64,000 nt of DNA, taken from Desulfovibrio gilichinskyi (GTDB lineage: Bacteria > Desulfobacterota > Desulfovibrionia > Desulfovibrionales > Desulfovibrionaceae). The position numbers were made by a program, and so were the translations under genes. Below, piece after piece: positions 1 through 64,000 of the stretch (its first letter is position 1; each line of letters opens with the position of its first letter). The notes under the pieces were generated by a model. That model was not told the DNA's origin and made no database searches. It saw nothing but the letters and a program-made list of their open reading frames with translations. The stretch covers positions 682,001 to 746,000 of the forward strand of contig NZ_FWZU01000002.1 in assembly GCF_900177375.1 (NCBI RefSeq), given 5' to 3'.

Positions 1-66
1 ATCGGCCAGTCTGCTGAAATCGCACGAAAGCAGTGATGGCGAAATAATGGTTTCTTTTTCAGCCAT
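1..66 (-). CDS. rpe: Ribulose-phosphate 3-epimerase, N-terminal fragment
   Basis: Only the first 22 codons are inside the window; the gene continues past base 1. The peptide contains IISPSLLSCDFSRLAD, the conserved first strand of ribulose-5-phosphate epimerase, which interconverts ribulose 5-phosphate and xylulose 5-phosphate in the cytosol. The ATG overlaps the stop of the upstream siroheme decarboxylase gene by one base (TAATG), and a GGAGGAGG ribosome binding site lies just before it. It therefore appears co-transcribed with the heme genes. The remainder of the protein cannot be judged. Confidence 0.85.
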   Translation of the reverse strand, partial: MAEKETIISPSLLSCDFSRLAD

Positions 67-530
67 TAGTCCTCCTCCTTGTCATCTTCCATATTAAAAT
101 CAACTTTGATTTTAAACATGAAACTTGCCGGAAGGTTCAGAACTTTAATTCCTGTTTTATCGGTAATAGACTGGAGGGTATTTTCGACGTCTTCAAGGTC
201 TGTACCTATGTAAGTGAACCATATGTTGAATTCATTTTCGCGCAGATAGTTATGAGTCACGCCTTTATGTTTGTTAACTTCTGCAACGAATTCATCGATC
301 TTCTCTTCGGGAACTTTTGCCGCGCAAAGAGTAGATTTCCAGCCGAGCTCTCTGGAACCGAAGTTTGCACCGATTCTGCGGATAACTCCGTCTTCTCTGA
401 GCTTCGTTACACGGCTTAAGGTTTCGTCTTCGGTAATTCCTATCTGTTCGCCCACAACCGCGTAAGGGCGGGAGGCGATAGGGAATCCTGATTGGATAAT
501 GGTAAGTATCTGCTTGTCGACTGCGTCCAT
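66..530 (-). CDS. ahbA: Siroheme decarboxylase subunit (AhbA/AhbB family)
   Basis: 154 residues of Lrp/AsnC fold: a winged-helix part (about 1-50) ending in the family motif RRIGANF, then an AsnC-like ligand domain with VTHNYLR (His93 to Arg97) and a WFT segment. In Desulfovibrio the AhbA-AhbB pair decarboxylates siroheme to 12,18-didecarboxysiroheme, the first step of the alternative heme pathway. The gene follows ahbD with no gap (TAA|ATG), in a run with ahbC and hemB, which fixes the pathway. Only one of the two expected subunits is in the window. The choice of alpha over beta rests on its short length and position and is uncertain; family membership is secure. Confidence 0.85.
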   Translation of the reverse strand: MDAVDKQILTIIQSGFPIASRPYAVVGEQIGITEDETLSRVTKLREDGVIRRIGANFGSRELGWKSTLCAAKVPEEKIDEFVAEVNKHKGVTHNYLRENEFNIWFTYIGTDLEDVENTLQSITDKTGIKVLNLPASFMFKIKVDFNMEDDKEED

Positions 531-1700
531 TTAGGACTCCTTCTTAGCTTTTTTCTTTGGAGTGTATGAGCATAAAGGCTCAGGTCCGAGATAGTTCCCT
601 TCCATGGTGGCGGCTCTAGCGCGGCATCCTCCGCAAACTTTTTCAAATTCGCAGTGTCCGCATTTACCGTCATAAGTTTCCGGGTTTCTGAGATTTAAAA
701 ATTGTTGCGATTTACTCCAGATCTGCGGGAAAGGCGTTGTGCGCACGTTGCCGCAATCAAGCTCAAGGTAGCCGCAAGGCTGAACTTGACCTGTGTGTGA
801 TATAAAGCAGAACCCGACTCCGCCAAGACATCCGCGGCTTACTGCGTCAAGGCCGAAATTCTCGAAATTAACCGGGATTCCGTCTTCTTTCGCACGCTGT
901 CTCAGGATGCGGTGGTAGTGCGGGGCGCATGTTGCTTTCAACTGCATGTCAGTCGTTTTCTGGAAATCGTAGAACCAGTTCAGAACTTCTTCATACTCAT
1001 CGGAGCTGATGACCTGCTCGCCGAGTTCCGCAGCTCTGCCCATAGGGACCAGCAGGAATATATGCCATGCCGATGCGCCGAGGTCTTTGGCAAGATGGAA
1101 GATGTCTTTGAACATGTGCAGGTTATTACGGGTCACAGTTGTGTTGATCTGAAACTCAATACCTGCATCTTTAAGGAACTGTATGCCGCGCATTGAAGCA
1201 TCAAAAGCACCTTTTTCACCTCTGAATTCATCGTGATGGTCTGCAGATGCTGCATCGATTGAAATTGAACAGCGTTCAATTCCGACTTCTTTGAGGTGAA
1301 CAGCATTTTCAGCAGTAAGAAGTGTTCCGTTAGGGGCCATTACGCAACGCAAGTCTTTTGTCTTGGCGTAAGCGACCAGTTCGAACACATCTTTTCTGAG
1401 CAGAGGCTCTCCGCCTGTGAAAATGATGATTGGATTTCCAGTTTCAGGGAAAGTGTCGATGAGTGCTTTTGCTTCATCGGTTGAAAGCTCACCGGGGTAA
1501 GGTTCGGGGTGAGCTTCCGCACGGCAGTGTTTGCATGCAAGGTTGCATGAACGGGTTACTTCCCATGCAATAAGGCGCAGTGGAGGAGAACCGTCAGCAT
1601 TTGCCTGCGGGATAGGGTTTACGCCCGGATGTCCACCTGGGTGGCCTTTCGGATGCCCTGCCGGATGGCCGGCGGGGTGTGATTTATTATTTTCGCTCAT
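531..1700 (-). CDS. ahbD: Heme b synthase AhbD, radical SAM/SPASM
   Basis: 389 residues. The radical SAM cluster motif is Cys52-x3-Cys56-x2-Cys59 (SCNLACKHCR), followed by the GGEP motif, and a C-terminal SPASM-like cysteine set sits at 347, 350, 356, 359 and 377. AhbD converts the two propionates of Fe-coproporphyrin III to vinyls, giving heme b. Assignment as AhbD rather than AhbC rests on the LRLIAWEVTRSCN N-terminal core and the pairing with the other radical SAM gene upstream. Residues 8-26 form an odd run of HPxG repeats before the catalytic core. The start overlaps the hemB stop by one base (TAATG), implying translational coupling. Confidence 0.9.
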   Translation of the reverse strand: MSENNKSHPAGHPAGHPKGHPGGHPGVNPIPQANADGSPPLRLIAWEVTRSCNLACKHCRAEAHPEPYPGELSTDEAKALIDTFPETGNPIIIFTGGEPLLRKDVFELVAYAKTKDLRCVMAPNGTLLTAENAVHLKEVGIERCSISIDAASADHHDEFRGEKGAFDASMRGIQFLKDAGIEFQINTTVTRNNLHMFKDIFHLAKDLGASAWHIFLLVPMGRAAELGEQVISSDEYEEVLNWFYDFQKTTDMQLKATCAPHYHRILRQRAKEDGIPVNFENFGLDAVSRGCLGGVGFCFISHTGQVQPCGYLELDCGNVRTTPFPQIWSKSQQFLNLRNPETYDGKCGHCEFEKVCGGCRARAATMEGNYLGPEPLCSYTPKKKAKKES

Positions 1701-2683
1701 TATTTATTACCCATATATTTGAGTACGTCTTCTGTGAAGTAAGTCATAATTAAATCTGCTCCGGAACGCTTAATGCCGATGAGAGATTCCAAAACTACAG
1801 CTTTTTCATCAATCCAGCCGTTTATTGCAGCGGCTTTGATCATTGAATACTCGCCGCTGACCTGATAGGCCGCAACAGGCGTATCAAACGAGTCGCGGAC
1901 CATACGGATGACATCCTGATAAGGTCCGGCAGGTTTAACCATGATTATATCTGCGCCTTCAAGAACGTCTGCTGCTGCTTCACGAAGTCCTTCGCGTGCG
2001 TTAGCCGGGTCCATTTGATATGTTTTGCGGTCACCGAACTGAGGTGCGCTTTCTGCCGCTTCTCTGAAAGGGCCGTAGTACGCTGAGGCATATTTGACAG
2101 CGTAAGACATTATCGGGAGCTCTTCAAATCCTGATTCATCAAGCCTTTCACGGATAGCAGCAACACGGCCGTCCATCATGTCGGAAGGAGCGACTATGTC
2201 CGCTCCGGCTTTTGCATGGGACAAGGCTGTTTGTGCGAGAAGCTCAAGGGTAGGGTCATTAAGAATTATACCGTCTTTAATCAGACCGCAATGACCGTGG
2301 GAAGTATACTCGCAAAGACATACATCTGTTGCAACAACTAGGTCAGGCCATAGTTTTTTAATTCTTCTTACAGCCTGCTGAACAATTCCCTCTTCGGCAT
2401 ATGCCTGTAATCCTAAGGGATCTTTTTCTGCAGGAAGGCCGAAAATCATCAGACTTTTCAGGCCGTTTGCGACTGCTTCACCAACTTTAAGCTCAAGCTG
2501 CTTAAGGCTCAGCTGAAACTGACCGGGCATGGAAGAGATTGGTTTTTTGTAGTCCTGATCGTCTGTTTCAATAACGAAATAGGGCATCATCAAATCAGCG
2601 GATGAAAGAGTTGTTTCTCTGACTAAATCGCGAATTACTGAGGTACGTCTAAGTCTGCGTCCTCTGTGAAAGTCGAATACCAT
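1700..2683 (-). CDS. hemB: Porphobilinogen synthase (delta-aminolevulinate dehydratase)
   Basis: 327 residues, the usual length. It condenses two 5-aminolevulinate molecules to porphobilinogen. The zinc-type cysteine triad is present (Cys122, Cys124, Cys132 within [14 protein letters not shown]), as are both active-site lysines: Lys197 in YAVKYAS and the Schiff-base Lys250 in IMVKPAGPY. In sulfate reducers this step feeds siroheme, cobalamin and heme through uroporphyrinogen, which suits its place between ahbC and ahbD. A long inverted repeat separates it from ahbC upstream, and its stop overlaps the ahbD start. Confidence 0.97.
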
Positions 2684-2757
2684 AGCTTACTCCGTTATAA
2701 ACGGTGAAACGTTTTTATAAATCCGGCGAGTAACGGCCGGTAAAGCTTAATAGCGCA

Positions 2758-2792
2758 AATCCCGGCGGACCTCAAAGAAGACCGCCGGGATT
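2758..2792. other. Perfect 11-bp inverted repeat between ahbC and hemB
   Basis: AATCCCGGCGG (2758-2768) and CCGCCGGGATT (2782-2792) form an 11-bp perfect stem around a 13-base loop in the ahbC-hemB intergenic gap. On the minus strand it is followed by only three U residues, so it is not a convincing full terminator. It may be a weak attenuator or an mRNA processing or stabilising stem that sets different levels for ahbC and hemB. Confidence 0.55.
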
Positions 2793-2856
2793 AATGTATC
2801 ATTGTCGTCTGGGCGACTGCTGAATGTCCGTTGTGAGCAACAGTATACAGTAGAGC

Positions 2857-4041
2857 CTAGTCTTTCTTGATTTCCTCGTCGGTGAGGTAACATGCTGGGT
2901 CTTGAGCCCAAATGTCGTCGTAGTACGCTTCAGCTCTGGCGCGGAAGTTGCCGGCACAGATGTTGAGGTAACGACACTGTGCACATCTGCCGCCTACATG
3001 AGGTTTTTTATCTTTCAGTTTGTGCAGCAATTCAATTTTAGGATCGGTCCATATTTCTGAAAATGGACGTTCAAGAACATTGCCGAAAGTATGGTTACGC
3101 CAGAACTGGTCTGCATGAACCTGTCCGTCCCATGAGATACAGCCGATACCGCGACCGGAGCTGTTTCCTTCATTATATTGGAGAAGCTCTAAAACTTCTT
3201 TAGCACGTTCAGGATCTTCTTTAAGCATACGCAGGTAAACATAAGGTCCGTCAGCGTGGTTGTCTACTGTCAGGATTTCTTTAGGAGTTCCTGCTTCGTC
3301 CATGGCTCTGGTTTCGTCCATGATGAGGTCAACAACCTGACGTGTTTCTGCGTGATCAAGATCTTCTTTGATCAGCTCAGATCCGCGGCCTGAATATACC
3401 AGATGGTAGAAACATGCTCTTGGAACTTCGAGATCTTTAAGAAGCTGGAATATTGTTGGAATTTCTTTCCAGTTGCGTTTGTTAATTGTGAAGCGCAGAC
3501 CTACTTTCAGGTCTTCAGCTTTACAGTTTTCAATGCCTTGGATTGCTTTTTTGAATGCGCCTTTGACACCGCGGAATTTATCGTGAGTGTCTTCAGCACC
3601 GTCGAGGGAAATTCCTACGTAAGAAAGACCGACTTCTTTAAGTTCTTTAGCTTTATCTTTGGTGATGAGAGTTCCGTTTGTTGATATAACGGCTCTCATT
3701 CCTTTACCTTTGGCGTGGTGAGCAAGTTCTACCAAGTCTTGACGGACAAGAGGTTCACCGCCGGAGAAAAGCATAACCGGAGCTCCGAACTGCGCAAGGT
3801 CGTCAATCATGGTTTTAGCCTGAGATGTTGAAATCTCATCTACACCGTCAGGATCAACAGCCTGTGCATAGCAATGAACACATTTAAGGTTGCATCTTCT
3901 GGTCATGTTCCAGACAACAACGGGCTTTTTATCTTCGGAGAACTGGAGGAGGTGAGAAGGGAGTTTTGCTGAGTCGCGTCCGTAACGCAGGACATCAGAA
4001 GGTTCAACCGCTCCACAGTAAAGTTTTGAAATACCAATCAT
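2857..4041 (-). CDS. ahbC: 12,18-didecarboxysiroheme deacetylase AhbC, radical SAM/SPASM
   Basis: 394 residues. The radical SAM motif is Cys50-x3-Cys54-x2-Cys57 (RRCNLKCVHCYAQ), followed by GGEP, with SPASM-type cysteines at 353, 356, 362 and 384. The N-terminus (MIGISKLYCG...EPSDVLRYGR) is the signature of the AhbC/NirJ-like group. AhbC removes the two acetate side chains of didecarboxysiroheme to give Fe-coproporphyrin III, the substrate of AhbD. It is first in the run ahbC-hemB-ahbD-ahbA-rpe. The start has a GAGG site 8-9 bases upstream. The AhbC/AhbD split is from family knowledge and fits both sequences. Confidence 0.9.
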   Translation of the reverse strand: MIGISKLYCGAVEPSDVLRYGRDSAKLPSHLLQFSEDKKPVVVWNMTRRCNLKCVHCYAQAVDPDGVDEISTSQAKTMIDDLAQFGAPVMLFSGGEPLVRQDLVELAHHAKGKGMRAVISTNGTLITKDKAKELKEVGLSYVGISLDGAEDTHDKFRGVKGAFKKAIQGIENCKAEDLKVGLRFTINKRNWKEIPTIFQLLKDLEVPRACFYHLVYSGRGSELIKEDLDHAETRQVVDLIMDETRAMDEAGTPKEILTVDNHADGPYVYLRMLKEDPERAKEVLELLQYNEGNSSGRGIGCISWDGQVHADQFWRNHTFGNVLERPFSEIWTDPKIELLHKLKDKKPHVGGRCAQCRYLNICAGNFRARAEAYYDDIWAQDPACYLTDEEIKKD

Positions 4042-4373
4042 TTAAAAAGTCCTCACTAGCCGGGGAAATAGTTTCCGTGCCAGGTTATTGGGTTAGAACG
4101 ATTTTTTTTCAGGGACGGAGATTACTTCATTAAATCTTGATACCGTCAACTCATGAAATCATCGATTATTCATACTGAATGAGCTGTGTGGATTACCACA
4201 AATGACGACAGGGGAAAAGTCGAAAATAGGTGTATTCTGCAATGTTTGTAATTGTATGAATTTATAGTAATATTTATCTAAAATAGTCCTTTTTGATATG
4301 ATCATCGCAAAAAAACATCCTCTTTCGGTTCCATATCGAAGGAGGATGTATAAAATTTATGCGTATTTTAAGC
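4042..4373. promoter_or_regulatory. Regulatory gap upstream of ahbC
   Basis: 332 bases without a gene. On the minus strand TTGACG (4144-4149) and TAATCT (4119-4124) could be a promoter for ahbC, but the 19-base spacing is poor. A short palindrome TGTGG-ATTA-CCACA lies at 4187-4200, about 150 bases before the ahbC start, and could bind a regulator. The far end holds the terminator of the lipoprotein gene at 4374. Nothing else was recognised. Confidence 0.35.
4309..4348 (-). terminator. Rho-independent terminator after the OmpA-type lipoprotein gene
   Basis: On the minus strand a 12-bp stem (4316-4327 with 4337-4348, one G-U pair) is followed directly by seven U residues (4315-4309). It lies 25 bases past the stop of the lipoprotein gene. 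Confidence 0.85.
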
Positions 4374-5519
4374 CTATGGAGCGATCGAAACCTGAACTCT
4401 GCGGTTTAAAAGCTTGTTATATTTAGTGGTGTTCGGGACCAAAGGCTTGGATTCACCAAACCCTGTAGTTGCTATGCGGGTAGAACTTATAGGAAAATTT
4501 TTAGTAAGGTATGTTTTAACAGCCTCGGCTCTTTTTTTACTTAATTCCAAATTATATTCTGCGGAAGCATCAGCATCTGCATGCCCTGCAATAATTACAT
4601 TCTTCTCCTTGAGTTTGTCACTGGTCAGAGCTTTTCCAAGCTCGTTTAAAATAGGATATGATTCAGGTTTTATTGTTGCAGAATCTACATCAAATTGAAT
4701 TGCTAAATTAATTGATTTAGCTTTCGGCGGAGTCACGGGTGTGCCGGTCGGGGCAGATGTCATTTCTGCCTGCGATTCTTGCGGAGTTTGCACCGTTTGC
4801 GAGGATACAGGTGGTTGCTGAGGAGTGTATGCTATCATCTGCGGTTTATCCGCATCAGCTTTAGCCGCTGTAAGTCCTGCGATAATACCTTTATTGGTAT
4901 TTTCATATCTTGCCCAGGATGTAAGCGGTACAGCCATGTCTGTTGCAATTGATTGCACTATCTGGAAAAAGGCCGAATCCGGCATGCGGTGTTCGCGCTT
5001 AATAATGATAAAGTCATCATCCATTCGCTTGGGTATGCGTCCGGACTGCTCAAAAGAGCAAACCATTTGCCCGTGTTTTGTTTCATATATTTTGACTTGA
5101 AGTGTTACAGCGGAGTCATCCATTGTATGGCCTAAGTATAGATACGGAACAAATCCGACTACCAGCAAGTCAAACCCTCTGGAGCGTGCGGTAAACATTG
5201 CATCGTCCAGTCCGCGATATACCAGCTCATCGTCAAAAACCATTGATGGAAAAATTTGTAGACTTGTCCAGTTTTGCCAGACATTTTTACTGATCAGTTT
5301 ACCCCAGTCTTTTCCATCTTTAATTGTTTGAGTTACAAAATATGGATAAAATAAGGCGGAAAGTGGACCATAATGGGGTTTTTCCGGTCTGGAATAAACC
5401 ATAAGCTGCGATAACTGAACTTTTGCATCTTCGTAAAAGATGGATTGAGTTGTCAGCTGAGGTTCAAATTTAGTGCAAGCAGATAACAGCAGAACTAGTA
5501 TTATCAGATACTTTTTCAT
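4374..5519 (-). CDS. Lipoprotein with C-terminal OmpA-like peptidoglycan-binding domain
   Basis: 381 residues. The N-terminus MKKYLIILVLLLSAC is a lipoprotein signal with lipidation at Cys15. Residues about 20-210 form a domain I cannot name; it contains the phrase DLLVVGFVPYLYLGHT and resembles no catalytic family I know. A Pro/Gln/Thr-rich linker follows, then an OmpA/Pal-type domain (about 265-381) with FDVDSATIKPES, AGHADADAS and NRRVQVSI. It is probably periplasmic, anchored to a membrane and attached non-covalently to peptidoglycan. It is a single-gene unit closed by its own terminator. The function of the first domain is unknown. Confidence 0.85.
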   Translation of the reverse strand: MKKYLIILVLLLSACTKFEPQLTTQSIFYEDAKVQLSQLMVYSRPEKPHYGPLSALFYPYFVTQTIKDGKDWGKLISKNVWQNWTSLQIFPSMVFDDELVYRGLDDAMFTARSRGFDLLVVGFVPYLYLGHTMDDSAVTLQVKIYETKHGQMVCSFEQSGRIPKRMDDDFIIIKREHRMPDSAFFQIVQSIATDMAVPLTSWARYENTNKGIIAGLTAAKADADKPQMIAYTPQQPPVSSQTVQTPQESQAEMTSAPTGTPVTPPKAKSINLAIQFDVDSATIKPESYPILNELGKALTSDKLKEKNVIIAGHADADASAEYNLELSKKRAEAVKTYLTKNFPISSTRIATTGFGESKPLVPNTTKYNKLLNRRVQVSIAP

Positions 5520-5640
5520 TGTATATATCGTAGGTGAAAGGTTTCGCTCCGGTGCGTCCGAAAAATGACTATAAACCGTATGCTTTGAAAATTAGCAAAA
5601 TTCATGCCGCGTAATTAGAATAATCTGAAGATGGAGTAAG

Positions 5641-5677
5641 AAAAATGAGCGACCTTTTTGTAAAGGCCGCTCATTTT
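5641..5677 (-). terminator. Terminator after the 111-residue protein gene
   Basis: On the minus strand AAAATGAGCGGCCTTT and AAAGGTCGCTCATTTTT form a long stem ending in a U run. It begins two bases past the stop codon of the gene at 5679-6014. Confidence 0.85.
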
Positions 5678-5678
5678 A

Positions 5679-6014
5679 TTATTGAAGCAATTTTGTGGGG
5701 GAAGGAGCTGTCTGCATTGATTCCAGAATTTGTTCTCTGGATTGGATTAAACTTTCACGCAGTTCAAGTTTTCGCTGCGTGGATAATTTTTTAAATTCCG
5801 GCTGCATGGTCAGAGTGGTCAGCTGTTCCATTTCCGCTTTTATTCTTTCCACCCGTTGCAACACATTTTCTTGCGGCTGGCAGACTTGCGAGCAGGCATC
5901 TGCTAGATCAGATATTTCTTTCGCCATGCTCTGGAAGCTTTTAGGATTAATTTCTTTTTCCAATTGCATACGTTTCTTAGCTTGAGAAAGGAGTTCTTTA
6001 ATCCATCCAAACAT
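5679..6014 (-). CDS. Small hypothetical protein, helical/coiled-coil
   Basis: 111 residues starting MFGWIKELLSQAKKRMQLEKE. It is rich in Glu, Lys, Leu and Gln with heptad-like spacing (for example VERIKAEMEQLTTLTM), so it is probably mostly helical. It has no cysteine pairs forming a metal site, no membrane segment and no signal peptide. It lies 18 bases downstream of the zinc-ribbon/Yip1 gene, so the two are probably co-transcribed, and its stop abuts a strong terminator. I do not recognise the family. Confidence 0.75.
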   Translation of the reverse strand: MFGWIKELLSQAKKRMQLEKEINPKSFQSMAKEISDLADACSQVCQPQENVLQRVERIKAEMEQLTTLTMQPEFKKLSTQRKLELRESLIQSREQILESMQTAPSPTKLLQ

Positions 6015-6032
6015 ATGTGTGCCCTCAGGATA

Positions 6033-7013
6033 TTAAATTGTCGGCTGGCTGAAGCCTGAATACAACCCCAAAATTGTCAGCAGCAGCACTGCCGGCATAA
6101 TTATGGAAAGGACAACTCTCATATAAGAAGTGTTGTGAATAGTTTTATATGCAATAACTGAAAATGCGAAACTTGCAATTGATCCCACAGCATACCCTAT
6201 GACTGGTATTATGCACAGCATTATCGGAGCGTATGCGTATACAGCTGCACGGAAAGTTGCCTGAAAGCCTCTTTCGCCTGCCCCGAAAACCAGAAGCATT
6301 ACATGAGTCATCCCGACGATAGGGAAAAAACTGATTGAGCCTAAGATCGGATAAACGCCCAGCAGCATCAGTGCCGTGGTTCCGCCGTTTATTGCAACGG
6401 AAGGATCGACGGCTTGTCCCATTTGAGAACCGAGCCCCGTGGAAACACCTGCTATTGTCCATATATAGCTGCATATTCCCTGAAACATCATCAAAATGAA
6501 CAGGAATATGAAGGGTTTCATGAACCCGTTAAGCTCCATGTCTTTAAAAAAAGTAGTAGGGGAAAGAATAGTCTTTTTTATTGTGAGAAATAAAGCCGGG
6601 AAAAATCCATATTTTTCCATTACTTCGAAAGGAACTTCATTATCCGCAGCTTGTTTGCAGTCTGCTGTTTCTTCTGCATGGATTGAGTCATCTTCAGGAG
6701 ACATTGAGCCAAGGCTCTTCCATATATCTGATTCACTTTGCTGGTGCTGAATGTGTGTAGATTCTAGTGGAGCCTGACTGTGAGTAGTATCGTCTTCTGA
6801 ATTGTCATGGACAAGGTTCGTTTGCTCGTATGAATCGTACTGCTGCTCGCCTTCAGGTCCCATATCATCAATGTTTTCATCAAGTTCATCTTCAAAAGAT
6901 CTGAATCTGAATTTTATATGGCACCTTGGACATGTTGCAAGCTGTGCATTTGCCGGTATTTTTTCTTCCGGAATTTCACTGGTAAAATTGCATTCTGGAC
7001 AGATAACTTTCAT
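6033..7013 (-). CDS. Zinc-ribbon domain / Yip1-family membrane protein
   Basis: 326 residues. The N-terminus is an MJ0042-type zinc ribbon (CPEC about residues 5-8 and CPRC about 28-31, then FRFR). An acidic, Gln/Ser/Asp-rich stretch follows to about residue 125. The C-terminal part is a Yip1-like domain with four to five hydrophobic segments, and the phrase SPTTFFKDM is typical of the start of Yip1 domains. It is an inner-membrane protein with a cytosolic zinc ribbon. Its role is unknown; such fusions are common in deltaproteobacteria. It is first in a two-gene unit with the coiled-coil protein. Confidence 0.8.
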   Translation of the reverse strand: MKVICPECNFTSEIPEEKIPANAQLATCPRCHIKFRFRSFEDELDENIDDMGPEGEQQYDSYEQTNLVHDNSEDDTTHSQAPLESTHIQHQQSESDIWKSLGSMSPEDDSIHAEETADCKQAADNEVPFEVMEKYGFFPALFLTIKKTILSPTTFFKDMELNGFMKPFIFLFILMMFQGICSYIWTIAGVSTGLGSQMGQAVDPSVAINGGTTALMLLGVYPILGSISFFPIVGMTHVMLLVFGAGERGFQATFRAAVYAYAPIMLCIIPVIGYAVGSIASFAFSVIAYKTIHNTSYMRVVLSIIMPAVLLLTILGLYSGFSQPTI

Positions 7014-7100
7014 ATTATTTCCTTAAGGCTGATTGTCTGAATAGTTTTGTCAGACCTAATAAATTTTATATTTTAAGGCAATGGTAATTGTTAATGAACA

Positions 7101-8294
7101 TCATCTATATGAAATTGAGGGTAGAATTATCGGTAGCAATGGAATGTCTTTTTGCGGTTTAAGTAGTTCTGAAGCAAGGGTCGGAAGCTCAGAATTAAGT
7201 TTGTGTTTGATCATTCCGGATGTCGCATTATTAAAATTTGCCAGCTTTGATTCAATTTCATCGCGATTTTTAATCAGATGAGTAAGGTGGCTTATTGGCG
7301 AACCTGCAATAATTCCTGTATATCCTTTAAGTCCGATAATCTGTTCATGAATATTGTTAATGAATTTAATCTTTGGAGAATTGCGGAAAAAACGAAGCTG
7401 CAAATCAGGCCAAAGTCCGAACCCTATCCTACAGTGATCTTTATCCGGGTAAAAGGTTAAACGGGGGAAGTGCCATCCATCACACTTGTCATACGAAGCA
7501 ATTCTTTTCAGTAAATCCCAGTCATTAATTGCGAGCCGTTCATCTGCGTCTAAGTATAGAACCCAGTCACCATGACAGTGCTCCAGCATTATATTTCGCT
7601 GTGCGCCGAAGTTGTTGTTCAGCGGGTTGCAGATATTTACGATTTTTATGCCGGACTCGCAAGGAATTACGGGGATTTTTGAATAATCGTTGCAGTCCCA
7701 GACCAGAACCAGTTCATAAATCCATGATGGGAATGAAGAAATGAATGAATCAAGATCCGGCTCATCTGGGCTGACTATTGCTGCGGCAGAAATTTTTATA
7801 TTTGAATCCTGAGTGTCCGGTATCTGAATATTTTTATGGCTTGAAAAAAGTTTTTGTAATGATTGATGCTTTTTTTTGCTTTCACCTTCAATACATGGAT
7901 TGAGAATCAGGCGGCTTTTGGTGGCTGTAAATCCGTATTGAATCAGGAGTAATAAAACAGCCCAGATGGATGAATCAACAAGCAGATGGGTGTTTGAGTT
8001 TAATGGGTCTGATGTAAAATTATCTTTTCGGATTTTTAGGATATTTTCGGGGTAGAGATCACAAATTATTAATTCCATCCAAGTCGGTTTAGACTTGGCA
8101 AGAGCTTTGGCCAATTTGCCGTCTCCTGCTCCGAACAGGATAATTGAGTCTGCACCTGATTGCTCAGCAAGCTGAATATTTCTTTGAACAACTTTTTCAG
8201 TGTCGCAATTTACTGTATTATCATTGTGTTGCTTTTGGCCTTCAAGCTTAAAGGAAAGTATTTGCGCTGAATATATGTCAAAAGGATGGCTCAT
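7101..8294 (-). CDS. Family 2 glycosyltransferase with an N-terminal extra domain
   Basis: 397 residues. Residues about 190-300 carry a GT2-type core: a starting strand, the phrase NNNFGAQRNIMLEH, and the metal-binding LYLDADERL. The first ~190 residues hold a separate nucleotide-fold-like segment (IILFGAGDGKLAKALAKSKP) resembling the region before the catalytic part in motility-associated transferases. It starts one base after the upstream GT4 gene stops, in a run with fliS and fliD. Flagellin or surface glycan modification is a reasonable guess from context only; donor and acceptor are unknown. Confidence 0.8.
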   Translation of the reverse strand: MSHPFDIYSAQILSFKLEGQKQHNDNTVNCDTEKVVQRNIQLAEQSGADSIILFGAGDGKLAKALAKSKPTWMELIICDLYPENILKIRKDNFTSDPLNSNTHLLVDSSIWAVLLLLIQYGFTATKSRLILNPCIEGESKKKHQSLQKLFSSHKNIQIPDTQDSNIKISAAAIVSPDEPDLDSFISSFPSWIYELVLVWDCNDYSKIPVIPCESGIKIVNICNPLNNNFGAQRNIMLEHCHGDWVLYLDADERLAINDWDLLKRIASYDKCDGWHFPRLTFYPDKDHCRIGFGLWPDLQLRFFRNSPKIKFINNIHEQIIGLKGYTGIIAGSPISHLTHLIKNRDEIESKLANFNNATSGMIKHKLNSELPTLASELLKPQKDIPLLPIILPSISYR

Positions 8295-8295
8295 A

Positions 8296-9384
8296 TTATT
8301 TTTGAAAACCTTTAGATTCTAACAATTCAATATAAATATTACCCAGTTCGGCTGCAATGTCTTGCGCGCGGAATAGCTCGGATGCCTTGGCTCTGCCGTT
8401 TTCACCCATTTCGCGAGCTTCCTGCGGATGGGTTAAAAGAAATTTAACCGCCTCTGCATATTCTTGAATATCGTTTGCAATCAACCCTGTTTTTCCGTGA
8501 TCAACAAGTTCCAGCTGTGCGTTGTCGCGTAACTCTTTGCTCGGATGAGTTATGACAGGCAGTCCGGCAGCCATTGCTTCCGCTATGACAAGACCGAAAG
8601 ATTCTCCTGTATCATTTGCATGGGCTAGAAAAGATATGGAGTTAAAAAAATCAGAGAGCTCTTTATCTGTAAGAATTGGGTGTAAAAAGTTAACGTATTT
8701 CTCAAAGTCGTGCTCTTTGACAAATCTTTTAGCTTCGGGAATTCCGCCTATAATATTATAAGTAAAGGGTGCGATATCATTATTTTTAATCATTTGGTGT
8801 AAACTCGGTAGTATCCCAAGGGCAAGAGTAGACCATTTTCCTGGGTCAGCTCTTGAAATTCGACCAAATGTATGCGGTGGAAAATAGCGATCGACAGGGC
8901 TGTTGGCAGCGAAAAAATCTGTATCAACGGGATTATAGAGAACAGAATATTTAGGAGGCAAAGCCGGAATTGAATTAATTTTTTCAAATCTTTGCGCGCA
9001 AAAGCGGGATACAAATAAATGGCGGTCAATGATCTTTCCATCCGGGCTGGGATCATAATGGCCGAAGACATTTGTTTCAACAATGACAGGTATGCTGGCA
9101 AGTTTGAAAGGACGTAGTGAGCCTGATTCAGGCCATCCGGCGCGGTGCAGATGAACTATGTCGGGTTTAAATTTTTCTAGAAGCGGTAAAAGGTCAATCC
9201 CTATGAATGTTTCAATACCGTTTTGACGCAGCAATTTTGCTCTTGGTCCGTTTAATGGAGAGAATACCGCTGCATGAAATTTTTCAGTATCAAGGTTAGT
9301 GACAAATGATTGCATCACCTTTTCTGTGCCTCCAAGTCCAAGTGAGGAGGCTACGTGCAGTACTCGTATTTTTTCTTCTGCCAT
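8296..9384 (-). CDS. Family 4 (GT-B) glycosyltransferase
   Basis: 362 residues. The N-terminal donor-fold start VLHVASSLGLGGTEKVMQSF is typical of GT4 enzymes, and the C-terminal motif ESFGLVIAEAMAAGLPVITH carries the E-x7-E pair that binds the nucleotide sugar. There is no signal or membrane segment, so it is cytosolic. It is coupled to the GT2 gene downstream (one-base gap) and separated from fliS upstream by a terminator-like stem. The adjacent flagellar genes suggest a role in flagellar glycosylation, but a cell-surface polysaccharide cannot be excluded. Confidence 0.88.
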   Translation of the reverse strand: MAEEKIRVLHVASSLGLGGTEKVMQSFVTNLDTEKFHAAVFSPLNGPRAKLLRQNGIETFIGIDLLPLLEKFKPDIVHLHRAGWPESGSLRPFKLASIPVIVETNVFGHYDPSPDGKIIDRHLFVSRFCAQRFEKINSIPALPPKYSVLYNPVDTDFFAANSPVDRYFPPHTFGRISRADPGKWSTLALGILPSLHQMIKNNDIAPFTYNIIGGIPEAKRFVKEHDFEKYVNFLHPILTDKELSDFFNSISFLAHANDTGESFGLVIAEAMAAGLPVITHPSKELRDNAQLELVDHGKTGLIANDIQEYAEAVKFLLTHPQEAREMGENGRAKASELFRAQDIAAELGNIYIELLESKGFQK

Positions 9385-9433
9385 GATCTGAATTAAATGA
9401 CAGATATGAGATGGGATGTAAAGAAATCAGCAT

Positions 9434-9460
9434 AAAAAAGCCTCTGTTTTCAGAGGCTTT
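9434..9460 (-). terminator. Terminator after fliS
   Basis: On the minus strand AAAGCCTCTG-AAAA-CAGAGGCTTTTTT forms a tight 10-bp stem followed by a U run. It lies about 30 bases after the fliS stop and before the GT4 gene, so the glycosyltransferases depend on readthrough or on a promoter in the ~50 bases beyond it. Confidence 0.85.
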
Positions 9461-9490
9461 AATAATTTTGCGGCGGAATCTTTTAATTGT

Positions 9491-10033
9491 CTATCTAGCA
9501 GAACCGTAAGCACTGGCTGCTTTTTTAAGGCGTATAGAATTCGGAGCTGGCATGTTGCCGGAAGCCGTTGGAAGACCGTATCCCGGGCCATTTACAAAGC
9601 TTGCATTAATATTTGTTGAACCACTGGAGGCTGATGACTGTGTCTGCAATGGAGCATCTTGAGCATCCATTTTTGAGATTATTTCTCTATATGCAGAGGA
9701 AATACCATCAATGATTTTGATAACTTCATCAATTTTTTCATTGTCCATCTTTAAATTTGCCTGCAACAATCTTGTGTTGCAATAAATATAAAGCTGGCTC
9801 AGATTTTCAGCAAGAGAACCACCTTTTTCTTTGTTGAGGCTTGCTGTCAGTTCTGAAATAACTTCAATAGCTTTTGAAATAAGAATTCCTTTGGCGGCAT
9901 AGTCTTTTTCGTCAATCTTAATTTTTGCCTGCTTCATGAATTTGATGGCGGCATCATAAAGCATGAGGAGAAGTTCTCCTTTAGAAGTGGTGTGTACCTG
10001 AGTTGAAAGATATGCTTGAGCGGCTTTATGCAT
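9491..10033 (-). CDS. fliS: Flagellar export chaperone FliS
   Basis: 180 residues. The N-terminus (AAQAYLSTQVHTTSKGELLLMLYDAAIKFM) is the FliS signature, followed by the helical bundle that wraps the flagellin C-terminus and keeps it unpolymerised before export. The last ~45 residues (Ser, Asn, Gly, Pro-rich) extend past the usual ~130-residue bundle and are probably disordered. It lies 113 bases downstream of fliD in the same direction and ends at a terminator. A strong GGAGGAG site precedes the ATG. Confidence 0.95.
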   Translation of the reverse strand: MHKAAQAYLSTQVHTTSKGELLLMLYDAAIKFMKQAKIKIDEKDYAAKGILISKAIEVISELTASLNKEKGGSLAENLSQLYIYCNTRLLQANLKMDNEKIDEVIKIIDGISSAYREIISKMDAQDAPLQTQSSASSGSTNINASFVNGPGYGLPTASGNMPAPNSIRLKKAASAYGSAR

Positions 10034-10146
10034 TTGGTGCTCCTCCTGCCATATATATCGACCTACTTTTGTAAAAACCTTAGAGGGAATTTGAATTATT
10101 TTATAAATACTGGAGAACAGTGTGTTTTTAAAGGCTTTTTAAGTTT

Positions 10147-11898
10147 TTAGCTGCTACCGGAACCTAGCTGTTTGATGCTTGATGTCAACTGGGCCTGAAT
10201 GCCCTGATATTTACCCAGCAAAGCGTCAAGTCTTGAATATTTCAATTTCAGGTTCTGTTCAAAAAGGTCAATTCTATTTTCTTCACGCTCAATTTTTTTA
10301 TCAATATTATCCATAATATCATTATAGTTTTCTTCAAGGATATTAAGTGGACCGGTTTTACTGAGAATGTCACTTATTGCTCCGACCATTTCGCCGGCTT
10401 TACCTTCTTTGACACTTACTAGAATTGCATCTGAAGCGTTGTCGTTAGAGTTACCGTAAACTCCGTCAGTATGATTTAGAACTTTCATACCCAAACCTGC
10501 TTCCGGTGTTCCGCCTACCCCTGTAATCTCCCATGTTCCTGCTATCACTGCAGCTGCATGTCCATTGATAGTTGCAGAAACAAGGACGCCACCGGAAACC
10601 TCATACTGAACGTTATATGATCCAGGCTCGGTCGACCCTTCAATGTGAGACATGTACTGAACGTTTGGGGAGTTGCTGGTTCCTTTTTCATGCGCTGCAA
10701 AAATTTCTGCCACAGCATAAGGATCATCTAAAAGAGCCTTACTGAGTTCGTCCATATCAAGTTCAAGAAGACCTGCATTTGCTCCACCTGTATCTGCATT
10801 CGTCAATATTCCCACTTGAGATAGCGATGAATACTTGTCGCCCTTCGTTCCGCCTCCAGCTAAGTCTTCAAACCAGGTAAATCCTTCTCCTTTTGATGCT
10901 GTGATACTTTTAAGTCGCTGTCCTATCAGAAGTTCAACACCGTAGTTACCTGTAAGTATAGAACCTTTTGGTTTTTCAGACGTTGTGTCAACGGCAGTCA
11001 TGTCCTTAATTTTTTGTCTGACTTCATTAATTTGGTCGACAAATTTTTGAACATTTTCTTTGATTTTTTCAGTATCAGTAGTGACACCAAGTTTAAAAGG
11101 AGTGGTAAATATATTACTGGCATTCGCTACACTAGTATCTTTCAGCGTAAATGTTAGCCCGATAATAGCATCATCTATTGTGTTACTTGCTCGTCTCATG
11201 AAATCGCCGGGAGGGAAACCGTCTACATTTATCTCAGCATCTTGAGCCAATTGAGTGCGAGTTAAATCCCCCAGTGCGGGATCAAGTCCAACAAGACTAT
11301 CTACGATAATCATGCTTGCTTGTCCTAAGTCTAAACCGCTTAGTTGCAGGTGTAATGTGGTCCCATCTGAAATTGTTGTGGCTCTTATTCTGTCTTTAGT
11401 ATCAACATGGTTATTAATTAAGTTTATAAACCCTTCCATAGTTGTACCGGCTGGAATATTACTCAGGACAATCGCATCACCTTGATAAGTGAAAGAAAAG
11501 GATCCATTTGAGGAAAAAATAGAGTCTTTAATGCTAGCTACTCCACCGTCGGAGCTGCGAATATCGTTTTGAGCTAGCTTTCTCACAAAGAGATTATGCG
11601 ATGTAACAGTAGCTTCACTGGTTGCTGTAGCCGTGACAGCGTCTTCATTAGAACTTGTAGCAACCTTACTCATGAACTCGTCAATGGTGTCCATGGACTT
11701 AAGTGTTGTCTGTAAAGCTAAAAGAGATGTGTTAAGCTCATGAAATTGATCAACTTTTGAGCTCCAAGATTTCTTCCACTTCTCAAGAGATGTGATTTGG
11801 GTACGTTCAAGTTTAACGAACCCATCAATCATAGCTCCAAAGTCCGTGCCACTACCAAGGCCGGCGAAGCTTATATTTCCTGAAGTTGTATCAGCCAT
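10147..11898 (-). CDS. fliD: Flagellar hook-associated protein 2 (filament cap) FliD
   Basis: 583 residues. It begins with the FliD N-terminal phrase FAGLGSGTDFGAMIDGFVKLER and ends in a coiled-coil segment (IDKKIEREENRIDLFEQNL...) that forms the D0 part. FliD caps the growing filament and promotes flagellin folding. Length is within the family range. The start (MADTTSGNISFAGLGSGTD) has a CGGAG site. It leads a fliD-fliS unit behind a sigma-54-type promoter. Confidence 0.95.
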   Translation of the reverse strand: MADTTSGNISFAGLGSGTDFGAMIDGFVKLERTQITSLEKWKKSWSSKVDQFHELNTSLLALQTTLKSMDTIDEFMSKVATSSNEDAVTATATSEATVTSHNLFVRKLAQNDIRSSDGGVASIKDSIFSSNGSFSFTYQGDAIVLSNIPAGTTMEGFINLINNHVDTKDRIRATTISDGTTLHLQLSGLDLGQASMIIVDSLVGLDPALGDLTRTQLAQDAEINVDGFPPGDFMRRASNTIDDAIIGLTFTLKDTSVANASNIFTTPFKLGVTTDTEKIKENVQKFVDQINEVRQKIKDMTAVDTTSEKPKGSILTGNYGVELLIGQRLKSITASKGEGFTWFEDLAGGGTKGDKYSSLSQVGILTNADTGGANAGLLELDMDELSKALLDDPYAVAEIFAAHEKGTSNSPNVQYMSHIEGSTEPGSYNVQYEVSGGVLVSATINGHAAAVIAGTWEITGVGGTPEAGLGMKVLNHTDGVYGNSNDNASDAILVSVKEGKAGEMVGAISDILSKTGPLNILEENYNDIMDNIDKKIEREENRIDLFEQNLKLKYSRLDALLGKYQGIQAQLTSSIKQLGSGSS

Positions 11899-11946
11899 TT
11901 TAATCTCCGGGAATTAATTTCCCTAATTTTTGTCTTTCGCTTATGG

Positions 11947-11965
11947 CTTGCAAGGGTAGTGCCAA
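11947..11965 (-). promoter_or_regulatory. Sigma-54-type promoter for fliD-fliS
   Basis: The minus strand reads TTGGCAC-TACCC-TTGCAAG. It matches the -24/-12 consensus TGGCAC-N5-TTGCA exactly, with GG and GC at the required spacing, and sits about 50 bases upstream of the fliD start. Sigma-54 control of mid-class flagellar genes is usual in this group. Confidence 0.8.
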
Positions 11966-12007
11966 TTTATTTTATGTTTTTTGGAGATAATTTCGAAATT
12001 AAGTAAT

Positions 12008-12040
12008 AAAAGCCGGACCGAATTTTTCGCTCCGGCTTTT
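12008..12040 (-). terminator. Terminator after flagellin gene
   Basis: On the minus strand AAAAGCCGGA and TCCGGCTTTT pair across a 13-base spacer. The stem lies about 50 bases past the flagellin stop and separates it from the fliD promoter. The U tract is short (four), so strength is moderate. Confidence 0.7.
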
Positions 12041-12086
12041 ACCGTTTGTCTGACTTTTAGCTCAGTGCGTTAGCTATACGGTGAAA

Positions 12087-12971
12087 TTAACCACCGATCA
12101 GATTCATAGCCATTCTTGGCATACTGTTCGCCTGTGACAGCATTGCAACAGCCGACTGAGTCAGAATCTGATTCTTGGTGAACTCAGTCATTTCGGTTGC
12201 TACATCAACATCAGAGATGCGGGATTCCGCAGCCTGAACATTTTCAGCCTGCACGGACAGGTTGGTAATGGTGTTTTCCAACCTGTTCTGCATAGCTCCG
12301 AGGTTAGCACGAATCTTATCCTTGGATATGATTGCGTTATTCAGCTTATCCAGAGAAGCCTGTGCAAGTGCCTGAGTGGATATTGAGTTGTTAGCTGCAA
12401 GTCCAACTCCGAGCGAAGAAGCTGTCGAATTGTTAATGGAAACGTAGTAATAATCTTCTGCAGAATCGTTACCGGTACCAAAGTGAACCTTAACCGGACC
12501 AGTAGATGTGATACCGTTACCGTTGTGCGCAGAATTTGCTCCTGACAGGTTTCCGTTAAGCAGGTGAATGCCGTTAAAGTCAGTTGCGTTAGCAATTCGA
12601 GTGATTTCTGATGCCATTGCCTGATATTCTGAATCGATGATCAGACGCTGGTCAGAGTTGTAGGTACCAGTTGCGGCCTGTGTTGCAAGTTCCTTCATCC
12701 TGATAAGCTTTTCATCGATGACGCCGAGTGCGCCGTCAGCTGTCTGGATCATGGAAATTGCATCGTTAGCGTTACGAATACCCTGGTTAAGAGATTTGAC
12801 GTCTGAGCGCATGAGTTCGCGAATTGCGAGACCTGCAGCATCATCCGCCGCTGTTCCGACACGAAGACCTGAAGACAGGCGACGAGTCGAAACTGCAAGG
12901 CTGTTGTACGACTTCGAAAGATTTCGATTCGCATTCATTGCCATCAAATTGTGGTTAATTACTAAAGCCAT
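12087..12971 (-). CDS. fliC: Flagellin
   Basis: 294 residues. The N-terminal D0/D1 region (MALVINHNLMAMNANRNL, then STRRLSSGLRVGTAADDAAGLA) and the C-terminal D1/D0 region (ESRISDVDVATEMTEFTKNQIL...LSQANSMPRMAMNLIGG) are conserved. The central domain is very short, so the filament surface is minimal. I place the start at MALVINHN because the ATG 12 bases further upstream lies within ATGGAGGAAAAC, which is the ribosome binding site. Expression is probably from the sigma-28-type promoter at 13065-13091. Export needs FliS and FliD, encoded next door. Confidence 0.97.
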   Translation of the reverse strand: MALVINHNLMAMNANRNLSKSYNSLAVSTRRLSSGLRVGTAADDAAGLAIRELMRSDVKSLNQGIRNANDAISMIQTADGALGVIDEKLIRMKELATQAATGTYNSDQRLIIDSEYQAMASEITRIANATDFNGIHLLNGNLSGANSAHNGNGITSTGPVKVHFGTGNDSAEDYYYVSINNSTASSLGVGLAANNSISTQALAQASLDKLNNAIISKDKIRANLGAMQNRLENTITNLSVQAENVQAAESRISDVDVATEMTEFTKNQILTQSAVAMLSQANSMPRMAMNLIGG

Positions 12972-13064
12972 GTTTTCCTCCATGAAGTGATATTGGCGTC
13001 CTTGCCAAAAACATTGCTCTGGAACTTAAGGTTCACAAAGCTATCTGGTCCTTCCGTGCAATTC

Positions 13065-13091
13065 TGATCGGTTGTTCTTATGATTTCTTTA
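13065..13091 (-). promoter_or_regulatory. Sigma-28 (FliA)-type promoter for flagellin
   Basis: The minus strand reads TAAA (13091-13088), a 15-base spacer, then ACCGATCA (13072-13065). This matches the FliA consensus TAAA-N15-GCCGATAA in the key CCGAT core and in spacing. It lies about 95 bases before the flagellin ATG. Confidence 0.75.
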
Positions 13092-13110
13092 GAGTTGTTT
13101 TTGTTTTTTT

Positions 13111-13160
13111 AGTTTAAAAAACAAAAAAAGGATCTCCAATATCCATTGGAAATCCTTTTT
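13111..13160 (-). terminator. Terminator after tsaB
   Basis: On the minus strand AAAAAGGATTTCCAAT and ATTGGAGATCCTTTTT pair (one mismatch), followed by a long U-rich tract. It ends the cdsA-dxr-rseP-tsaB run and isolates it from the flagellin promoter immediately downstream. Confidence 0.85.
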
Positions 13161-13184
13161 GTAAAAAGCATATTTAAGACGATG

Positions 13185-13994
13185 TTAAACTGGTGAAATA
13201 TCCTTTAACATCTTGCGGGCAACTTCTAAAGAGATGCCTAATTTTTTAGTGATAGCTTCAAGATTATCTTCAGCATCAGATCCTCTAAGGTACAGAGGGA
13301 AGGGCATTTTATTACTGAATTCTGCCAAATCAGCACCGGAAAGGATATCGCGAACTGCCGGAGTGTTGAATCTTTCAGGAAGTTTTTTAAGTTGAGGATT
13401 GGCTGCTAAAAATTCGTCAAAAAAAGACTTGTTTTTCAGTAATCCGCTTCCCAGAATGACAGCTTTTTCATGGTTAAAAGATTTAATTATCGAAGCCGCT
13501 TCTTCTACAGACACCGGAAGGACCGGAGTAAGTTCTTTTGGAACACTTCCCCCTTCGGCTAAAGGCTCGAATCCTTGAATATAAACCTTCAGTCTGCGTG
13601 AATGAGTTACAACCCAGATTGGAGCGTCTGTGAACTCAGCAGGGCCGGCAGCAAGCAACGGAAGGTATCCCAGTCCGGCAATCAGTGCGTTGTTACCGGA
13701 AATAATTCCTGCCGCCGCAGAAAAAGTCAGCCGCAGCCCAGTGAAACTGCCCGGGCCTGCGATGCAGGCCAGATGGGTAATCTCTTTTGCTGTAAAGCCG
13801 AAAAGGTCCAAGCTGTTTTTAATGGCCGGAACCATGAAAAAAGCTGATTTACCGGGGACAATTAGAGTTCTTGCGTCGAGAAGTGAGAACTTTTCCTCAG
13901 TTTCTTCGCGTTTGGCAAGAATTATCTGAAGAGCTTCTTCTGTGCCGTCGAGGGCCAGTAAAAGGTCCATTTTATTATTTGAAAGTAGACTCAT
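13185..13994 (-). CDS. tsaB: tRNA threonylcarbamoyladenosine biosynthesis protein TsaB
   Basis: 269 residues, somewhat longer than the usual 220-240. The ASKHA-fold start is LLLALDGTEEALQI, and the family signature AGPGSFTGLRLTFSAAAGI is present. TsaB is the scaffold partner of TsaD in the t6A37 tRNA modification complex in the cytosol. The start follows the rseP stop directly (TAA|ATG), so it is probably translated by coupling. A second in-frame ATG eight codons later (MDLLLALDG) also fits the family N-terminus and could be the true start. It is the last gene of its run. Confidence 0.9.
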   Translation of the reverse strand: MSLLSNNKMDLLLALDGTEEALQIILAKREETEEKFSLLDARTLIVPGKSAFFMVPAIKNSLDLFGFTAKEITHLACIAGPGSFTGLRLTFSAAAGIISGNNALIAGLGYLPLLAAGPAEFTDAPIWVVTHSRRLKVYIQGFEPLAEGGSVPKELTPVLPVSVEEAASIIKSFNHEKAVILGSGLLKNKSFFDEFLAANPQLKKLPERFNTPAVRDILSGADLAEFSNKMPFPLYLRGSDAEDNLEAITKKLGISLEVARKMLKDISPV

Positions 13995-15059
13995 TTATTT
14001 AAACGTTCGGACTAAATCGTTAAAGATAGCAAAAGCCATCAGGGAAAACAGGAAGAGCAGGCCGACACGGGTTGCCGCGCTCTGAAGTTTTTCACTCAGC
14101 GGTCTGCGTAAAACAGTTTCCAGTCCGAAGAATAGCAGGTGTCCACCGTCAAGCACTGGAATCGGCAGTAAGTTAAGCAACCCCAGGTTTATGCTGATGA
14201 AGGCGGTAAACTGAAGCAGTTCAAGTAATCCGCGTTCAGACTGTTGTTTAATGGCTTGCGCTATCATGATCGGCCCGCCGATTGAATCCATCGGCACGAC
14301 TCTTTCAACCATTTTAACAATACTTGTGCAGATCAGTTTTGTTACAACCCACGTCTGTATAACCGCCGCTTTTGCGCCGGATATTCCGCTAAGCTTAACA
14401 GTTTTAGTATTGCCGGAAGCGACAATTCCAACAACAGGGACTCGGATTGTTTCACCGAAAAGATTTTTAAGTTCCTGAACTTGCGGAGTAATTATAATAT
14501 TTTTCTGTTCACCGTTTCTGGATATTATAAAATCAAGGGAATCTGTTTTACTGGTTTGAATGGTTTCAGCAAGATCACTCCAGAACACAATTTTTTTCCC
14601 GTTTATGGAAATTACATTGTCACCAGTTTGAATTCCGGCCTGAAGAGCCGGTCCGTCAGGTTGCAGATTACCCACTTCTGGCGTCATCCCCATCTGACCA
14701 TTAGTCAGAATTATTCCCCAGAAGATTATCCATGCCAGAATAAAGTTGAAAACAGGTCCTGCTGCAACAACAAGCATTCTGTGCCACGGTGGGCGGTTCA
14801 TGAATAGTTGTCCGGAACTGAACTCTGAGTCCTTGTCCATATTTCGTTCCTCTCCGGCAAGGCTTACATAACCTCCGAGAGGAATCAGTGATAATTTGTA
14901 CTCTGTTTTTCCGATTGAAAATCCGGCAAGTTTCGGGCCGAAGCCGAGTGAAAAGGTTTTTACTCCGATTCCGAGCAAACGGGCGACGGCAAAATGACCT
15001 AACTCATGAAAGAAGATTAAACCGCCGAGAACCAGTATGAAATAAAATATCCATGTCAT
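13995..15059 (-). CDS. rseP: Site-2 intramembrane zinc metalloprotease RseP
   Basis: 354 residues with about four membrane segments. The zinc site HELGH is at residues 18-22 in the first segment, and the second zinc motif LLPIPVLDGGH is near residue 305. One PDZ domain (about 110-190, PDGPALQAGIQTGDNVISING) lies between, where E. coli RseP has two. RseP cuts anti-sigma factors and leftover signal peptides in the inner membrane. It sits in the conserved cdsA-dxr-rseP order. Confidence 0.95.
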   Translation of the reverse strand: MTWIFYFILVLGGLIFFHELGHFAVARLLGIGVKTFSLGFGPKLAGFSIGKTEYKLSLIPLGGYVSLAGEERNMDKDSEFSSGQLFMNRPPWHRMLVVAAGPVFNFILAWIIFWGIILTNGQMGMTPEVGNLQPDGPALQAGIQTGDNVISINGKKIVFWSDLAETIQTSKTDSLDFIISRNGEQKNIIITPQVQELKNLFGETIRVPVVGIVASGNTKTVKLSGISGAKAAVIQTWVVTKLICTSIVKMVERVVPMDSIGGPIMIAQAIKQQSERGLLELLQFTAFISINLGLLNLLPIPVLDGGHLLFFGLETVLRRPLSEKLQSAATRVGLLFLFSLMAFAIFNDLVRTFK

Positions 15060-15067
15060 GTTTTGCC

Positions 15068-16270
15068 TTAAGCGATAGAATTCATAACATCGCGTCTGGT
15101 TTTGACGTCAAGTTCCAGAACAGCTCCTGCTTCACTTACGTCGCAGGATGTATGCTGTTCCAGTGCTGAGTCTATTATTGAGGGGATGTCAGTGAATCCG
15201 ATTTTTTCGTGCAAAAAGAGATCAACAGCCACTTCATTGGCCGCGTTCAATACGATAGGGTGGCTTTGTCCTGCGGAGAAAGCTTCAAATGCCAATTTCA
15301 AACAGGGGAAAACCTCAAGGTCAGGTTTTTCAAAAGTCAGAGTCCCTATTTCTGCAAGGTTCAAAGATTTCAAATCAAGAGGAACTACCTTCGGGAAGCA
15401 GATGCTGTATGCAATCGGAATCTGCATGTTAGGAAGACCCAGATGTCCGAGCTGTGAACCGTCAACGTATTCAACAAGTGAATGAATAATACTTTGAGGG
15501 TGCACAACTACATCAATCTGTTCAGGCGGCAGCCCGTATAAATGACAAGCTTCAATAACCTCAAGTCCTTTGTTCATAAGGGTTGCGGAGTCTATGCTGA
15601 TCTTTGCTCCCATATCCCAGTTGGGATGGTTGAGGGCTTGTTCGCGGGTAACATTTTTAAGAAATTCTTTACTTTTACCGCGGAAAGGGCCGCCGGAAGC
15701 TGTAAGAATAAGTCTGCTTACGTCCGATCCGTTATGACCTGCAAGACCCTGAAACAACGCGTTGTGTTCTGAATCGACTGGTAAAATCGTCGCGCCTGTT
15801 GCATGACAGGTGGCCCTGATAATGTGCCCGCCAAGAACCAGTGATTCTTTATTAGCCAAAGCAATCATTTTGCCTTTTTTCGCTGCGGCAAGAGTCGGCT
15901 CGAATCCGGCTGCACCTACAATAGAAGAAAGAACAACATCGACTTCATCAAGTGAAGCTAATGTGACATATGCTTCGGGTCCTGTGAGAATTTCAGGTTT
16001 GTAGTCTGCGGGGAGCAACTGTTTTAATTCTTCAGCTATTTTGTCTGTAAGGACTGCAAGGTATGCAGGGCGGTGCTTGATTGCCTGCTGCGCTAAAAGT
16101 TTAGCGTTTCTGCCGCCTGCAAGAGCTGTTATTTTAAAAAGATCAGGGTGCTGCTCAATTACTTTCAGTGTGCTTGTGCCGATTGATCCAGTGCAGCCCA
16201 GAATAGAAATTGTTCTAGGGAAAGCGGGCAGTTTTGCAGTAGCAGGCCAAGGAGATATGTATGTTTTCAA
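15068..16270 (-). CDS. dxr: 1-deoxy-D-xylulose 5-phosphate reductoisomerase
   Basis: 400 residues. The NADPH motif ISILGCTGSIGTSTL is near residue 22. The metal/substrate motifs PVDSEHNALFQ, ASGGPFRG and NHPNWDMGAKISIDSATLMNKGLEVIEA are all intact. The enzyme makes 2-C-methyl-erythritol 4-phosphate, the committed step of the non-mevalonate isoprenoid pathway, in the cytosol. About 18 residues precede the usual family start. It lies between cdsA and rseP, a common bacterial order. Confidence 0.97.
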   Translation of the reverse strand: MKTYISPWPATAKLPAFPRTISILGCTGSIGTSTLKVIEQHPDLFKITALAGGRNAKLLAQQAIKHRPAYLAVLTDKIAEELKQLLPADYKPEILTGPEAYVTLASLDEVDVVLSSIVGAAGFEPTLAAAKKGKMIALANKESLVLGGHIIRATCHATGATILPVDSEHNALFQGLAGHNGSDVSRLILTASGGPFRGKSKEFLKNVTREQALNHPNWDMGAKISIDSATLMNKGLEVIEACHLYGLPPEQIDVVVHPQSIIHSLVEYVDGSQLGHLGLPNMQIPIAYSICFPKVVPLDLKSLNLAEIGTLTFEKPDLEVFPCLKLAFEAFSAGQSHPIVLNAANEVAVDLFLHEKIGFTDIPSIIDSALEQHTSCDVSEAGAVLELDVKTRRDVMNSIA

Positions 16271-16318
16271 AATTAAAATTCCGTCGTGTTTTGTGAGCTG
16301 AAAATTTTTAAGCTCTGT

Positions 16319-17122
16319 TTAGAAAAAGGCGTGTATCTGTCTTGCCAGAATATACACTGGAAGCGCAAGGACAAGACTGTCTATTCTGTCTAAAACTCCG
16401 CCATGTCCCGGTAGAATTTTTCCCGAATCTTTAACGTCGAGTTTCCGTTTCAGTGCGGATTCAAAAAAGTCTCCCATTTGAGAGGCTATATTTAAAGAAG
16501 CGGCAAGCACTGCCCAGTAAAGAACAGGTGCGTTGCCTAACGCTCTTCCATAAACTGTGCAACAGACAATACAGGCAATAAATCCACCGATTGATCCTGC
16601 CCATGATTTTTTCGGGCTGATGCGTGGCCATATTTTCTTTTTTCCGAAATATGTTCCGGCATAAAATGCGGCAGTATCAGATGCAGACGATGAAAGGAGA
16701 ACAAATAATATTTCCCAACTGGTCATGGATGTTAAAAACTGAAGAGATAAAGGAATATAAATCAGTCCGGAAAAAAGAATCAGGGAATTTTTATATGAAG
16801 CGGTGTCGGGATTTGCACTATAAGAAAAAAGGAATTTGAAATTATAAACCCAAAACAGGGCGAGGAGTAAAATTATAACCCGTGTAGGTGAAGATAAAGA
16901 CGCTGTTAAAACTATTGCAATTCCTGAAATTACGCCGAGTAATTTAGCTATATAGTGTGATTTGTCTTTCCAGAACATGGAATAAAATTCATTGAGAGCA
17001 ACAGCGGCGAAAAGTGTAACTGCACCGATAAGGATATATCCTCCTAAATACAGTGCTGAGAAAAGGGCTAAGACAAGAAGTACCGAGGTTATAATCCGTT
17101 GTTGCAAGGAGCTTAAGGTCAT
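16319..17122 (-). CDS. cdsA: Phosphatidate cytidylyltransferase
   Basis: 267 residues with about seven to eight hydrophobic segments. It carries the family signatures SDTAAFYAGTYFGKKK, SPKKSWAGSIGG and KDSGKILPGHGGVLDRIDSL. It makes CDP-diacylglycerol from phosphatidate and CTP in the inner membrane. It is the first gene of the run here: the uppS gene that often precedes cdsA is not in the 480-base gap upstream. A GAGGA site lies five bases before the ATG. Confidence 0.95.
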   Translation of the reverse strand: MTLSSLQQRIITSVLLVLALFSALYLGGYILIGAVTLFAAVALNEFYSMFWKDKSHYIAKLLGVISGIAIVLTASLSSPTRVIILLLALFWVYNFKFLFSYSANPDTASYKNSLILFSGLIYIPLSLQFLTSMTSWEILFVLLSSSASDTAAFYAGTYFGKKKIWPRISPKKSWAGSIGGFIACIVCCTVYGRALGNAPVLYWAVLAASLNIASQMGDFFESALKRKLDVKDSGKILPGHGGVLDRIDSLVLALPVYILARQIHAFF

Positions 17123-17604
17123 GAAAATCCTCTAATAAAATTTCCAATTAATTCAATCAGGAAATATTACATTTGTATTTTTTTTTATATTATATTTTCT
17201 TCTAACTAGATTTTAATATTTCAAAACAAAATCAGTCAGTGGTTTCTGGTTTAATTTAGGTTTGTTTTGTAAAAAACTGCATAATTATAATTCATTAATA
17301 GTTATCGGGCAACCCGTAGACCCTTCTTTTTTATGATTAGTTAGATCATAACTTGATCCAAGTCTACAGCCGTTAATGGTAAATAATCTGATATCTTGAG
17401 TTGTGAATATAAGACTATACTGCTTCTTTGAATTATTTAAAGAAGGTGTTCTTTATCATAATTAGATTAAGCTGTTCAATCCTGTAATTATTGTGATATC
17501 TTAATTATACTCTTGTATTTTTCTATAGTATAGCAGTATATTTTAATAAAAAAGGTAGAATTGCAAATTCTTATTATACTGGTTGATGTGAACTCGGGGG
17601 AGTT
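17123..17604. other. AT-rich intergenic region between cdsA and the HD-GYP gene
   Basis: About 480 bases separate divergently transcribed genes. The sequence is strongly AT-rich with several TATAAT-like hexamers on both strands (for example minus strand at 17189-17194), but I could not pair any with a good -35 box. No ORF with a ribosome binding site, no stable long hairpin and no repeat array was seen. It presumably holds the two divergent promoters. Confidence 0.5.
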
Positions 17605-19341
17605 ATGAAAAAAAAGATTGCAAAAATAAATAGTACCGGTGCTGCCGCAATTGAGAAACTTTTAAGAGGTATGATAAAAGATACTGAGTGTGTCCAATGC
17701 CGGAAGGCATTGAAAGATCTTACGAGTCCTATTCTTTCAACTGTTTCCCAGATGTTTGGTGAACAGATGGATCTTGTGGACAGACTTACGGAGATCGGTC
17801 TGGCTCTTTCAGGAGAAACTCGGCTCGAACATCTCTTGGAGATGATTGTTGATGAAGCGCGTGTTCTGACAAAAGCAGACGCAGGCACTCTTTATATTGT
17901 AAACAAAGAAGCTCGAAAACTGGAATTTTCCATTATTCAAAATGACTCTATGAATGTGCGTATAGGTGGAGCCAGTACTAAAGAAACATCGCTGCCTCCT
18001 GTCCCTCTTTATACTCCAGACAATATTCCAAATAAATCTCACGTATCCGCCTATTGCGCTCTGACTGGAGAAACAGTCAATATTGCAGACGTTTATGAAG
18101 CTGAAGGCTTTGATTTTACCGGCCCTAGAAAGTATGATGAAACCACAGGTTACCGTTCAAAATCTATGCTTGTTCTGGCTCTTAAAAATCATGAGCAGGA
18201 TATAATCGGTGTACTTCAGCTTCTTAATGCGCTTGATGAGAATGGTGACGTTGTCGAATTTTCGACAGATGTCGTTGATATTGTCGGGTCACTTGCGTCG
18301 CAAGCGGCGATTGCCCTGACTAATGTCCAGCTGATCCAGGGCCTTAAAGATCTGCTCTATTCTGTTATCCAGAGTATTGCCGCGGCGATTGATGCAAAAT
18401 CAACTTATACCAACGGTCACATTGAACGGGTTGTGACTTTGACCATGATGATTGCTGACGCTGTTAACAAAACAACTGAAGGTAAGTTGGCAGATATACA
18501 ATTTTCCGCAGATGAGCTTGAAGAGTTGAAGCTTGCAGCATGGATGCACGATGTAGGTAAAATTTCTATTCCGGAACATGTAGTCGATAAATCAACTAAG
18601 CTTGAAACGATTTATGACCGGTCAGAACTTGTTGATAACCGGTTCAGATTAATTGCTGAGATTGTTAAAAACAGGAAACTCGGAGAAATCGTTAAGGTTT
18701 TGTCAGATCAGCCCGATCCTGATTTAATTCACGCTATTGAAGTAAAATATGCAGTTGAACTTGAACAGATTGAAAATGACAGAATATTTATCGCTTCCTG
18801 TAATATTCCTAAGGAGTTTATGACCGACGACCGGATTGAAAGGGTCCGCGAAATTGCCACACGCACTTATGAGAGCGGAGGCGAGACTTTCAATTGGCTA
18901 AGCGATGATGAGGTCACAAATCTGTGTATTCGCAAGGGAACATTGACTGATCGTGAACGCAAAATTATAGAAAGCCATGCGGCAATTACGCTTGAGATGC
19001 TTTCGAGACTTCCTTTCCCCAAAAGACTTTCACACGTTCCGGAGTACGCCGCCGCACATCATGAAAAACTTGACGGCTCCGGCTATCCGAAAGGTTTGAC
19101 TGCTGAAGATCTTTCATTGCAGGCACGAATCATGGCTGTCGCTGACATCTTTGAAGCTCTTACCGCTAAAGACAGGCCGTATAAGAAACCCATGAAGATT
19201 GCGCAAGCCATTAAAATTCTCGGTTTTATGGAGAAGGATAACCATATTGACCCCGATATTTACGGACTATTTCTAGATTCAGGTCTGTATATGGAATATG
19301 CAAAGGCTGAGCTTGATCCATCACAGTTTGAAGAGGATTAA
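17605..19341 (+). CDS. GAF domain / HD-GYP phosphodiesterase
   Basis: 578 residues, no membrane segment. An N-terminal part leads into a GAF sensor domain (about 70-240, with ADAGTLYIV). A C-terminal HD-GYP domain follows, with His315-Asp316 in WMHDVGK and the full motif HHEKLDGSGYP (485-495). All residues expected for c-di-GMP hydrolysis are there. Roughly 100 residues are inserted between the HD pair and the LTDRERKIIESH segment, much more than in ordinary HD-GYP proteins. It lies beside the pel locus, whose PelD binds c-di-GMP, so a link to exopolysaccharide control is plausible but inferred. Confidence 0.9.
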   Translation: MKKKIAKINSTGAAAIEKLLRGMIKDTECVQCRKALKDLTSPILSTVSQMFGEQMDLVDRLTEIGLALSGETRLEHLLEMIVDEARVLTKADAGTLYIVNKEARKLEFSIIQNDSMNVRIGGASTKETSLPPVPLYTPDNIPNKSHVSAYCALTGETVNIADVYEAEGFDFTGPRKYDETTGYRSKSMLVLALKNHEQDIIGVLQLLNALDENGDVVEFSTDVVDIVGSLASQAAIALTNVQLIQGLKDLLYSVIQSIAAAIDAKSTYTNGHIERVVTLTMMIADAVNKTTEGKLADIQFSADELEELKLAAWMHDVGKISIPEHVVDKSTKLETIYDRSELVDNRFRLIAEIVKNRKLGEIVKVLSDQPDPDLIHAIEVKYAVELEQIENDRIFIASCNIPKEFMTDDRIERVREIATRTYESGGETFNWLSDDEVTNLCIRKGTLTDRERKIIESHAAITLEMLSRLPFPKRLSHVPEYAAAHHEKLDGSGYPKGLTAEDLSLQARIMAVADIFEALTAKDRPYKKPMKIAQAIKILGFMEKDNHIDPDIYGLFLDSGLYMEYAKAELDPSQFEED

Positions 19342-19347
19342 GCCTGA

Positions 19348-20328
19348 TCACTGAGTGTTTTTTTCTCCTTTCTGATATTTATAGAAATCTGTCAGTTTAT
19401 CGAGCGCCGCATCCGGTGTTGACGCGTAAGGTATGACCGGAAAAGTCAGTTTGTTAATCTTTTTCAAATAATCAGTATATTGCGACTCTTTGATGTATTC
19501 AATATCAAAAATGGCTATTCCAGACTCAGAAAGCTCCTTTGCCAATTGCAAGCGATAGTTCTGATCTTCTTTGCTGAAAACATTTTCCAGCAGGCTTTCC
19601 AGTCCGACCATGTTTATTGTTTTGAAATATAAATCACGATAAACAGGGGAGCAGTCAGCAATGATTCCAAGACCGTTCTGCGGGCAGATAATAAAACTTT
19701 TACCAGATTTTGCGCGGCAGTAATCAGCAATTCTTTTTACCAGCTTAACCATATCATCTGCGGTTGCTTTTACATCAACTCCCTGTTCATGCCAGAACCA
19801 GTATGCATCAATAATATCTAGATAAACACCGTCAAAGCCAGCCTCCAAAATGCGGTCTAAATATGGGCGCAGTCCTGTTTCCCACCAGTCCTCACGCCAG
19901 TAGCGTACTTTGTAATTTTCAGGCCAGTCAGGATTTTCCGGACCCAGAAAGTTCGGAGGATTATCATTCCATTCTTTTTTCCAGTAGAATCTGTATTTTT
20001 CCGCTTCACCGATGGAAAAATAGCAGAGAACTGTTTTGTCGAATTTGTGCAGAACAGAAACATCTTCAGCAGTAAATCTTTTGTTGTCAGTTCCATCTGC
20101 TGAGTAATCCATAACGACTAATTCGTATGGAGATTCAGCCAGCATAGCAATCGATGGGCTTTGAAGCCAGAAGCACCAGCTTGAAATCTTTTTTTTAATT
20201 CTGTGAGTTGTTTCAGCCGGTTGAGTTTTCTGGGTGATTTCGGGCAGTTTCGTGGAACACGAAAACATGATAAAAGATATTGTTATCAAAAATAAATATT
20301 TAAATTTCAATATGTTAGTGTAGTACAT
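19348..20328 (-). CDS. Glycosidase-like lipoprotein (TM1410/GH114-type)
   Basis: 326 residues. The N-terminal signal ends in FIMFSC with lipidation at Cys24. The body is a TM1410-type barrel, the fold shared by endo-alpha-1,4-polygalactosaminidases and the PelA hydrolase: it contains WCFWLQSPS, VVMDYSADG, ILEAGFDGVYLDIIDAYWFW and FIICPQNG. The acidic pair in DGVYLDIID is where catalytic carboxylates are expected. It is transcribed away from pelC across a 426-base gap and converges with the HD-GYP gene. Pel is a galactosamine-rich polymer, so this may trim it at the cell surface; that is inference. Confidence 0.8.
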   Translation of the reverse strand: MYYTNILKFKYLFLITISFIMFSCSTKLPEITQKTQPAETTHRIKKKISSWCFWLQSPSIAMLAESPYELVVMDYSADGTDNKRFTAEDVSVLHKFDKTVLCYFSIGEAEKYRFYWKKEWNDNPPNFLGPENPDWPENYKVRYWREDWWETGLRPYLDRILEAGFDGVYLDIIDAYWFWHEQGVDVKATADDMVKLVKRIADYCRAKSGKSFIICPQNGLGIIADCSPVYRDLYFKTINMVGLESLLENVFSKEDQNYRLQLAKELSESGIAIFDIEYIKESQYTDYLKKINKLTFPVIPYASTPDAALDKLTDFYKYQKGEKNTQ

Positions 20329-20754
20329 ATAAGGATTCCTGAGTTTGGGATGAATTTATAATTGGTTCTTAAACGAAAATATATCATTTCACTGGAGGAA
20401 ATAGAAGTAAGTTCTCTGTTTGTCAGTAACTAGCTTAAAATTTTTAAAATTTCTTTTCAATATAATCATAACGGATTATGCTTACTGTAAAGGTGTCTCA
20501 TAGACTTTTGGCGATGTGATTACATGCTGATTATGCCGTTGTTAAAGTGGCTTTTTTGATTCGGTGACTAGCAGGTATGTGTAAAGCAATGTTTCATAAA
20601 TTGTTATATGTTGTTAAACCGTAACAGTTATCATGTATTCAAAGTTGTTTGGGGGATAATTTATAATTAAATTGTAAGTTAGCTTTATAACATATTTTAA
20701 TCTCATTAGAGGTTCTAAATACTTAACATTTGACATGGAGTCAGGAGGGGTAAA
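20329..20754. promoter_or_regulatory. Divergent control region before the pel operon
   Basis: 426 bases between the divergent glycosidase lipoprotein and pelC. It is AT-rich and must carry both promoters. I could not define a convincing -35/-10 pair; TTGTTA at about 20612 with TGTATT 17 bases later is weak. No ORF with a ribosome binding site was seen. The pelC end carries a strong AGGAGGGG site just before the GTG start. Confidence 0.45.
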
Positions 20755-21315
20755 GTGAAAAAGTGTTTATTTCCAGTGTTTTTTTTGGTCATAATTCTTG
20801 CAGGATGTTCCGGTTCTTACATGCAAGGATATACGCAGCCTCAAGGTATTGCCAGTGAAGCCCGCCATGCCGCAGTTCTTCCTTTAGTTAATTTAACAAC
20901 CACACCTAATGCCGGACGTATGGTCGGCGACTTGCTCGCAACCGAGCTTTATTCTTCCACTAAGTTTCAGCTGATGGAATCGACTGAAATGCTCAAACGA
21001 GTAAAGGGAGACAACGATGATCTGGAATTTGTCATGGAAGATGCTGTGGCCCAGAAGGTCGGAGTAAGTCTCGGCGTTGATACAATTATTTACGGCTCCG
21101 TTTCTGAATATCAGTACAAGCGCGGCGTAAATCAAAGCCCGACTGTCGGAATCAATTTGAGAATGATTGATGTTTCTTCCGGAAAAGTCCTTTGGGCTTC
21201 ATCTGTATCTAAAAGTGGAGGTTGCTTTTTCGGATGTACAGAATCTTTAAACAGCGTGGCTCAGGAAGCTTTGGCAGAAATGGTTGCTTCAATGACCGCT
21301 GTTCCTGCTCAATAG
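20755..21315 (+). CDS. pelC: PelC-like outer-membrane lipoprotein
   Basis: 186 residues from a GTG start behind AGGAGGGG. The lipoprotein signal ends VIILAGC with lipidation at Cys18. The core (AAVLPLVNLTTTPNAGRMVGDLLATELYS, then GVDTIIYGSVSEYQYK) is the CsgG/PelC-type fold. PelC makes a ring on the periplasmic face of the outer membrane that funnels Pel polymer to PelB. Here it is the first gene of the operon, where in Pseudomonas it is third. Identification rests on fold pattern plus the full pel context. Confidence 0.85.
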   Translation: MKKCLFPVFFLVIILAGCSGSYMQGYTQPQGIASEARHAAVLPLVNLTTTPNAGRMVGDLLATELYSSTKFQLMESTEMLKRVKGDNDDLEFVMEDAVAQKVGVSLGVDTIIYGSVSEYQYKRGVNQSPTVGINLRMIDVSSGKVLWASSVSKSGGCFFGCTESLNSVAQEALAEMVASMTAVPAQ

Positions 21316-21323
21316 TTTTTACA

Positions 21324-22154
21324 GTGGCTCTAATTTCATTTTCACTGCTTAGCAGCACTTTTGCATTTGGAAAAAGCAAAAATGAAGTGTCGACATGGTG
21401 CTGTTATTATGGACAGCAGGATAAGACTGAAGATTTAGCCCGGTTTGACCTTGCTGTTTTAGATGCTGGCGGCCAAAAGCCGGAACAGCTGCGTAAACGC
21501 AGAGTTAAATGTCTCGTTTATGTCAGTCTTGGTGAAGTGCATACGGACAGTCCTTATTACGCGCAGGCCGCAAAGCTTGGATTGCTGGTCAGATATAATG
21601 AAAACTGGGATTCTTGGGTGGTTGATATCCGCCGTCCCGAGTGGAAGAAGATGCTCTTTGAACAGATAATTCCAGATGCGCTTAAGAGTGGATATGACGG
21701 ACTTTTTTTCGATACTCTTGATTCTCCGATTGATATGCAGAGGCAGGACCCTGACACATATAAAGGTACTGAACGAAGCTGTGTTGAGTTGATTAAAGAC
21801 ATTAGAAATCATTACCCGAAGTTGTTTCTCTGTCAGAATCGTGGATTTGAAATTATTCAGAGAACTGCTCCGTATATTGATTATCTGTTAATCGAAGGTC
21901 TCAGCAGTTCTATGGATATTGCTACCGGAATCAGGAGTGATGTCTCTGATCAGGATCGTGAATTTCTAATTACCAAAGCGCAGTCAGCCATTAAAAAAAA
22001 TCGTAATCTTGTGGTTCTCAGTTTGGATTATGCTTTGCCGGATGATAAGCAGGAAATTGACAAAGCTTATAAATTTTCACGAAAACAGGGGTTTGTTCCG
22101 TATGTCAGCACTCCAGAACTCCATCAGGTTAATACCTATGCGCCTGCTCCTTAG
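21324..22154 (+). CDS. pelA: PelA hydrolase-domain protein (split PelA, N-terminal part)
   Basis: About 276 residues. I choose the GTG at 21324 because it gives a clean signal peptide (VALISFSLLSSTFAFG) just after the pelC stop; the frame is open further upstream but overlaps pelC, and no clear ribosome site decides it. The body is a TM1410-like glycosidase: STWCCYYGQQ, VLDAGGQ, VYVSLGEV and YDGLFFDTLD (about 124-133). It corresponds to the hydrolase domain of Pseudomonas PelA, which is fused there to the deacetylase. Here the deacetylase is the next gene, overlapping by 17 bases. It is probably periplasmic. Confidence 0.8.
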   Translation: MALISFSLLSSTFAFGKSKNEVSTWCCYYGQQDKTEDLARFDLAVLDAGGQKPEQLRKRRVKCLVYVSLGEVHTDSPYYAQAAKLGLLVRYNENWDSWVVDIRRPEWKKMLFEQIIPDALKSGYDGLFFDTLDSPIDMQRQDPDTYKGTERSCVELIKDIRNHYPKLFLCQNRGFEIIQRTAPYIDYLLIEGLSSSMDIATGIRSDVSDQDREFLITKAQSAIKKNRNLVVLSLDYALPDDKQEIDKAYKFSRKQGFVPYVSTPELHQVNTYAPAP

Positions 22155-24222
22155 TTTTATTATTTTTATTCTTTCTTTTTCTACCGCAGTTCCAATGAGC
22201 TACGGAGCGCAACTGAAGCGTAAAGTCATGGTCCTCTATAACAGTGCCGAAAAGCAAAATGCTCAGGGAAACCTTTTTGTAGAAGGGTTTGCCATGCCGC
22301 TAAATTATTTGGGGATTTTATATGAAGTGCGTGATGTAAATAAACGGCCTCTTCCTGATGCAAAGCAGATGGAGCAGTGCATTGGGATTTTTACAACATT
22401 TGCTGATGAGTTTATGGAAAAACCGGAAGACTATCTGAAATGGCTTATCAACCAACAGGAAAACGGCCGGAAAGTCATTATTGCAGGCAGTTTCGGAGCC
22501 CGTCAGAATCTTAATAATGACGCGGTAGATCCTGCTCTGGTTAAACGAGTTTATTCGAATTTAGGTTTTTCATGGCAGGGTAACGCAACAAATAACAGTG
22601 TTCGCCTTGTATACGATAATATCGACCCAAAAGAGATGAACTTTGAGCGCAATCTTCCTTTGTTTCCACCTAGATATGCTCAGATTATCGCCGTTGATGA
22701 CCATGTTAAGCCGTGGGTAACAGTAAAAATTAAAGATAATCCAAATTCTTCAGGTGTTGCAGTTGCTGCCGGGCCGAAGGGAGGAATTGCGCTTGATGGT
22801 TATATGCGGTGGCAGGATCCTGTAACTTTTATTGAGCAGTGGTATCTCAATCCTTTTGATTTTTTACAGCAATCTTTGAATTTGAAAGGGATACCGGCTC
22901 TCACTCCGACAACGCTTAATGGATTAAGAGTAGCTTTTGCTCATATAGATGGTGACGGTTTTGCCGGTTATACTGAAATAGATAAAAATAAAAATTGCGC
23001 AGAAATCTTGATGGAACGCATTTTTTCCCGTTATGATTTCCCTAATTCTGCATCGGTAATTGCCGGAGAAATTGATCCGGATGTAAAAGGAAGCCCTGCT
23101 AACGTGCTTCTTGCACGGACTTTGTTTGAAATGAAAAATATCGAGCCTGCATCACACTCGTATACTCACCCTTTTGCCTGGAATAAAAAACTTAGAGAGT
23201 CACCCGAGTATAAAGATGAATTTGTTGTGGGGCAATACGAGAAAGCCGGTTATAAGTTTAATGCTACATATGAAATTGTTGATTCATGCAAATATATTTC
23301 TACTGATTTAACTCCGCCTGATCATCCCTGCAAAACTCTCTTCTGGTCCGGAATGTGCGATCCGGTAGGTAGTCAGGCTGAAATTGTCAAGAAGGCCGGA
23401 CTGCTGAATTTAAATGGCGGTGATACTATTTTTGATGCCAGCCACAATTCCTATTTTGGAGTATCTCCGCTTTACAAGCCTCTTGGTGAACAAAGCCAGA
23501 TTTATACCGGACAGGCAAATGAAAATATTCTGACTAATTTGTGGGCCGGACCTTATTTCGGTTTTCGCAATATAGTGGAAACCATGAAGCGGACAGGGAC
23601 ACCGCGTAGAGTCATGCCGATCGATATTTATTACCATTTTTACAGCGGTGAAAAATTTGCTTCGCTCAAAGCCTTGGAAGACGTTTATGATTGGGTTGTA
23701 TCTCAGAACTGCGCCAAGGTTTACGCCTCTGCCTACATCAAAATGGTTAACGGGTATTTATCCGGTAAAATAGATATTATTGATGCCGATCATTTCGTTA
23801 TATCAGATTATGATGATTGCCTTTCGCTCCGGCTGGACGGGGCTGATAAAGTCCCTGACTTAGCAAATTGTAAAAATATTATCGGCTATGACATAGAACC
23901 GGAAGGTATTTTTGTGCATTTGAACCCCGGAACCGGCAAGGCTGAACTTGTCTTATCCTCAAATATTAAAGTTAATGACGGGGTTGCGTATATTAAAAGC
24001 GGCTCAGGTTGGATAAAAGATTTTAAGCGTTCAGAGCGGGGCGTAAGATTTATTTTTGAATGTTTTAATAAAGGTAAAATTGTCGTTGCCGGTCTGAAAC
24101 CTGATCATAAATTTAAGATTGTCGGTAATAATTTCTCTGCAATGGAAGTGACCAGCAGCAACAGGGGAGAGGTTCTTTTACAGGATGTAACGTCTGGACC
24201 GTTGGAGATTTCGCTGATTTGA
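22138..24222 (+). CDS. pelA: PelA deacetylase-domain protein (split PelA, C-terminal part)
   Basis: 694 residues from the ATG at 22138, which gives a signal peptide (MRLLLSFIIFILSFSTAVPMSYGA); an ATG 36 bases upstream is an alternative. The middle holds a NodB-like deacetylase: Asp271 and Asp273 in AHIDGDGF, and the zinc pair His340/His344 in SHSYTHPF. The first ~200 residues resemble the reductase-like segment of PelA, and the C-terminus is beta-rich. It is expected to deacetylate the Pel polymer in the periplasm. The N-terminal hydrolase of classical PelA is supplied by the preceding gene. Confidence 0.88.
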   Translation: MRLLLSFIIFILSFSTAVPMSYGAQLKRKVMVLYNSAEKQNAQGNLFVEGFAMPLNYLGILYEVRDVNKRPLPDAKQMEQCIGIFTTFADEFMEKPEDYLKWLINQQENGRKVIIAGSFGARQNLNNDAVDPALVKRVYSNLGFSWQGNATNNSVRLVYDNIDPKEMNFERNLPLFPPRYAQIIAVDDHVKPWVTVKIKDNPNSSGVAVAAGPKGGIALDGYMRWQDPVTFIEQWYLNPFDFLQQSLNLKGIPALTPTTLNGLRVAFAHIDGDGFAGYTEIDKNKNCAEILMERIFSRYDFPNSASVIAGEIDPDVKGSPANVLLARTLFEMKNIEPASHSYTHPFAWNKKLRESPEYKDEFVVGQYEKAGYKFNATYEIVDSCKYISTDLTPPDHPCKTLFWSGMCDPVGSQAEIVKKAGLLNLNGGDTIFDASHNSYFGVSPLYKPLGEQSQIYTGQANENILTNLWAGPYFGFRNIVETMKRTGTPRRVMPIDIYYHFYSGEKFASLKALEDVYDWVVSQNCAKVYASAYIKMVNGYLSGKIDIIDADHFVISDYDDCLSLRLDGADKVPDLANCKNIIGYDIEPEGIFVHLNPGTGKAELVLSSNIKVNDGVAYIKSGSGWIKDFKRSERGVRFIFECFNKGKIVVAGLKPDHKFKIVGNNFSAMEVTSSNRGEVLLQDVTSGPLEISLI

Positions 24223-27056
24223 ACATCAAGTTATGGCGAATACTTTTATTTGTGCTCGTATTTGTCGGAGCCACCTATCTTATCTACCCTTTCCCGAAGG
24301 ATATGGTTCCGCTGTATCTTAAAAACGGTGATATTGCGAAGGCTACCGATATAATTTCGACACTTCTGGATGAAAATCCGGACGATCTGCAACTGCTTGA
24401 TTTGGGGGCGGATGTTTATCTTCTTCGCGGTATGCCGGAGAAGGCTATCGCAAGTTTAAAGCGTATCCTTGATTTTGAACCTGAGGATATCTCTATCCTT
24501 GAAAAGCTTGTTAAGTGTTACGAGTGGAATGTTATGCCACTTGATGCTTTGCAAACATGGGAACGCATTGCACTGTTAAGCCCTAAAAGGGAAAAGCCGT
24601 TAGAAAAAATGGTTATGTATTATCGTTTTTATAACTTGGTGCATAAAGAAGTTTCGGCGATTATAAAGCTAAATAATTTACAGACAGCTGAAGAAATTTC
24701 AGATGCTTTTAAGACAGGAATAAACCTTGAAGTTTCCCGTATTGCAAAAGAATATGATGCTAAAAAAGATGATCCTTATCTTGATTACCTCATAAGGCAT
24801 ATTTATATCGTAGGAGAGCAGTACCGAGTAGATTTGGAAAATAGTGAAAAAATCAACTACTTAGATTATGTTACATATGCATGTGAATATTATGTTCAGG
24901 TTGGACGAGTTGAAGAAGCCGCAGCATTTGCTTCTTACATGGATAAAAAAACAGGCAATGGAATAGAAAGTCGTATTCAACTTGTTAAAGTCCTTGGGTG
25001 GTCGCAGCAAAATGCTGCCGCTTTAGATCTGGCAGAACAACTTTATAAACTTAAACCTGATAATATTGCGCTGCTGACTGAAATGTCATGGCTGGCGCAG
25101 AGTTTAAAACGAAATGATCTCGCTGAATTGTCATTGCAAAAATTAGTGCGTCTTGAACCTGATAATACAAAGCACCGCGAAGACCTCGGAAATATGTATA
25201 TTGATGAGGGTAAATTCAGTCAGGCTGTCGCGATTTTTAGAGATTTGGCTCAGAAGTTCAGTAAGTTAATAACGTATGCTCACAGCATGCTACGGGCAGC
25301 CTTATATAGCTCTGATCCTCAGCTTATGGAAAAAGTTGTTGCTGAAACAGAGCATCTCGATATTACTGATCCAGAGTACCAAAGGACTAAAGCGGAACTT
25401 TTTCTTGCTCTCAATCGTCCGCGCGATGCATATGCCTTGTTGCGGGTCGTGGCTGAGGGGCCGGATGGTCAGCTGGATGACTTTGTCAGACTGCTGGACG
25501 CAGCCGGAGCAACAGGGGATGCCAAGCTTGTTGCCGACACCGTCGATTTGGTTTTGCGTTTTGCACCTGATGACAGTTCCCTTATGCGTCAAGGTGCTGA
25601 AGCTTGGTTAAATGCCGGTAATCCTGAAAAATCTTATCAGCTGTATCGTCAGGTTGTAAGTAAAGAAGGGCAGGAAAAAGATGTTATCGGAATGCTGCTG
25701 GCTGCTTCTGAAACTCAAAGTCTTAAAACTGCAAAACAGGCCGCGGAATACGCTGTTAAAGTTTTACCTGATAATTTAAAAGTTCTGTCGCAAGCCGGAG
25801 AAATAATGCTTTGGCTTAACTCTCCGGTTGATGGTTATCCTTATTTCAAGAAGGCGGCTGTTTTGACAAGCGGTGATAAAGAAACCGTTATGAAACTTAT
25901 GCAGGTTGCTTCTTATACTGCAGATAGCAAAATTTTTAGAGACGCAGCGACGGTTGCCGTAAAACTGCGGCCTTCTGATGAACAGGTTGCAATGCTCGCC
26001 GCAGGAGTATGGGCTGCTGCCGGAGATACGAAAAAGGCTGCACAGCTTATAGCCAGTTTTGCAGGCAGGCAGGGTGAAACATATGAAATGCTCATGCAGT
26101 GGGCAGAATTTGCAGATCAGTCAGGGCTTACTGAAGAAGCATATAGACTCTATGAGCAGATTTATTCACTGAATTCCAGCGATAAGAAAGTACGAGCAAA
26201 TTTAGCAAGGCTTGCAGGATGGACAAATCGTCCCAAGGTTTCAGCGAAGCTTTTCGGAGAAATGTCTGATGAACAACCGGATAGTTTCTCTTTGGCACTG
26301 CAGGCGGCAAAAGGTTATTCTGACGCTGCCGAGTATACCGATGCTGTCAGGTATTACGAAAGAGCTTTGTCATTTAAAAGTGGCGATACTGACTTGAAGC
26401 TGGAACTTGCGCGCAATTACGGCTTTGCAGGGATGAACGATAAGCGGATTATCTTGCTGCAAGAACTTAATGCGCAGGGAGTACTTCCGCAGGTGGAAAA
26501 AATAGAGCTGGCCAGAGCGTATCTTGATGATAAAAATCCGCAGAAAGCTCTTGAGATTCTTGAACCGTACGTGACTTTAAAAATTCTGCCGAGGTTTGAA
26601 GGCTTTTTGCTTGCTTCCGCTTACGATCAGGCTGGACGCAGGCAGGATGCTTCTGAAATTTATAAAAAGCTCGGCCTTGAGTATGGTAACGATGGTGTCT
26701 TCATGGCCCGCCTTGGAGCCGAGGCCCTTTTTAATAATCACGCAGATGATGCTTTTTCTTTGTTTGAATCTGCCCTCAAGGTGGATAAAAAGAATCAGAC
26801 TGCTTTAAAAGGGATAGCTATGATTTATGCTCAGCGGAATGAGTATAAAAAGGCTGCTGCTAATTTCAGAGCATACAGCAGAATTGTACCGGATGATGCG
26901 GATGCCAGATTCCAGCTTGGGGAAGTTTATATGCAGACGGGCCGTGAAGGTGAAGCCCTGAGAGAGTTTAAAGCGGCAAAAAGAATTTTGAAGCGGCAGG
27001 GCATTAATGAGAAATCAATTTTCAGCCAGGCTGACAAGGTCATTGGGAAGGAATAA
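24219..27056 (+). CDS. pelB: PelB-like TPR protein (split PelB, N-terminal part)
   Basis: 945 residues from a TTG start that overlaps the previous stop (TTGA), with GGAG ten bases upstream. One membrane segment (about 6-22) is followed by a long array of TPR-like helical repeats to the end (for example PEKAIASLKRILDFEPEDISIL). It corresponds to the periplasmic TPR scaffold of Pseudomonas PelB, which binds PelA and guides polymer to the pore. The outer-membrane barrel is encoded separately by the next gene. There is no catalytic motif. Confidence 0.88.
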   Translation: MNIKLWRILLFVLVFVGATYLIYPFPKDMVPLYLKNGDIAKATDIISTLLDENPDDLQLLDLGADVYLLRGMPEKAIASLKRILDFEPEDISILEKLVKCYEWNVMPLDALQTWERIALLSPKREKPLEKMVMYYRFYNLVHKEVSAIIKLNNLQTAEEISDAFKTGINLEVSRIAKEYDAKKDDPYLDYLIRHIYIVGEQYRVDLENSEKINYLDYVTYACEYYVQVGRVEEAAAFASYMDKKTGNGIESRIQLVKVLGWSQQNAAALDLAEQLYKLKPDNIALLTEMSWLAQSLKRNDLAELSLQKLVRLEPDNTKHREDLGNMYIDEGKFSQAVAIFRDLAQKFSKLITYAHSMLRAALYSSDPQLMEKVVAETEHLDITDPEYQRTKAELFLALNRPRDAYALLRVVAEGPDGQLDDFVRLLDAAGATGDAKLVADTVDLVLRFAPDDSSLMRQGAEAWLNAGNPEKSYQLYRQVVSKEGQEKDVIGMLLAASETQSLKTAKQAAEYAVKVLPDNLKVLSQAGEIMLWLNSPVDGYPYFKKAAVLTSGDKETVMKLMQVASYTADSKIFRDAATVAVKLRPSDEQVAMLAAGVWAAAGDTKKAAQLIASFAGRQGETYEMLMQWAEFADQSGLTEEAYRLYEQIYSLNSSDKKVRANLARLAGWTNRPKVSAKLFGEMSDEQPDSFSLALQAAKGYSDAAEYTDAVRYYERALSFKSGDTDLKLELARNYGFAGMNDKRIILLQELNAQGVLPQVEKIELARAYLDDKNPQKALEILEPYVTLKILPRFEGFLLASAYDQAGRRQDASEIYKKLGLEYGNDGVFMARLGAEALFNNHADDAFSLFESALKVDKKNQTALKGIAMIYAQRNEYKKAAANFRAYSRIVPDDADARFQLGEVYMQTGREGEALREFKAAKRILKRQGINEKSIFSQADKVIGKE

Positions 27057-27058
27057 TT

Positions 27059-28939
27059 TTGAAAAAAGTCAAAGACTATAAATTTATAATCTCGGTAGTG
27101 ACATGTTTGTTACTGCTTATTTTTACGCCTCTATTGCAGGCTAAAGATACTCCTTCAGCTGTGGTTGAAAAAGTATGGACTGTTCGTGTTTCTACTTTTG
27201 AAAATGAAAGCAATGCGTGGGATTTTGTTAAATATTTGAAAAGTAATGGCTATAAACCGGTTGTTATAAGAATTTTCGATTCAAAATATAAACTTTGGAC
27301 GGCTGTGCAGATCGGTGATTACCCTACACGCAGTCAGGCTGTGGCGTCTGCCAGTTCATTTAAACGCAAAATGAAGCTGGACTATCAGGTTAAAGGGATG
27401 GATCGAGAATTTCTTGCTGAAAGGACCGCTGTTTCACAAAATGCCCCGTTACCTGCAAGACCTGATGAAGCCGCACCAAGTTACTCCGTAAAGCGAAAAG
27501 TAGTTAAGACTGCTCTGAGTAGTGGTAAGACAGCAAATAGTTTGCGAGGAGTTTCTGAGGATTCCTTTTATGAACTTACTCAGGATGATGTGTTGCGGGA
27601 TGTTTCTAACCTCCAAAGAAAAATTATTTTAACCCGTATAATGATCAGGCGTGGTTACATTAGTGATGGAATCAGGATGTATGAAGAACTTGTTAAGACA
27701 CACCCTGAAGATATGAACCTGCGCGAAGAATATATTTCAACGCTTATCGATAACGAAGAATATAATAAGGCCGGAAGTCTGCTTCAAAGCTGGCTTGAAG
27801 ATGATCCTGCCGCTTCCGGTGCTTTAAGTCTTAGCTCTCGGATTAAATTTTTAACAGGCGACTATTCACAGCAACAGGCTTCTTTAAATTATCTTTTGAA
27901 ACTTCGCCCCGGGGATACGGATGCATTGTCTTCCCGCGCCTATGGACGACAGGACGACGGGGATTGGCTTGGCGCAATTGAAAGCTTTTCCGAACTGATT
28001 GACCGTGATCCTGAAAACGTTGATGCACGGCAAGCTCTGTCCGGACTTCTAAAGCAGCACAGACCGAGGCTTAATCTTACTCCTCGTGTTTACCTGCAGA
28101 CTAATGATACTATAACAACTTCAATGAACACTAATTTCTCCATGCAGTTGGATGAACTGACTCGCGGCGAATTTATTTATGATTTTACGCAGATTTATCG
28201 CCCAGCCGGCGATGGTATTGAGAAAGTAGATAAAACCGTTAACCGCGGAGCTTTTCTCTTCCGTAGAGATCTCACCCGCACGTTCACCGGAATTCTGGGT
28301 GTAGGAGCTTTTGAGGGAACAGCGGAAGGTTTTACCGGCGCACTCGGGTTTGATTGGCTGGTTAGCGATTCAGGTCCTCTGTCTTTAATGCTTGATTACA
28401 ATAATCCGTGGACAGATGAACCTTCCGCCGCAAATTATAAAGGTCGATATAATCAGATTTCAATGACTTATGACGGTTTTTATAATGATACATGGGGGCT
28501 GTTCATGAACGGTCAGGTTCGTCAGTATGTCGTAGATAACGACAGATTATACGGAACCAAAGGGGTTTATAATGTTATTTTAACGAGAAAGCTTTTGGAT
28601 AACCCAGAGCTTTATGTATCCTATTCATACTACCGTTCACATTTTAAATACGATGATGATAATTATACACCGATTGCAATGGTGCAAAATGAAAGTATTC
28701 ATACACTTAGTACAAGCTTCAGCAAGTGGTTTTGTGATTCCATAGGAATGCAGGTTTCAGGAGGAATAAGGCAGGATGAATTTAAAAGTTCTCCAAGCTA
28801 TTTCGCTTCTCCGAATTTGCTTATGAAACTCGGCGAGAGATGGGAATTTAACGCAGGCTATGAATACAGCAGTGATTCCGGTCTTGTCGGCGGCGGTGAA
28901 AGTCAGGCAATTACCGGAGGAATCAATTATGTTTTCTAA
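27059..28939 (+). CDS. pelB: PelB-like outer-membrane porin with SPOR and TPR regions (split PelB, C-terminal part)
   Basis: 626 residues from a TTG start behind AAGGA. The order is a signal peptide (MKKVKDYKFIISVVTCLLLL...LLQA), a SPOR-like domain (about 35-115: WTVRVSTFENESNAWDFVKY), TPR repeats (about 190-330), then a beta-barrel from about 340 with alternating aromatic strands ending in GGINYVF, a terminal aromatic as in outer-membrane proteins. It matches the PelB pore module. The SPOR domain, which binds denuded peptidoglycan in other proteins, is not part of Pseudomonas PelB. Confidence 0.85.
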   Translation: MKKVKDYKFIISVVTCLLLLIFTPLLQAKDTPSAVVEKVWTVRVSTFENESNAWDFVKYLKSNGYKPVVIRIFDSKYKLWTAVQIGDYPTRSQAVASASSFKRKMKLDYQVKGMDREFLAERTAVSQNAPLPARPDEAAPSYSVKRKVVKTALSSGKTANSLRGVSEDSFYELTQDDVLRDVSNLQRKIILTRIMIRRGYISDGIRMYEELVKTHPEDMNLREEYISTLIDNEEYNKAGSLLQSWLEDDPAASGALSLSSRIKFLTGDYSQQQASLNYLLKLRPGDTDALSSRAYGRQDDGDWLGAIESFSELIDRDPENVDARQALSGLLKQHRPRLNLTPRVYLQTNDTITTSMNTNFSMQLDELTRGEFIYDFTQIYRPAGDGIEKVDKTVNRGAFLFRRDLTRTFTGILGVGAFEGTAEGFTGALGFDWLVSDSGPLSLMLDYNNPWTDEPSAANYKGRYNQISMTYDGFYNDTWGLFMNGQVRQYVVDNDRLYGTKGVYNVILTRKLLDNPELYVSYSYYRSHFKYDDDNYTPIAMVQNESIHTLSTSFSKWFCDSIGMQVSGGIRQDEFKSSPSYFASPNLLMKLGERWEFNAGYEYSSDSGLVGGGESQAITGGINYVF

Positions 28940-29032
28940 TTTTATTCTTACTACGTCATTCGAAAATATAATTTTTGAAGCTAATAATAGATCTATTGTG
29001 AATAGAATCATTCTATCAGCGGGTTGCAGATA

Positions 29033-30442
29033 ATGCTTAAGGTTCATGCTGTCATAAAAAAATATAAGCTTTCAAAGTATTTTGAAGCTTTTACCGGAAT
29101 AATCGCTCTCACGGTTATCAATTTAATTTTTTTCCGATCTGATCCTGGTTTTGTTAACGTTTCCCCGCATCCTTACTGGATTATCGTGTTGCTCACCGCT
29201 TCGCGTTACGGGTTCAGCGGTGGAGCCTTTGCCGGGAGTATTGCCGCGATTGCTTATTTGGGATTTACCTTACTATCAGTTCCGGACCTTGCTCTTGTAA
29301 ATTTTAAAAGTCTTTCGATGTGGGGAAAGCCTGCGTTGTTTTTTATTGTGGGTGTTGTTATCGGCGAAATGCGTGAACTTAATATCAAAGAATACAATTT
29401 GTTAAGTGAAGAACGTGATGCGTATAAAGAAGCTTTCGGTAAAATAAAAACAAAGTTTGATGTTTTAAGTGAAGCAAAGCAGGAAATCGATACCAGAATT
29501 ATTTCTCAGGAAAACACTTTGGGAACTTTGTATGAAGCTGCGCAGGGCCTGCGCTCTTTGAATGAAGAAAGTATATTTCCTGCTGTTCTTGAAATTCTCA
29601 GAGATTTTATGAGTGTCGAAGATTGCTCCATTTATACACTCGAAGGTGATGAATTTAAACTCAATACCGCTATGAGGCATGGGAAAAGTCCATTGCCGGA
29701 CACTATTCCATACTATGAAGGATTAATGGGACTTGCGGCTGAAGATAAGAAAACGGTCTCTATTAAGGATGTTGCTAATCCGGAAAGCATGCCCCTTGGC
29801 ATAATCATTTCGGCGCCGATTTTAGCGGATAATCAAAAGCATGTAATCGGTGTTTTGAATGTTGAAAAAATGCCTTTTATGAAATTCAACAGTGATTCCG
29901 TAAGAATTGCCGGACTTGTTGCCGACTGGTGCGGAAGCAGTATTGAAAACGCTACTATCTTTCAAGAAACTAAAGACAAACTTATCGCAGATGAAATGAT
30001 CGATGCTTATACGTATGATTATTTTAAGAGAAGACTGCGCGAAGAATTTGTAAGATCTCGCAGATATGAGCTGGATTTGTCGCTTATTCTTCTTGAATTT
30101 CCAAGTTTGGAAAATGCTTCGGATGAAGGCAGAGAAGATGTCTTGATGGCGTTCAGCATGATTTTGAAAAATCAGATTCGCGAAATTGATATTTTGTTTT
30201 TAAATGATAAACCAGGATCATTTTTTCTAATCCTTCCAACCACTCCTCCAGCCGGTGCGAGGGTGGTGGTTAAAAATATTTTGAATGCGTTTAAGGCATT
30301 AAGTATGATGGCGTTTGAATCAGATGCAAGTCTGGTTGAAATTCGCGCCGGAGTTTCCGGTTATTCAATGGATATGGAAGAACCGATGGATATGGTTAAA
30401 GCCGTAGAAGAGGATGTCGTAAGTGTCTTATTTGCGGAGTAA
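29033..30442 (+). CDS. pelD: PelD c-di-GMP receptor
   Basis: 469 residues from ATG 29033 (an in-frame TTG lies nine bases upstream). About four membrane segments occupy residues 20-115, followed by a coiled coil, a GAF domain (about 165-310) and a degenerate GGDEF domain. The GGDEF site is lost (LNDKPGSFFLILP), but the inhibitory-site motif RxxD is kept as Arg383-Glu-Ile-Asp386, the c-di-GMP binding signature of PelD. It should switch on Pel synthesis at the inner membrane through PelF/PelE/PelG. It overlaps pelE by 20 bases. Confidence 0.9.
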   Translation: MLKVHAVIKKYKLSKYFEAFTGIIALTVINLIFFRSDPGFVNVSPHPYWIIVLLTASRYGFSGGAFAGSIAAIAYLGFTLLSVPDLALVNFKSLSMWGKPALFFIVGVVIGEMRELNIKEYNLLSEERDAYKEAFGKIKTKFDVLSEAKQEIDTRIISQENTLGTLYEAAQGLRSLNEESIFPAVLEILRDFMSVEDCSIYTLEGDEFKLNTAMRHGKSPLPDTIPYYEGLMGLAAEDKKTVSIKDVANPESMPLGIIISAPILADNQKHVIGVLNVEKMPFMKFNSDSVRIAGLVADWCGSSIENATIFQETKDKLIADEMIDAYTYDYFKRRLREEFVRSRRYELDLSLILLEFPSLENASDEGREDVLMAFSMILKNQIREIDILFLNDKPGSFFLILPTTPPAGARVVVKNILNAFKALSMMAFESDASLVEIRAGVSGYSMDMEEPMDMVKAVEEDVVSVLFAE

Positions 30443-31484
30443 AGTAATCCTTGCGGGGCGACTTTGGTTCGCTGCCGCTTTTTTACTTGCATATCTGTTC
30501 GAAATCAGTGCGGGCTGGTTTTATGTAAACAGGTCTGCATCTCCGTATTTTATATACGCTGCGCTGTGTGTTCATATTTTAGCAGCTCTTTCCTTTTTTA
30601 TTACCCGGCCTAAACCCAGATCTTTGCCGGGCGTCGGATATTATTACCCGCGCCTTATGGCTTTGTTTACGTTTTTTATGCCAGGAATCGGACTTCTTGG
30701 AACATCGATGACCTTGCTTTTTTCACGAATTTTTATGGACAGTCACGGTCTTGCCAAAGAGTATAAAGAAAAGGCTTTTGAAAGCGGAGCTCTGGACGTT
30801 GATCTTCCGGATGATATCAATGCTTTTTTGTATGAAGAACTGGATATTCATCCTATCGCAGATATCCTTGCCGGTGATGATGTCGGAATGAAACGCGGCG
30901 CAGTTAACTTGCTTAGAAGGATCGGTTCGGCTGAGGCTGTTTCGCTGCTGAGAAAGAGTTTGTCTGATGAAAATGCCGAGGTCCGTTTTTATGCACATAC
31001 CGCTCTTGCCCGTATGGAAGAAGATTACTCTCAGCTGCTTGATAAAGCAGAAATGCGCACTAAAAAATATAACAGTGCGCAATCTCACGCGGAGCTAGGC
31101 GCTGTTTATAGAAATTATGCCAATAGCGGTCTGCCGGAGATTAATATTCAGGAACACTCGTTGAAGCTGTCTTGTGAGAACTGGAAGATTGCGTGTGAAA
31201 TGTTACCTGATAATACGGATTACCTTATGAGGTTGGCGGAAATTTATATTGAAAGCCATAGGTTCGCTGAAGCTGTCGAACTATATAAAAATACTCGGAA
31301 TAATCCTGATCTCGAACTGGAATCACGTTTAGGAATATGCAGAGCTTACTTTGAAATGGGCAATTTTATAGCGTTGTTCCATGAAGTTGAGACCATGCGG
31401 GCGAAACCTGCTTTGGAATCTTCTGATCCATTTAAAAAAGTTGTGTATAATTTTTGGATGAGTGGAGATTCTGTATATGAGTAA
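30423..31484 (+). CDS. pelE: PelE inner-membrane TPR protein
   Basis: 353 residues from a GTG start within the pelD end, with GAGGA upstream. Three to four hydrophobic segments lie in the first ~110 residues. A soluble part with a HEAT-like stretch (KRGAVNLLRRIGSAEAVSLLRKSL) and TPR-like repeats to the end (YLMRLAEIYIESHRFAEAVELYK) follows. This matches PelE, which joins PelD and PelG in the synthase complex. It overlaps pelF by eight bases. Confidence 0.85.
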   Translation: MSYLRSKVILAGRLWFAAAFLLAYLFEISAGWFYVNRSASPYFIYAALCVHILAALSFFITRPKPRSLPGVGYYYPRLMALFTFFMPGIGLLGTSMTLLFSRIFMDSHGLAKEYKEKAFESGALDVDLPDDINAFLYEELDIHPIADILAGDDVGMKRGAVNLLRRIGSAEAVSLLRKSLSDENAEVRFYAHTALARMEEDYSQLLDKAEMRTKKYNSAQSHAELGAVYRNYANSGLPEINIQEHSLKLSCENWKIACEMLPDNTDYLMRLAEIYIESHRFAEAVELYKNTRNNPDLELESRLGICRAYFEMGNFIALFHEVETMRAKPALESSDPFKKVVYNFWMSGDSVYE

Positions 31485-32997
31485 TGACGATAATAAAAAT
31501 GAAAAAGAATATGATGTTTGTCTGCTTCTGGAAGGGACTTATCCGTTTGTTTCAGGAGGGGTCTCAAGCTGGATTCATAATTTAATTAAGGGAATGCCTG
31601 ACCTGACATTCACAGCGGTTTGTATTCTGGCAACGTCTAAGGAAAAAGCTGAATACAAGTATGAAGTTCCGGATAACTTTGTAGATCCCAAAATTATTTA
31701 TCTTCATGACCATGTGGATATTAAACAGAGTATGTTTAATAAAATTTCTAAGAAGAATATGCAAAAGATGACAGAATTTCATAAGAACATTGATCTGTTA
31801 GATATAGATTTTATGAAAGAGATTGTCACTTTGTTCCGTGAGGGTAAGTTTCCTCTCAGCGAATTAATACATGGTAAAAAAACCTGGGATCTATTGATTG
31901 AGCGGTATGGACCCGAAGTAAATAAAGAGTCCTTTATCGATTACTTCTGGACATTTCGTTTTACACATCTCCCAATTTTTAAAATGCTCCCGCTGGAGCT
32001 GCCTAAGGCAAAAGTGTACCATACAATTTCAACCGGGTACGCTGGGCTTTTAGGGGTTATTGCAAGGATTACCACAGGTCGTCCTTTGCTGCTCACTGAG
32101 CATGGAATTTACGTTAAAGAACGTAAAATTGAAATTTCGCAGGCTGAATGGATTTACCATAAAAATGATGACAGATTTAGGGTGGATAGTAAGCTCGGAG
32201 CAATTCAGACATTTTGGATTCGCATGTTCGAGCAGCTTGGAAAAATCTGTTATGATTATTCTTCAGAAATATACACGCTGTACGAAGGTAATAAGCAGTT
32301 GGAAATACTTGAAGGAGCCGATCCTGCAAAAATCAAGATAATTCCGAATGGGATCAGTCTTAAAAATTTTCTGGGGTTAAAACCTGAAGACCATGATTAC
32401 AAAGGGCAGACTGAATTCGCCGTTGGTTTTGTCGGCAGAGTTGTGCCTATTAAAGATGTTAAGACATTCCTGCGTGCCTGTAAGATTGTTGCTCTTAAAA
32501 TTGATAAGCTCAAAGTTTATATAATGGGGCCGACCGAGGAAGATGAAGAATATTATGAAGAATGTCTGAATCTCGTAAAGCTGCTTCACCTTGAAAATAT
32601 AGTAGAATTTACAGGCAAGGTTAAGGTTGCAGATTATCTTCCTATTTTGGACGTAATTGTGCTGACAAGCATCAGCGAAGCGCAGCCTCTTGTCATAATG
32701 GAGGCCAACTGCGCCGGAGTACCTGCGGTTGCTTCAGACGTCGGTTCGTGCCGTGAATTACTGGAAGGGCGGACAATCAGTGATAAAGCTCTCGGACCTT
32801 CAGGCATTGTAACAAAAGTTGCAGATCCGGTCGGGACAGGGGAGGCTATTTTGACCATACTGCAAAAGCCTGTTCTCAGAAAAAAGATGTCACTTGCCGG
32901 TATTGAACGGGTGAAAACTTTTTATAAAGAATCTGATTTGAACAAAACATATTTGAAAATTTATCATAAGCACATGAAGATGGAAGACTTGGAGTAA
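31477..32997 (+). CDS. pelF: PelF glycosyltransferase, family 4
   Basis: 506 residues from ATG 31477 (GGAG nine bases before); a GTG 15 bases upstream is less likely. The start CLLLEGTYPFVSGGVSSWIHNLI is the PelF signature, and the C-terminal GT4 motif SEAQPLVIMEANCAGVPAVASDVG carries the E-x7-E pair. PelF is the cytosolic polymerase that uses UDP-activated N-acetyl-hexosamine. It sits between pelE and pelG as in Pseudomonas. Confidence 0.95.
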   Translation: MSNDDNKNEKEYDVCLLLEGTYPFVSGGVSSWIHNLIKGMPDLTFTAVCILATSKEKAEYKYEVPDNFVDPKIIYLHDHVDIKQSMFNKISKKNMQKMTEFHKNIDLLDIDFMKEIVTLFREGKFPLSELIHGKKTWDLLIERYGPEVNKESFIDYFWTFRFTHLPIFKMLPLELPKAKVYHTISTGYAGLLGVIARITTGRPLLLTEHGIYVKERKIEISQAEWIYHKNDDRFRVDSKLGAIQTFWIRMFEQLGKICYDYSSEIYTLYEGNKQLEILEGADPAKIKIIPNGISLKNFLGLKPEDHDYKGQTEFAVGFVGRVVPIKDVKTFLRACKIVALKIDKLKVYIMGPTEEDEEYYEECLNLVKLLHLENIVEFTGKVKVADYLPILDVIVLTSISEAQPLVIMEANCAGVPAVASDVGSCRELLEGRTISDKALGPSGIVTKVADPVGTGEAILTILQKPVLRKKMSLAGIERVKTFYKESDLNKTYLKIYHKHMKMEDLE

Positions 32998-33000
32998 CAG

Positions 33001-34371
33001 ATGGCAGGTATAGGATTTGAATTAAGGCGGATGCTCGGCAAGGACAGTTATTTGTCCGAGATGTCAGCGTACTTGTATGCTGCTATGGTTTCATCCGGCC
33101 CATGGCTCATGAGCGTCCTTTGTTTATCTATTCTCGGGCTGTATTCATATTCAGGTTTTTCGCGTATTGATCAGGAAATTTTCAGAACAACGATTATTTA
33201 TGTTTATGCTTTTACGCTGATTTACGTGGGGTTCATTCAGCTTGTGGTAACTCGTTATCTTGCTGATAAATTTTATCTGGGTGAAGAGCGGATTACACTT
33301 ACAGCTTTTTTTTCAAGTTCAATCCTTGTGCTTGCCTTAGGAGCAATTATCGGTGTCGGTGGGATTTGGACCTTTGAACTTACGCTTACATATAAAATTA
33401 TAGCAGTTATTCTGTTTCTTCTTGTTGCAATGATCTGGCTGGCTATGATTTTCCTTTCCGCTGTAAAAGATTTCCGCAGTATCGTGCAGGCTTTTGCCAT
33501 AGGCACTTCGGTCAGTGTTGGTGCAGCGTTTCTGCTTTACCCTGTTATGGGGCTTAATGGATATCTGCTTGGGTATACCATAGGGCAGGCTGTGATTTAT
33601 TTCTGGCTGCTGGCGAGGCTGCTGGCAGAATTTTCACCAGGACGGGTATGGGACTGGGGGATGCTCGCTTATTTTATAAAGTACTGGCAGCTTGCTTTAA
33701 TCGGTGTGCTTTTCAATCTGGCAATATGGATAGATAAAATTTTGTTCTGGTTTGCGCCTGATTCGCGAATGGTGGTTCCTTACCTGCGAACGCATGATTT
33801 GTACGAAGGTCCGATCTTTTTTGCATATTTAACAATTGTTCCTACGCTTGCAATCTTTTTAGTCAAAATTGAAACGAAGTTTTATGAACATTATCATGAT
33901 TATTTTGCTAAAATAATGTCTAAAAAAGACCTTTTCAGTATCTTGGAAGAGAAGAAAGGAATGGTCAGCATGCTAAGGGAAAGCTTGCGTGAAATTCTAA
34001 TTGTGCAGGGAACATTGACGCTGTTATGTCTTTTTATGGCTTCAGACTTTATTGAGATTGTAGGGCTTTCTCCTATTCAGAAACCGCTTTTGCAGATCGC
34101 GTTGATCGGTGCATTCATGCAGGCTATGCTCTCTATTGCTGTAATTATTTTATTTTATTTTGACTTACGTAAAGAGGTTTTACTGATAACCTTGGTTTTT
34201 CTATTGAGTAACGCAGGGCTTACGTTACTCAGTATGAAATTAGGTTTTACTTTTTATGGCTATGGGTACTGCTATTCCTGTTTTATGTCTTTAATGTGCG
34301 CATATTACTTTGTTTCAAAGAGTGTGACAAACCTAGAGTACATCACATTTGCCGGGCAACCTATAATTTAG
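33001..34371 (+). CDS. pelG: PelG inner-membrane transporter-like protein
   Basis: 456 residues with about twelve hydrophobic segments. The N-terminus MAGIGFELRRMLGKDSYLSEM and the segment MVSSGPWLMSVLCLSILG are typical of PelG, a polysaccharide-transporter-like membrane protein that forms the synthase complex with PelD, PelE and PelF and is thought to move polymer across the inner membrane. It starts three bases after the pelF stop. The whole protein is intact. Confidence 0.95.
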   Translation: MAGIGFELRRMLGKDSYLSEMSAYLYAAMVSSGPWLMSVLCLSILGLYSYSGFSRIDQEIFRTTIIYVYAFTLIYVGFIQLVVTRYLADKFYLGEERITLTAFFSSSILVLALGAIIGVGGIWTFELTLTYKIIAVILFLLVAMIWLAMIFLSAVKDFRSIVQAFAIGTSVSVGAAFLLYPVMGLNGYLLGYTIGQAVIYFWLLARLLAEFSPGRVWDWGMLAYFIKYWQLALIGVLFNLAIWIDKILFWFAPDSRMVVPYLRTHDLYEGPIFFAYLTIVPTLAIFLVKIETKFYEHYHDYFAKIMSKKDLFSILEEKKGMVSMLRESLREILIVQGTLTLLCLFMASDFIEIVGLSPIQKPLLQIALIGAFMQAMLSIAVIILFYFDLRKEVLLITLVFLLSNAGLTLLSMKLGFTFYGYGYCYSCFMSLMCAYYFVSKSVTNLEYITFAGQPII

Positions 34372-34393
34372 GATTGTGAAAAAAGGGGGGGCT

Positions 34394-35353
34394 ATGACAA
34401 AAAAAATATGTCTGGTTACAGGATGTGCTGGATTTATAGGCAGTCATCTCACACAGCGACTCATTGATCTCGGTCATTTTGTTGTGGGAGTTGATAATTT
34501 GTTTTCCGGGTATGTACACAATATGGAAGGTTTTTTGGATCATCCGGATTTTAAATTCCATGAAATTTCAATAACAGAAGAGGATTTGCTTGAAAGTTTA
34601 AAAGAAGCATATCCTGATCTTGATGTAATATTTCAATTAGCAGCTATTGTGAGTGTTCCTTATTCTGTTGAACATCCTAAACTTACAATGGACGTTAATT
34701 TTGAAGCTGCAAGAAAAATGTTTGAAGCATCGATAACGCTTGGAATTTCACACTTTGTTTTTGCCGGATCTGCCGCAGAATACGGAAATGAAGAAAGGCT
34801 TCCAGTCCGCGAAAAATATGCAACGGATGAGGTAAAACATTTCAGCCCGTATGGCGCCTCGAAGTATAAATTTTCATCGTTTTTAGAAAAATCTGGGTCA
34901 GGGTGTTCTCTGCGGTTTTTTAATATTTTCGGACCGCGTCAGGACCCCACAAGTCAGTATAGCGGTGTGATCTCCAGGTTTATTGATTTCGGACTGGATG
35001 GTAAAAATATGGTTATATTCGGAGACGGCACTCAGTCCCGTGATTTTTTATATGTCTCGGACGTTGTTGATTCCTATTTAATAGCCGCGGGACTTGATCC
35101 TCTTGGGCGCGGGCCGCTTACCGGAATCTATAATGTCGGAACCGGAAACGGAATTTCAATTTTGGAATTGGCGAACACTGTTTCCGCGTTAACAGCTGCC
35201 CCTTTAGAATTTGTTTTTAAGCCTGAACGGGTTGGTGACATAAAACATTCCCGCGCAGATGTAAGTAAAATTTCAGCTGCGGGATTCAGTCCTGCGGTGT
35301 CTTTTGACGATGGGTTAAAAAAAACGATTGAATGGTCAAGGTCCTGTAAGTAA
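34394..35353 (+). CDS. NAD-dependent sugar-nucleotide epimerase (PelX-like)
   Basis: 319 residues from ATG 34394, preceded by AGGGGGGGCT; the frame is open six codons upstream from a GTG. It is an extended short-chain dehydrogenase: TGCAGFIGSHL nucleotide site, GSAAEYG, and catalytic Tyr-x3-Lys in SPYGASKYK. It ends with the usual UDP-sugar region. Its place directly after pelG suggests a UDP-GlcNAc 4-epimerase supplying UDP-GalNAc for Pel, as described for PelX. Other UDP-hexose epimerase activities are possible. Confidence 0.85.
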   Translation: MTKKICLVTGCAGFIGSHLTQRLIDLGHFVVGVDNLFSGYVHNMEGFLDHPDFKFHEISITEEDLLESLKEAYPDLDVIFQLAAIVSVPYSVEHPKLTMDVNFEAARKMFEASITLGISHFVFAGSAAEYGNEERLPVREKYATDEVKHFSPYGASKYKFSSFLEKSGSGCSLRFFNIFGPRQDPTSQYSGVISRFIDFGLDGKNMVIFGDGTQSRDFLYVSDVVDSYLIAAGLDPLGRGPLTGIYNVGTGNGISILELANTVSALTAAPLEFVFKPERVGDIKHSRADVSKISAAGFSPAVSFDDGLKKTIEWSRSCK

Positions 35354-35406
35354 TTTCTGCAATTATTGTCTCAGTAAAATTATATCAAAGAATAAAGGTT
35401 TATAAA

Positions 35407-36483
35407 ATGGTTGAGAGTAATGACGATTTGGAAATAAAAATTCTGCGTAACGCTGAAGTTCAGGAAGCTTCTGCCGAGTACGTCGATAAACTTTTCTGCA
35501 AATCAAATAGCGATTTTGAAGTTGTCGCAATTCTTAGGAAGTTGGCGTTAGATAGGATTTATCATGAAATGATTGAGAATCCTGACGAGTTCAAGGAGAA
35601 ACCTCAACTGTCATCCGGTGAACGATGGGATGGTAAAAAACCTGCCGGACCTAGAGATTTTTTAAAAAAAAGAATTGCTCTTCCGTCGCTGCCTCAGGTT
35701 TTGATTCAAATTCAAAATGTCATTAATGATCCGGATAGCTCCGCAAGTGATCTTGCTGAAGTTATAAGTATGGACCCAAAGCTAGTCGCTGCAATTTTAC
35801 GTCTAGCCAACAGTGCCATGTTCAATTTTAGAACGGAGGTAGATACTCCCACAAGAGCTGTAGCCCTTTTAGGCTTTAAACAGGCCGGTTCTTTAGCTCT
35901 TGGAACGGTTTCTCTAAGTTTATTCAAACGTTCAAAAAATGCAGTTCTTGAGGTTGAAAAATTTTGGAAACATTCTATAGCCTGCGGGATTATTGCTCAA
36001 GAAATTGCCCGCGCCGTAAAACTTGGTGATCCTGAGCGTTTTTTTGTATCCGGCCTTCTTCATGACATAGGGCTTTATGTACTCTTTGAGAGTGAAAAAA
36101 GTCTTGCTGTTGAATTGGTGCGCCTAGCCAATGAGAGCGCAGAGAGTCTTTATGATGCTGAAAGGGAACTTTTAGGTTTTGATCACGCCATCCTCGGCGG
36201 GGTAATAATTAAAGATTGGAGTTTTCCAAGATCTCTCGTTATTGCCGCGGCCGGGCATCACAGCCCTGAAAAGGCTAAAGAGGATCCTGATGCCGGAGTC
36301 GTGCATGTTGCTGATTATGCGGCCAGATCATTGGGATATGACCTCGGTATTTCTCCCGTTCTCGGAAATCTTGATGAAGCCGCATGGGATAATATCGGAA
36401 TTACAGTTAATCAGTTTGCCGGATTGATTCCTCAATTTAAATTGTTGATTGATGAAATCTTCGAAATATTAAGCTCAGAATAA
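35407..36483 (+). CDS. HDOD-domain signalling protein
   Basis: 358 residues. After a ~90-residue N-terminal stretch, an HDOD domain (about 95-295) follows, with the phrases LPSLPQVLIQIQNVINDPDSSASDLAEVISMDPKL (broken into two helices) and GLLHDIGLYV. The protein ends with a short helical tail. HDOD proteins resemble HD-GYP domains but lack the hydrolase motif and act in signalling. It is 53 bases after the epimerase with no terminator between, so it may be the last gene of the pel transcript. Confidence 0.85.
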   Translation: MVESNDDLEIKILRNAEVQEASAEYVDKLFCKSNSDFEVVAILRKLALDRIYHEMIENPDEFKEKPQLSSGERWDGKKPAGPRDFLKKRIALPSLPQVLIQIQNVINDPDSSASDLAEVISMDPKLVAAILRLANSAMFNFRTEVDTPTRAVALLGFKQAGSLALGTVSLSLFKRSKNAVLEVEKFWKHSIACGIIAQEIARAVKLGDPERFFVSGLLHDIGLYVLFESEKSLAVELVRLANESAESLYDAERELLGFDHAILGGVIIKDWSFPRSLVIAAAGHHSPEKAKEDPDAGVVHVADYAARSLGYDLGISPVLGNLDEAAWDNIGITVNQFAGLIPQFKLLIDEIFEILSSE

Positions 36484-36518
36484 AAAATGCCCGGCATGAA
36501 TCATGTCGGGCATTTTTT
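36482..36518. terminator. Bidirectional terminator
   Basis: AAAAAATGCCCGGCATG and CATGTCGGGCATTTTTT form a stem with a three-base loop, with an A run before and a T run after, so it can stop transcription from both sides: the pel/HDOD run on plus and the metallo-hydrolase run on minus. It starts at the HDOD stop codon. Confidence 0.9.
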
Positions 36519-36538
36519 ATTGTTGTTTTAAAGTTGCT

Positions 36539-37921
36539 TTATTTGACTAGTTCGTTTCCGGAGCGGCTCCATGCCAACGCCCCGCCAGCGAGTGAACAAA
36601 CATGAGTATGTCCATGGTTCTGAAGATAGCTGCCGACAATGTTGGAGCGGTATCCTGAACCGCACATAACAATTACGGGAGTCTCTTTCTCTACCTGCAA
36701 TCCTTCTTCAAGTACCAAAGCAAGAGGTTTATGGATTGCTCCCTTTACATGTCCACTATTCCATTCGTCAGGAGTTCTTACATCAAGTAAAATGAACTCG
36801 CGTTCATCCTGTATTGCTTCCTGCAAATCCCATGTAGATTTTTGTGCAAGGCTTTTTACAGGGTATCCGGACAGCAGCCATGAACTGATGCCGCCTAGAA
36901 GGTATCCAAAAATATTGTCATACCCAATGCGGTGCAATTCTAAACACATGCGGTCGTAGTCCTGTTTTGAATTGACTACTAAAAGAATGTCCGCATTTGG
37001 TTCAACAACCATACCTACCCAGTTGGCAAGCTGCTTTTCAAGGCCGATATTGATGCTGCCGGGGATATGGAATCCTCCGAATCCCGCAGCGTCGCGAACG
37101 TCGATAACTGTGGCACCTTTATCCATAATCTGCTTGAACCTTTCAGGGTTCATCGCTTTATCCAAAGGGCATCTTTCAAGAAGAGGCGCTCCTTTGAAAT
37201 TTGTCTCGATTATGTGGGTGAACGATTTCGGGCGTGCTGGAAAAGATTCCAGAACCTTCCTTTTGAATTTTTTAAATGATTCAAATTTAAGCATGGGATT
37301 GTTGCGTCTTTCATACCCCAAAGTGGTACTAGGTTTCGCACTCATTCCCTTGCCGCAAAGTGAACCCTGACCGTGAGCCGGAAACACTTCCAGATAATCA
37401 GGAAGATTCCCGAGTTTAACGTAAAGGCTGTTGTAGAGGTTTTCCACCTGCTCATCCAGAATTTCATTTCCCGGCAGGTCAGGGCGGCCTATGTCGCCGA
37501 CAAATAGCAAGTCACCTGTTAGAATCATCCATGGATCAGTTCCGCGCACCATATCCGTCACAAGAATTGATATAGCGTTAGGAGTGTGTCCGGGAGTATA
37601 TATAAACTCCAGTTTTACACTGCCTATAGTGAAAGTATCGCCTTCTTTAATCGGAGTATGAGGGTATGCCACCTTTGCATTTTCATGGATGAAAAGAGTC
37701 GCTCCGGTGATCGATTTAAGTTCCTGTTCACCACCGACATGATCAGCGTGAACATGCGTATTTATTACATGAGTGATCTTCATTCCCTCTTCGCGGGAAA
37801 TATCAAGATAATCCTGTATATCTCGCTTAGGGTCTACAATTGCCATCTGTCCGGCTGCCGGGCAGCCTATTACATATGAATAGCAGCCAAGTCCTTCAGT
37901 CGTAATTTGTTTAAAATACAT
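36539..37921 (-). CDS. Metallo-beta-lactamase-fold hydrolase with two rhodanese domains
   Basis: 460 residues. The N-terminal MBL domain has His56-x-His58-x-Asp60-His61 (THVHADH) and TPGHT, as in glyoxalase II and persulfide dioxygenase. Two rhodanese domains follow (about 265-350 and 365-455). The first lacks the catalytic cysteine (VVNSKQDY). The second keeps Cys420 in CGSGYRS. The architecture is that of persulfide dioxygenase/sulfurtransferase-like proteins that handle sulfane sulfur. It lies 26 bases after the superoxide reductase-like gene and is probably co-transcribed, suggesting a sulfide/oxidative stress role. Confidence 0.88.
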   Translation of the reverse strand: MYFKQITTEGLGCYSYVIGCPAAGQMAIVDPKRDIQDYLDISREEGMKITHVINTHVHADHVGGEQELKSITGATLFIHENAKVAYPHTPIKEGDTFTIGSVKLEFIYTPGHTPNAISILVTDMVRGTDPWMILTGDLLFVGDIGRPDLPGNEILDEQVENLYNSLYVKLGNLPDYLEVFPAHGQGSLCGKGMSAKPSTTLGYERRNNPMLKFESFKKFKRKVLESFPARPKSFTHIIETNFKGAPLLERCPLDKAMNPERFKQIMDKGATVIDVRDAAGFGGFHIPGSINIGLEKQLANWVGMVVEPNADILLVVNSKQDYDRMCLELHRIGYDNIFGYLLGGISSWLLSGYPVKSLAQKSTWDLQEAIQDEREFILLDVRTPDEWNSGHVKGAIHKPLALVLEEGLQVEKETPVIVMCGSGYRSNIVGSYLQNHGHTHVCSLAGGALAWSRSGNELVK

Positions 37922-37947
37922 TATTAGAGACGCTCCGGTCTTTTCAT

Positions 37948-38370
37948 TTAAATTTTAAATTTTCCAATCCACAAATCATGAAGATTACAGAAACTTGTTA
38001 CATAAAACTTTTTGCCGGAACTGTTTGCGGGAAGCGGGTACTTTGATACAGCCGTTTTGTCCGTGGGCGCAAAGGTATGTTCGCCGATTGGGGTACCTTT
38101 AGAGTCTACAATAGTGTGGCGGACTATATAATGTTTTTCAGACATCGGGTGAGGTGTCGTTACAATAATTTCTGTATCGGTGATCTCTACCTTAGGAACA
38201 TGGGTTCCGGCTTTTCCTTCCCAATGTCCTTGATGTTTCTGGGTGAAAGCAACATTGTAAGGAAACTCAAGTTCATCATCGGCAGAAACTGTTCGTCCGG
38301 TAAGTAGCGTGCCGGTCACTGCCGCCGCTGCGGCTACAGACATTGTCATGAATGCTCTTCGTGAAGTCAT
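37948..38370 (-). CDS. Exported superoxide reductase-like protein (neelaredoxin/desulfoferrodoxin family)
   Basis: 140 residues with a Tat-type signal (TSRRAFM, then Ala-rich). The iron ligands expected for the family are present: His57 in THVPKVE, His74 and His80 in HPMSEKHYI, and Cys128/His131 in CNLHDLW. The Glu-Lys pair that normally precedes the first histidine (EKHVP) is Gly-Thr here. It lacks the N-terminal rubredoxin-like domain, so it is of the single-iron class. It probably acts in the periplasm on superoxide or a related oxidant. It is paired with the MBL/rhodanese gene. Confidence 0.85.
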   Translation of the reverse strand: MTSRRAFMTMSVAAAAAVTGTLLTGRTVSADDELEFPYNVAFTQKHQGHWEGKAGTHVPKVEITDTEIIVTTPHPMSEKHYIVRHTIVDSKGTPIGEHTFAPTDKTAVSKYPLPANSSGKKFYVTSFCNLHDLWIGKFKI

Positions 38371-38417
38371 TTGATTTCTCCTTATGTTAAATTGTCCTTA
38401 ATACCAATGTTTCTACT

Positions 38418-38448
38418 ATTGTATTTAATAATAGATTTAATTTGTCAA
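38418..38448 (-). promoter_or_regulatory. Possible promoter for the superoxide reductase-like gene
   Basis: The minus strand has TTGACA (38448-38443) and TACAAT (38423-38418), both close to consensus but 19 bases apart, about 50 bases before the ATG. The spacing lowers confidence. The rest of the gap up to 38666 is AT-rich and must also carry the promoter of the divergent sensor kinase. Confidence 0.4.
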
Positions 38449-38666
38449 GAATGATTACTATTTTGTCATATTTTACTCGGAAGATAGTATCAATTTTTTT
38501 CAGAAGGTAATACCTTTCAGTAGCCTTTCTTGTTGGTGTTAACAGAAGTGTATGATAATGAATTATGTAAATTATAAAGAATAATGTTGCTAAAAATAAT
38601 AAATTTATATCTATCTGCTATATGATTTTTATTTGTTAAGAATTTTATAAGCATGCGAGATGTTTT

Positions 38667-41342
38667 ATGCGAAAAGTTTTTTTTGTAGTCTTATTTATAT
38701 TCCTTGCCGCTATTTCTGTTCTTACTGAACAGGCTCACGCTTCTGCTAAACGTGTTCTTCTGATCAGTTCCTACAATCCGGCATTTCCGACTTTTTTTCA
38801 GCAAACAAATGGATTGGAATCAGTTTTTAAGCCTGCTGGAATTTCACTGGATATTGAGTTCATGGACAGCAAACGTTTTTATAGTCCTGAAAATATTTTA
38901 GCATTCCATAACCTTTTAAAACTGAAACTGCTTAGACTTTCCCCATATGATATAATTGTAACATCAGATGACAATGCCTTTAAGTTCGTATTGGAATACC
39001 AGAATGAATTATTCCCGAATATTCCGGTTGTTTTTTTGGGAGTTAATAATCAGGAACTAGCCAGATCTATGAATTTTAATGATCTGGTTACCGGGGTTAT
39101 TGAAGCTGTTTCAATGCATGAAACTTTGGGCCTTGCTTTTGATCTGTTTCCAAAGGCAAATAATATTTATGCTATCGTTGATGGCTCTCCCAGTGGGCAG
39201 GGAGATCTTGAAACATTCAAAGGACATAGTGCTCATTTTTCGGGCAAGAAATTAAAGGTTTTATCGCTTGGTAATACCTCATGGGATGAGTTTGGCAGAA
39301 ATCTTGAGAAAATATCAGACAACGATGCAATATTGTTGCTTTCAGCTTACAGAGATAAGTCAGGAACAGGAAAGTTGTTTGCCGATTCACTTGAGCTGAT
39401 TGTTTCACATAGCAAGGCGCCTATTTTCCATCTATGGGAGCATGGTTTAGGACAGGGGATTATAGGCGGTAGAGTTATTTCTCAATTCGAACAAGGGGTC
39501 GCTGCTGCAAAAATATGTTTAGACATTTTTAACGGGAAGCAGGTTAAAGATATTCCAGTTGTTGAAGGTTCTGAAGTTAATAAGTTTATATTTGATAATA
39601 ATATTTTGAAGAGATTTCATATTAACAAAGACTCTTTGCCTCCAGGAAGTCTGGTAATAAATCAACCTAAATCGCTTTTTACTCAGCATCGGAAAACACT
39701 TTTAATCGCGCTGTGTTTCGTAATTCTTCTTTTGTCTTTCATAGGAGCTCTTATTGTTTATATTTTCCGCCTGCGGAGAGCTGAAGACAATGCCAGAAAA
39801 AGTGAAGAGCGGTTTGCTCTCGCAATGGACGCAAGCAGAGACGGTCTTTGGGACTGGAATATAAGTACGGATGATGTATACTATAGCCCCGGCTATAAGG
39901 CTATGCTCGGTTACAAGTTTAACGAGGTTCCTTCGCACGTAGACGCGTGGGTTGATTTAATCCATCCAGCCGATCAGGACGCGGCAATAGAGGCTAATAC
40001 GGACTGCATTGAAAACAAAACAGATTCTTTTGAAGTTGAGTTCCGGATGCAGACCAAGAGTGGTAAGTGGGTTTGGATTCTAGGTCGTGGCAAAGCCGTA
40101 GAACGTGATGAAACAGGCAGAGCTGTTCGTGTTGTAGGAACTCACACGGATATTACCGAGCATAAAAACATAGAAAAAGAACTGCGCAGACTTCGCAATT
40201 ATCTTACAAATATAATCGATTCTATGCCTTCAATCCTTATCGGAGTTGACCATGAGGGGGTGGTCACTCAATGGAATCGTGAAGCCCAGCGCGTGACTGG
40301 ATTTTCGGCTGCTGATGCCGAAGGAAAACTTTTGTCGGATGTTTTTCCAAGACTGACTCCGCAGTTGAAGTGGATTGAAGAGTCTTTATCAAGTCATCAG
40401 ATTCATACTGATTCCAGAGTTCATACGCAGGAAGATGGGTCGGACAAGTTTGAGGATATAGCCATATACCCTTTAAGCTCTAACGGAGTAGAAGGGGTTG
40501 TAATAAGGGTTGATGATGTTACTCAGCGGGTCCGCCTTGAAGAAATGATCGTTCAAAACGAAAAGATGATCTCTATTGGTAGTTTGGCCGCAGGAATGGC
40601 GCATGAAATTAATAATCCTTTAGGTGCTATTGTCCAAGGAACTCAGAATCTTTCCCGTCGGTTATCGCTTGATCTTCCTGCTAATTTAAAGATTGCCGAA
40701 GAATACAATATCAACCTTGAGAAAGTCTATGAATATCTTAATGATCGCAGTATATTTAAGATAATTGAAGGGATAAACGGTTCAGGTCTCAGAGCGGCTG
40801 CGATAGTAACTAATATGCTAAGTTTTTGCCGTAAAAGTGATAACGCCGTGAAAAAAAATAATTTGGCGATGCTGTTAGAAAATTCTCTTGAAATGGCTAA
40901 AAATGAATATGATTTAGATAGAAAATATGATTTTAAGAAAATAGAAGTTGAGCGGGAATATGCGCAGGACCTTCCTGATATTTGTTGTGACGGCAATGAA
41001 ATTCAGCAGGTTTTTTTGAATTTAATAAAAAATGGAGCTTATGCTGTATCAGATAAATCTTATGTTAACAGTTCTCCTAAGTTGTTTCTCCGGCTTCGTT
41101 TAGAGAGGGATACGGTCGTTGCTGAAATTGAAGATAATGGATTAGGCATGGATGAAACAGCTCGAAAGCGCGCTTTCGAGCCATTTTTTACAACTAAACC
41201 GACTGGATCTGGAACAGGACTTGGGTTGTCGATTTCATATTTTATAATAGTGGAGCAACACAAAGGTCATATGGAAGTCTTTTCTTCACCCGGAAACTGG
41301 ACCCGCTTTATTGTGAAGCTTCCCATAAAGTCAGAATGTTAG
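38667..41342 (+). CDS. Sensor histidine kinase with periplasmic ABC-substrate-binding-type sensor and two PAS domains
   Basis: 891 residues. The order is a signal peptide or first membrane segment (MRKVFFVVLFIFLAAISVL), a periplasmic binding-protein-like domain (about 28-325), a membrane segment (about 347-370), PAS with PAC (about 380-500), a second PAS (about 510-625), a HisKA helix with His646 in MAHEINNPLG, and a HATPase domain with DGNEIQQVFLNLIKNG and GTGLGLS. No receiver is fused and no response regulator gene is adjacent. The sensed ligand is unknown. Confidence 0.92.
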   Translation: MRKVFFVVLFIFLAAISVLTEQAHASAKRVLLISSYNPAFPTFFQQTNGLESVFKPAGISLDIEFMDSKRFYSPENILAFHNLLKLKLLRLSPYDIIVTSDDNAFKFVLEYQNELFPNIPVVFLGVNNQELARSMNFNDLVTGVIEAVSMHETLGLAFDLFPKANNIYAIVDGSPSGQGDLETFKGHSAHFSGKKLKVLSLGNTSWDEFGRNLEKISDNDAILLLSAYRDKSGTGKLFADSLELIVSHSKAPIFHLWEHGLGQGIIGGRVISQFEQGVAAAKICLDIFNGKQVKDIPVVEGSEVNKFIFDNNILKRFHINKDSLPPGSLVINQPKSLFTQHRKTLLIALCFVILLLSFIGALIVYIFRLRRAEDNARKSEERFALAMDASRDGLWDWNISTDDVYYSPGYKAMLGYKFNEVPSHVDAWVDLIHPADQDAAIEANTDCIENKTDSFEVEFRMQTKSGKWVWILGRGKAVERDETGRAVRVVGTHTDITEHKNIEKELRRLRNYLTNIIDSMPSILIGVDHEGVVTQWNREAQRVTGFSAADAEGKLLSDVFPRLTPQLKWIEESLSSHQIHTDSRVHTQEDGSDKFEDIAIYPLSSNGVEGVVIRVDDVTQRVRLEEMIVQNEKMISIGSLAAGMAHEINNPLGAIVQGTQNLSRRLSLDLPANLKIAEEYNINLEKVYEYLNDRSIFKIIEGINGSGLRAAAIVTNMLSFCRKSDNAVKKNNLAMLLENSLEMAKNEYDLDRKYDFKKIEVEREYAQDLPDICCDGNEIQQVFLNLIKNGAYAVSDKSYVNSSPKLFLRLRLERDTVVAEIEDNGLGMDETARKRAFEPFFTTKPTGSGTGLGLSISYFIIVEQHKGHMEVFSSPGNWTRFIVKLPIKSEC

Positions 41343-41351
41343 GACCCGAAA

Positions 41352-43007
41352 TTATTTATTCCAGCCTCCGTCTTTAAGTACTACTCGGTTGAGCGCTAAA
41401 GCCATTTCTGATGCTTCCATCTTGTCGGTAACTATTTCTATGTAACAACCGCAGTCAGCTTTGTCTGCTCTCTCAAGTGCCGTGTCCAGTTCTTGATTGT
41501 TAACAACTTTTGCGGTGAACCAATCTTCCATACCGAATGCTTCCGGCAATTTGCTGTAATTCCATTGCGCAATTTCGTTGTAATATATGTACGGATTTTT
41601 ACCTAACATGCGTTCAATAAGATATCCGTCATTGTTCAAGCAAAATATTACGGGCTTAAGTCCTAATCGTCCGAATTGGCTGATTTCCTGAACCGTAAGT
41701 TGATGCGCCCCTTCCCCCGTTACAAGAACAACTCTGCGATCAGGAGCTGCGACCGCGGCGCCGAATGAGGCAGGCGTTGCCCATCCTATCGAACCCCAAA
41801 GAGTCTGGTTGTAAAACAAGGCTCCCTCTGGAAGCTTTGCTGTGATCAGCCCCATAGACGATGTGCCTGTTTCTGCAATAATGATATCGCCTGATTTAAA
41901 AAACTTCTCAATCCGCGGGTACAGTGAGTCAGCTGTGATTTTATCTTCAGCCGATCCTTGTGGCTGGCCAAGTCCTTTTACTTCATGATTTTTGATAAAA
42001 TTTTGCGATTTAATTTCTTTTTTTAAGGCTGTGATAACATCTTTTATAAAAACGTTATGGTATGTTGCGTGCCCGACATGTACATGGTCAGGATGGATAT
42101 TTATTTCACCTATGGGATCAAATTTTATAGTGAATGCGCCAGTGTTTATATCAGACCTGATAGTTCCGAAGCTTACAATCAGATCGCTTTCTTCGACAAT
42201 TTGCCGCACGTCCTCAGCAATAAGGCTGCCGCTGTAAACTCCGATGAAGTTTGGATGAAATTCTGAAAGTGTTCCTTTCCCCATAAGCATAGAGGTGAAT
42301 GGAAGTCCTGCTTTCTCTATTATTTCCTGTGTTTCCATACGCAAATCATAACGACCTATTAATGTTCCAACTACTGCAACAGGTGATTTTGCTTTACCAA
42401 TTTTATCTGTGATGATTTTAACCACTGTTGCCAGAGTTTCTTGATTGCTTTTTTGCTTCACTAAAGGGTGTGGATCGGAACAACCAAGTTCCATCATGGC
42501 AAAGTCCCCTGGAATTCCGAAGTATACAGGTTTCTTCTGAGTTAGAGCTGCATTAATGAGACGGTCAACTTCTGAAACAGTATTTTCGGGAGTGAGGATG
42601 GTGCTTGCGCATACTACCGGCTGAACCATTTTGTGGAATAGATCAAATTCCCCGTTGCCGAGGGTATGGTGCATAATATTATCCCCTTTGAGGATAGAAT
42701 GCTTGGGCATGCCTACAATATGGAAAATAGGCAGATGTTCTGCATAGGCTCCGGCAATGCCGCCGAGAGCATTGAGTTCTCCGACTCCATAAGTGGTGCA
42801 TAGAGCTGAGCAACCTTTGATACGGGCGTAACCGTCAGCCGCAAAAGCTCCATTAAGTTCACTACAGCAGCCTATCCAGTTAAGATCCGGGTCATTGCAT
42901 ATGGCATCGTTAACGGGAAAAGCGTAGTCACCCGGAACTCCGAAAATATCTGTGACTCCGATTTCTTTGAGTCGTTCAAGCAAATGAGAAATAACTGTTT
43001 TCGACAT
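41352..43007 (-). CDS. Thiamine diphosphate-dependent 2-keto acid decarboxylase (indolepyruvate/pyruvate decarboxylase type)
   Basis: 551 residues. The N-terminal PYR domain has GVPGDYAFPVNDAI and the catalytic glutamate in CCSELNGAFAADGYAR. The C-terminal PP domain has the ThDP-metal motif GEGAHQLTVQEI...FCLNNDGYLIE. The GDYAFP and GIAGAYAEHLP phrases place it with non-oxidative decarboxylases (pyruvate, indolepyruvate or branched-chain) rather than acetolactate synthase. It is cytosolic and appears monocistronic. The substrate cannot be fixed from sequence alone. Confidence 0.88.
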   Translation of the reverse strand: MSKTVISHLLERLKEIGVTDIFGVPGDYAFPVNDAICNDPDLNWIGCCSELNGAFAADGYARIKGCSALCTTYGVGELNALGGIAGAYAEHLPIFHIVGMPKHSILKGDNIMHHTLGNGEFDLFHKMVQPVVCASTILTPENTVSEVDRLINAALTQKKPVYFGIPGDFAMMELGCSDPHPLVKQKSNQETLATVVKIITDKIGKAKSPVAVVGTLIGRYDLRMETQEIIEKAGLPFTSMLMGKGTLSEFHPNFIGVYSGSLIAEDVRQIVEESDLIVSFGTIRSDINTGAFTIKFDPIGEINIHPDHVHVGHATYHNVFIKDVITALKKEIKSQNFIKNHEVKGLGQPQGSAEDKITADSLYPRIEKFFKSGDIIIAETGTSSMGLITAKLPEGALFYNQTLWGSIGWATPASFGAAVAAPDRRVVLVTGEGAHQLTVQEISQFGRLGLKPVIFCLNNDGYLIERMLGKNPYIYYNEIAQWNYSKLPEAFGMEDWFTAKVVNNQELDTALERADKADCGCYIEIVTDKMEASEMALALNRVVLKDGGWNK

Positions 43008-43153
43008 GACTGTGACCTCTGATGGTTGTGATCTTTTAGATTAGTAAAGTTATATTATCTAAAATAATGACATTTCATGAGGGGGATGTCCATGTTACAG
43101 TGATAAATTATTGTCTCCGGAGTGTAATTCTTTACTCTTTCAGCGTAATAAAG

Positions 43154-43564
43154 TTAATTTGCTGATTGGCTGTGGATAAACATACCAAGTCTTTTATCAG
43201 TGTCGTTAATATGTTGTACAAGCCATGTGCTTAAATAGTTCAATATTTCCATGGAAGTATTAGCAGCACCGTTATTACATAGATTTTCAACTTCATTTAC
43301 TTTAGCAATAAATTCTTTATGTTCATTAATGTGAGCCGGAGTTTCAGGATAATCATATTTTTTCATGATTCTTACTTCAGCTCCAAAATGTTCAAGAATG
43401 TAAGTGTGCAGGTCTGAAATAATGTTTAGAACATCCTGATCAGAATTATTGTTTGATATCATCATATCGTAAAGAACATTAATCATTGTAATTAATTCTT
43501 TGTGTTGATCGTCTATCTCTGTGAAGTTGATTGATAGAGATTCATTCCATTCAAGCATAGGCAT
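43154..43564 (-). CDS. Bacteriohemerythrin
   Basis: 136 residues, single-domain. The diiron ligands are all in place: His21, His59 and Glu63 (HFGAE), His78 and His82 (HINEH), His118 and Asp123 (HINDTD). It binds O2 reversibly in the cytosol and in anaerobes may buffer or sense oxygen. It is 36 bases downstream of the GAF/HD-GYP gene in the same direction, so the two may form an oxygen-linked signalling unit, which is inference. Confidence 0.93.
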   Translation of the reverse strand: MPMLEWNESLSINFTEIDDQHKELITMINVLYDMMISNNNSDQDVLNIISDLHTYILEHFGAEVRIMKKYDYPETPAHINEHKEFIAKVNEVENLCNNGAANTSMEILNYLSTWLVQHINDTDKRLGMFIHSQSAN

Positions 43565-43600
43565 AGTGTTTCTCTAGGTTGAAGGTGAAAGGTTGAATTA

Positions 43601-45388
43601 TCATTTATATAAAAAGTCGCTGATTTCTACAGCATCACATTGCTCAGGACTAAGAAATTTTTGTGCATATTGTGTGAAAACTTCTCTTTGCAGGAAAATA
43701 TTGAAAATATCACAGTCAATATCCTGATCGTTACACATTAATTTCATAATTTTGAGTGCTTCAGATATTTTTTTTGCTTTTTTATATGGCCTGTCCGAAG
43801 CTGTCAAAGCCTCAAAAATATCGGCAATAGTAAGAATGCGTGCTTCGACCGATAGATTTATTTTACTTTTCTTAAGTGGATATCCTGTGCCTATCAGCGT
43901 TTCGTGATGACTCGCCGCAATCTCTGGAACTCTCTTTAAACTGTCCGGGAAAGGGATTTGCTCCAGCATTTCAAGACCGATTAGTGTGTGCTCATTTATT
44001 TTAAAGCGATCTTCAGCAGTAAGCGAACCCTGTTTTATGCATAAGTTGTAAATTTCTCCGCGATTATATTCATTTTCGGGCGTAGAAATTGGATTGCCCA
44101 AGGTGTCTCTGATATTAGGGTATTTTTTTGTGCGCGGAATAATATGTTCAGGTTTGTCTGCGAGAAGTTTTTGTATGCTTGGTATACTGTCTTCAGGTGT
44201 TTCGTCTTTGCGTCTTAGTTCGTCAATTGAAATTCCTATTTTGTCACTGTAATGGCTAACCCATGACCTTTCACCTATTCTTTTAATTTCTTCAATATCC
44301 TCATCAGACATGAATTCTCCTCCGATATTGCTTTGGGCTACGAAGGTAAAATCTATTTCAAGTTGCTCCAGTTCTGACTCCAATTCCTCTTTTAAAAGGG
44401 TAATGTCCGTTTCCCCTTCAGCTATTTTTTTATAGTATTTTATTTCTGCGTCTCTACGAAGCACTTCAAAGCGCATGCGGATTTCATGTATACGGTCATA
44501 TATCGTTTCAAGTTTTGTCGCTTTGTTTATCACGTATTCCGGAGTGGTTATCTTGCCGCAGTCGTGTAGCCATGCGGCAATCCATATCTGCCGCCATTCT
44601 TCTTCAGTTTCTATTTTGAAATTTGTCAGAGGGCCTTCATTTGTCTCGTTGACAGCGTGAGCCAGCATTTCTGCCAGAACAGGGACTCTGGTACAGTGTC
44701 CTCCTGTGTACGGAGACTTGGAGTCAATTGATGCTGCAATAACTTTGATTAAAGAATTAAATGTTTCTTTAAGTGAATTGACTAAATTGCGGTTATCCAG
44801 CCCCACAGCTGCCTGCGCAACCAGCGATTCTAAAAGCCCGTTTGTAGTATGAAATTCAGTATTGCTGATATCGTGGATAGATTCTCTGCAGGGATTGAAA
44901 AGTTGAAGAACTCCGAGAAGTTCATCTCCTCTGGTAATTATCGGGACAGAAATTGTCGAGTTTATAATATAATCAGTCGGCTCGTTGTCTAACCCTGTAG
45001 GGAATAATGAAAGATTTTGATCTGATGTCAGGATAATTTCTTTGTTTTTATAAGCTTTGCAAGCATGAAACAATACAGACTCTTTTTGCAGAAAATCCAT
45101 GATTTCGGGAACGACTATTACACGCGGGGCAGGGTGTTCTGATAATCCGCCGAGGACCAAACTGGATGAGTTAAGAGATATCAGCTCCACTGCAAGCTTG
45201 TTGCCGTCTTTTAAATATATAACTCCACCGTCTGCATTAGAAAGGTCCCGTGCGGAATCGAAAATAATGGTAATTAACTTGGCAATATTTTTTTCCGCGG
45301 AGAGAGCAAGGCCTGCTTTTACCAGTTTTTCTAATTTATTCTGGGTAGAGATAAGACTTTCTGTATTTGAATGAATCGTAGATTTCAT
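43601..45388 (-). CDS. GAF domain / HD-GYP-type protein with variant motif and large insertion
   Basis: 595 residues, related end to end to the GAF/HD-GYP protein at 17605. A GAF domain (about 15-205) is followed by the HD-GYP domain with His275-Asp276 (LHDCGK) and the second motif HHETLIGTGYP (494-504). The usual Asp of HHExxDGxGYP is Ile499. Roughly 150 extra residues, partly coiled-coil, lie between the two motifs, beginning with the shared phrase KLETIYDR. It may still hydrolyse c-di-GMP or be a sensor only. Gene order suggests partnership with the hemerythrin. Confidence 0.88.
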   Translation of the reverse strand: MKSTIHSNTESLISTQNKLEKLVKAGLALSAEKNIAKLITIIFDSARDLSNADGGVIYLKDGNKLAVELISLNSSSLVLGGLSEHPAPRVIVVPEIMDFLQKESVLFHACKAYKNKEIILTSDQNLSLFPTGLDNEPTDYIINSTISVPIITRGDELLGVLQLFNPCRESIHDISNTEFHTTNGLLESLVAQAAVGLDNRNLVNSLKETFNSLIKVIAASIDSKSPYTGGHCTRVPVLAEMLAHAVNETNEGPLTNFKIETEEEWRQIWIAAWLHDCGKITTPEYVINKATKLETIYDRIHEIRMRFEVLRRDAEIKYYKKIAEGETDITLLKEELESELEQLEIDFTFVAQSNIGGEFMSDEDIEEIKRIGERSWVSHYSDKIGISIDELRRKDETPEDSIPSIQKLLADKPEHIIPRTKKYPNIRDTLGNPISTPENEYNRGEIYNLCIKQGSLTAEDRFKINEHTLIGLEMLEQIPFPDSLKRVPEIAASHHETLIGTGYPLKKSKINLSVEARILTIADIFEALTASDRPYKKAKKISEALKIMKLMCNDQDIDCDIFNIFLQREVFTQYAQKFLSPEQCDAVEISDFLYK

Positions 45389-45654
45389 AATTGTGCAAGC
45401 ATCTCCTGGAGCTTTATTTTAGCGATGATAGAACTTACAGGCATAGTGGATGAAAGTTAAATTTATGAAATTTTCAGCTTTTAACGCAAGGACTTTAACT
45501 AAAATAAAGCCTTTTTACGTAGCGGTCTACGCTGATAGTTCTTTTAATAACAAAAAGTCGGTAAAATATCTCAATAACTCTGATGAGTAGCTTGTTGATA
45601 TTATTTTTTATTATACACAAATAGGGAGGTGCATGGCAGTCTTAGAAAATTATT

Positions 45655-46104
45655 TTATTTTAAATTCTGAGTTAAAAACTTATCAAGCTGGTTTGTAAAT
45701 TTTTGCTTGTCCTTGGGGCCGAGAGGGGCCGGACCGCCTGAAGCTAAACCCCCGGTCCTAAGTTCTTCCATCAGATTGCGCATGCTTAAAAGTCCCTTGA
45801 TGTTGTCCACAGTGTACAGCTCACCTCTGGGATTAAGGCCGATAGCGCCTTTAGTGACAATCTTATCTGCCAAAGGGATGTCGGCGGTAACAACAAGGTC
45901 GCCGGCTTCCGCGAGTCTGGCAATTTCATCATCAGCAACATTGAATCCTGCTGAAACTCTAATTGAATTAATGAGCGGTGATGAAGGCGTGGAAACATTC
46001 GTATTAGCAACAAGCGTCATTCCAATATTACGCCGCATGGCTGTCTTGAATAACACTTCCTTGATCATGTTGGGGCAGGCATCTGCATCAACCCATATAT
46101 GCAT
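45655..46104 (-). CDS. YaiI/YqxD family protein (UPF0178)
   Basis: 149 residues from the ATG at 46104, which has GAGGATTAAT before it and gives the family start MHIWVDADACPNMIKEVL; the frame is open 14 codons upstream but lacks support. It contains VTADIPLADKIV and the C-terminal GP-rich region typical of UPF0178, a PIN-like fold with an acidic site. A nuclease-like function has been proposed for the fold; none is established. It marks the left edge of ordinary chromosome before the AT-rich element. Confidence 0.9.
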   Translation of the reverse strand: MHIWVDADACPNMIKEVLFKTAMRRNIGMTLVANTNVSTPSSPLINSIRVSAGFNVADDEIARLAEAGDLVVTADIPLADKIVTKGAIGLNPRGELYTVDNIKGLLSMRNLMEELRTGGLASGGPAPLGPKDKQKFTNQLDKFLTQNLK

Positions 46105-46396
46105 ATTAATCCTCTTCGATTTGAGCAGCGGTTTTAGAAACCGCATGCCCTGTACCTGATGGCGATTTAAATGAATGATAATTTTCTAGTAAGCGAGAGT
46201 GCTAACTTAAAATATTATGGGGATATCTGCAACTTGGGGGATGTGGGAAGTGGGAGATGCTCAGTATGTTTTAATATGTGTTGTGAAATATATGTTATTT
46301 GAATTTTAATGTGTTATTGACGTTGTTTTTTTTATAATGTATTTGCTACTCCTTTGTGTAGCTATGCCTGCTTAGTATTTTTTATTTAACTGTTAT
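46105..46396. other. Gene-free left flank of the invertible element
   Basis: About 290 bases between the yaiI-type start and the first 26-bp repeat. The yaiI side must hold its promoter. The right part becomes very AT-rich and carries the candidate promoter at 46310-46338. No coding sequence with a credible ribosome binding site was seen. Confidence 0.5.
46310..46338 (+). promoter_or_regulatory. Candidate promoter outside the left repeat, reading into the element
   Basis: TGTGTT (46310-46315), a 17-base spacer, and a perfect TATAAT (46333-46338) point rightward into the NTPase gene, leaving a leader of about 70 bases. An overlapping TTGACG (46317-46322) has only a weak -10 (TATTTG) 17 bases on. 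The site is outside the inverted repeat, so it would drive whichever gene faces it. Confidence 0.4.
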
Positions 46397-46422
46397 TTAT
46401 CGATAACTAGGAATTATGAATG
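46397..46422 (+). repeat. 26-bp inverted repeat, left copy (candidate recombinase site)
   Basis: This copy matches the one at 50084-50109 base for base in opposite orientation. It begins TTATCGATAACTAGGAATT and ends in ATGAATG. Read on the other strand it has CATAA, a 7-base spacer TTCCTAG, then TTAT, with imperfect 8-base arms ATTCATAA and TTATCGAT, like a Xer/dif site. The spacer complement supplies the AGGA ribosome site and the first ATG (46416) starts the NTPase gene. Confidence 0.9.
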
Positions 46423-48836
46423 TATCATTAAATACGGATGAGCACCAAAACCTTTTTAAATCAGAGGAAGCATGGCCTTTTGCTATTCGAGAGAATAAGG
46501 TTGAGGAGTGCATTGATTTCTTGTTGTCTGAAGCTAATCCTACCCCCAAGCTTTTAAATATTTATGGGGTGTCAGGAAGTGGAAAATCTTTTTTAGCGAA
46601 AGAAATAGTCAAAAAGTCGATGGAAAAGGAAAAATGTGGGGCAGCCATATATATTAATGTCCCGCCTAGTGATTTAGATTCATTTGCTATTTTAAAAAAA
46701 ATCAAGGTACTCTTAAATAATGAGCATAAGGCTACCCGTGATGCTCCTTATTATGTTTCAAAGCAAATTGCCTCTAGGTGGCGGTTAAAACAAAACTATT
46801 CTTCATCATGGAAGAAATCTTATTTATATAGGGCTGTAAGGGATTTAGTTGGCCTTATTCCTCTTGGTGGACCATTTCTTAAAGCCATTATGCCTCAGAT
46901 TTTGCCATCAAATGGCAACAAAGAATATAGTATTACAAAGCCAATTCATTTTTTACTTGAGCAAGCAAACTCTCAGAAAATAATTTTAGTATTCGATAAT
47001 ACTCAATTTATACCAGCAACAATTATAGATTTACTTGAAGGTGAATTTGAATCAGCTAACTGCTCATTTTGCTTAATATTAATTGAACGAATTTTATGTA
47101 AACGTTGTGTTAACTGGCTTCCTAATATACCAAAATTAATAGCGAAAGAGATAGAGTTGGGACGCGCTTCCCGTAAAGAAATAGAATTTCTAGTTCAACA
47201 GATTCTTCCTTCTGAATTTCCTAATGAAGAAATTATTGAAGCTGTCTATAGGCGTAGTGGTGGGAACCTTAAATGCGTATGGTTTCAGCTTAAATTTATT
47301 TATGGGCGACGGCTTTCACAAGTTCAAAGCAACTCTCCAGATTCATATGAAGATGTAATTCAATCTTTAACTCCAGGAGATCAAACTATTTTAAGATTAG
47401 TAGCTTTGGTTCTTGGAGGATTGTCAATAGTACATCTAACCAAGCTGTTAGCGATTATAAATATACATATAAATTCTGAGACAATACTCGGGTCAATTTC
47501 AGATTTGAAGGAACTAGGACTGCTAATTATAAACAGTGATAGTAATGATAAGGTTAAGGTTGAACATGAGATTGTTGCACATATTGTTGATAAATTAACA
47601 CCTGAAGAAGAAAAAATGGAATTGAGGCAACAGCTAGTTACTGCATTTTGCCAAATACTTAGAGATGACCTTGATATTACTCGAAATGCGGCTCTGTATG
47701 ATAAATTGATTGGGTTTGCTCATGAAAAAGAATTTCGTGCAAGTCCGCATATGCAAAGTAGTATTGTTGCATATATTCATCAACAACACTTAAATGAATC
47801 CTTTGCTTATCTGGTTTCTATTTGCCGGGATACTGTTTGCTGGGATGTTTTGGATATTTTACCTTCATACTCAATAAAGGAAATGTTGAATGCTATTCAA
47901 AAATGTTCTTTTTTTAGTTTTGGTCTTATTGCTACTGAAAAATTAAAAAAACATCATGAACATAGGCAGACAGCTTTACTATTTGAATCTAAATATCTTG
48001 TGCAATTGTTTAGATATGATGAAGCAGAGTGCTCTTTGTCTAAAGCAATACCCTCAAAGGAGAAAGACGTTGTAAATTTCAATATTATGAGCAACTTGTG
48101 TCAAGATGAAGATGCAGCAAAGATATCTTGTAAGATCTTTAATTCTTTATCACTAGAGTCTTCTTATGAATTTGACTATACAATTTTAAGAAATTCTGGA
48201 CATTTATTTACACCTCAAAAAGCTTATAATGTCTTAATTGCAGCCAAAGATGGATATACCAGAATCGGATCATTATTTGGAGTTGCAACTACTTTAAATA
48301 ATTTAGGAATTGTTGAAATTTTTAGAGGAGAAAAAGAAAAGGCTAAAAAAAATTTTGAAAATTCCCAACAAATGCTTAAAACTTTGAGATCGAATGAGGA
48401 GTATCAACCATTAGTTAATCTTGCAGGTTTATCTTTTAGTGAAGGAGAGTACAAAAAAGCTCGAAAGCTTCTATTAAGATCCAGGAATTTAGCTCCTTGT
48501 TCCTTAGTAATGGACGAAGCCATGCTGAATTTTAATGAAGCTGTAATTTCTCTAGTTCTTGGTGAGATTTCAGAAAATGTAGCTATTGATATTTTTCAAC
48601 AGATTTATGCGAATGCCACAAAAACTCGAGATTTACGATTTATTGAAGTTGTAGCATGGCTTTGCGCTACAGTAGAGGTAGAATTTAGTGGATATTCTCA
48701 GACCAAATACTCTAGCAAAATGATTTCTAAAATATTACAAAGTCATAATGTTGGATTAGAACTATTAGTCAAAACTAAAATAAAAAAAAATGTTATAAAA
48801 GTTCCTTTTGTCCTATCACCGCATTGGCGTTATTGA
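46416..48836 (+). CDS. P-loop NTPase with C-terminal TPR-like repeats (STAND-like)
   Basis: 806 residues, AT-rich codon use unlike the neighbours. Walker A is GVSGSGKS (51-58). A Walker B-like strand is IILVFDNTQF with Asp194. A winged-helix-like part seems to follow (about 300-400). Residues about 610-740 carry TPR-like repeats (TTLNNLGIVEIFRGEKEKAKKNFE). This order (NTPase, helical middle, TPR) resembles STAND ATPases such as MalT-type regulators or defence sensors, but no DNA-binding or effector domain is recognised at either end. The start ATG lies inside the inverted repeat; the second ATG four bases on hits a stop after three codons. Confidence 0.8.
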   Translation: MNVSLNTDEHQNLFKSEEAWPFAIRENKVEECIDFLLSEANPTPKLLNIYGVSGSGKSFLAKEIVKKSMEKEKCGAAIYINVPPSDLDSFAILKKIKVLLNNEHKATRDAPYYVSKQIASRWRLKQNYSSSWKKSYLYRAVRDLVGLIPLGGPFLKAIMPQILPSNGNKEYSITKPIHFLLEQANSQKIILVFDNTQFIPATIIDLLEGEFESANCSFCLILIERILCKRCVNWLPNIPKLIAKEIELGRASRKEIEFLVQQILPSEFPNEEIIEAVYRRSGGNLKCVWFQLKFIYGRRLSQVQSNSPDSYEDVIQSLTPGDQTILRLVALVLGGLSIVHLTKLLAIINIHINSETILGSISDLKELGLLIINSDSNDKVKVEHEIVAHIVDKLTPEEEKMELRQQLVTAFCQILRDDLDITRNAALYDKLIGFAHEKEFRASPHMQSSIVAYIHQQHLNESFAYLVSICRDTVCWDVLDILPSYSIKEMLNAIQKCSFFSFGLIATEKLKKHHEHRQTALLFESKYLVQLFRYDEAECSLSKAIPSKEKDVVNFNIMSNLCQDEDAAKISCKIFNSLSLESSYEFDYTILRNSGHLFTPQKAYNVLIAAKDGYTRIGSLFGVATTLNNLGIVEIFRGEKEKAKKNFENSQQMLKTLRSNEEYQPLVNLAGLSFSEGEYKKARKLLLRSRNLAPCSLVMDEAMLNFNEAVISLVLGEISENVAIDIFQQIYANATKTRDLRFIEVVAWLCATVEVEFSGYSQTKYSSKMISKILQSHNVGLELLVKTKIKKNVIKVPFVLSPHWRY

Positions 48837-48844
48837 TATGTACG

Positions 48845-50086
48845 TTACTTAGGCTGCCAGTTATATTTTTGTGTCAACTGCTTTATTAACCGCTGCGATA
48901 TATCTCCACCATTAATTAATTGGGCAATCCATGAACCTAAAAGATTTATATCACTTTCTTCATAATCTAATATTGCAAGATTTGTTGTTCCTATTCTCAA
49001 CCCAGAAGTCTCTGTAGGAGATCTCCGGTCATTAGGTACTAAATTCTTATTGATGAGCACTCCTAACTCTTCAAATCGTCTTTCGAAGTGAGCTCCACTA
49101 CCTTTTTCTTCTAGCTCTACTAATAAAATATGACAGTCGGTACCACCTGTCGTCAGTTTAATGTTATTTCTTTTTAAGCTATCCCCTAATATTTTTGAAA
49201 CACTAATTATTTTTTTTGCATGCTCTCTAATATCTCGGCACTTCCATTCTAAAAGAGCTGTATATTTCCCAAGCATATTTGTTTCATTTGCTCCTCCCTG
49301 CGTTACAGGGAAGATGGAAGAATGAACCTGACTTTTAAGTGATTCGCGGTAAATAATTATACCGGAATTGGGTCCACGTAAATTTTTTACAGTGTTAAAG
49401 GTCACAAAGTCACAGTATGGAAAAACAGATTTATGCAGCCCTGCTGCAATAAAAGTAGCTGTATGCGAGATATCTGCGTGCAAAAATGCATTGTATTCAT
49501 TAGCTATGGCTGCGCATTTTTCAAAATCAATTTCACGTGGCTGAGCGCTGCCTCCCACTATGATTAATTTAGGATGAATCTCTTTTGCTAAATCTCTGAG
49601 CTGTGTATAATCTACTTGGCCTTCTGGTGTTAATCCATAATTCACAGTTTTATGTCTTCGTGAAATGAGCACTGTATGTGATATATGCCCACCATCACAA
49701 GGTTTAAGACACAAAACTTTATCATTAGGTTTAAGGATTGCATTGTAAGCTATTTGATTGGCTTGAGTACCTGAATGGGGTTGAAGTGTTGCTCTATAGC
49801 CTTTTGGGTTACCAAATAAATCTAAAACTAAAGATTCTCCTTCAGTTTCAACTATGTCCATCATGCCAGCCCCAGGCAAAAACCTTGCTCCAGGCATACC
49901 TTCTGCAGGAAGTACAAATGAAGGTTCAGAAAGAGATTTTAAAACAGATGAAAAAGGATAACTAGCACTCGCGATCAAATGAATATAATTATTTAAAATT
50001 CCCCATTGAAGATCAATGACTTTAGAAAGCCGACTCATACTATCTTCGGAACTTCCTTTACATCGTTGGGTGTAAGTTTTTACCAT
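48845..50086 (-). CDS. Serine hydroxymethyltransferase-like PLP enzyme
   Basis: 413 residues of the GlyA fold. QPHSGTQAN (102-110), GGHISH (132-137), ADISHTATFIAAGLH (204-218; Asp205 and His208 match the PLP-stacking and binding positions) and the lysine in NTVKNLRGPNSG (Lys234, the Schiff-base position) are all there. The usual HKTLRGP is altered to VKNLRGP, so it is divergent from housekeeping GlyA and may be an aldolase or transferase on another amino acid. It starts at the second ATG of the right inverted repeat; the first ATG there is out of frame. It is oriented like the recombinase upstream. Confidence 0.85.
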   Translation of the reverse strand: MVKTYTQRCKGSSEDSMSRLSKVIDLQWGILNNYIHLIASASYPFSSVLKSLSEPSFVLPAEGMPGARFLPGAGMMDIVETEGESLVLDLFGNPKGYRATLQPHSGTQANQIAYNAILKPNDKVLCLKPCDGGHISHTVLISRRHKTVNYGLTPEGQVDYTQLRDLAKEIHPKLIIVGGSAQPREIDFEKCAAIANEYNAFLHADISHTATFIAAGLHKSVFPYCDFVTFNTVKNLRGPNSGIIIYRESLKSQVHSSIFPVTQGGANETNMLGKYTALLEWKCRDIREHAKKIISVSKILGDSLKRNNIKLTTGGTDCHILLVELEEKGSGAHFERRFEELGVLINKNLVPNDRRSPTETSGLRIGTTNLAILDYEESDINLLGSWIAQLINGGDISQRLIKQLTQKYNWQPK

Positions 50087-50109
50087 TCATAATTCCTAGT
50101 TATCGATAA
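50084..50109 (-). repeat. 26-bp inverted repeat, right copy (candidate recombinase site)
   Basis: This is the reverse complement of 46397-46422 with no mismatch. The bases just outside differ between copies, so the repeat is exactly bounded. Here its ribosome site AGGA and the second ATG (50086-50084) start the PLP-enzyme gene. It lies seven bases past the recombinase stop codon. Confidence 0.9.
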
Positions 50110-50116
50110 GTCCCTC

Positions 50117-51040
50117 CTAACGAATATCCTTCCTAGGATGCTTCAAAGTCAGTATTCCGCGTTGTGATGACAGGCTGACGTGGGTGTATATTTCTGTGAC
50201 TGCTAGTGAACTATGTCCTAGTAATGTTTGGATATTTCTTATATCAACGCCGTTTTCAAGGAGCATGGTTGCAATGGTGTGCCTGAACATGTGCGGGGTG
50301 ACGTTTTCAGTTACACCTGCGATGGCGCAGTATTTCTTGATTATTCTTCGGACTGACTGGTCGGAGAGGGGATTGCTGTCTCTGTTTAGGAAAAACGTTG
50401 CAGAATTATGTAATTTATCTTTATAAAGCTGAACGTACTCTTTTAAAATAGCTAAACATTTTTTTTCACAAAGCGGTATTATTCTTTCTTTTTTACCTTT
50501 ACCAAGTATCTTCAGCTGATTGTTCTTTAAGTCTATTTCATATGGTGTAAAATTGCATAGCTCAGAGACTCTTATCCCTGTAGAAAATAGAAGTTCTATT
50601 GCAGCTATATCGCGAACAGCTTCGCGATATAATCTGCATTCAGGAGAAAATTTATTTTTCTCTAAATATGCATATTTTATTATTCTATTTAATGATGTTT
50701 TAGAGACAATTTTAGGAAGTATTTTTGATCTGTTTAGCTTTAAACGTATTTTTCTGAATGGAGTGGTGCTTATAATATCTTCGTATTCTAAGAAAGTAAA
50801 AAAAGATTTCAGTGTGGCAATCTTTCTTTTTATACTTCTTGGTTTATATTTTGAGTTTAAAAAAGCAATAAATTCTCTTAAAATATCCTTATCAATACTA
50901 TTTACGTTGTTGCTCTGTGTTTCTATCTTACTTTTAAATTGAGATAAATCTTTTCCATATGCATTTAAAGTAAGTTTTGAAAGATCTCTCTCAATTTTAC
51001 AATGCTGCAAAAATATTTCTATAGCGTAATTCAGTTTCAT
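50117..51040 (-). CDS. Tyrosine recombinase (XerC/XerD-like)
   Basis: 307 residues from the ATG at 51040, preceded by GGGAG; the frame extends 15 codons further into a hairpin and is less likely used. An N-terminal SAM-like core-binding domain (about 1-90) is followed by a catalytic domain with the full set: Arg157 in TGIRVSELC, Lys181, His250 and Arg253 in HMFRHT, His276 in LLGHSS, and Tyr285. It has Xer length with no extra integrase domain. Its stop lies seven bases from the right 26-bp repeat, making it the obvious enzyme for inverting the neighbouring segment. Confidence 0.92.
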   Translation of the reverse strand: MKLNYAIEIFLQHCKIERDLSKLTLNAYGKDLSQFKSKIETQSNNVNSIDKDILREFIAFLNSKYKPRSIKRKIATLKSFFTFLEYEDIISTTPFRKIRLKLNRSKILPKIVSKTSLNRIIKYAYLEKNKFSPECRLYREAVRDIAAIELLFSTGIRVSELCNFTPYEIDLKNNQLKILGKGKKERIIPLCEKKCLAILKEYVQLYKDKLHNSATFFLNRDSNPLSDQSVRRIIKKYCAIAGVTENVTPHMFRHTIATMLLENGVDIRNIQTLLGHSSLAVTEIYTHVSLSSQRGILTLKHPRKDIR

Positions 51041-51109
51041 ATATAGTATCTCCCATTGTTTGAAGGTAATAAATGCTTCAAACAATGGGAGTGATCAATT
51101 ACTATATAT
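51039..51109. repeat. Long inverted repeat over the recombinase start
   Basis: CTCCCATTGTTTGAAG (51050-51065) and CTTCAAACAATGGGAG (51076-51091) form a perfect 16-bp stem around ten bases. An outer pair ATATATAGTA (51039-51048) and TACTATATAT (51100-51109) extends it after a small bulge. On the recombinase mRNA the ribosome site GGGAG is in the stem and the start codon at its foot. It may throttle translation or be a second recombinase binding site. Confidence 0.8.
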
Positions 51110-51193
51110 TTTTAAAAAATCATAGAATGCTGGTTAGTTACTGTTTTAAACTAGCTGGGATAAGGGAGAAGAGTATTGCTTTTCTCGTTGTTT

Positions 51194-52750
51194 TTATGCG
51201 GTGGTAAGCGACATAACAATCGCCTGAGCGCATTTTTCCCCGTCCATCGCAGCGGAAATTATGCCTCCTGCGTATCCTGCTCCTTCACCGCACGGGAAGA
51301 ATCCTTTTACACTGATGTGCTCAAAGGTTTCATTATCTCGCGGGATGCGGACAGGTGAGCTGGTACGTGATTCCACAGCCAGTACTTTAGCTTCATTTGA
51401 ATCAAATCCCTTGAATTTGCGTCCAAGCTCCGGCAGAGCCGCGCGAAGTCTTTCGGAAACCATAACAGGCAACAGTTCGTGAACAGGTGCGCTGTAAATT
51501 CCGGGAATATAGGAAGTCTTCGGAAGTTTTGCAGAAATGCGACCTGCCACAAAATCTCCAACCCGCTGGGCCGGAGCTTTTTGCGTCAGTCCGTCGCCTG
51601 CCGCGAACATTGCTTTTTCGACAGATGCCTGAAAAGCCAGTGCGGCAAGAGGATCTTTACCTGCGTTTACATCTTCAAGCCTGATTTCCGCAACTAGCCC
51701 GGCATTGGCAAAGGGAGCGTTTCTTGCGGCAAGGCTCATGCCGTTAAGCACAAGCTCACCGGGTGCTGTAGAGGCCGGAACAATATATCCGCCGGGGCAC
51801 ATGCAGAAGGAGAAAACTCCGCGTCCTTCAACCTGCGTGGCAATTCTGTAACTGGCTGCGGGTAGATTTTCGTGCCGTGGGGATTGATGGTAGAAAATTT
51901 TGTCTATTATTGATTGCGGATGCTCAATGCGAACACCTAAGGCGAAAGGTTTTGCTTCGACGGTAATTTTGCGCGCCACAAGAGCATGGAAAATGTCTCT
52001 TGCAGAATGTCCTGTAGCCAGCAGAACTGCGTCAGCAGAAATTATTTCCGAACCGTTTAAGCGAACACCTGTCACCCTGTTCCCGTCCAGAATAAAATCA
52101 TCTACATGTGCGTCAAAGCGAATTTCACCGCCGCAAGCTGTAATATCTTCACGCATTTTACTGACAATTTTCGGCAGAACGTTGGAACCTAAATGAGGGT
52201 GCGCATCAACGCGAATATCCTGCGGTGCGCCGTTGGCAATAAACAAGTCAAGAATTCTGCCGACGTTGCCGCGCTTGGTGGCACGGGTATAAAGTTTACC
52301 GTCTGAATAAGTTCCTGCTCCGCCTTCACCGAAACAGTAATTCGAGTTTGGATTAATATCCCCTTCGGTGTAGATTTTTTTAAGATCCTTACGTCTGGCA
52401 TTAACGTCTTTACCTCGCTCCAATATTATCGGGCGAATTCCATTTTCTAAAAGCGTCAGAGCTGCGAAATATCCGGCAGGTCCGGCTCCCACGATGACGA
52501 CACGTTTATCTCCGAGGCTGACAGGTTTAAAAACAGATTCCTGCGGTTCAACTGATTCAGGGTCGCCAATAGCAACTTGCAGCACGTAAAGCGGACTTTT
52601 GGAACGTGCATCAACCGATCTGCGGACAACGCGGGTGGAAAGGTTTTTATCATCAGGCATGTCCGCTTTTTGCAGTGCGGCTTTGCGGATTGCATTCACA
52701 AGGTTTATTTTGTCCGGAGTAATTTTAATTTCAACAAGAACTGGCTTCAT
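51194..52750 (-). CDS. FAD-dependent dehydrogenase (COG2509-like)
   Basis: 518 residues. After ~90 residues of an N-terminal alpha/beta part (VLVEIKITPDKINLVNAIRKAAL) comes a dinucleotide site VVIVGAGPAGYFAALTLLENG. The motif YCFGEGGAGTYSDGKLYTR and the C-terminal FFPCGEGAGYAGGIISAAMDGEKCA are typical of this widespread uncharacterised flavoprotein family. No membrane segment or extra cysteine cluster is seen. Substrate unknown. It resumes ordinary codon use right of the AT-rich element. Confidence 0.88.
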   Translation of the reverse strand: MKPVLVEIKITPDKINLVNAIRKAALQKADMPDDKNLSTRVVRRSVDARSKSPLYVLQVAIGDPESVEPQESVFKPVSLGDKRVVIVGAGPAGYFAALTLLENGIRPIILERGKDVNARRKDLKKIYTEGDINPNSNYCFGEGGAGTYSDGKLYTRATKRGNVGRILDLFIANGAPQDIRVDAHPHLGSNVLPKIVSKMREDITACGGEIRFDAHVDDFILDGNRVTGVRLNGSEIISADAVLLATGHSARDIFHALVARKITVEAKPFALGVRIEHPQSIIDKIFYHQSPRHENLPAASYRIATQVEGRGVFSFCMCPGGYIVPASTAPGELVLNGMSLAARNAPFANAGLVAEIRLEDVNAGKDPLAALAFQASVEKAMFAAGDGLTQKAPAQRVGDFVAGRISAKLPKTSYIPGIYSAPVHELLPVMVSERLRAALPELGRKFKGFDSNEAKVLAVESRTSSPVRIPRDNETFEHISVKGFFPCGEGAGYAGGIISAAMDGEKCAQAIVMSLTTA

Positions 52751-52821
52751 TCTGATCTCACTTTTTTATCTTCGCTAACGGTTGCTTTTTTCAGAGCTGA
52801 TTATTCGTAATTGCTGGCGCG

Positions 52822-54666
52822 TTAAATAATTCCGTGTAACGGACCGCCTACAGCCCCAAGCGCATCAACTCGTTTTTCAATTTCAGGATCATCTTCCAGT
52901 GCTGGCGCATGGTATGTTTTGAGTCTGGCATCAATAATTATGGAAGTCGTTGCACCCCAGTGTTTAGCGTGGATGAACGCTCCGACTCCGTACATATCCG
53001 TTGCCGGATCAGAGCGGGTGAATGTTACCCATAAGAAATTATCCCAGTTTTTAGCAGTGAAATTTGCATCGTCCGCAACAATGATCATAGGAAATCCTTC
53101 GATCCCTTTGGCACTCTTTAATGCTTCACCCAGTCTGTCCAGTTGCGAGTCTTGCTGATCGCGTTTCATCCGATGCTTGGTTCCTTGAATGATCAGGATA
53201 CCCGGCGCGAATACCTGTACATCGCTAAATCCGTCAGGCAGGTTTATATTGGTCGGAAGCTGCGATGACAGAGAACGTTTTTTTGATCCAGCGGCGGCAA
53301 AGACCATCTTAGAACCTTGATTCAGGCTGATGCCGGAATAGTCCAGTGTATCGATGGTTGTTCTGGTAATAAAGTGAAGATCGCGGGTCAGATCGGCGCG
53401 TTCCAGCATGTGGCGGAAAAAGGCCGGAATGTCATGGCATGATTCGCCAGAACGCATATCTTCTTTAGCCGCAATAAATACGTATTTTGAAAGTGATGTC
53501 TGAGTGTTGCCAAGTAGTGACATTGCGTTAGTCAGCAGTTCCTGCGGCTGTCTTTCCTTCGCATATGGAACGTAACGCTCGCTGCCTACAGCTAAAAGCA
53601 GAGGATGAACGCCGGCTGCGTCTACAGCATGAACTTCATGTACTCCGGAAAAAACAGACGGCACAAGGTCCGCTGTCAGTTCGTGTATGAATTCACCGAA
53701 CATAGTGTCTTCCTGAGGAGGGCGACCTACTGTGGTAAAAGGCCAGATTGCATCATTTCGGTGATAAACTTTATCGACTTTTAAAACCGGAAAATCGTGC
53801 GCAAGACTGTAATATCCGAGATGGTCTCCGAAGGGGCCTTCCGGTTTTCCTGTTCCGTCGACAATGGAACCGCTGATGCAGAAATCAGCTTCGGCAGGCA
53901 TTGGCAGGTAGCCTTTACGGGCGACCATGGGAATGCGGTGTCCGCCGATTGCTCCTGCAAAGAAAATTTCAGCCAACCCTTCCGGCAAAGGCATGACAGC
54001 GGCCATGGTCATCGCCGGTGCGCCGCCGACAAATATATTCACTTTGAGCGAGGAGTTTTTTTTGATTGCCTGTGCGTGATGATGACCAATCCCTCTATGA
54101 ATCTGGTAGTGCAGTCCGATTTCTTTATCAGGAATAAAGTCGTTGCCGGAGAGCTGGACTCTGTACATGCCTATATTGGAACCGCCGTATCCCGGCCCGT
54201 CAGGACTTTCAGAGTAAACCTGAGGTAAAGTGACATATCCGCCGCCATCCATAGGCCACGATACAAGCTGCGGCAGTTTGGAAACGGTGGTTTCATTTTC
54301 CATAATCGGTCCGGTGGAAACATTTTTAGGCATGGTATGCCATGCTGTTTTCGGTGCACCAAGGTATTTCCACGGTTTTTTGAGGGCTTCCATGGGGCTT
54401 AGTTTGAGCTTCATCAGCCGTTCAACCATTTTAACGGTATCGCGGAAGATGAAATTCATTCTGTCTTTGGTTCCGTAAATATTCGCAGCCATGGGGAACC
54501 GGCAATCCTTCACATTTGTGAATAGCAGGGCTGGACCTCCGGCCTGAAAGACTCTGCGCTGGATAGCACCTATTTCCAGGTTGGCATCCACAACTTGATC
54601 TATGCGCAATAGTTCACCGCGTTTTTCAAGTGCATCCAGACATTCACGTGTATTTCTATATCCCAT
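52822..54666 (-). CDS. UbiD-family prenylated-FMN decarboxylase
   Basis: 614 residues. The start MGYRNTRECLDALEKRGELLRI and the motifs GMYRVQLSGND, EGPFGDHLGYYS and GRPPQEDTMFGEFIHELTADLVPS are those of UbiD, which uses prenylated FMN from a UbiX partner (not in the window). It is of the longer ~600-residue type rather than the E. coli ~500 type. In menaquinone-using anaerobes such a protein is a candidate for the decarboxylation in the futalosine pathway; the substrate is inferred. AAGGGAA precedes the ATG. A terminator-like stem lies in its leader. Confidence 0.9.
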   Translation of the reverse strand: MGYRNTRECLDALEKRGELLRIDQVVDANLEIGAIQRRVFQAGGPALLFTNVKDCRFPMAANIYGTKDRMNFIFRDTVKMVERLMKLKLSPMEALKKPWKYLGAPKTAWHTMPKNVSTGPIMENETTVSKLPQLVSWPMDGGGYVTLPQVYSESPDGPGYGGSNIGMYRVQLSGNDFIPDKEIGLHYQIHRGIGHHHAQAIKKNSSLKVNIFVGGAPAMTMAAVMPLPEGLAEIFFAGAIGGHRIPMVARKGYLPMPAEADFCISGSIVDGTGKPEGPFGDHLGYYSLAHDFPVLKVDKVYHRNDAIWPFTTVGRPPQEDTMFGEFIHELTADLVPSVFSGVHEVHAVDAAGVHPLLLAVGSERYVPYAKERQPQELLTNAMSLLGNTQTSLSKYVFIAAKEDMRSGESCHDIPAFFRHMLERADLTRDLHFITRTTIDTLDYSGISLNQGSKMVFAAAGSKKRSLSSQLPTNINLPDGFSDVQVFAPGILIIQGTKHRMKRDQQDSQLDRLGEALKSAKGIEGFPMIIVADDANFTAKNWDNFLWVTFTRSDPATDMYGVGAFIHAKHWGATTSIIIDARLKTYHAPALEDDPEIEKRVDALGAVGGPLHGII

Positions 54667-54689
54667 GTGTAGTTCCCTTATTTAATATG

Positions 54690-54713
54690 AAAAAAAGCGG
54701 GATTATCCCGCTT
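54690..54713 (-). terminator. Terminator in the leader of the ubiD-type gene
   Basis: On the minus strand AAGCGGGA-TAA-TCCCGCTT is followed by seven U residues: a complete intrinsic terminator, about 24 bases before the ubiD-type start and pointing toward it. No gene ends just upstream on this strand, so it must act on a leader or small RNA. Confidence 0.8.
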
Positions 54714-54849
54714 AATGCTTTTATCTTACCAAACCTGTTCCAAGGTGGTCGTTATGCATAATTTATTGTTTTGATACTTGAGCTGCGGAAAGAAAATAAT
54801 ATCATTATTTTGAATTAACGATTCATATTTTTGGTGAAAGTTTTCGTAC
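54690..54849 (-). ncRNA. Possible ~160-nt leader or small RNA
   Basis: A minus-strand promoter-like pair, TTGACC (54884-54879), 17 bases, TACAAA (54861-54856), would start RNA near 54849, and a strong terminator ends it at 54690. In between is a smaller foldable segment (ACCACC ... GGTTTGGT, about 54733-54754). It could be an attenuator controlling the ubiD-type gene or a free small RNA. I recognise no known riboswitch class. Confidence 0.3.
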
Positions 54850-55099
54850 TAGCTCTTTGTATTCAAATGAATAGAAGCGGTCAAGAGTCTGCTGGAATGG
54901 ATACGTTCCATATGTCTGTTTTGAAAGTAGTTTTATGTTGTAAATAACTGGTACGTTTATTTTTTAAAAGCTTGATTGCCAAATTTTTAAGCATGAAGTA
55001 TCTTTGTAAGTAAGAGTGAAAAAATTTGGATTATAATTCCGACATTGTACGTTAACTATCTGACATTAAATGATGTTTTATAATTGTTCTGGAGGGTTA

Positions 55100-56683
55100 A
55101 TGGAATTTAATGATCTGGGCATTAAACCTGTCAGCGATGCGAGTCCTGCCGGAGAAGACGCGCGTTATGATCCAGAGTACGATGAACTTCAACATGAGAT
55201 TGATAAACTCTCCAGCGCAACGGCTGGCGGTTCAATAAATTGGAAGAATGTCGCAACGCTCGGGTCTTCCATACTGCTCACTAAGTCAAAAGATATGATG
55301 GTTGCTTCTTATCTCGGAGTTGCGCTGATCCATTTGGAAGGCGTGGAAGGTTTTTCAGGTGGCGTGCAGGTCATGCTCGATCTGGTTAATACTTACTGGG
55401 AGACTATGTTTCCAAGTAAGAAACGTATGCGCGGTCGTTTCAATGCCATTAAATGGTGGGCTGACAGGGCATTAGATTTTTTAAGGGACTATGACGGAGG
55501 CGATCTTCCGCAAGACGTTGTGGGAAATCTTTCACAGCGCATCAAGGATCTTGATTCAGCGTTATCCGAGAAATCTGAAGATGCTCCGATATTAAAAAAT
55601 CTGGCTGACTATGCGGACCGTCTGCCGATTATACCAGAAGAAAAACCGCTGCAAGTTCCTTCTGACGAATCTGATGATGGCGCAGAACTGCCTGTCCCGC
55701 AGGTTGTTGAAACCTCTTCCTCCGTATCTAAAACTGCTGCGCCGTCTTCTGTCAGCAGCCAGACTGCTGCTGGGAATCTTCATTCAGAAGGAGACTTCCT
55801 TAATGAGCTCAAGACCGGAATGGATTCTCTTTCTTCTGTGGCGGACTACCTGCTTGCAAATGATACTGCTAATAGTTCCGGATACCGTTTTCGCAGGATT
55901 GTTGCGTGGATGCCTGTCATAGCTCTGCCTCCATCGGAAAAAGGAAAAACATTAATTCCTCCGCCGAGCAGCGAAATAAAAAATTCCATTATAAATCAGT
56001 TACAAAGCGGCGACTTTGCCGGGGCTCTTAATGCTTCAGAATCGATGATCAGTGTATATCTTTTCTGGCTTGATATCAGCCGTCTCGCTGCAGAGGCACT
56101 TGATGGACTCGGCGATTCCTATAGTGATGCCAAAACTGCGATTGAGCTTGAGACTGCTTTTTTTACAAAGAGGCTGCGCGGTATCGAATCCATGACCTTT
56201 TCGGACGGAACCCCCTTTGCTGACCAGAAAACTAAATCATGGCTGAACAGCCTTAACAAAGTGCAAGAATCCGGTCTTGGCGGGGAAAATGGAAAAGGAT
56301 CTGATGCTGATGGTCTTTTTGCGAAGGCCTCTGAATTGGTTAAAAATAAAAAAATATTTGACGCTGTGACCATTATTCAGGATAGTTTAAATAGAGTGGT
56401 TTCTTTTCGTGAGCATTTTTTGTTGCAGCTGGGAATGGTCAGGATTCTAACTGAAGTAGATCAAGGCGGGCTGGCACATGTTCACGTTGAAGAGGTCCTT
56501 GAACATATTGAAAAGTTCAACCTTGAATCTTGGGAACCGGCTCTTGCTTTGAGCGGTTTAAAAACTGCTTACGAAGCACTGCTGGCAGAGGGGGGAGACG
56601 CAGCTGTTAATTTGGCTGCAAGCACATTAATGCGCATCGCTCGTCTAAACCCTGTCGAAGCGTTGAAGATAAATGGATTGTAA
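55100..56683 (+). CDS. tssA: Type VI secretion protein TssA
   Basis: 527 residues from ATG 55100, which follows TGGAGGGTTA; an ATG 30 bases upstream lacks a site. The N-terminal ImpA domain (about 10-130) has the signature SPAGEDARYDPEYDELQ and GSILLTKSKDMMVASYLGVAL. A Ser/Pro-rich linker is at about 190-240, followed by a helical C-terminal part. TssA caps the growing sheath and links it to the baseplate. It opens the T6SS operon. Confidence 0.93.
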   Translation: MEFNDLGIKPVSDASPAGEDARYDPEYDELQHEIDKLSSATAGGSINWKNVATLGSSILLTKSKDMMVASYLGVALIHLEGVEGFSGGVQVMLDLVNTYWETMFPSKKRMRGRFNAIKWWADRALDFLRDYDGGDLPQDVVGNLSQRIKDLDSALSEKSEDAPILKNLADYADRLPIIPEEKPLQVPSDESDDGAELPVPQVVETSSSVSKTAAPSSVSSQTAAGNLHSEGDFLNELKTGMDSLSSVADYLLANDTANSSGYRFRRIVAWMPVIALPPSEKGKTLIPPPSSEIKNSIINQLQSGDFAGALNASESMISVYLFWLDISRLAAEALDGLGDSYSDAKTAIELETAFFTKRLRGIESMTFSDGTPFADQKTKSWLNSLNKVQESGLGGENGKGSDADGLFAKASELVKNKKIFDAVTIIQDSLNRVVSFREHFLLQLGMVRILTEVDQGGLAHVHVEEVLEHIEKFNLESWEPALALSGLKTAYEALLAEGGDAAVNLAASTLMRIARLNPVEALKINGL

Positions 56684-56729
56684 ACAGGTTTAAATTTGAT
56701 TTTCTAACGATTTACTGGAGGTCTTAAAA

Positions 56730-57212
56730 ATGGCGAAAGAAGGTTCTGTAGCCCCTAAAGAAAGGGTTAACATAGTCTATAAGCCGGAAACAGGTAATGC
56801 AAAAGAAGAAGTTGAACTTCCTCTTAAATTACTGGTTGTCGGCGATTTTACTCAAAAATCTGATGACAGAATGGTCGAGAACCGTGATCCAGTAAATATT
56901 GATAAGGACAACTTCAATGAAGTCCTCAAAGCACAGGATCTGGAACTCAAAATTTCGGTGGGCAACAAACTTACTGCAGATGCTGATGCGCAAATGGCCT
57001 TGAATTTGAAGTTTGAAACTCTCAAGGATTTCGATCCGGATCAGATCCTTAAGCAGGTTCCTGAACTGCAAACGCTTATGGAGTTGCGTGACGCCCTCAA
57101 GGCTTTGAAGAGTCCGCTTTCCAATGTGCCTGATTTCAGAAAAAAGGTGCAGAGTTTAGTGCAGGATGAAGGCGCGCGTGAACGTCTGCTTAAAGAACTT
57201 GGTATTGAGTAG
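56730..57212 (+). CDS. tssB: Type VI secretion sheath small subunit TssB
   Basis: 160 residues. The motifs APKERVNIVYKPETGNAKEEVELPLKLLVVGDF (two adjoining conserved stretches), FNEVLKAQDLELKISVGNKL and the C-terminal FRKKVQSLVQDEGARERLLKELG are the TssB/VipA pattern. It polymerises with TssC into the contractile sheath in the cytosol, and its C-terminal helix is where ClpV-dependent recycling acts. CTGGAGG precedes the ATG, and tssC follows in 11 bases. Confidence 0.96.
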   Translation: MAKEGSVAPKERVNIVYKPETGNAKEEVELPLKLLVVGDFTQKSDDRMVENRDPVNIDKDNFNEVLKAQDLELKISVGNKLTADADAQMALNLKFETLKDFDPDQILKQVPELQTLMELRDALKALKSPLSNVPDFRKKVQSLVQDEGARERLLKELGIE

Positions 57213-57223
57213 GGGGGACAGAC

Positions 57224-58708
57224 ATGGCTGAAGAGAAATTAGAGCAACAGCAACAAGGTGCAGAGACCACTACTGAAGGGTCTTTGCTGGATGAAATAGT
57301 AGAGGCCACTAAACTTAAACCAAATGACGAAGCTTATTCTGTTACCAAAGCAGGATTGCAGGCTTTTCTTGAAGAAATGGTTAAACCTGAGCGGCAGGGA
57401 GCTAAGATTTCCGGCAATCTTGTTGATGACATGTTGGCACAGATTGACCAGAAACTTTCGGCGCAGATGGATACTATTATTCATCATAAAGAATTCCAGC
57501 AGCTTGAATCTTCATGGCGTTCTATGAAGTTTTTAGTGGATCGCACTGACTTCCGTGAAAATGTCCGCATTCAGATGATGAATGTGTCCAAGGAAGACTT
57601 GCTGGATGATTTTGACGATGCTCCTGAAATAACCAAATCCGGTCTTTATAAACAAGCTTATACTGCCGAATACGGGCAGTTCGGTGGTCAGCCTTTCGGG
57701 GCTATTATCGGTAATTACGATTTCGGCCCCGGTCCGCAGGATATGAAGCTTCTGCAGTACTCGGCGTCGGTCGCAACCATGACTCATGCTCCGTTTATTG
57801 CGGCTGCAGGTACTGAATTCTTCGGTATTGAAAAATGGAGCGAACTTCCTAATCTTAAAGATTTGAATTCTATTTTCGAAATGCCGCAGTATGCAAAGTG
57901 GAATTCTTTCCGCGAATCGGAAGATGCACGTAATGTCGGTTTGACTCTGCCTAAATTCTTGCTTCGTCTTCCTTACGGACAGGACACTCTACCTGCTAAG
58001 AGCTTTAATTATCAGGAAAGTGTTAAAGACGGAGATGACGATTTCTGCTGGGGAAATACGGCTTTTGCGTTTGCTTCCAAGCTGACTGATTCATTCGCCA
58101 AATATCGCTGGTGTGCAAACATCATCGGCCCGCAGGGCGGCGGAGCTGTTGAGGATTTACCTCTGTATCAATATCAGGCCATGGGCGCAGTGCAAACCAA
58201 GATTCCGACTCAGGTACTCCTTTCGGAGCGCAGAGAATTTGAACTTGCCGAAGAGGGCTTTATCGGCCTGACCATGCGTAAGGGAAGCGACAATGCCGCT
58301 TTCTTCTCAGCTAATTCATGCCAGAAACCGAAATTCTTCGGAATCAGCAAGGAAGGCAAAGAAGCTGAACTTAACTATAAACTTTCAACTCAGCTTCCAT
58401 ACATGATGATCATGGACCGTTTGGCCCATTATATCAAAGTGATACAGCGTGAAAATATCGGTACGTGGAAAGAGCGTGGCGATCTTGAACGGGAGCTTAA
58501 TACCTGGATATCTCAATACGTTACTGAAATGGATAACCCGGCTCCGAGTGTCCGCAGTCGCAGACCGCTGCGTATGGCTCAGATTGAGGTTAATGATGTG
58601 GAAGGCGATCCGGGCTGGTATTCAGTTTCTTTGAAAGCCAGACCTCACTTTAAGTATATGGGCGCCGCATTTACTCTGTCATTGGTCGGTAAGTTGGAAA
58701 AAGAGTAG
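57224..58708 (+). CDS. tssC: Type VI secretion sheath large subunit TssC
   Basis: 494 residues, the normal length. It contains the family phrases SWRSMKFLVDRTDFRENVRIQ, GAIIGNYDFGPGPQDMKLL, FRESEDARNVGLTLPKFLLRLPYG and the C-terminal WYSVSLKARPHFKYMGAAFTLSLVGKL. It builds the contractile sheath with TssB. GGGGGGAC lies just before the ATG. After it comes a 90-base gap with a hairpin before hcp. Confidence 0.97.
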   Translation: MAEEKLEQQQQGAETTTEGSLLDEIVEATKLKPNDEAYSVTKAGLQAFLEEMVKPERQGAKISGNLVDDMLAQIDQKLSAQMDTIIHHKEFQQLESSWRSMKFLVDRTDFRENVRIQMMNVSKEDLLDDFDDAPEITKSGLYKQAYTAEYGQFGGQPFGAIIGNYDFGPGPQDMKLLQYSASVATMTHAPFIAAAGTEFFGIEKWSELPNLKDLNSIFEMPQYAKWNSFRESEDARNVGLTLPKFLLRLPYGQDTLPAKSFNYQESVKDGDDDFCWGNTAFAFASKLTDSFAKYRWCANIIGPQGGGAVEDLPLYQYQAMGAVQTKIPTQVLLSERREFELAEEGFIGLTMRKGSDNAAFFSANSCQKPKFFGISKEGKEAELNYKLSTQLPYMMIMDRLAHYIKVIQRENIGTWKERGDLERELNTWISQYVTEMDNPAPSVRSRRPLRMAQIEVNDVEGDPGWYSVSLKARPHFKYMGAAFTLSLVGKLEKE

Positions 58709-58725
58709 TTTCTTAAGTAAGTCCG

Positions 58726-58751
58726 GTCGCCGGAATATGTGTTCCGGTGAT
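58726..58751 (+). other. Hairpin between tssC and hcp
   Basis: A 10-bp stem with two G-U pairs (58726-58735 with 58742-58751, loop TATGTG) lies in the tssC-hcp gap without a U run. It may be an mRNA processing or stability element near the start of an abundant hcp message. Confidence 0.45.
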
Positions 58752-58798
58752 GTCCGAATTGTGTAATTTTTAAACGTTAATTCACAAGGAGTAGGATT

Positions 58799-59281
58799 AT
58801 GGCACTGACTTCATACATGAAGGTAACAGGCAAGACTCAGGGGCAGATTAAGGGCGATTGCTCGCAGGCTGGTGATAAGAAAGATTCAATGCTTATCTAC
58901 GCTGTAGAGCATAACGTTGAAATTCCGAAAGACACTCATACCGGCCTACCCACAGGTCAGCGCGTTCACAAGCCTTACCATGTTACTAAACATGTAGATA
59001 ATGCTTCTCCTAAACTGGCTCAGGCTTGTTGTAAGGGTGAGCAGCTTACTGTTGAAGTAGATTACTACCGTATTGATGTCACCGGTATAGAAAAGAAATA
59101 TTATACCGTGAAAATGGAAGAGGCGATCATTGTCAACGACAAGCATTATAAACCGCTTACTTTCCTTGAAGACAACAAGGGATACCACGATATGGAAGAG
59201 ATCAGCTTTACTTATTCCAAAATCACATGGACTTATGCGGACGGTAATATTGAATATACCGACGATTGGAAAGGCAATTAG
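58799..59281 (+). CDS. hcp: Hcp, T6SS inner tube protein (TssD)
   Basis: 160 residues. The Hcp beta-barrel pattern is clear: YMKVTGKTQGQIKGDC, HKPYHVTKHVDNASPKL, YYTVKMEEAIIV, and the C-terminal EISFTYSKITWTYADGN. It forms hexameric rings that stack into the secreted tube. AAGGAG lies before the ATG. It is bracketed by a hairpin upstream and a terminator-like stem downstream, which suits its need for more copies than the other parts. Confidence 0.97.
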   Translation: MALTSYMKVTGKTQGQIKGDCSQAGDKKDSMLIYAVEHNVEIPKDTHTGLPTGQRVHKPYHVTKHVDNASPKLAQACCKGEQLTVEVDYYRIDVTGIEKKYYTVKMEEAIIVNDKHYKPLTFLEDNKGYHDMEEISFTYSKITWTYADGNIEYTDDWKGN

Positions 59282-59292
59282 CCAAAATTATG

Positions 59293-59320
59293 AAGGAGCT
59301 CCTTCAGGAGCTCCTTTTTT
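59293..59320 (+). terminator. Intrinsic terminator after hcp, inside the T6SS operon
   Basis: GGAGCTCC (59295-59302), loop TTCA, GGAGCTCC (59307-59314), then six T residues. It sits 13 bases after the hcp stop and 15 bases before the tssE start, so it probably causes partial termination and lowers expression of tssE-tssF-tssG-clpV relative to hcp. Confidence 0.85.
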
Positions 59321-59335
59321 ACTGCGGGAAAATTT

Positions 59336-59755
59336 ATGAATGAGCAACGGCTGCTGGAGCGCATAAGACTGATGGAAGATGATCCGGACCGCCGTGATAC
59401 CGTGGAAGCCGGGCAGGTTATCAAATCCATTCTCAGCTATCTGCGAATGATTCTAAACACCCGGCAGGGGAATGCTCAGATTGCTCCGGATTTCGGGGTA
59501 CCTGATTTTACCAGCATGATCGGTGCAACCGGTCTTGATGCCGTCAGAGATATCGAGGCTTCCATGACTGAGGTTATTCTCAAGTTTGAGCCGCGTCTGG
59601 AGAATGTGAATATTTCATTCATACCCGATGAGGACATGCCTCTTTCATTGCAGTTCAAACTGCATGCAAAGCTTGCTCTTGAAGGTCAGGAAATGCCCGT
59701 AGTTTTCGAGACTGTGCTGGACCCTGATGGACGCATTAATGTCATAGACATTTAG
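59336..59755 (+). CDS. tssE: Type VI secretion baseplate protein TssE
   Basis: 139 residues, gp25-like. The core SILSYLRMILNTRQGNAQIAPDFGVPDF and VILKFEPRLENVNISFI match TssE, a wedge part of the T6SS baseplate, homologous to phage T4 gp25. No clear ribosome site is seen beyond GGGAA. It stands eight bases before tssF. Confidence 0.95.
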   Translation: MNEQRLLERIRLMEDDPDRRDTVEAGQVIKSILSYLRMILNTRQGNAQIAPDFGVPDFTSMIGATGLDAVRDIEASMTEVILKFEPRLENVNISFIPDEDMPLSLQFKLHAKLALEGQEMPVVFETVLDPDGRINVIDI

Positions 59756-59762
59756 GAAACGC

Positions 59763-61493
59763 ATGATAGATAAGTATTACCAACGAGAGCTTACACACCT
59801 GCGTGAGCTTGCTGTCGAATTTTCAAAGACTCACCCGGCACTGGCTCCTATGCTTAGCGGACCGGGATCTGATCCTGATGTGGAGAGGCTTCTTGAAGGT
59901 TCGGCTTTTATGTCCGGTATGATCAACCAGAAGCTTGATGATGAGTTTCCTGAGGTTGTACATGGACTTGTGCAATTGATTTTTCCTCATTACCTGCGTC
60001 CGATCCCTTCTACCACAATTATTAAATTCACTCCCAAACCAAGTCTTATGGAAACCGTCCGTGTTCCGGCAGGCGTGCAGCTTTCATCTATTCCTGTAAA
60101 AGGTGCCGAGTGTACTTTTTCAACTACTTTTGACGTGGAACTGCATCCTTTAACAATTACAAAGCTGGATTTTAAACAGCGCGCCGGAACTTCCGGAACG
60201 TTGACTATAGGATTTGAACTTAAAGGTATGCCCCTTGAAGAATGGGATGTCTCAAGTTTGCGGTTTCATCTTACCGGAGATTCTGCCGAGGCATCTACGC
60301 GCTACAAGGTTTTGTTTAATTGTACCCGCTCAATAAGTATCAGTGCTCCCGGTGAACCTGTTTCAATGTTCGGTCCAAGCAACCTTCACGCAGTAGGATT
60401 TGAGGATCATGAATCCTTGTTACCTTATCCTTCACAGTCTTTTCCCGGGTACCGCATTTTGCAGGAGTATTTCATCCTGCCTGAAAAATTTCTTTTTTTT
60501 GATATAGCTGGTCTTAAAAACTGGAAAGGGCGCGGCAAGGGCGATAAGTTTGAAATAGTGCTGGAACTAGATAAACTCCCGTCTGATTTAACCCGTTTTA
60601 CCAAAGAACATCTCTGCCTGTTTGCAACACCTGCCATCAACCTTTTTCAGCGTGACGCTGAGCCAGTTATCCTCGACCATAAGAGGCCGGAATATCAGGT
60701 GCGAACGTCAGGTGATTCGGGTGGAGATTATCAAGTCTACTCAGTTGATACAGTTTCCGGGTATGTACAGGGAACTGTGGAGGAGAGAGCTTACAAGCCG
60801 TTTCATATGTTTAACCCTCAAGCAGGTGAGATGCCTGTTTATACCGTTCATCATCGGCGTTCGATTGTTCAGGATAAAACAGATCTTTTTGTTTCTGTGG
60901 CTTATCCGGCCATGGGTAAAGAACCTCGGCAGGAAACTTTGTCCATGTCATTAACCTGTACAAATGGTTCCCTGCCCGAAAAACTTCGGTTCGGTGATAT
61001 CTCCAAACCCACAGAGACCTCACCGGAGCTTGCCTCGTTTGAAAATATCCGGCCGCCGACTTCTCCGGTTCAGCCGCCGCTCGGCAATAATCTTCTGTGG
61101 CGGCTGCTGTCACATTTGTACATTAATTATCTTTCCATGGCAGAAGTGGAAAGCCTCAGGGCTATGGTTAAACTCTATGTCTTTACCGACACCCGCGACC
61201 GCGGATCTGTTGTGGCAAATACTAAGCGGGTGGATGCCATTACCGGAATGCAAGTAACTGAGGGGGATAGGCTGGTTAAAGGACTTGTCATGCGCGGGAG
61301 GGACATCAAAATGTCGCTGAACGGGGACGGTTTTGCCAATAGCGGCGATTTGTATCTGTTCAGCTCTGTTATGAATAGATTCTTTTCAGGGTATGCCTCT
61401 GTGAACTGTTTCACCAGACTGACCGTTGAAGATACACTCAACAAGGAGTTCTATAAGTGGACAGCAATGATCGGAAATCGTCCGCTTCTATAA
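59763..61493 (+). CDS. tssF: Type VI secretion baseplate protein TssF
   Basis: 576 residues, the family length. The start YYQRELTHLRELAVEFSKTHPALAPML and GPGSDPDVERLLEGSAFM are the VasA/ImpG signature, followed by the phrase FPHYLRPIPSTTII. It forms the baseplate wedge with TssE and TssG. It overlaps tssG by 37 bases. Confidence 0.96.
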   Translation: MIDKYYQRELTHLRELAVEFSKTHPALAPMLSGPGSDPDVERLLEGSAFMSGMINQKLDDEFPEVVHGLVQLIFPHYLRPIPSTTIIKFTPKPSLMETVRVPAGVQLSSIPVKGAECTFSTTFDVELHPLTITKLDFKQRAGTSGTLTIGFELKGMPLEEWDVSSLRFHLTGDSAEASTRYKVLFNCTRSISISAPGEPVSMFGPSNLHAVGFEDHESLLPYPSQSFPGYRILQEYFILPEKFLFFDIAGLKNWKGRGKGDKFEIVLELDKLPSDLTRFTKEHLCLFATPAINLFQRDAEPVILDHKRPEYQVRTSGDSGGDYQVYSVDTVSGYVQGTVEERAYKPFHMFNPQAGEMPVYTVHHRRSIVQDKTDLFVSVAYPAMGKEPRQETLSMSLTCTNGSLPEKLRFGDISKPTETSPELASFENIRPPTSPVQPPLGNNLLWRLLSHLYINYLSMAEVESLRAMVKLYVFTDTRDRGSVVANTKRVDAITGMQVTEGDRLVKGLVMRGRDIKMSLNGDGFANSGDLYLFSSVMNRFFSGYASVNCFTRLTVEDTLNKEFYKWTAMIGNRPLL

Positions 61494-62500
61494 CCGGAGA
61501 TCTGCTCGATAATCCGACCCAGTACTCCTTTTTTCAAGCTATTCGTTTGTTGCGTCTGCATTCCGGCGGGTGCACAGGAAAGGATCTTGAAGCTTTTTTT
61601 CGCGATCATTTGCGGGTTCGCCCGCAGCTTTCACTTGGTTTTCCGGCAACAGATCTGACATATGCTGAAGAGGAAAAACACGAAGACGGAGATACTTACC
61701 GTTTGGAGGCTACTTTTCTGGGGCTTTACGGGGCCTCATCTCCACTGCCTGTTTTTTATACCGAAGAGCTTCTTAATGAAGCCTCTGAAGATAAGTCAGT
61801 AACAAGAGATTTTGTAGATATCATCAATAATGATGTCTATGCCTGTTTCTTCAGAGCCTGGAGTCGTTCTCGTCTGATGGTCAAGGTTGTTGATGAGAAG
61901 GATTTTTCATGGCTTGAAAGATTATACAGCCTTCTCGGGTTCGGTCATAGAGTTATGATTGATTCTGTGCCGGAAGAATGTCGCAGTTTTCGTCATATCG
62001 GATTGTTCACCCAGTATCCGCGCAGTGCTCTGGGACTTTGCACCTTGCTTAAGGATGCGCTGGAGCACAAGAATATTGAGGTGCAGCAATGTATTCTGCG
62101 CAAGGTTAAGTTGCCTGAGGATCAGTTATTTTCCCTTGGCGTGGATTCAAATGTTCTCGGGGAAAGGTCTTGGATTGGAGAAGAGCTTGATGACCGCACG
62201 GGTAAACTGGCCATAGTTGTCCGCGAACTGGATGACGTCCATTACCATAAATTGTTGCCCGGTGACGGTGACGGTCAGCGGCTGGATAATCTTGTCCGGG
62301 GATATTTAGTAGAACCTTTCCAGTATGATCTTGTACTGGAAATGGCGGCCGGAGAGGCTAAAACCGCAATTCTTGGCGGAGAACAGTGGTCCGGGCTAGG
62401 ATGTGATACTTGGATTTTTTCAGGAGAGCGTCTCGGATCTGCGAGGGCTACATTCCCTAATAAAGGCGGGCATGTTCGTCTCTCTCATAATACGCTGTAA
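61457..62500 (+). CDS. tssG: Type VI secretion baseplate protein TssG
   Basis: 347 residues from a GTG start inside the tssF end, with AAGGAG eight bases before. It has the VasB/ImpH pattern: PTQYSFFQAIRLLRLH, FFRDHLRVRPQLSLGFPATDL, LGLYGASSPLPVFYTEELL and the C-terminal LGCDTWIFSGERLGSARATF. It completes the baseplate wedge with TssE and TssF. Translation is likely coupled to tssF. Confidence 0.95.
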   Translation: MDSNDRKSSASITGDLLDNPTQYSFFQAIRLLRLHSGGCTGKDLEAFFRDHLRVRPQLSLGFPATDLTYAEEEKHEDGDTYRLEATFLGLYGASSPLPVFYTEELLNEASEDKSVTRDFVDIINNDVYACFFRAWSRSRLMVKVVDEKDFSWLERLYSLLGFGHRVMIDSVPEECRSFRHIGLFTQYPRSALGLCTLLKDALEHKNIEVQQCILRKVKLPEDQLFSLGVDSNVLGERSWIGEELDDRTGKLAIVVRELDDVHYHKLLPGDGDGQRLDNLVRGYLVEPFQYDLVLEMAAGEAKTAILGGEQWSGLGCDTWIFSGERLGSARATFPNKGGHVRLSHNTL

Positions 62501-62528
62501 GTCTAAATAATCTGAAAGGGGATGAGTT

Positions 62529-64000
62529 ATGATTAATGTTGATATGAAAAACCTGCTTTCCAAACTTAACACCTACAGCACCAATGCTTTGCATAATGCA
62601 GCCGGGCTTTGTGTTTCTCTGACCAACTATGAAGTTTCAGTTGAGCATTTCTTTGTCAAATGTCTTGAGGATGTAAACAGTGATATTCCTCTAATACTTC
62701 ACCAGTACGGGGTGGAAACAGCCAGACTCTCTTCAACTCTTTCCGACGTTCTTCAAGATTTCAAAACAGGTAATTCCGGCAGACCAGTATTTTCTCCTAT
62801 GCTGATTGAACTTTTTGAAGACGCATGGCTTATTTCTTCCGTAGAGCTGGGCGATACCCGCATCCGCTCCGGCGCTGTTCTGCTGGCATTTCTATCTAAA
62901 CCTAATTTTTATGCTTCAGGTTCCTATTCGAGTCTGCTTGCTGAAATCAGCCGGGATTCTCTGCTTAAGGATTTCTGGTCTATTGCTAAAACCTCAACTG
63001 AGCACAAGCTTCCAGCAGCAACAGCCGCCGGCTCTGCCGCTTCCGGAGCGACAAAAGGTGAGGGCGGATTCATTGAGCGTTTTTGTGTTGATTTTACTGC
63101 CAAGGCTAAGGACGGAGGTATTGATCCTGTTTTCGGTCGTGACAGTGAAATGCGTCAGATGGTGGATATTCTGGCTCGCCGCCGTAAGAATAACCCCATC
63201 CTTGTCGGTGAGCCCGGTGTCGGTAAAACCGCGGTCATAGAAGGACTGGCTTTGCGCATAACCGAGGGTGATGTTCCTGAGATTTTAAGCGGAGTGACTC
63301 TGCTTGGCTTGGACATGGGACTTCTTGAAGCCGGCGCGGGTATGAAGGGTGAATTTGAAAACAGGCTTAAGGGCGTTATCGAGGAAATTAAGTCCAGTGA
63401 AAAGCCCATAATCTTATTCATTGATGAAGCCCACACTTTAGTCGGGGCCGGAGGAGCCACTGGCGGCTCTGATGCTGCCAACCTGCTAAAACCTGCCCTT
63501 GCCAGAGGTGAACTGAAAACGTGTGCTGCTACCACATGGACTGAATATAAGAAATATTTTGAGAAAGATCCGGCGCTGGCACGTCGTTTCCAGCTTGTAA
63601 AGCTTGATGAACCGTCAGTGGATACTTCAGTTATCATTCTGCGCGGATTGCGTGATAATTATGAAAAATCACACAATGTTATAATTCGTGATGATGCCTG
63701 CATAGCCGCGGCTGTTTTTTCAGATCGTTATATTGCCGGTCGTTTTCTGCCGGACAAAGCTATCGATCTGCTTGATACAACCTGTGCACGCGTAAAAGTT
63801 AATCTGTCATCTAAGCCCGCCGTGCTGGAAGATTGCGAGCGAACTGTTCAGGCTCTTGAACGGGAAAAGAAGGCTGTTGACCGTGACCGCATCAACGGAG
63901 TTTCGGTAGACGAGCAGCGGTACAAAGAAATGGACGAACTTATCGTTTCGAAAATTAAGGAGGGCGATGAGATTCGTGAAAACTGGCTTAAGGAAAAGGA
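62529..64000 (+). CDS. clpV: T6SS AAA+ ATPase ClpV (TssH), truncated by window end
   Basis: The first 490 codons are present; the gene runs past the window. The start MINVDMKNLLSKLNTYST follows AAGGGGATGAGTT. The N-domain (about 1-150) resembles Clp N. The first AAA+ domain carries Walker A GEPGVGKTA and Walker B IILFIDEAHTLVGAGG, then TWTEYKKYFEKDPALARRF, and the segment with the ClpB-like middle domain begins near the window end. ClpV disassembles contracted TssB/TssC sheath. The remaining T6SS genes (tssJ, K, L, M, vgrG) are not in the window. Confidence 0.95.
   Translation, partial: MINVDMKNLLSKLNTYSTNALHNAAGLCVSLTNYEVSVEHFFVKCLEDVNSDIPLILHQYGVETARLSSTLSDVLQDFKTGNSGRPVFSPMLIELFEDAWLISSVELGDTRIRSGAVLLAFLSKPNFYASGSYSSLLAEISRDSLLKDFWSIAKTSTEHKLPAATAAGSAASGATKGEGGFIERFCVDFTAKAKDGGIDPVFGRDSEMRQMVDILARRRKNNPILVGEPGVGKTAVIEGLALRITEGDVPEILSGVTLLGLDMGLLEAGAGMKGEFENRLKGVIEEIKSSEKPIILFIDEAHTLVGAGGATGGSDAANLLKPALARGELKTCAATTWTEYKKYFEKDPALARRFQLVKLDEPSVDTSVIILRGLRDNYEKSHNVIIRDDACIAAAVFSDRYIAGRFLPDKAIDLLDTTCARVKVNLSSKPAVLEDCERTVQALEREKKAVDRDRINGVSVDEQRYKEMDELIVSKIKEGDEIRENWLKEK

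Follow-up and report, generated by a model that had tools for sequence, protein, structure and literature searches.

The window, a 64,000-nt stretch of the genome of Desulfovibrio gilichinskyi, contains two convergent genes that lie between the copies of an inverted repeat and beside a recombinase gene. The first gene, on the forward strand at 46416–48836, encodes a STAND-like NTPase with a TPR region (NB-ARC, 25.6 bits against a cut-off of 23.5). The second, on the reverse strand at 48845–50086, encodes an SHMT-like PLP enzyme (PF00464, E 2e-77), in which the lysine motif TVKNLRGP is present. Only 8 bp separate the stop codons of the two genes. The repeat, TTATCGATAACTAGGAATTATGAATG, is 26 bp long, and its copies at 46397–46422 (forward strand, the distal site) and 50084–50109 (reverse strand, the proximal site) are 100% complementary. 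A search of the window for TAGGAATTATGAATG, with up to one mismatch allowed, returned two matches, both at the repeat copies, where 0.02 were expected; together with the full complementarity, this rules out a chance repeat. A Xer-like tyrosine recombinase is encoded on the reverse strand at 50117–51040, with its likely start at the ATG at 51040, and reads toward the proximal site. In the distal outer flank, outside the segment that would invert, lies a promoter-like block, TTGACGTTGTTTTTTTTATAA, at 46317–46337 on the forward strand.

Both copies of the repeat end in ATGAATG, which holds two start codons in different frames, ATG1 and ATG2. In the left copy, ATG1 opens the 806-residue NTPase and ATG2 reaches a stop after 3 codons; in the right copy, ATG2 opens the 413-residue PLP enzyme and ATG1 reaches a stop after 10 codons. 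The first-pass annotation of this locus had described a 26-bp repeat element from which the NTPase gene uses the first ATG and the PLP gene the second, with short frames from the unused ATGs, and our results agree with it on each of these points. In both used frames the repeat also contains an in-frame stop codon (TAA 12 nt 5' of ATG1 and TGA 3 nt 5' of ATG2), so that translation arriving from upstream would be unable to enter either protein. The assignment of the NTPase start to ATG1 is firm, because the P-loop lies at residue 51 and the only in-frame starts in between are TTG 36 and TTG 37. The assignment of the PLP enzyme start to ATG2 is less firm: another in-frame ATG occurs at residue 17, and SHMT models align only from residue 22–32 onward. 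We favor ATG2 over residue 17 because an AGGA motif precedes it at a 7-nt spacing and because starts at the site are the rule in the family. The same AGGA is 3 nt from ATG1, a poor spacing for a ribosome site. Since it is better placed for ATG2 than for ATG1, translation in the window would be biased toward the PLP enzyme over the NTPase.

To characterize the repeat, we compared sites across related elements. The site core is ATAAYTnnnWATTA, represented in the window by ATAACTAGGAATTAT at 46403–46417 and by its counterpart at 50089–50103. The identity of the core in 26 of 26 elements is a biased figure, because most elements were found via inverted repeats near a recombinase. The fair test was a search of 17 same-genus genomes with ATAACTnnnAATTAT, in which the nnn spacer was left free. 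The two sites had the same spacer in all 20 inward-facing pairs less than 8 kb apart, of which 19 are independent and one (G010) spans 296 bp and is gene-free. Of the 8 pairs in other orientations, a single one had matching spacers, and it came from a scaffolding artefact. A further 24 site matches were unpaired, among them real sites at contig ends (G002) and the second junction of G013, and carried 18 different spacers. Strand exchange by tyrosine recombinases requires matching spacers at both sites, and the match within an element but not between elements is as this reaction requires. The 26-bp repeat is thus very probably a site for site-specific inversion, as the sequence comparisons indicate, and the earlier proposal that it is a crossover site is well supported by the spacers and by the rearrangements in relatives described below. 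The inner half-site, TTATG, resembles the right half of dif; a single dif-like sequence, differing from the query pattern at 3 positions, is present in the window's genome. Many proximal flanks have a G-rich stretch (GGAGGGA, AGGAGAGAAG) between the stop codon of the recombinase and the site, at 50109–50122 in the window. It lies about 22 nt upstream of the start codon, which is too distant for a normal ribosome site.

Inversion itself was visible in relatives of the cassette. The complete Aliarcobacter cryaerophilus plasmids pM830MA and pACRY43158 have collinear flanks that are 99.8–99.9% identical, and between their 17-bp repeats a 3,423-bp segment is reversed (99.9% identical, 2 mismatches and 1 gap). 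One recombinase protein accession is common to both plasmids, and the outer flanks stay in place while the inner sequences swap. The segment encodes an 823-residue protein without a Pfam match, whose partner is an ATP-grasp protein; in one plasmid the gene for the 823-residue protein is broken into two reading frames. In G013, a draft from the window's genus, a 103-bp stretch (the site and about 80 bp of the NTPase 5' end, 98%) adjoins the distal flank as well as the recombinase flank. In G007, another such draft, the 5' end of one gene is found at the recombinase flank and, past a 10-N gap, at the distal flank, where the junction is thin (12 bases of the gene, 6 of them past the repeat). Contigs end at a site in G002 (both flanks), G013, G292 and G189, and a few bases before the expected site in G186. 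Because repeats of such length rarely break assemblies, the simplest reason for these breaks would be mixed junctions in the reads. Among the NTPase/ATP-grasp pairs, C9 and G007a have opposite orientations, and G015/MC06b and G011/MC06a have the same orientation. The window's strain shows a single orientation in its one assembly.

These rearrangements bear on the reading that the inverted repeats mark the termini of a mobile element, excised or integrated by the recombinase, with no inversion switch. The distribution is patchy enough to fit such an element, with the recombinase in 19 of 297 genomes of the class and the window's NTPase in its own genome only, of 98 searched. However, the repeats do not enclose the recombinase, the sites are inverted rather than direct, and the related Aliarcobacter segment is reversed in place with its flanks unchanged. 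We therefore regard a mobile element as highly improbable.

The recombinase search of the 297 class genomes (E 1e-70 or better) gave 25 matches in those 19 genomes. An inverted site pair accompanied 20 of the matches (19 with both gene starts found), and 4 were on contigs that break off at the site (G002, G292, G189) or slightly short of its expected place, by a few bases (G186); in G156 no site was found near the match. A recombinase search of genome contigs yielded 9 loci, mostly from Desulfovibrio relatives and Delongbacteria, of which 6 had an inverted site pair and 2 were on contigs that stop at the site or just short of it; no site was found at the remaining locus, L010 (29% identity). 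Four of these loci (L002, L003, L004 and L006) correspond to contigs already present as G007, G186, G292 and G157, and each entered the count a single time. The 28 elements tabulated come from the window's class and Delongbacteria and include 4 further contig-search loci and 4 orphan cassettes, in which the stretch fetched held no recombinase (C4 in the window's own genome, one in G146 and two in G008). Similar elements occur on Aliarcobacter, Streptococcus and Paenibacillus plasmids. With the Aliarcobacter recombinase as query, 297 phylum genomes (E 1e-60) gave two matches, the window's own genome and G376, and a scan of viral contigs found no relatives.

The window's genome has three elements, namely that of the window, C9 and the C4 orphan. 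C9 (L022, 3337–7902) pairs an NTPase with an ATP-grasp protein, and a TGA interrupts its copy of the recombinase; of the 25 recombinase matches, 6 had stops listed within the alignment, the C9 copy among them. The C4 orphan (L021, 3168–4266) consists of genes for 205 and 152 residues, without Pfam matches, which both start with MSES at the site. It has the promoter-like block, the 7.5 kb of sequence retrieved contains no recombinase, and a homologous orphan is present in G008 (L072). Elsewhere, L058 (6787–13154) carries tandem cassettes with the spacers GAG and GGA, one of them without an adjoining recombinase of its own. In L070 (2187–3500), inverted sites 296 bp apart enclose no gene, and an adjoining 306-residue open reading frame is tyrosine-recombinase-like by eye.

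We next consider where the genes of these elements begin. Starts were assigned by a first-start rule, which found both starts in 27 of the 28 elements; on G008 it picks a TTG although an ATG is immediately next to it. Measured from the end of the core, 50 of 54 starts lie within 20 nt and 39 of 54 within 3 nt, and 32 of 54 are wholly within the identical repeat. Homologous loci thus keep their starts at the repeat, which the first-pass annotation had named as a check, and starts at the inner edge of the site are a family-wide feature. In 15 of 27 elements the repeat contains the starts of both genes, in the same register in 13 and in different frames in 2; these two are the element of the window and the orphan of G146, each of which has ATGAATG. 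At 2 of 27 elements, the use of two frames was rejected as a family rule, and this part of the annotation holds for those two elements only. Its proposal that the repeat doubles as a ribosome binding site fared similarly. AGGA is present in 7 of 26 core sequences, and we rejected a ribosome site as a conserved property of the repeat in this cassette family, although AGGAG is clear within the repeat of the streptococcal plasmids, where the recombinase is directed away from the cassette. An ATG also falls within the repeat in Streptococcus salivarius NU10 and an S. equinus plasmid.

Two homologous orphan pairs (50.5% and 68% identity) begin with MSES and MSES in C4 and with MND and MNE in G008. 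On this comparison, the recombination site seems to dictate the first residues of the cargo proteins. In G016a (L053, 9438–9480), the ATG of the site opens a short leader whose TGA overlaps the ATG of the NTPase, an arrangement that suggests coupled translation.

The position of the starts has a direct consequence for inversion. The annotation's statement that inversion disrupts neither reading frame is correct, but this follows automatically, because each start codon lies within the flipping segment and each gene travels whole.

Flanks and cargo do not always travel together. Plasmids of A. cryaerophilus and A. faecis are alike on either side as far as the sites (97.8% and 90%) and carry different cassettes, and the same was seen when S. 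salivarius ICDC2 was compared with NU10 and with LAB813, which share its flanks. S. salivarius ICDC2 carries the window's pair (SHMT, 37% identity over 397 positions; NTPase, 23% over 721), and its NTPase is the only match at E 1e-6 to the window's NTPase among 72,556 plasmid records. These plasmids, the orphan cassettes and the presence of the NTPase–SHMT pair in two phyla would all be expected if the locus were mainly a platform for cassette exchange, in which a double crossover swaps whole gene pairs and inversion is a by-product without regulatory purpose. On the other hand, homologous recombination in the flanks could also swap cassettes, and the near-constant distance of the promoter-like block and the tight placement of starts relative to the site on both sides indicate expression control too. 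We consider exchange as the main function possible but rather doubtful.

Pfam scans covered the window pair, 49 cargo proteins of 25 other elements and 10 plasmid proteins, with the two G008 orphans left out. A P-loop NTPase was matched (E 0.001) in 16 of 26 elements, in 7 of these 16 above the Pfam curated cut-off. Some of these NTPases also carry SIR2-like or Mrr domains, and we take them to be STAND proteins partly from size and TPRs. The cargo seen most often is an NTPase together with a small-molecule enzyme. Of the 26 elements scanned, 7 pair the NTPase with an ATP-grasp protein; in others its place is taken by PLP enzymes, glycosyltransferases, a carbamoyltransferase, a methyltransferase or proteins without a match. 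The remaining 10 elements encode radical-SAM with pentapeptide proteins, a CDP-alcohol transferase, a methyltransferase, a KASIII-like protein and others, and many of their cargo proteins have no Pfam match. The window's NTPase has no match in the PDB. At E 0.001, the PADLOC profiles matched 0 families for the NTPase, the PLP enzyme and the recombinase, and we rejected a known anti-phage defence system on this basis. A role of the NTPase–PLP pair in conflict or signalling is a guess.

The recurrence of ATP-grasp partners, and of the NTPase/PLP enzyme pair in two phyla, also raises the question of whether both genes are needed together and are expressed in either orientation, with the convergent layout as compact packaging; the enzyme might, for example, make a signal or a mark that the NTPase senses. 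The 3' ends of the paired genes overlap or are at most 8 bp apart in 21 of 27 elements, which fits this reading, and the NTPase and the PLP enzyme could both be expressed at once. However, further partners occur too, and flanking the pair with inversion sites would be a strange way to express both. Equal expression of the two genes is unlikely, because the two flanks differ strongly. Overall, we judge a requirement for joint expression to be unlikely.

The promoter-like block, TTGAC(G/A)TTGtttt...ATAA, was recognized by eye in 9 of the 11 same-genus distal flanks that were used for the consensus, about 86 nt upstream of the core (75 in C4). It is absent from two further same-genus flanks inspected (G016b and G008), and the two G008 orphans lack it or have a partial match at most. 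Altogether, 6 of 18 same-genus elements are without the block or have it in part (G001a, G001b, G016b, G008, G008o7 and G008o8), and none was seen in 9 flanks from other genera. In the window's 3.96-Mb genome there are 3 block matches, all at its three elements. With up to 2 mismatches, the 17 genomes gave 28 matches as against 27 with the reversed pattern; matches with at most 1 mismatch were at elements in 9 of 10 cases, and those with 2 mismatches in 2 of 18. TTGACG and TATAAT are separated by 11 nt in the window and by 15 nt in G011, and the consensus promoter scanner did not report the block. Because of this spacing, we rejected an ordinary sigma-70 promoter.

The conservation of this block beyond the distal site hints at an either/or switch, in which it is plausible that the distal flank drives one gene at a time. 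The recombinase would cross over in the central spacer of the site. Each gene would then move entire, taking along its start codon on the inner half-site; the upstream DNA and the outer half-site would stay. Transcription from the promoter-like block would serve whichever gene faces the distal flank, and the other, which faces the recombinase, would be reached at most by read-through from the recombinase gene. The outcome would be an either/or (or high/low) switch between the NTPase and the PLP enzyme. The exchange of promoters by inversion that the first-pass annotation proposed would be supported on one side only, by the distal block. We think it probable that the window locus is an invertible two-gene cassette with two unrelated convergent genes as an either/or switch. 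The observations behind this are unrelated convergent genes between identical inverted sites beside a Xer-like tyrosine recombinase, in a layout that recurs in several phyla. The safest claim is that of an invertible, exchangeable two-gene cassette with start codons anchored at the recombination site.

The best PDB match of the window's recombinase is XerD (1a0p). It scored below the curated cut-offs for the chromosome-dimer resolvases XerC and XerD (249.9 of 335.15 and 246.8 of 329.6 bits) and far below that for integron integrases (98.5 bits, cut-off 265), and two other genes of the window's genome have 33–35% identity to it. We rejected an ordinary XerC/XerD and an integron integrase on these scores. 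Directly 5' of its start, at 51050–51091 on the reverse strand, is a 16-bp perfect hairpin (fold z −6.5) that holds the SD-like GGGAG of the recombinase; close relatives have a common upstream block, ATTGTATACTCCTT..TTTTGTCGCAT, in its place. The hairpin may silence or regulate the recombinase of the window.

Known inversion switches mostly flip a promoter or swap the ends of one surface protein. The invertible segment of the Hin system, which uses a serine recombinase, carries a promoter and the recombinase, not alternative genes, and the Rci shufflon swaps the ends of one gene. Integrons place a tyrosine recombinase beside exchangeable cargo with an outside promoter, and have mostly single-gene cassettes with folded attC sites in direct order and circular excision. 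The window's cassette shares with invertons the inverted sites that bound a segment and the adjacent tyrosine recombinase, and both orientations were found in relatives (the A. cryaerophilus plasmids, G013 and, with thinner evidence, G007). It is not a fim-type invertible promoter, with two whole genes within the segment and the promoter-like block outside; it is not an integron, having two convergent genes between inverted sites instead of single-gene cassettes in direct order; and it is not a shufflon, having one segment with two whole genes. Milman 2023 (NAR) is said to be a systematic survey of gene-altering programmed inversions, and convergent genes with start-site inverted repeats may fall within its scope. 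Among the open-licence papers listed by our searches, judged by title and the opening of the abstract, none describes whole heterologous convergent pairs with exchangeable cargo.

The closest parallel is the Vpma/Xer1 system of Mycoplasma agalactiae, in which, according to the sections on the locus in PMC2268961, a Xer-type tyrosine recombinase is encoded in the locus, inversion joins silent genes to one promoter, and the proposed sites lie just 5' of the start codons (−1 to −72). Tyrosine-recombinase inversion with sites near start codons is thus already known, and a Xer-type recombinase and such sites are common to Vpma and the window cassette. In these sections, however, the Vpma genes encode related surface lipoproteins, the sites are in the 5' untranslated region, and two-gene NTPase/enzyme cassettes do not appear. 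The Hin flagellin switch likewise gives either/or expression of two genes by inversion, as outlined in PMC8987985. The Rci shufflon, in the description of its sites in PMC11852207, has a tyrosine recombinase and a 31-nt site with a 7-bp core, a conserved right arm and a highly variable left arm; it comprises four segments and seven sites, whereas in the window cassette whole genes move with their own starts.

Taken further, the data are compatible with a widespread and undescribed class of integron-like platform, in which two-gene cassettes dock, swap between replicons and phyla, and flip, with one gene at a time turned toward a resident promoter; this is quite possible, although we hold it tentatively and short of probable. 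The proposed docking bay is a Xer-like recombinase with two inverted, spacer-matched sites, and its cargo is often a STAND-like NTPase with a small-molecule enzyme. The inner half-site TTATG is proposed to supply or set the start codon, so that any cassette of matching format would be expressed at once, and compatibility groups for exchange would be set by the type of spacer. As either/or conflict systems, the pairs may split a population into enzyme-making and NTPase-making cells. In the window and its relatives, it appears that unrelated whole genes vie for a single promoter outside the segment, and different pairs occupy matching flanks across strains. If this is true, phase variation would be joined here with cassette exchange, a recombinase with spacer-matched sites would be a marker for uncharacterised NTPase–enzyme systems, and the cassette would offer a two-state tool for engineering.
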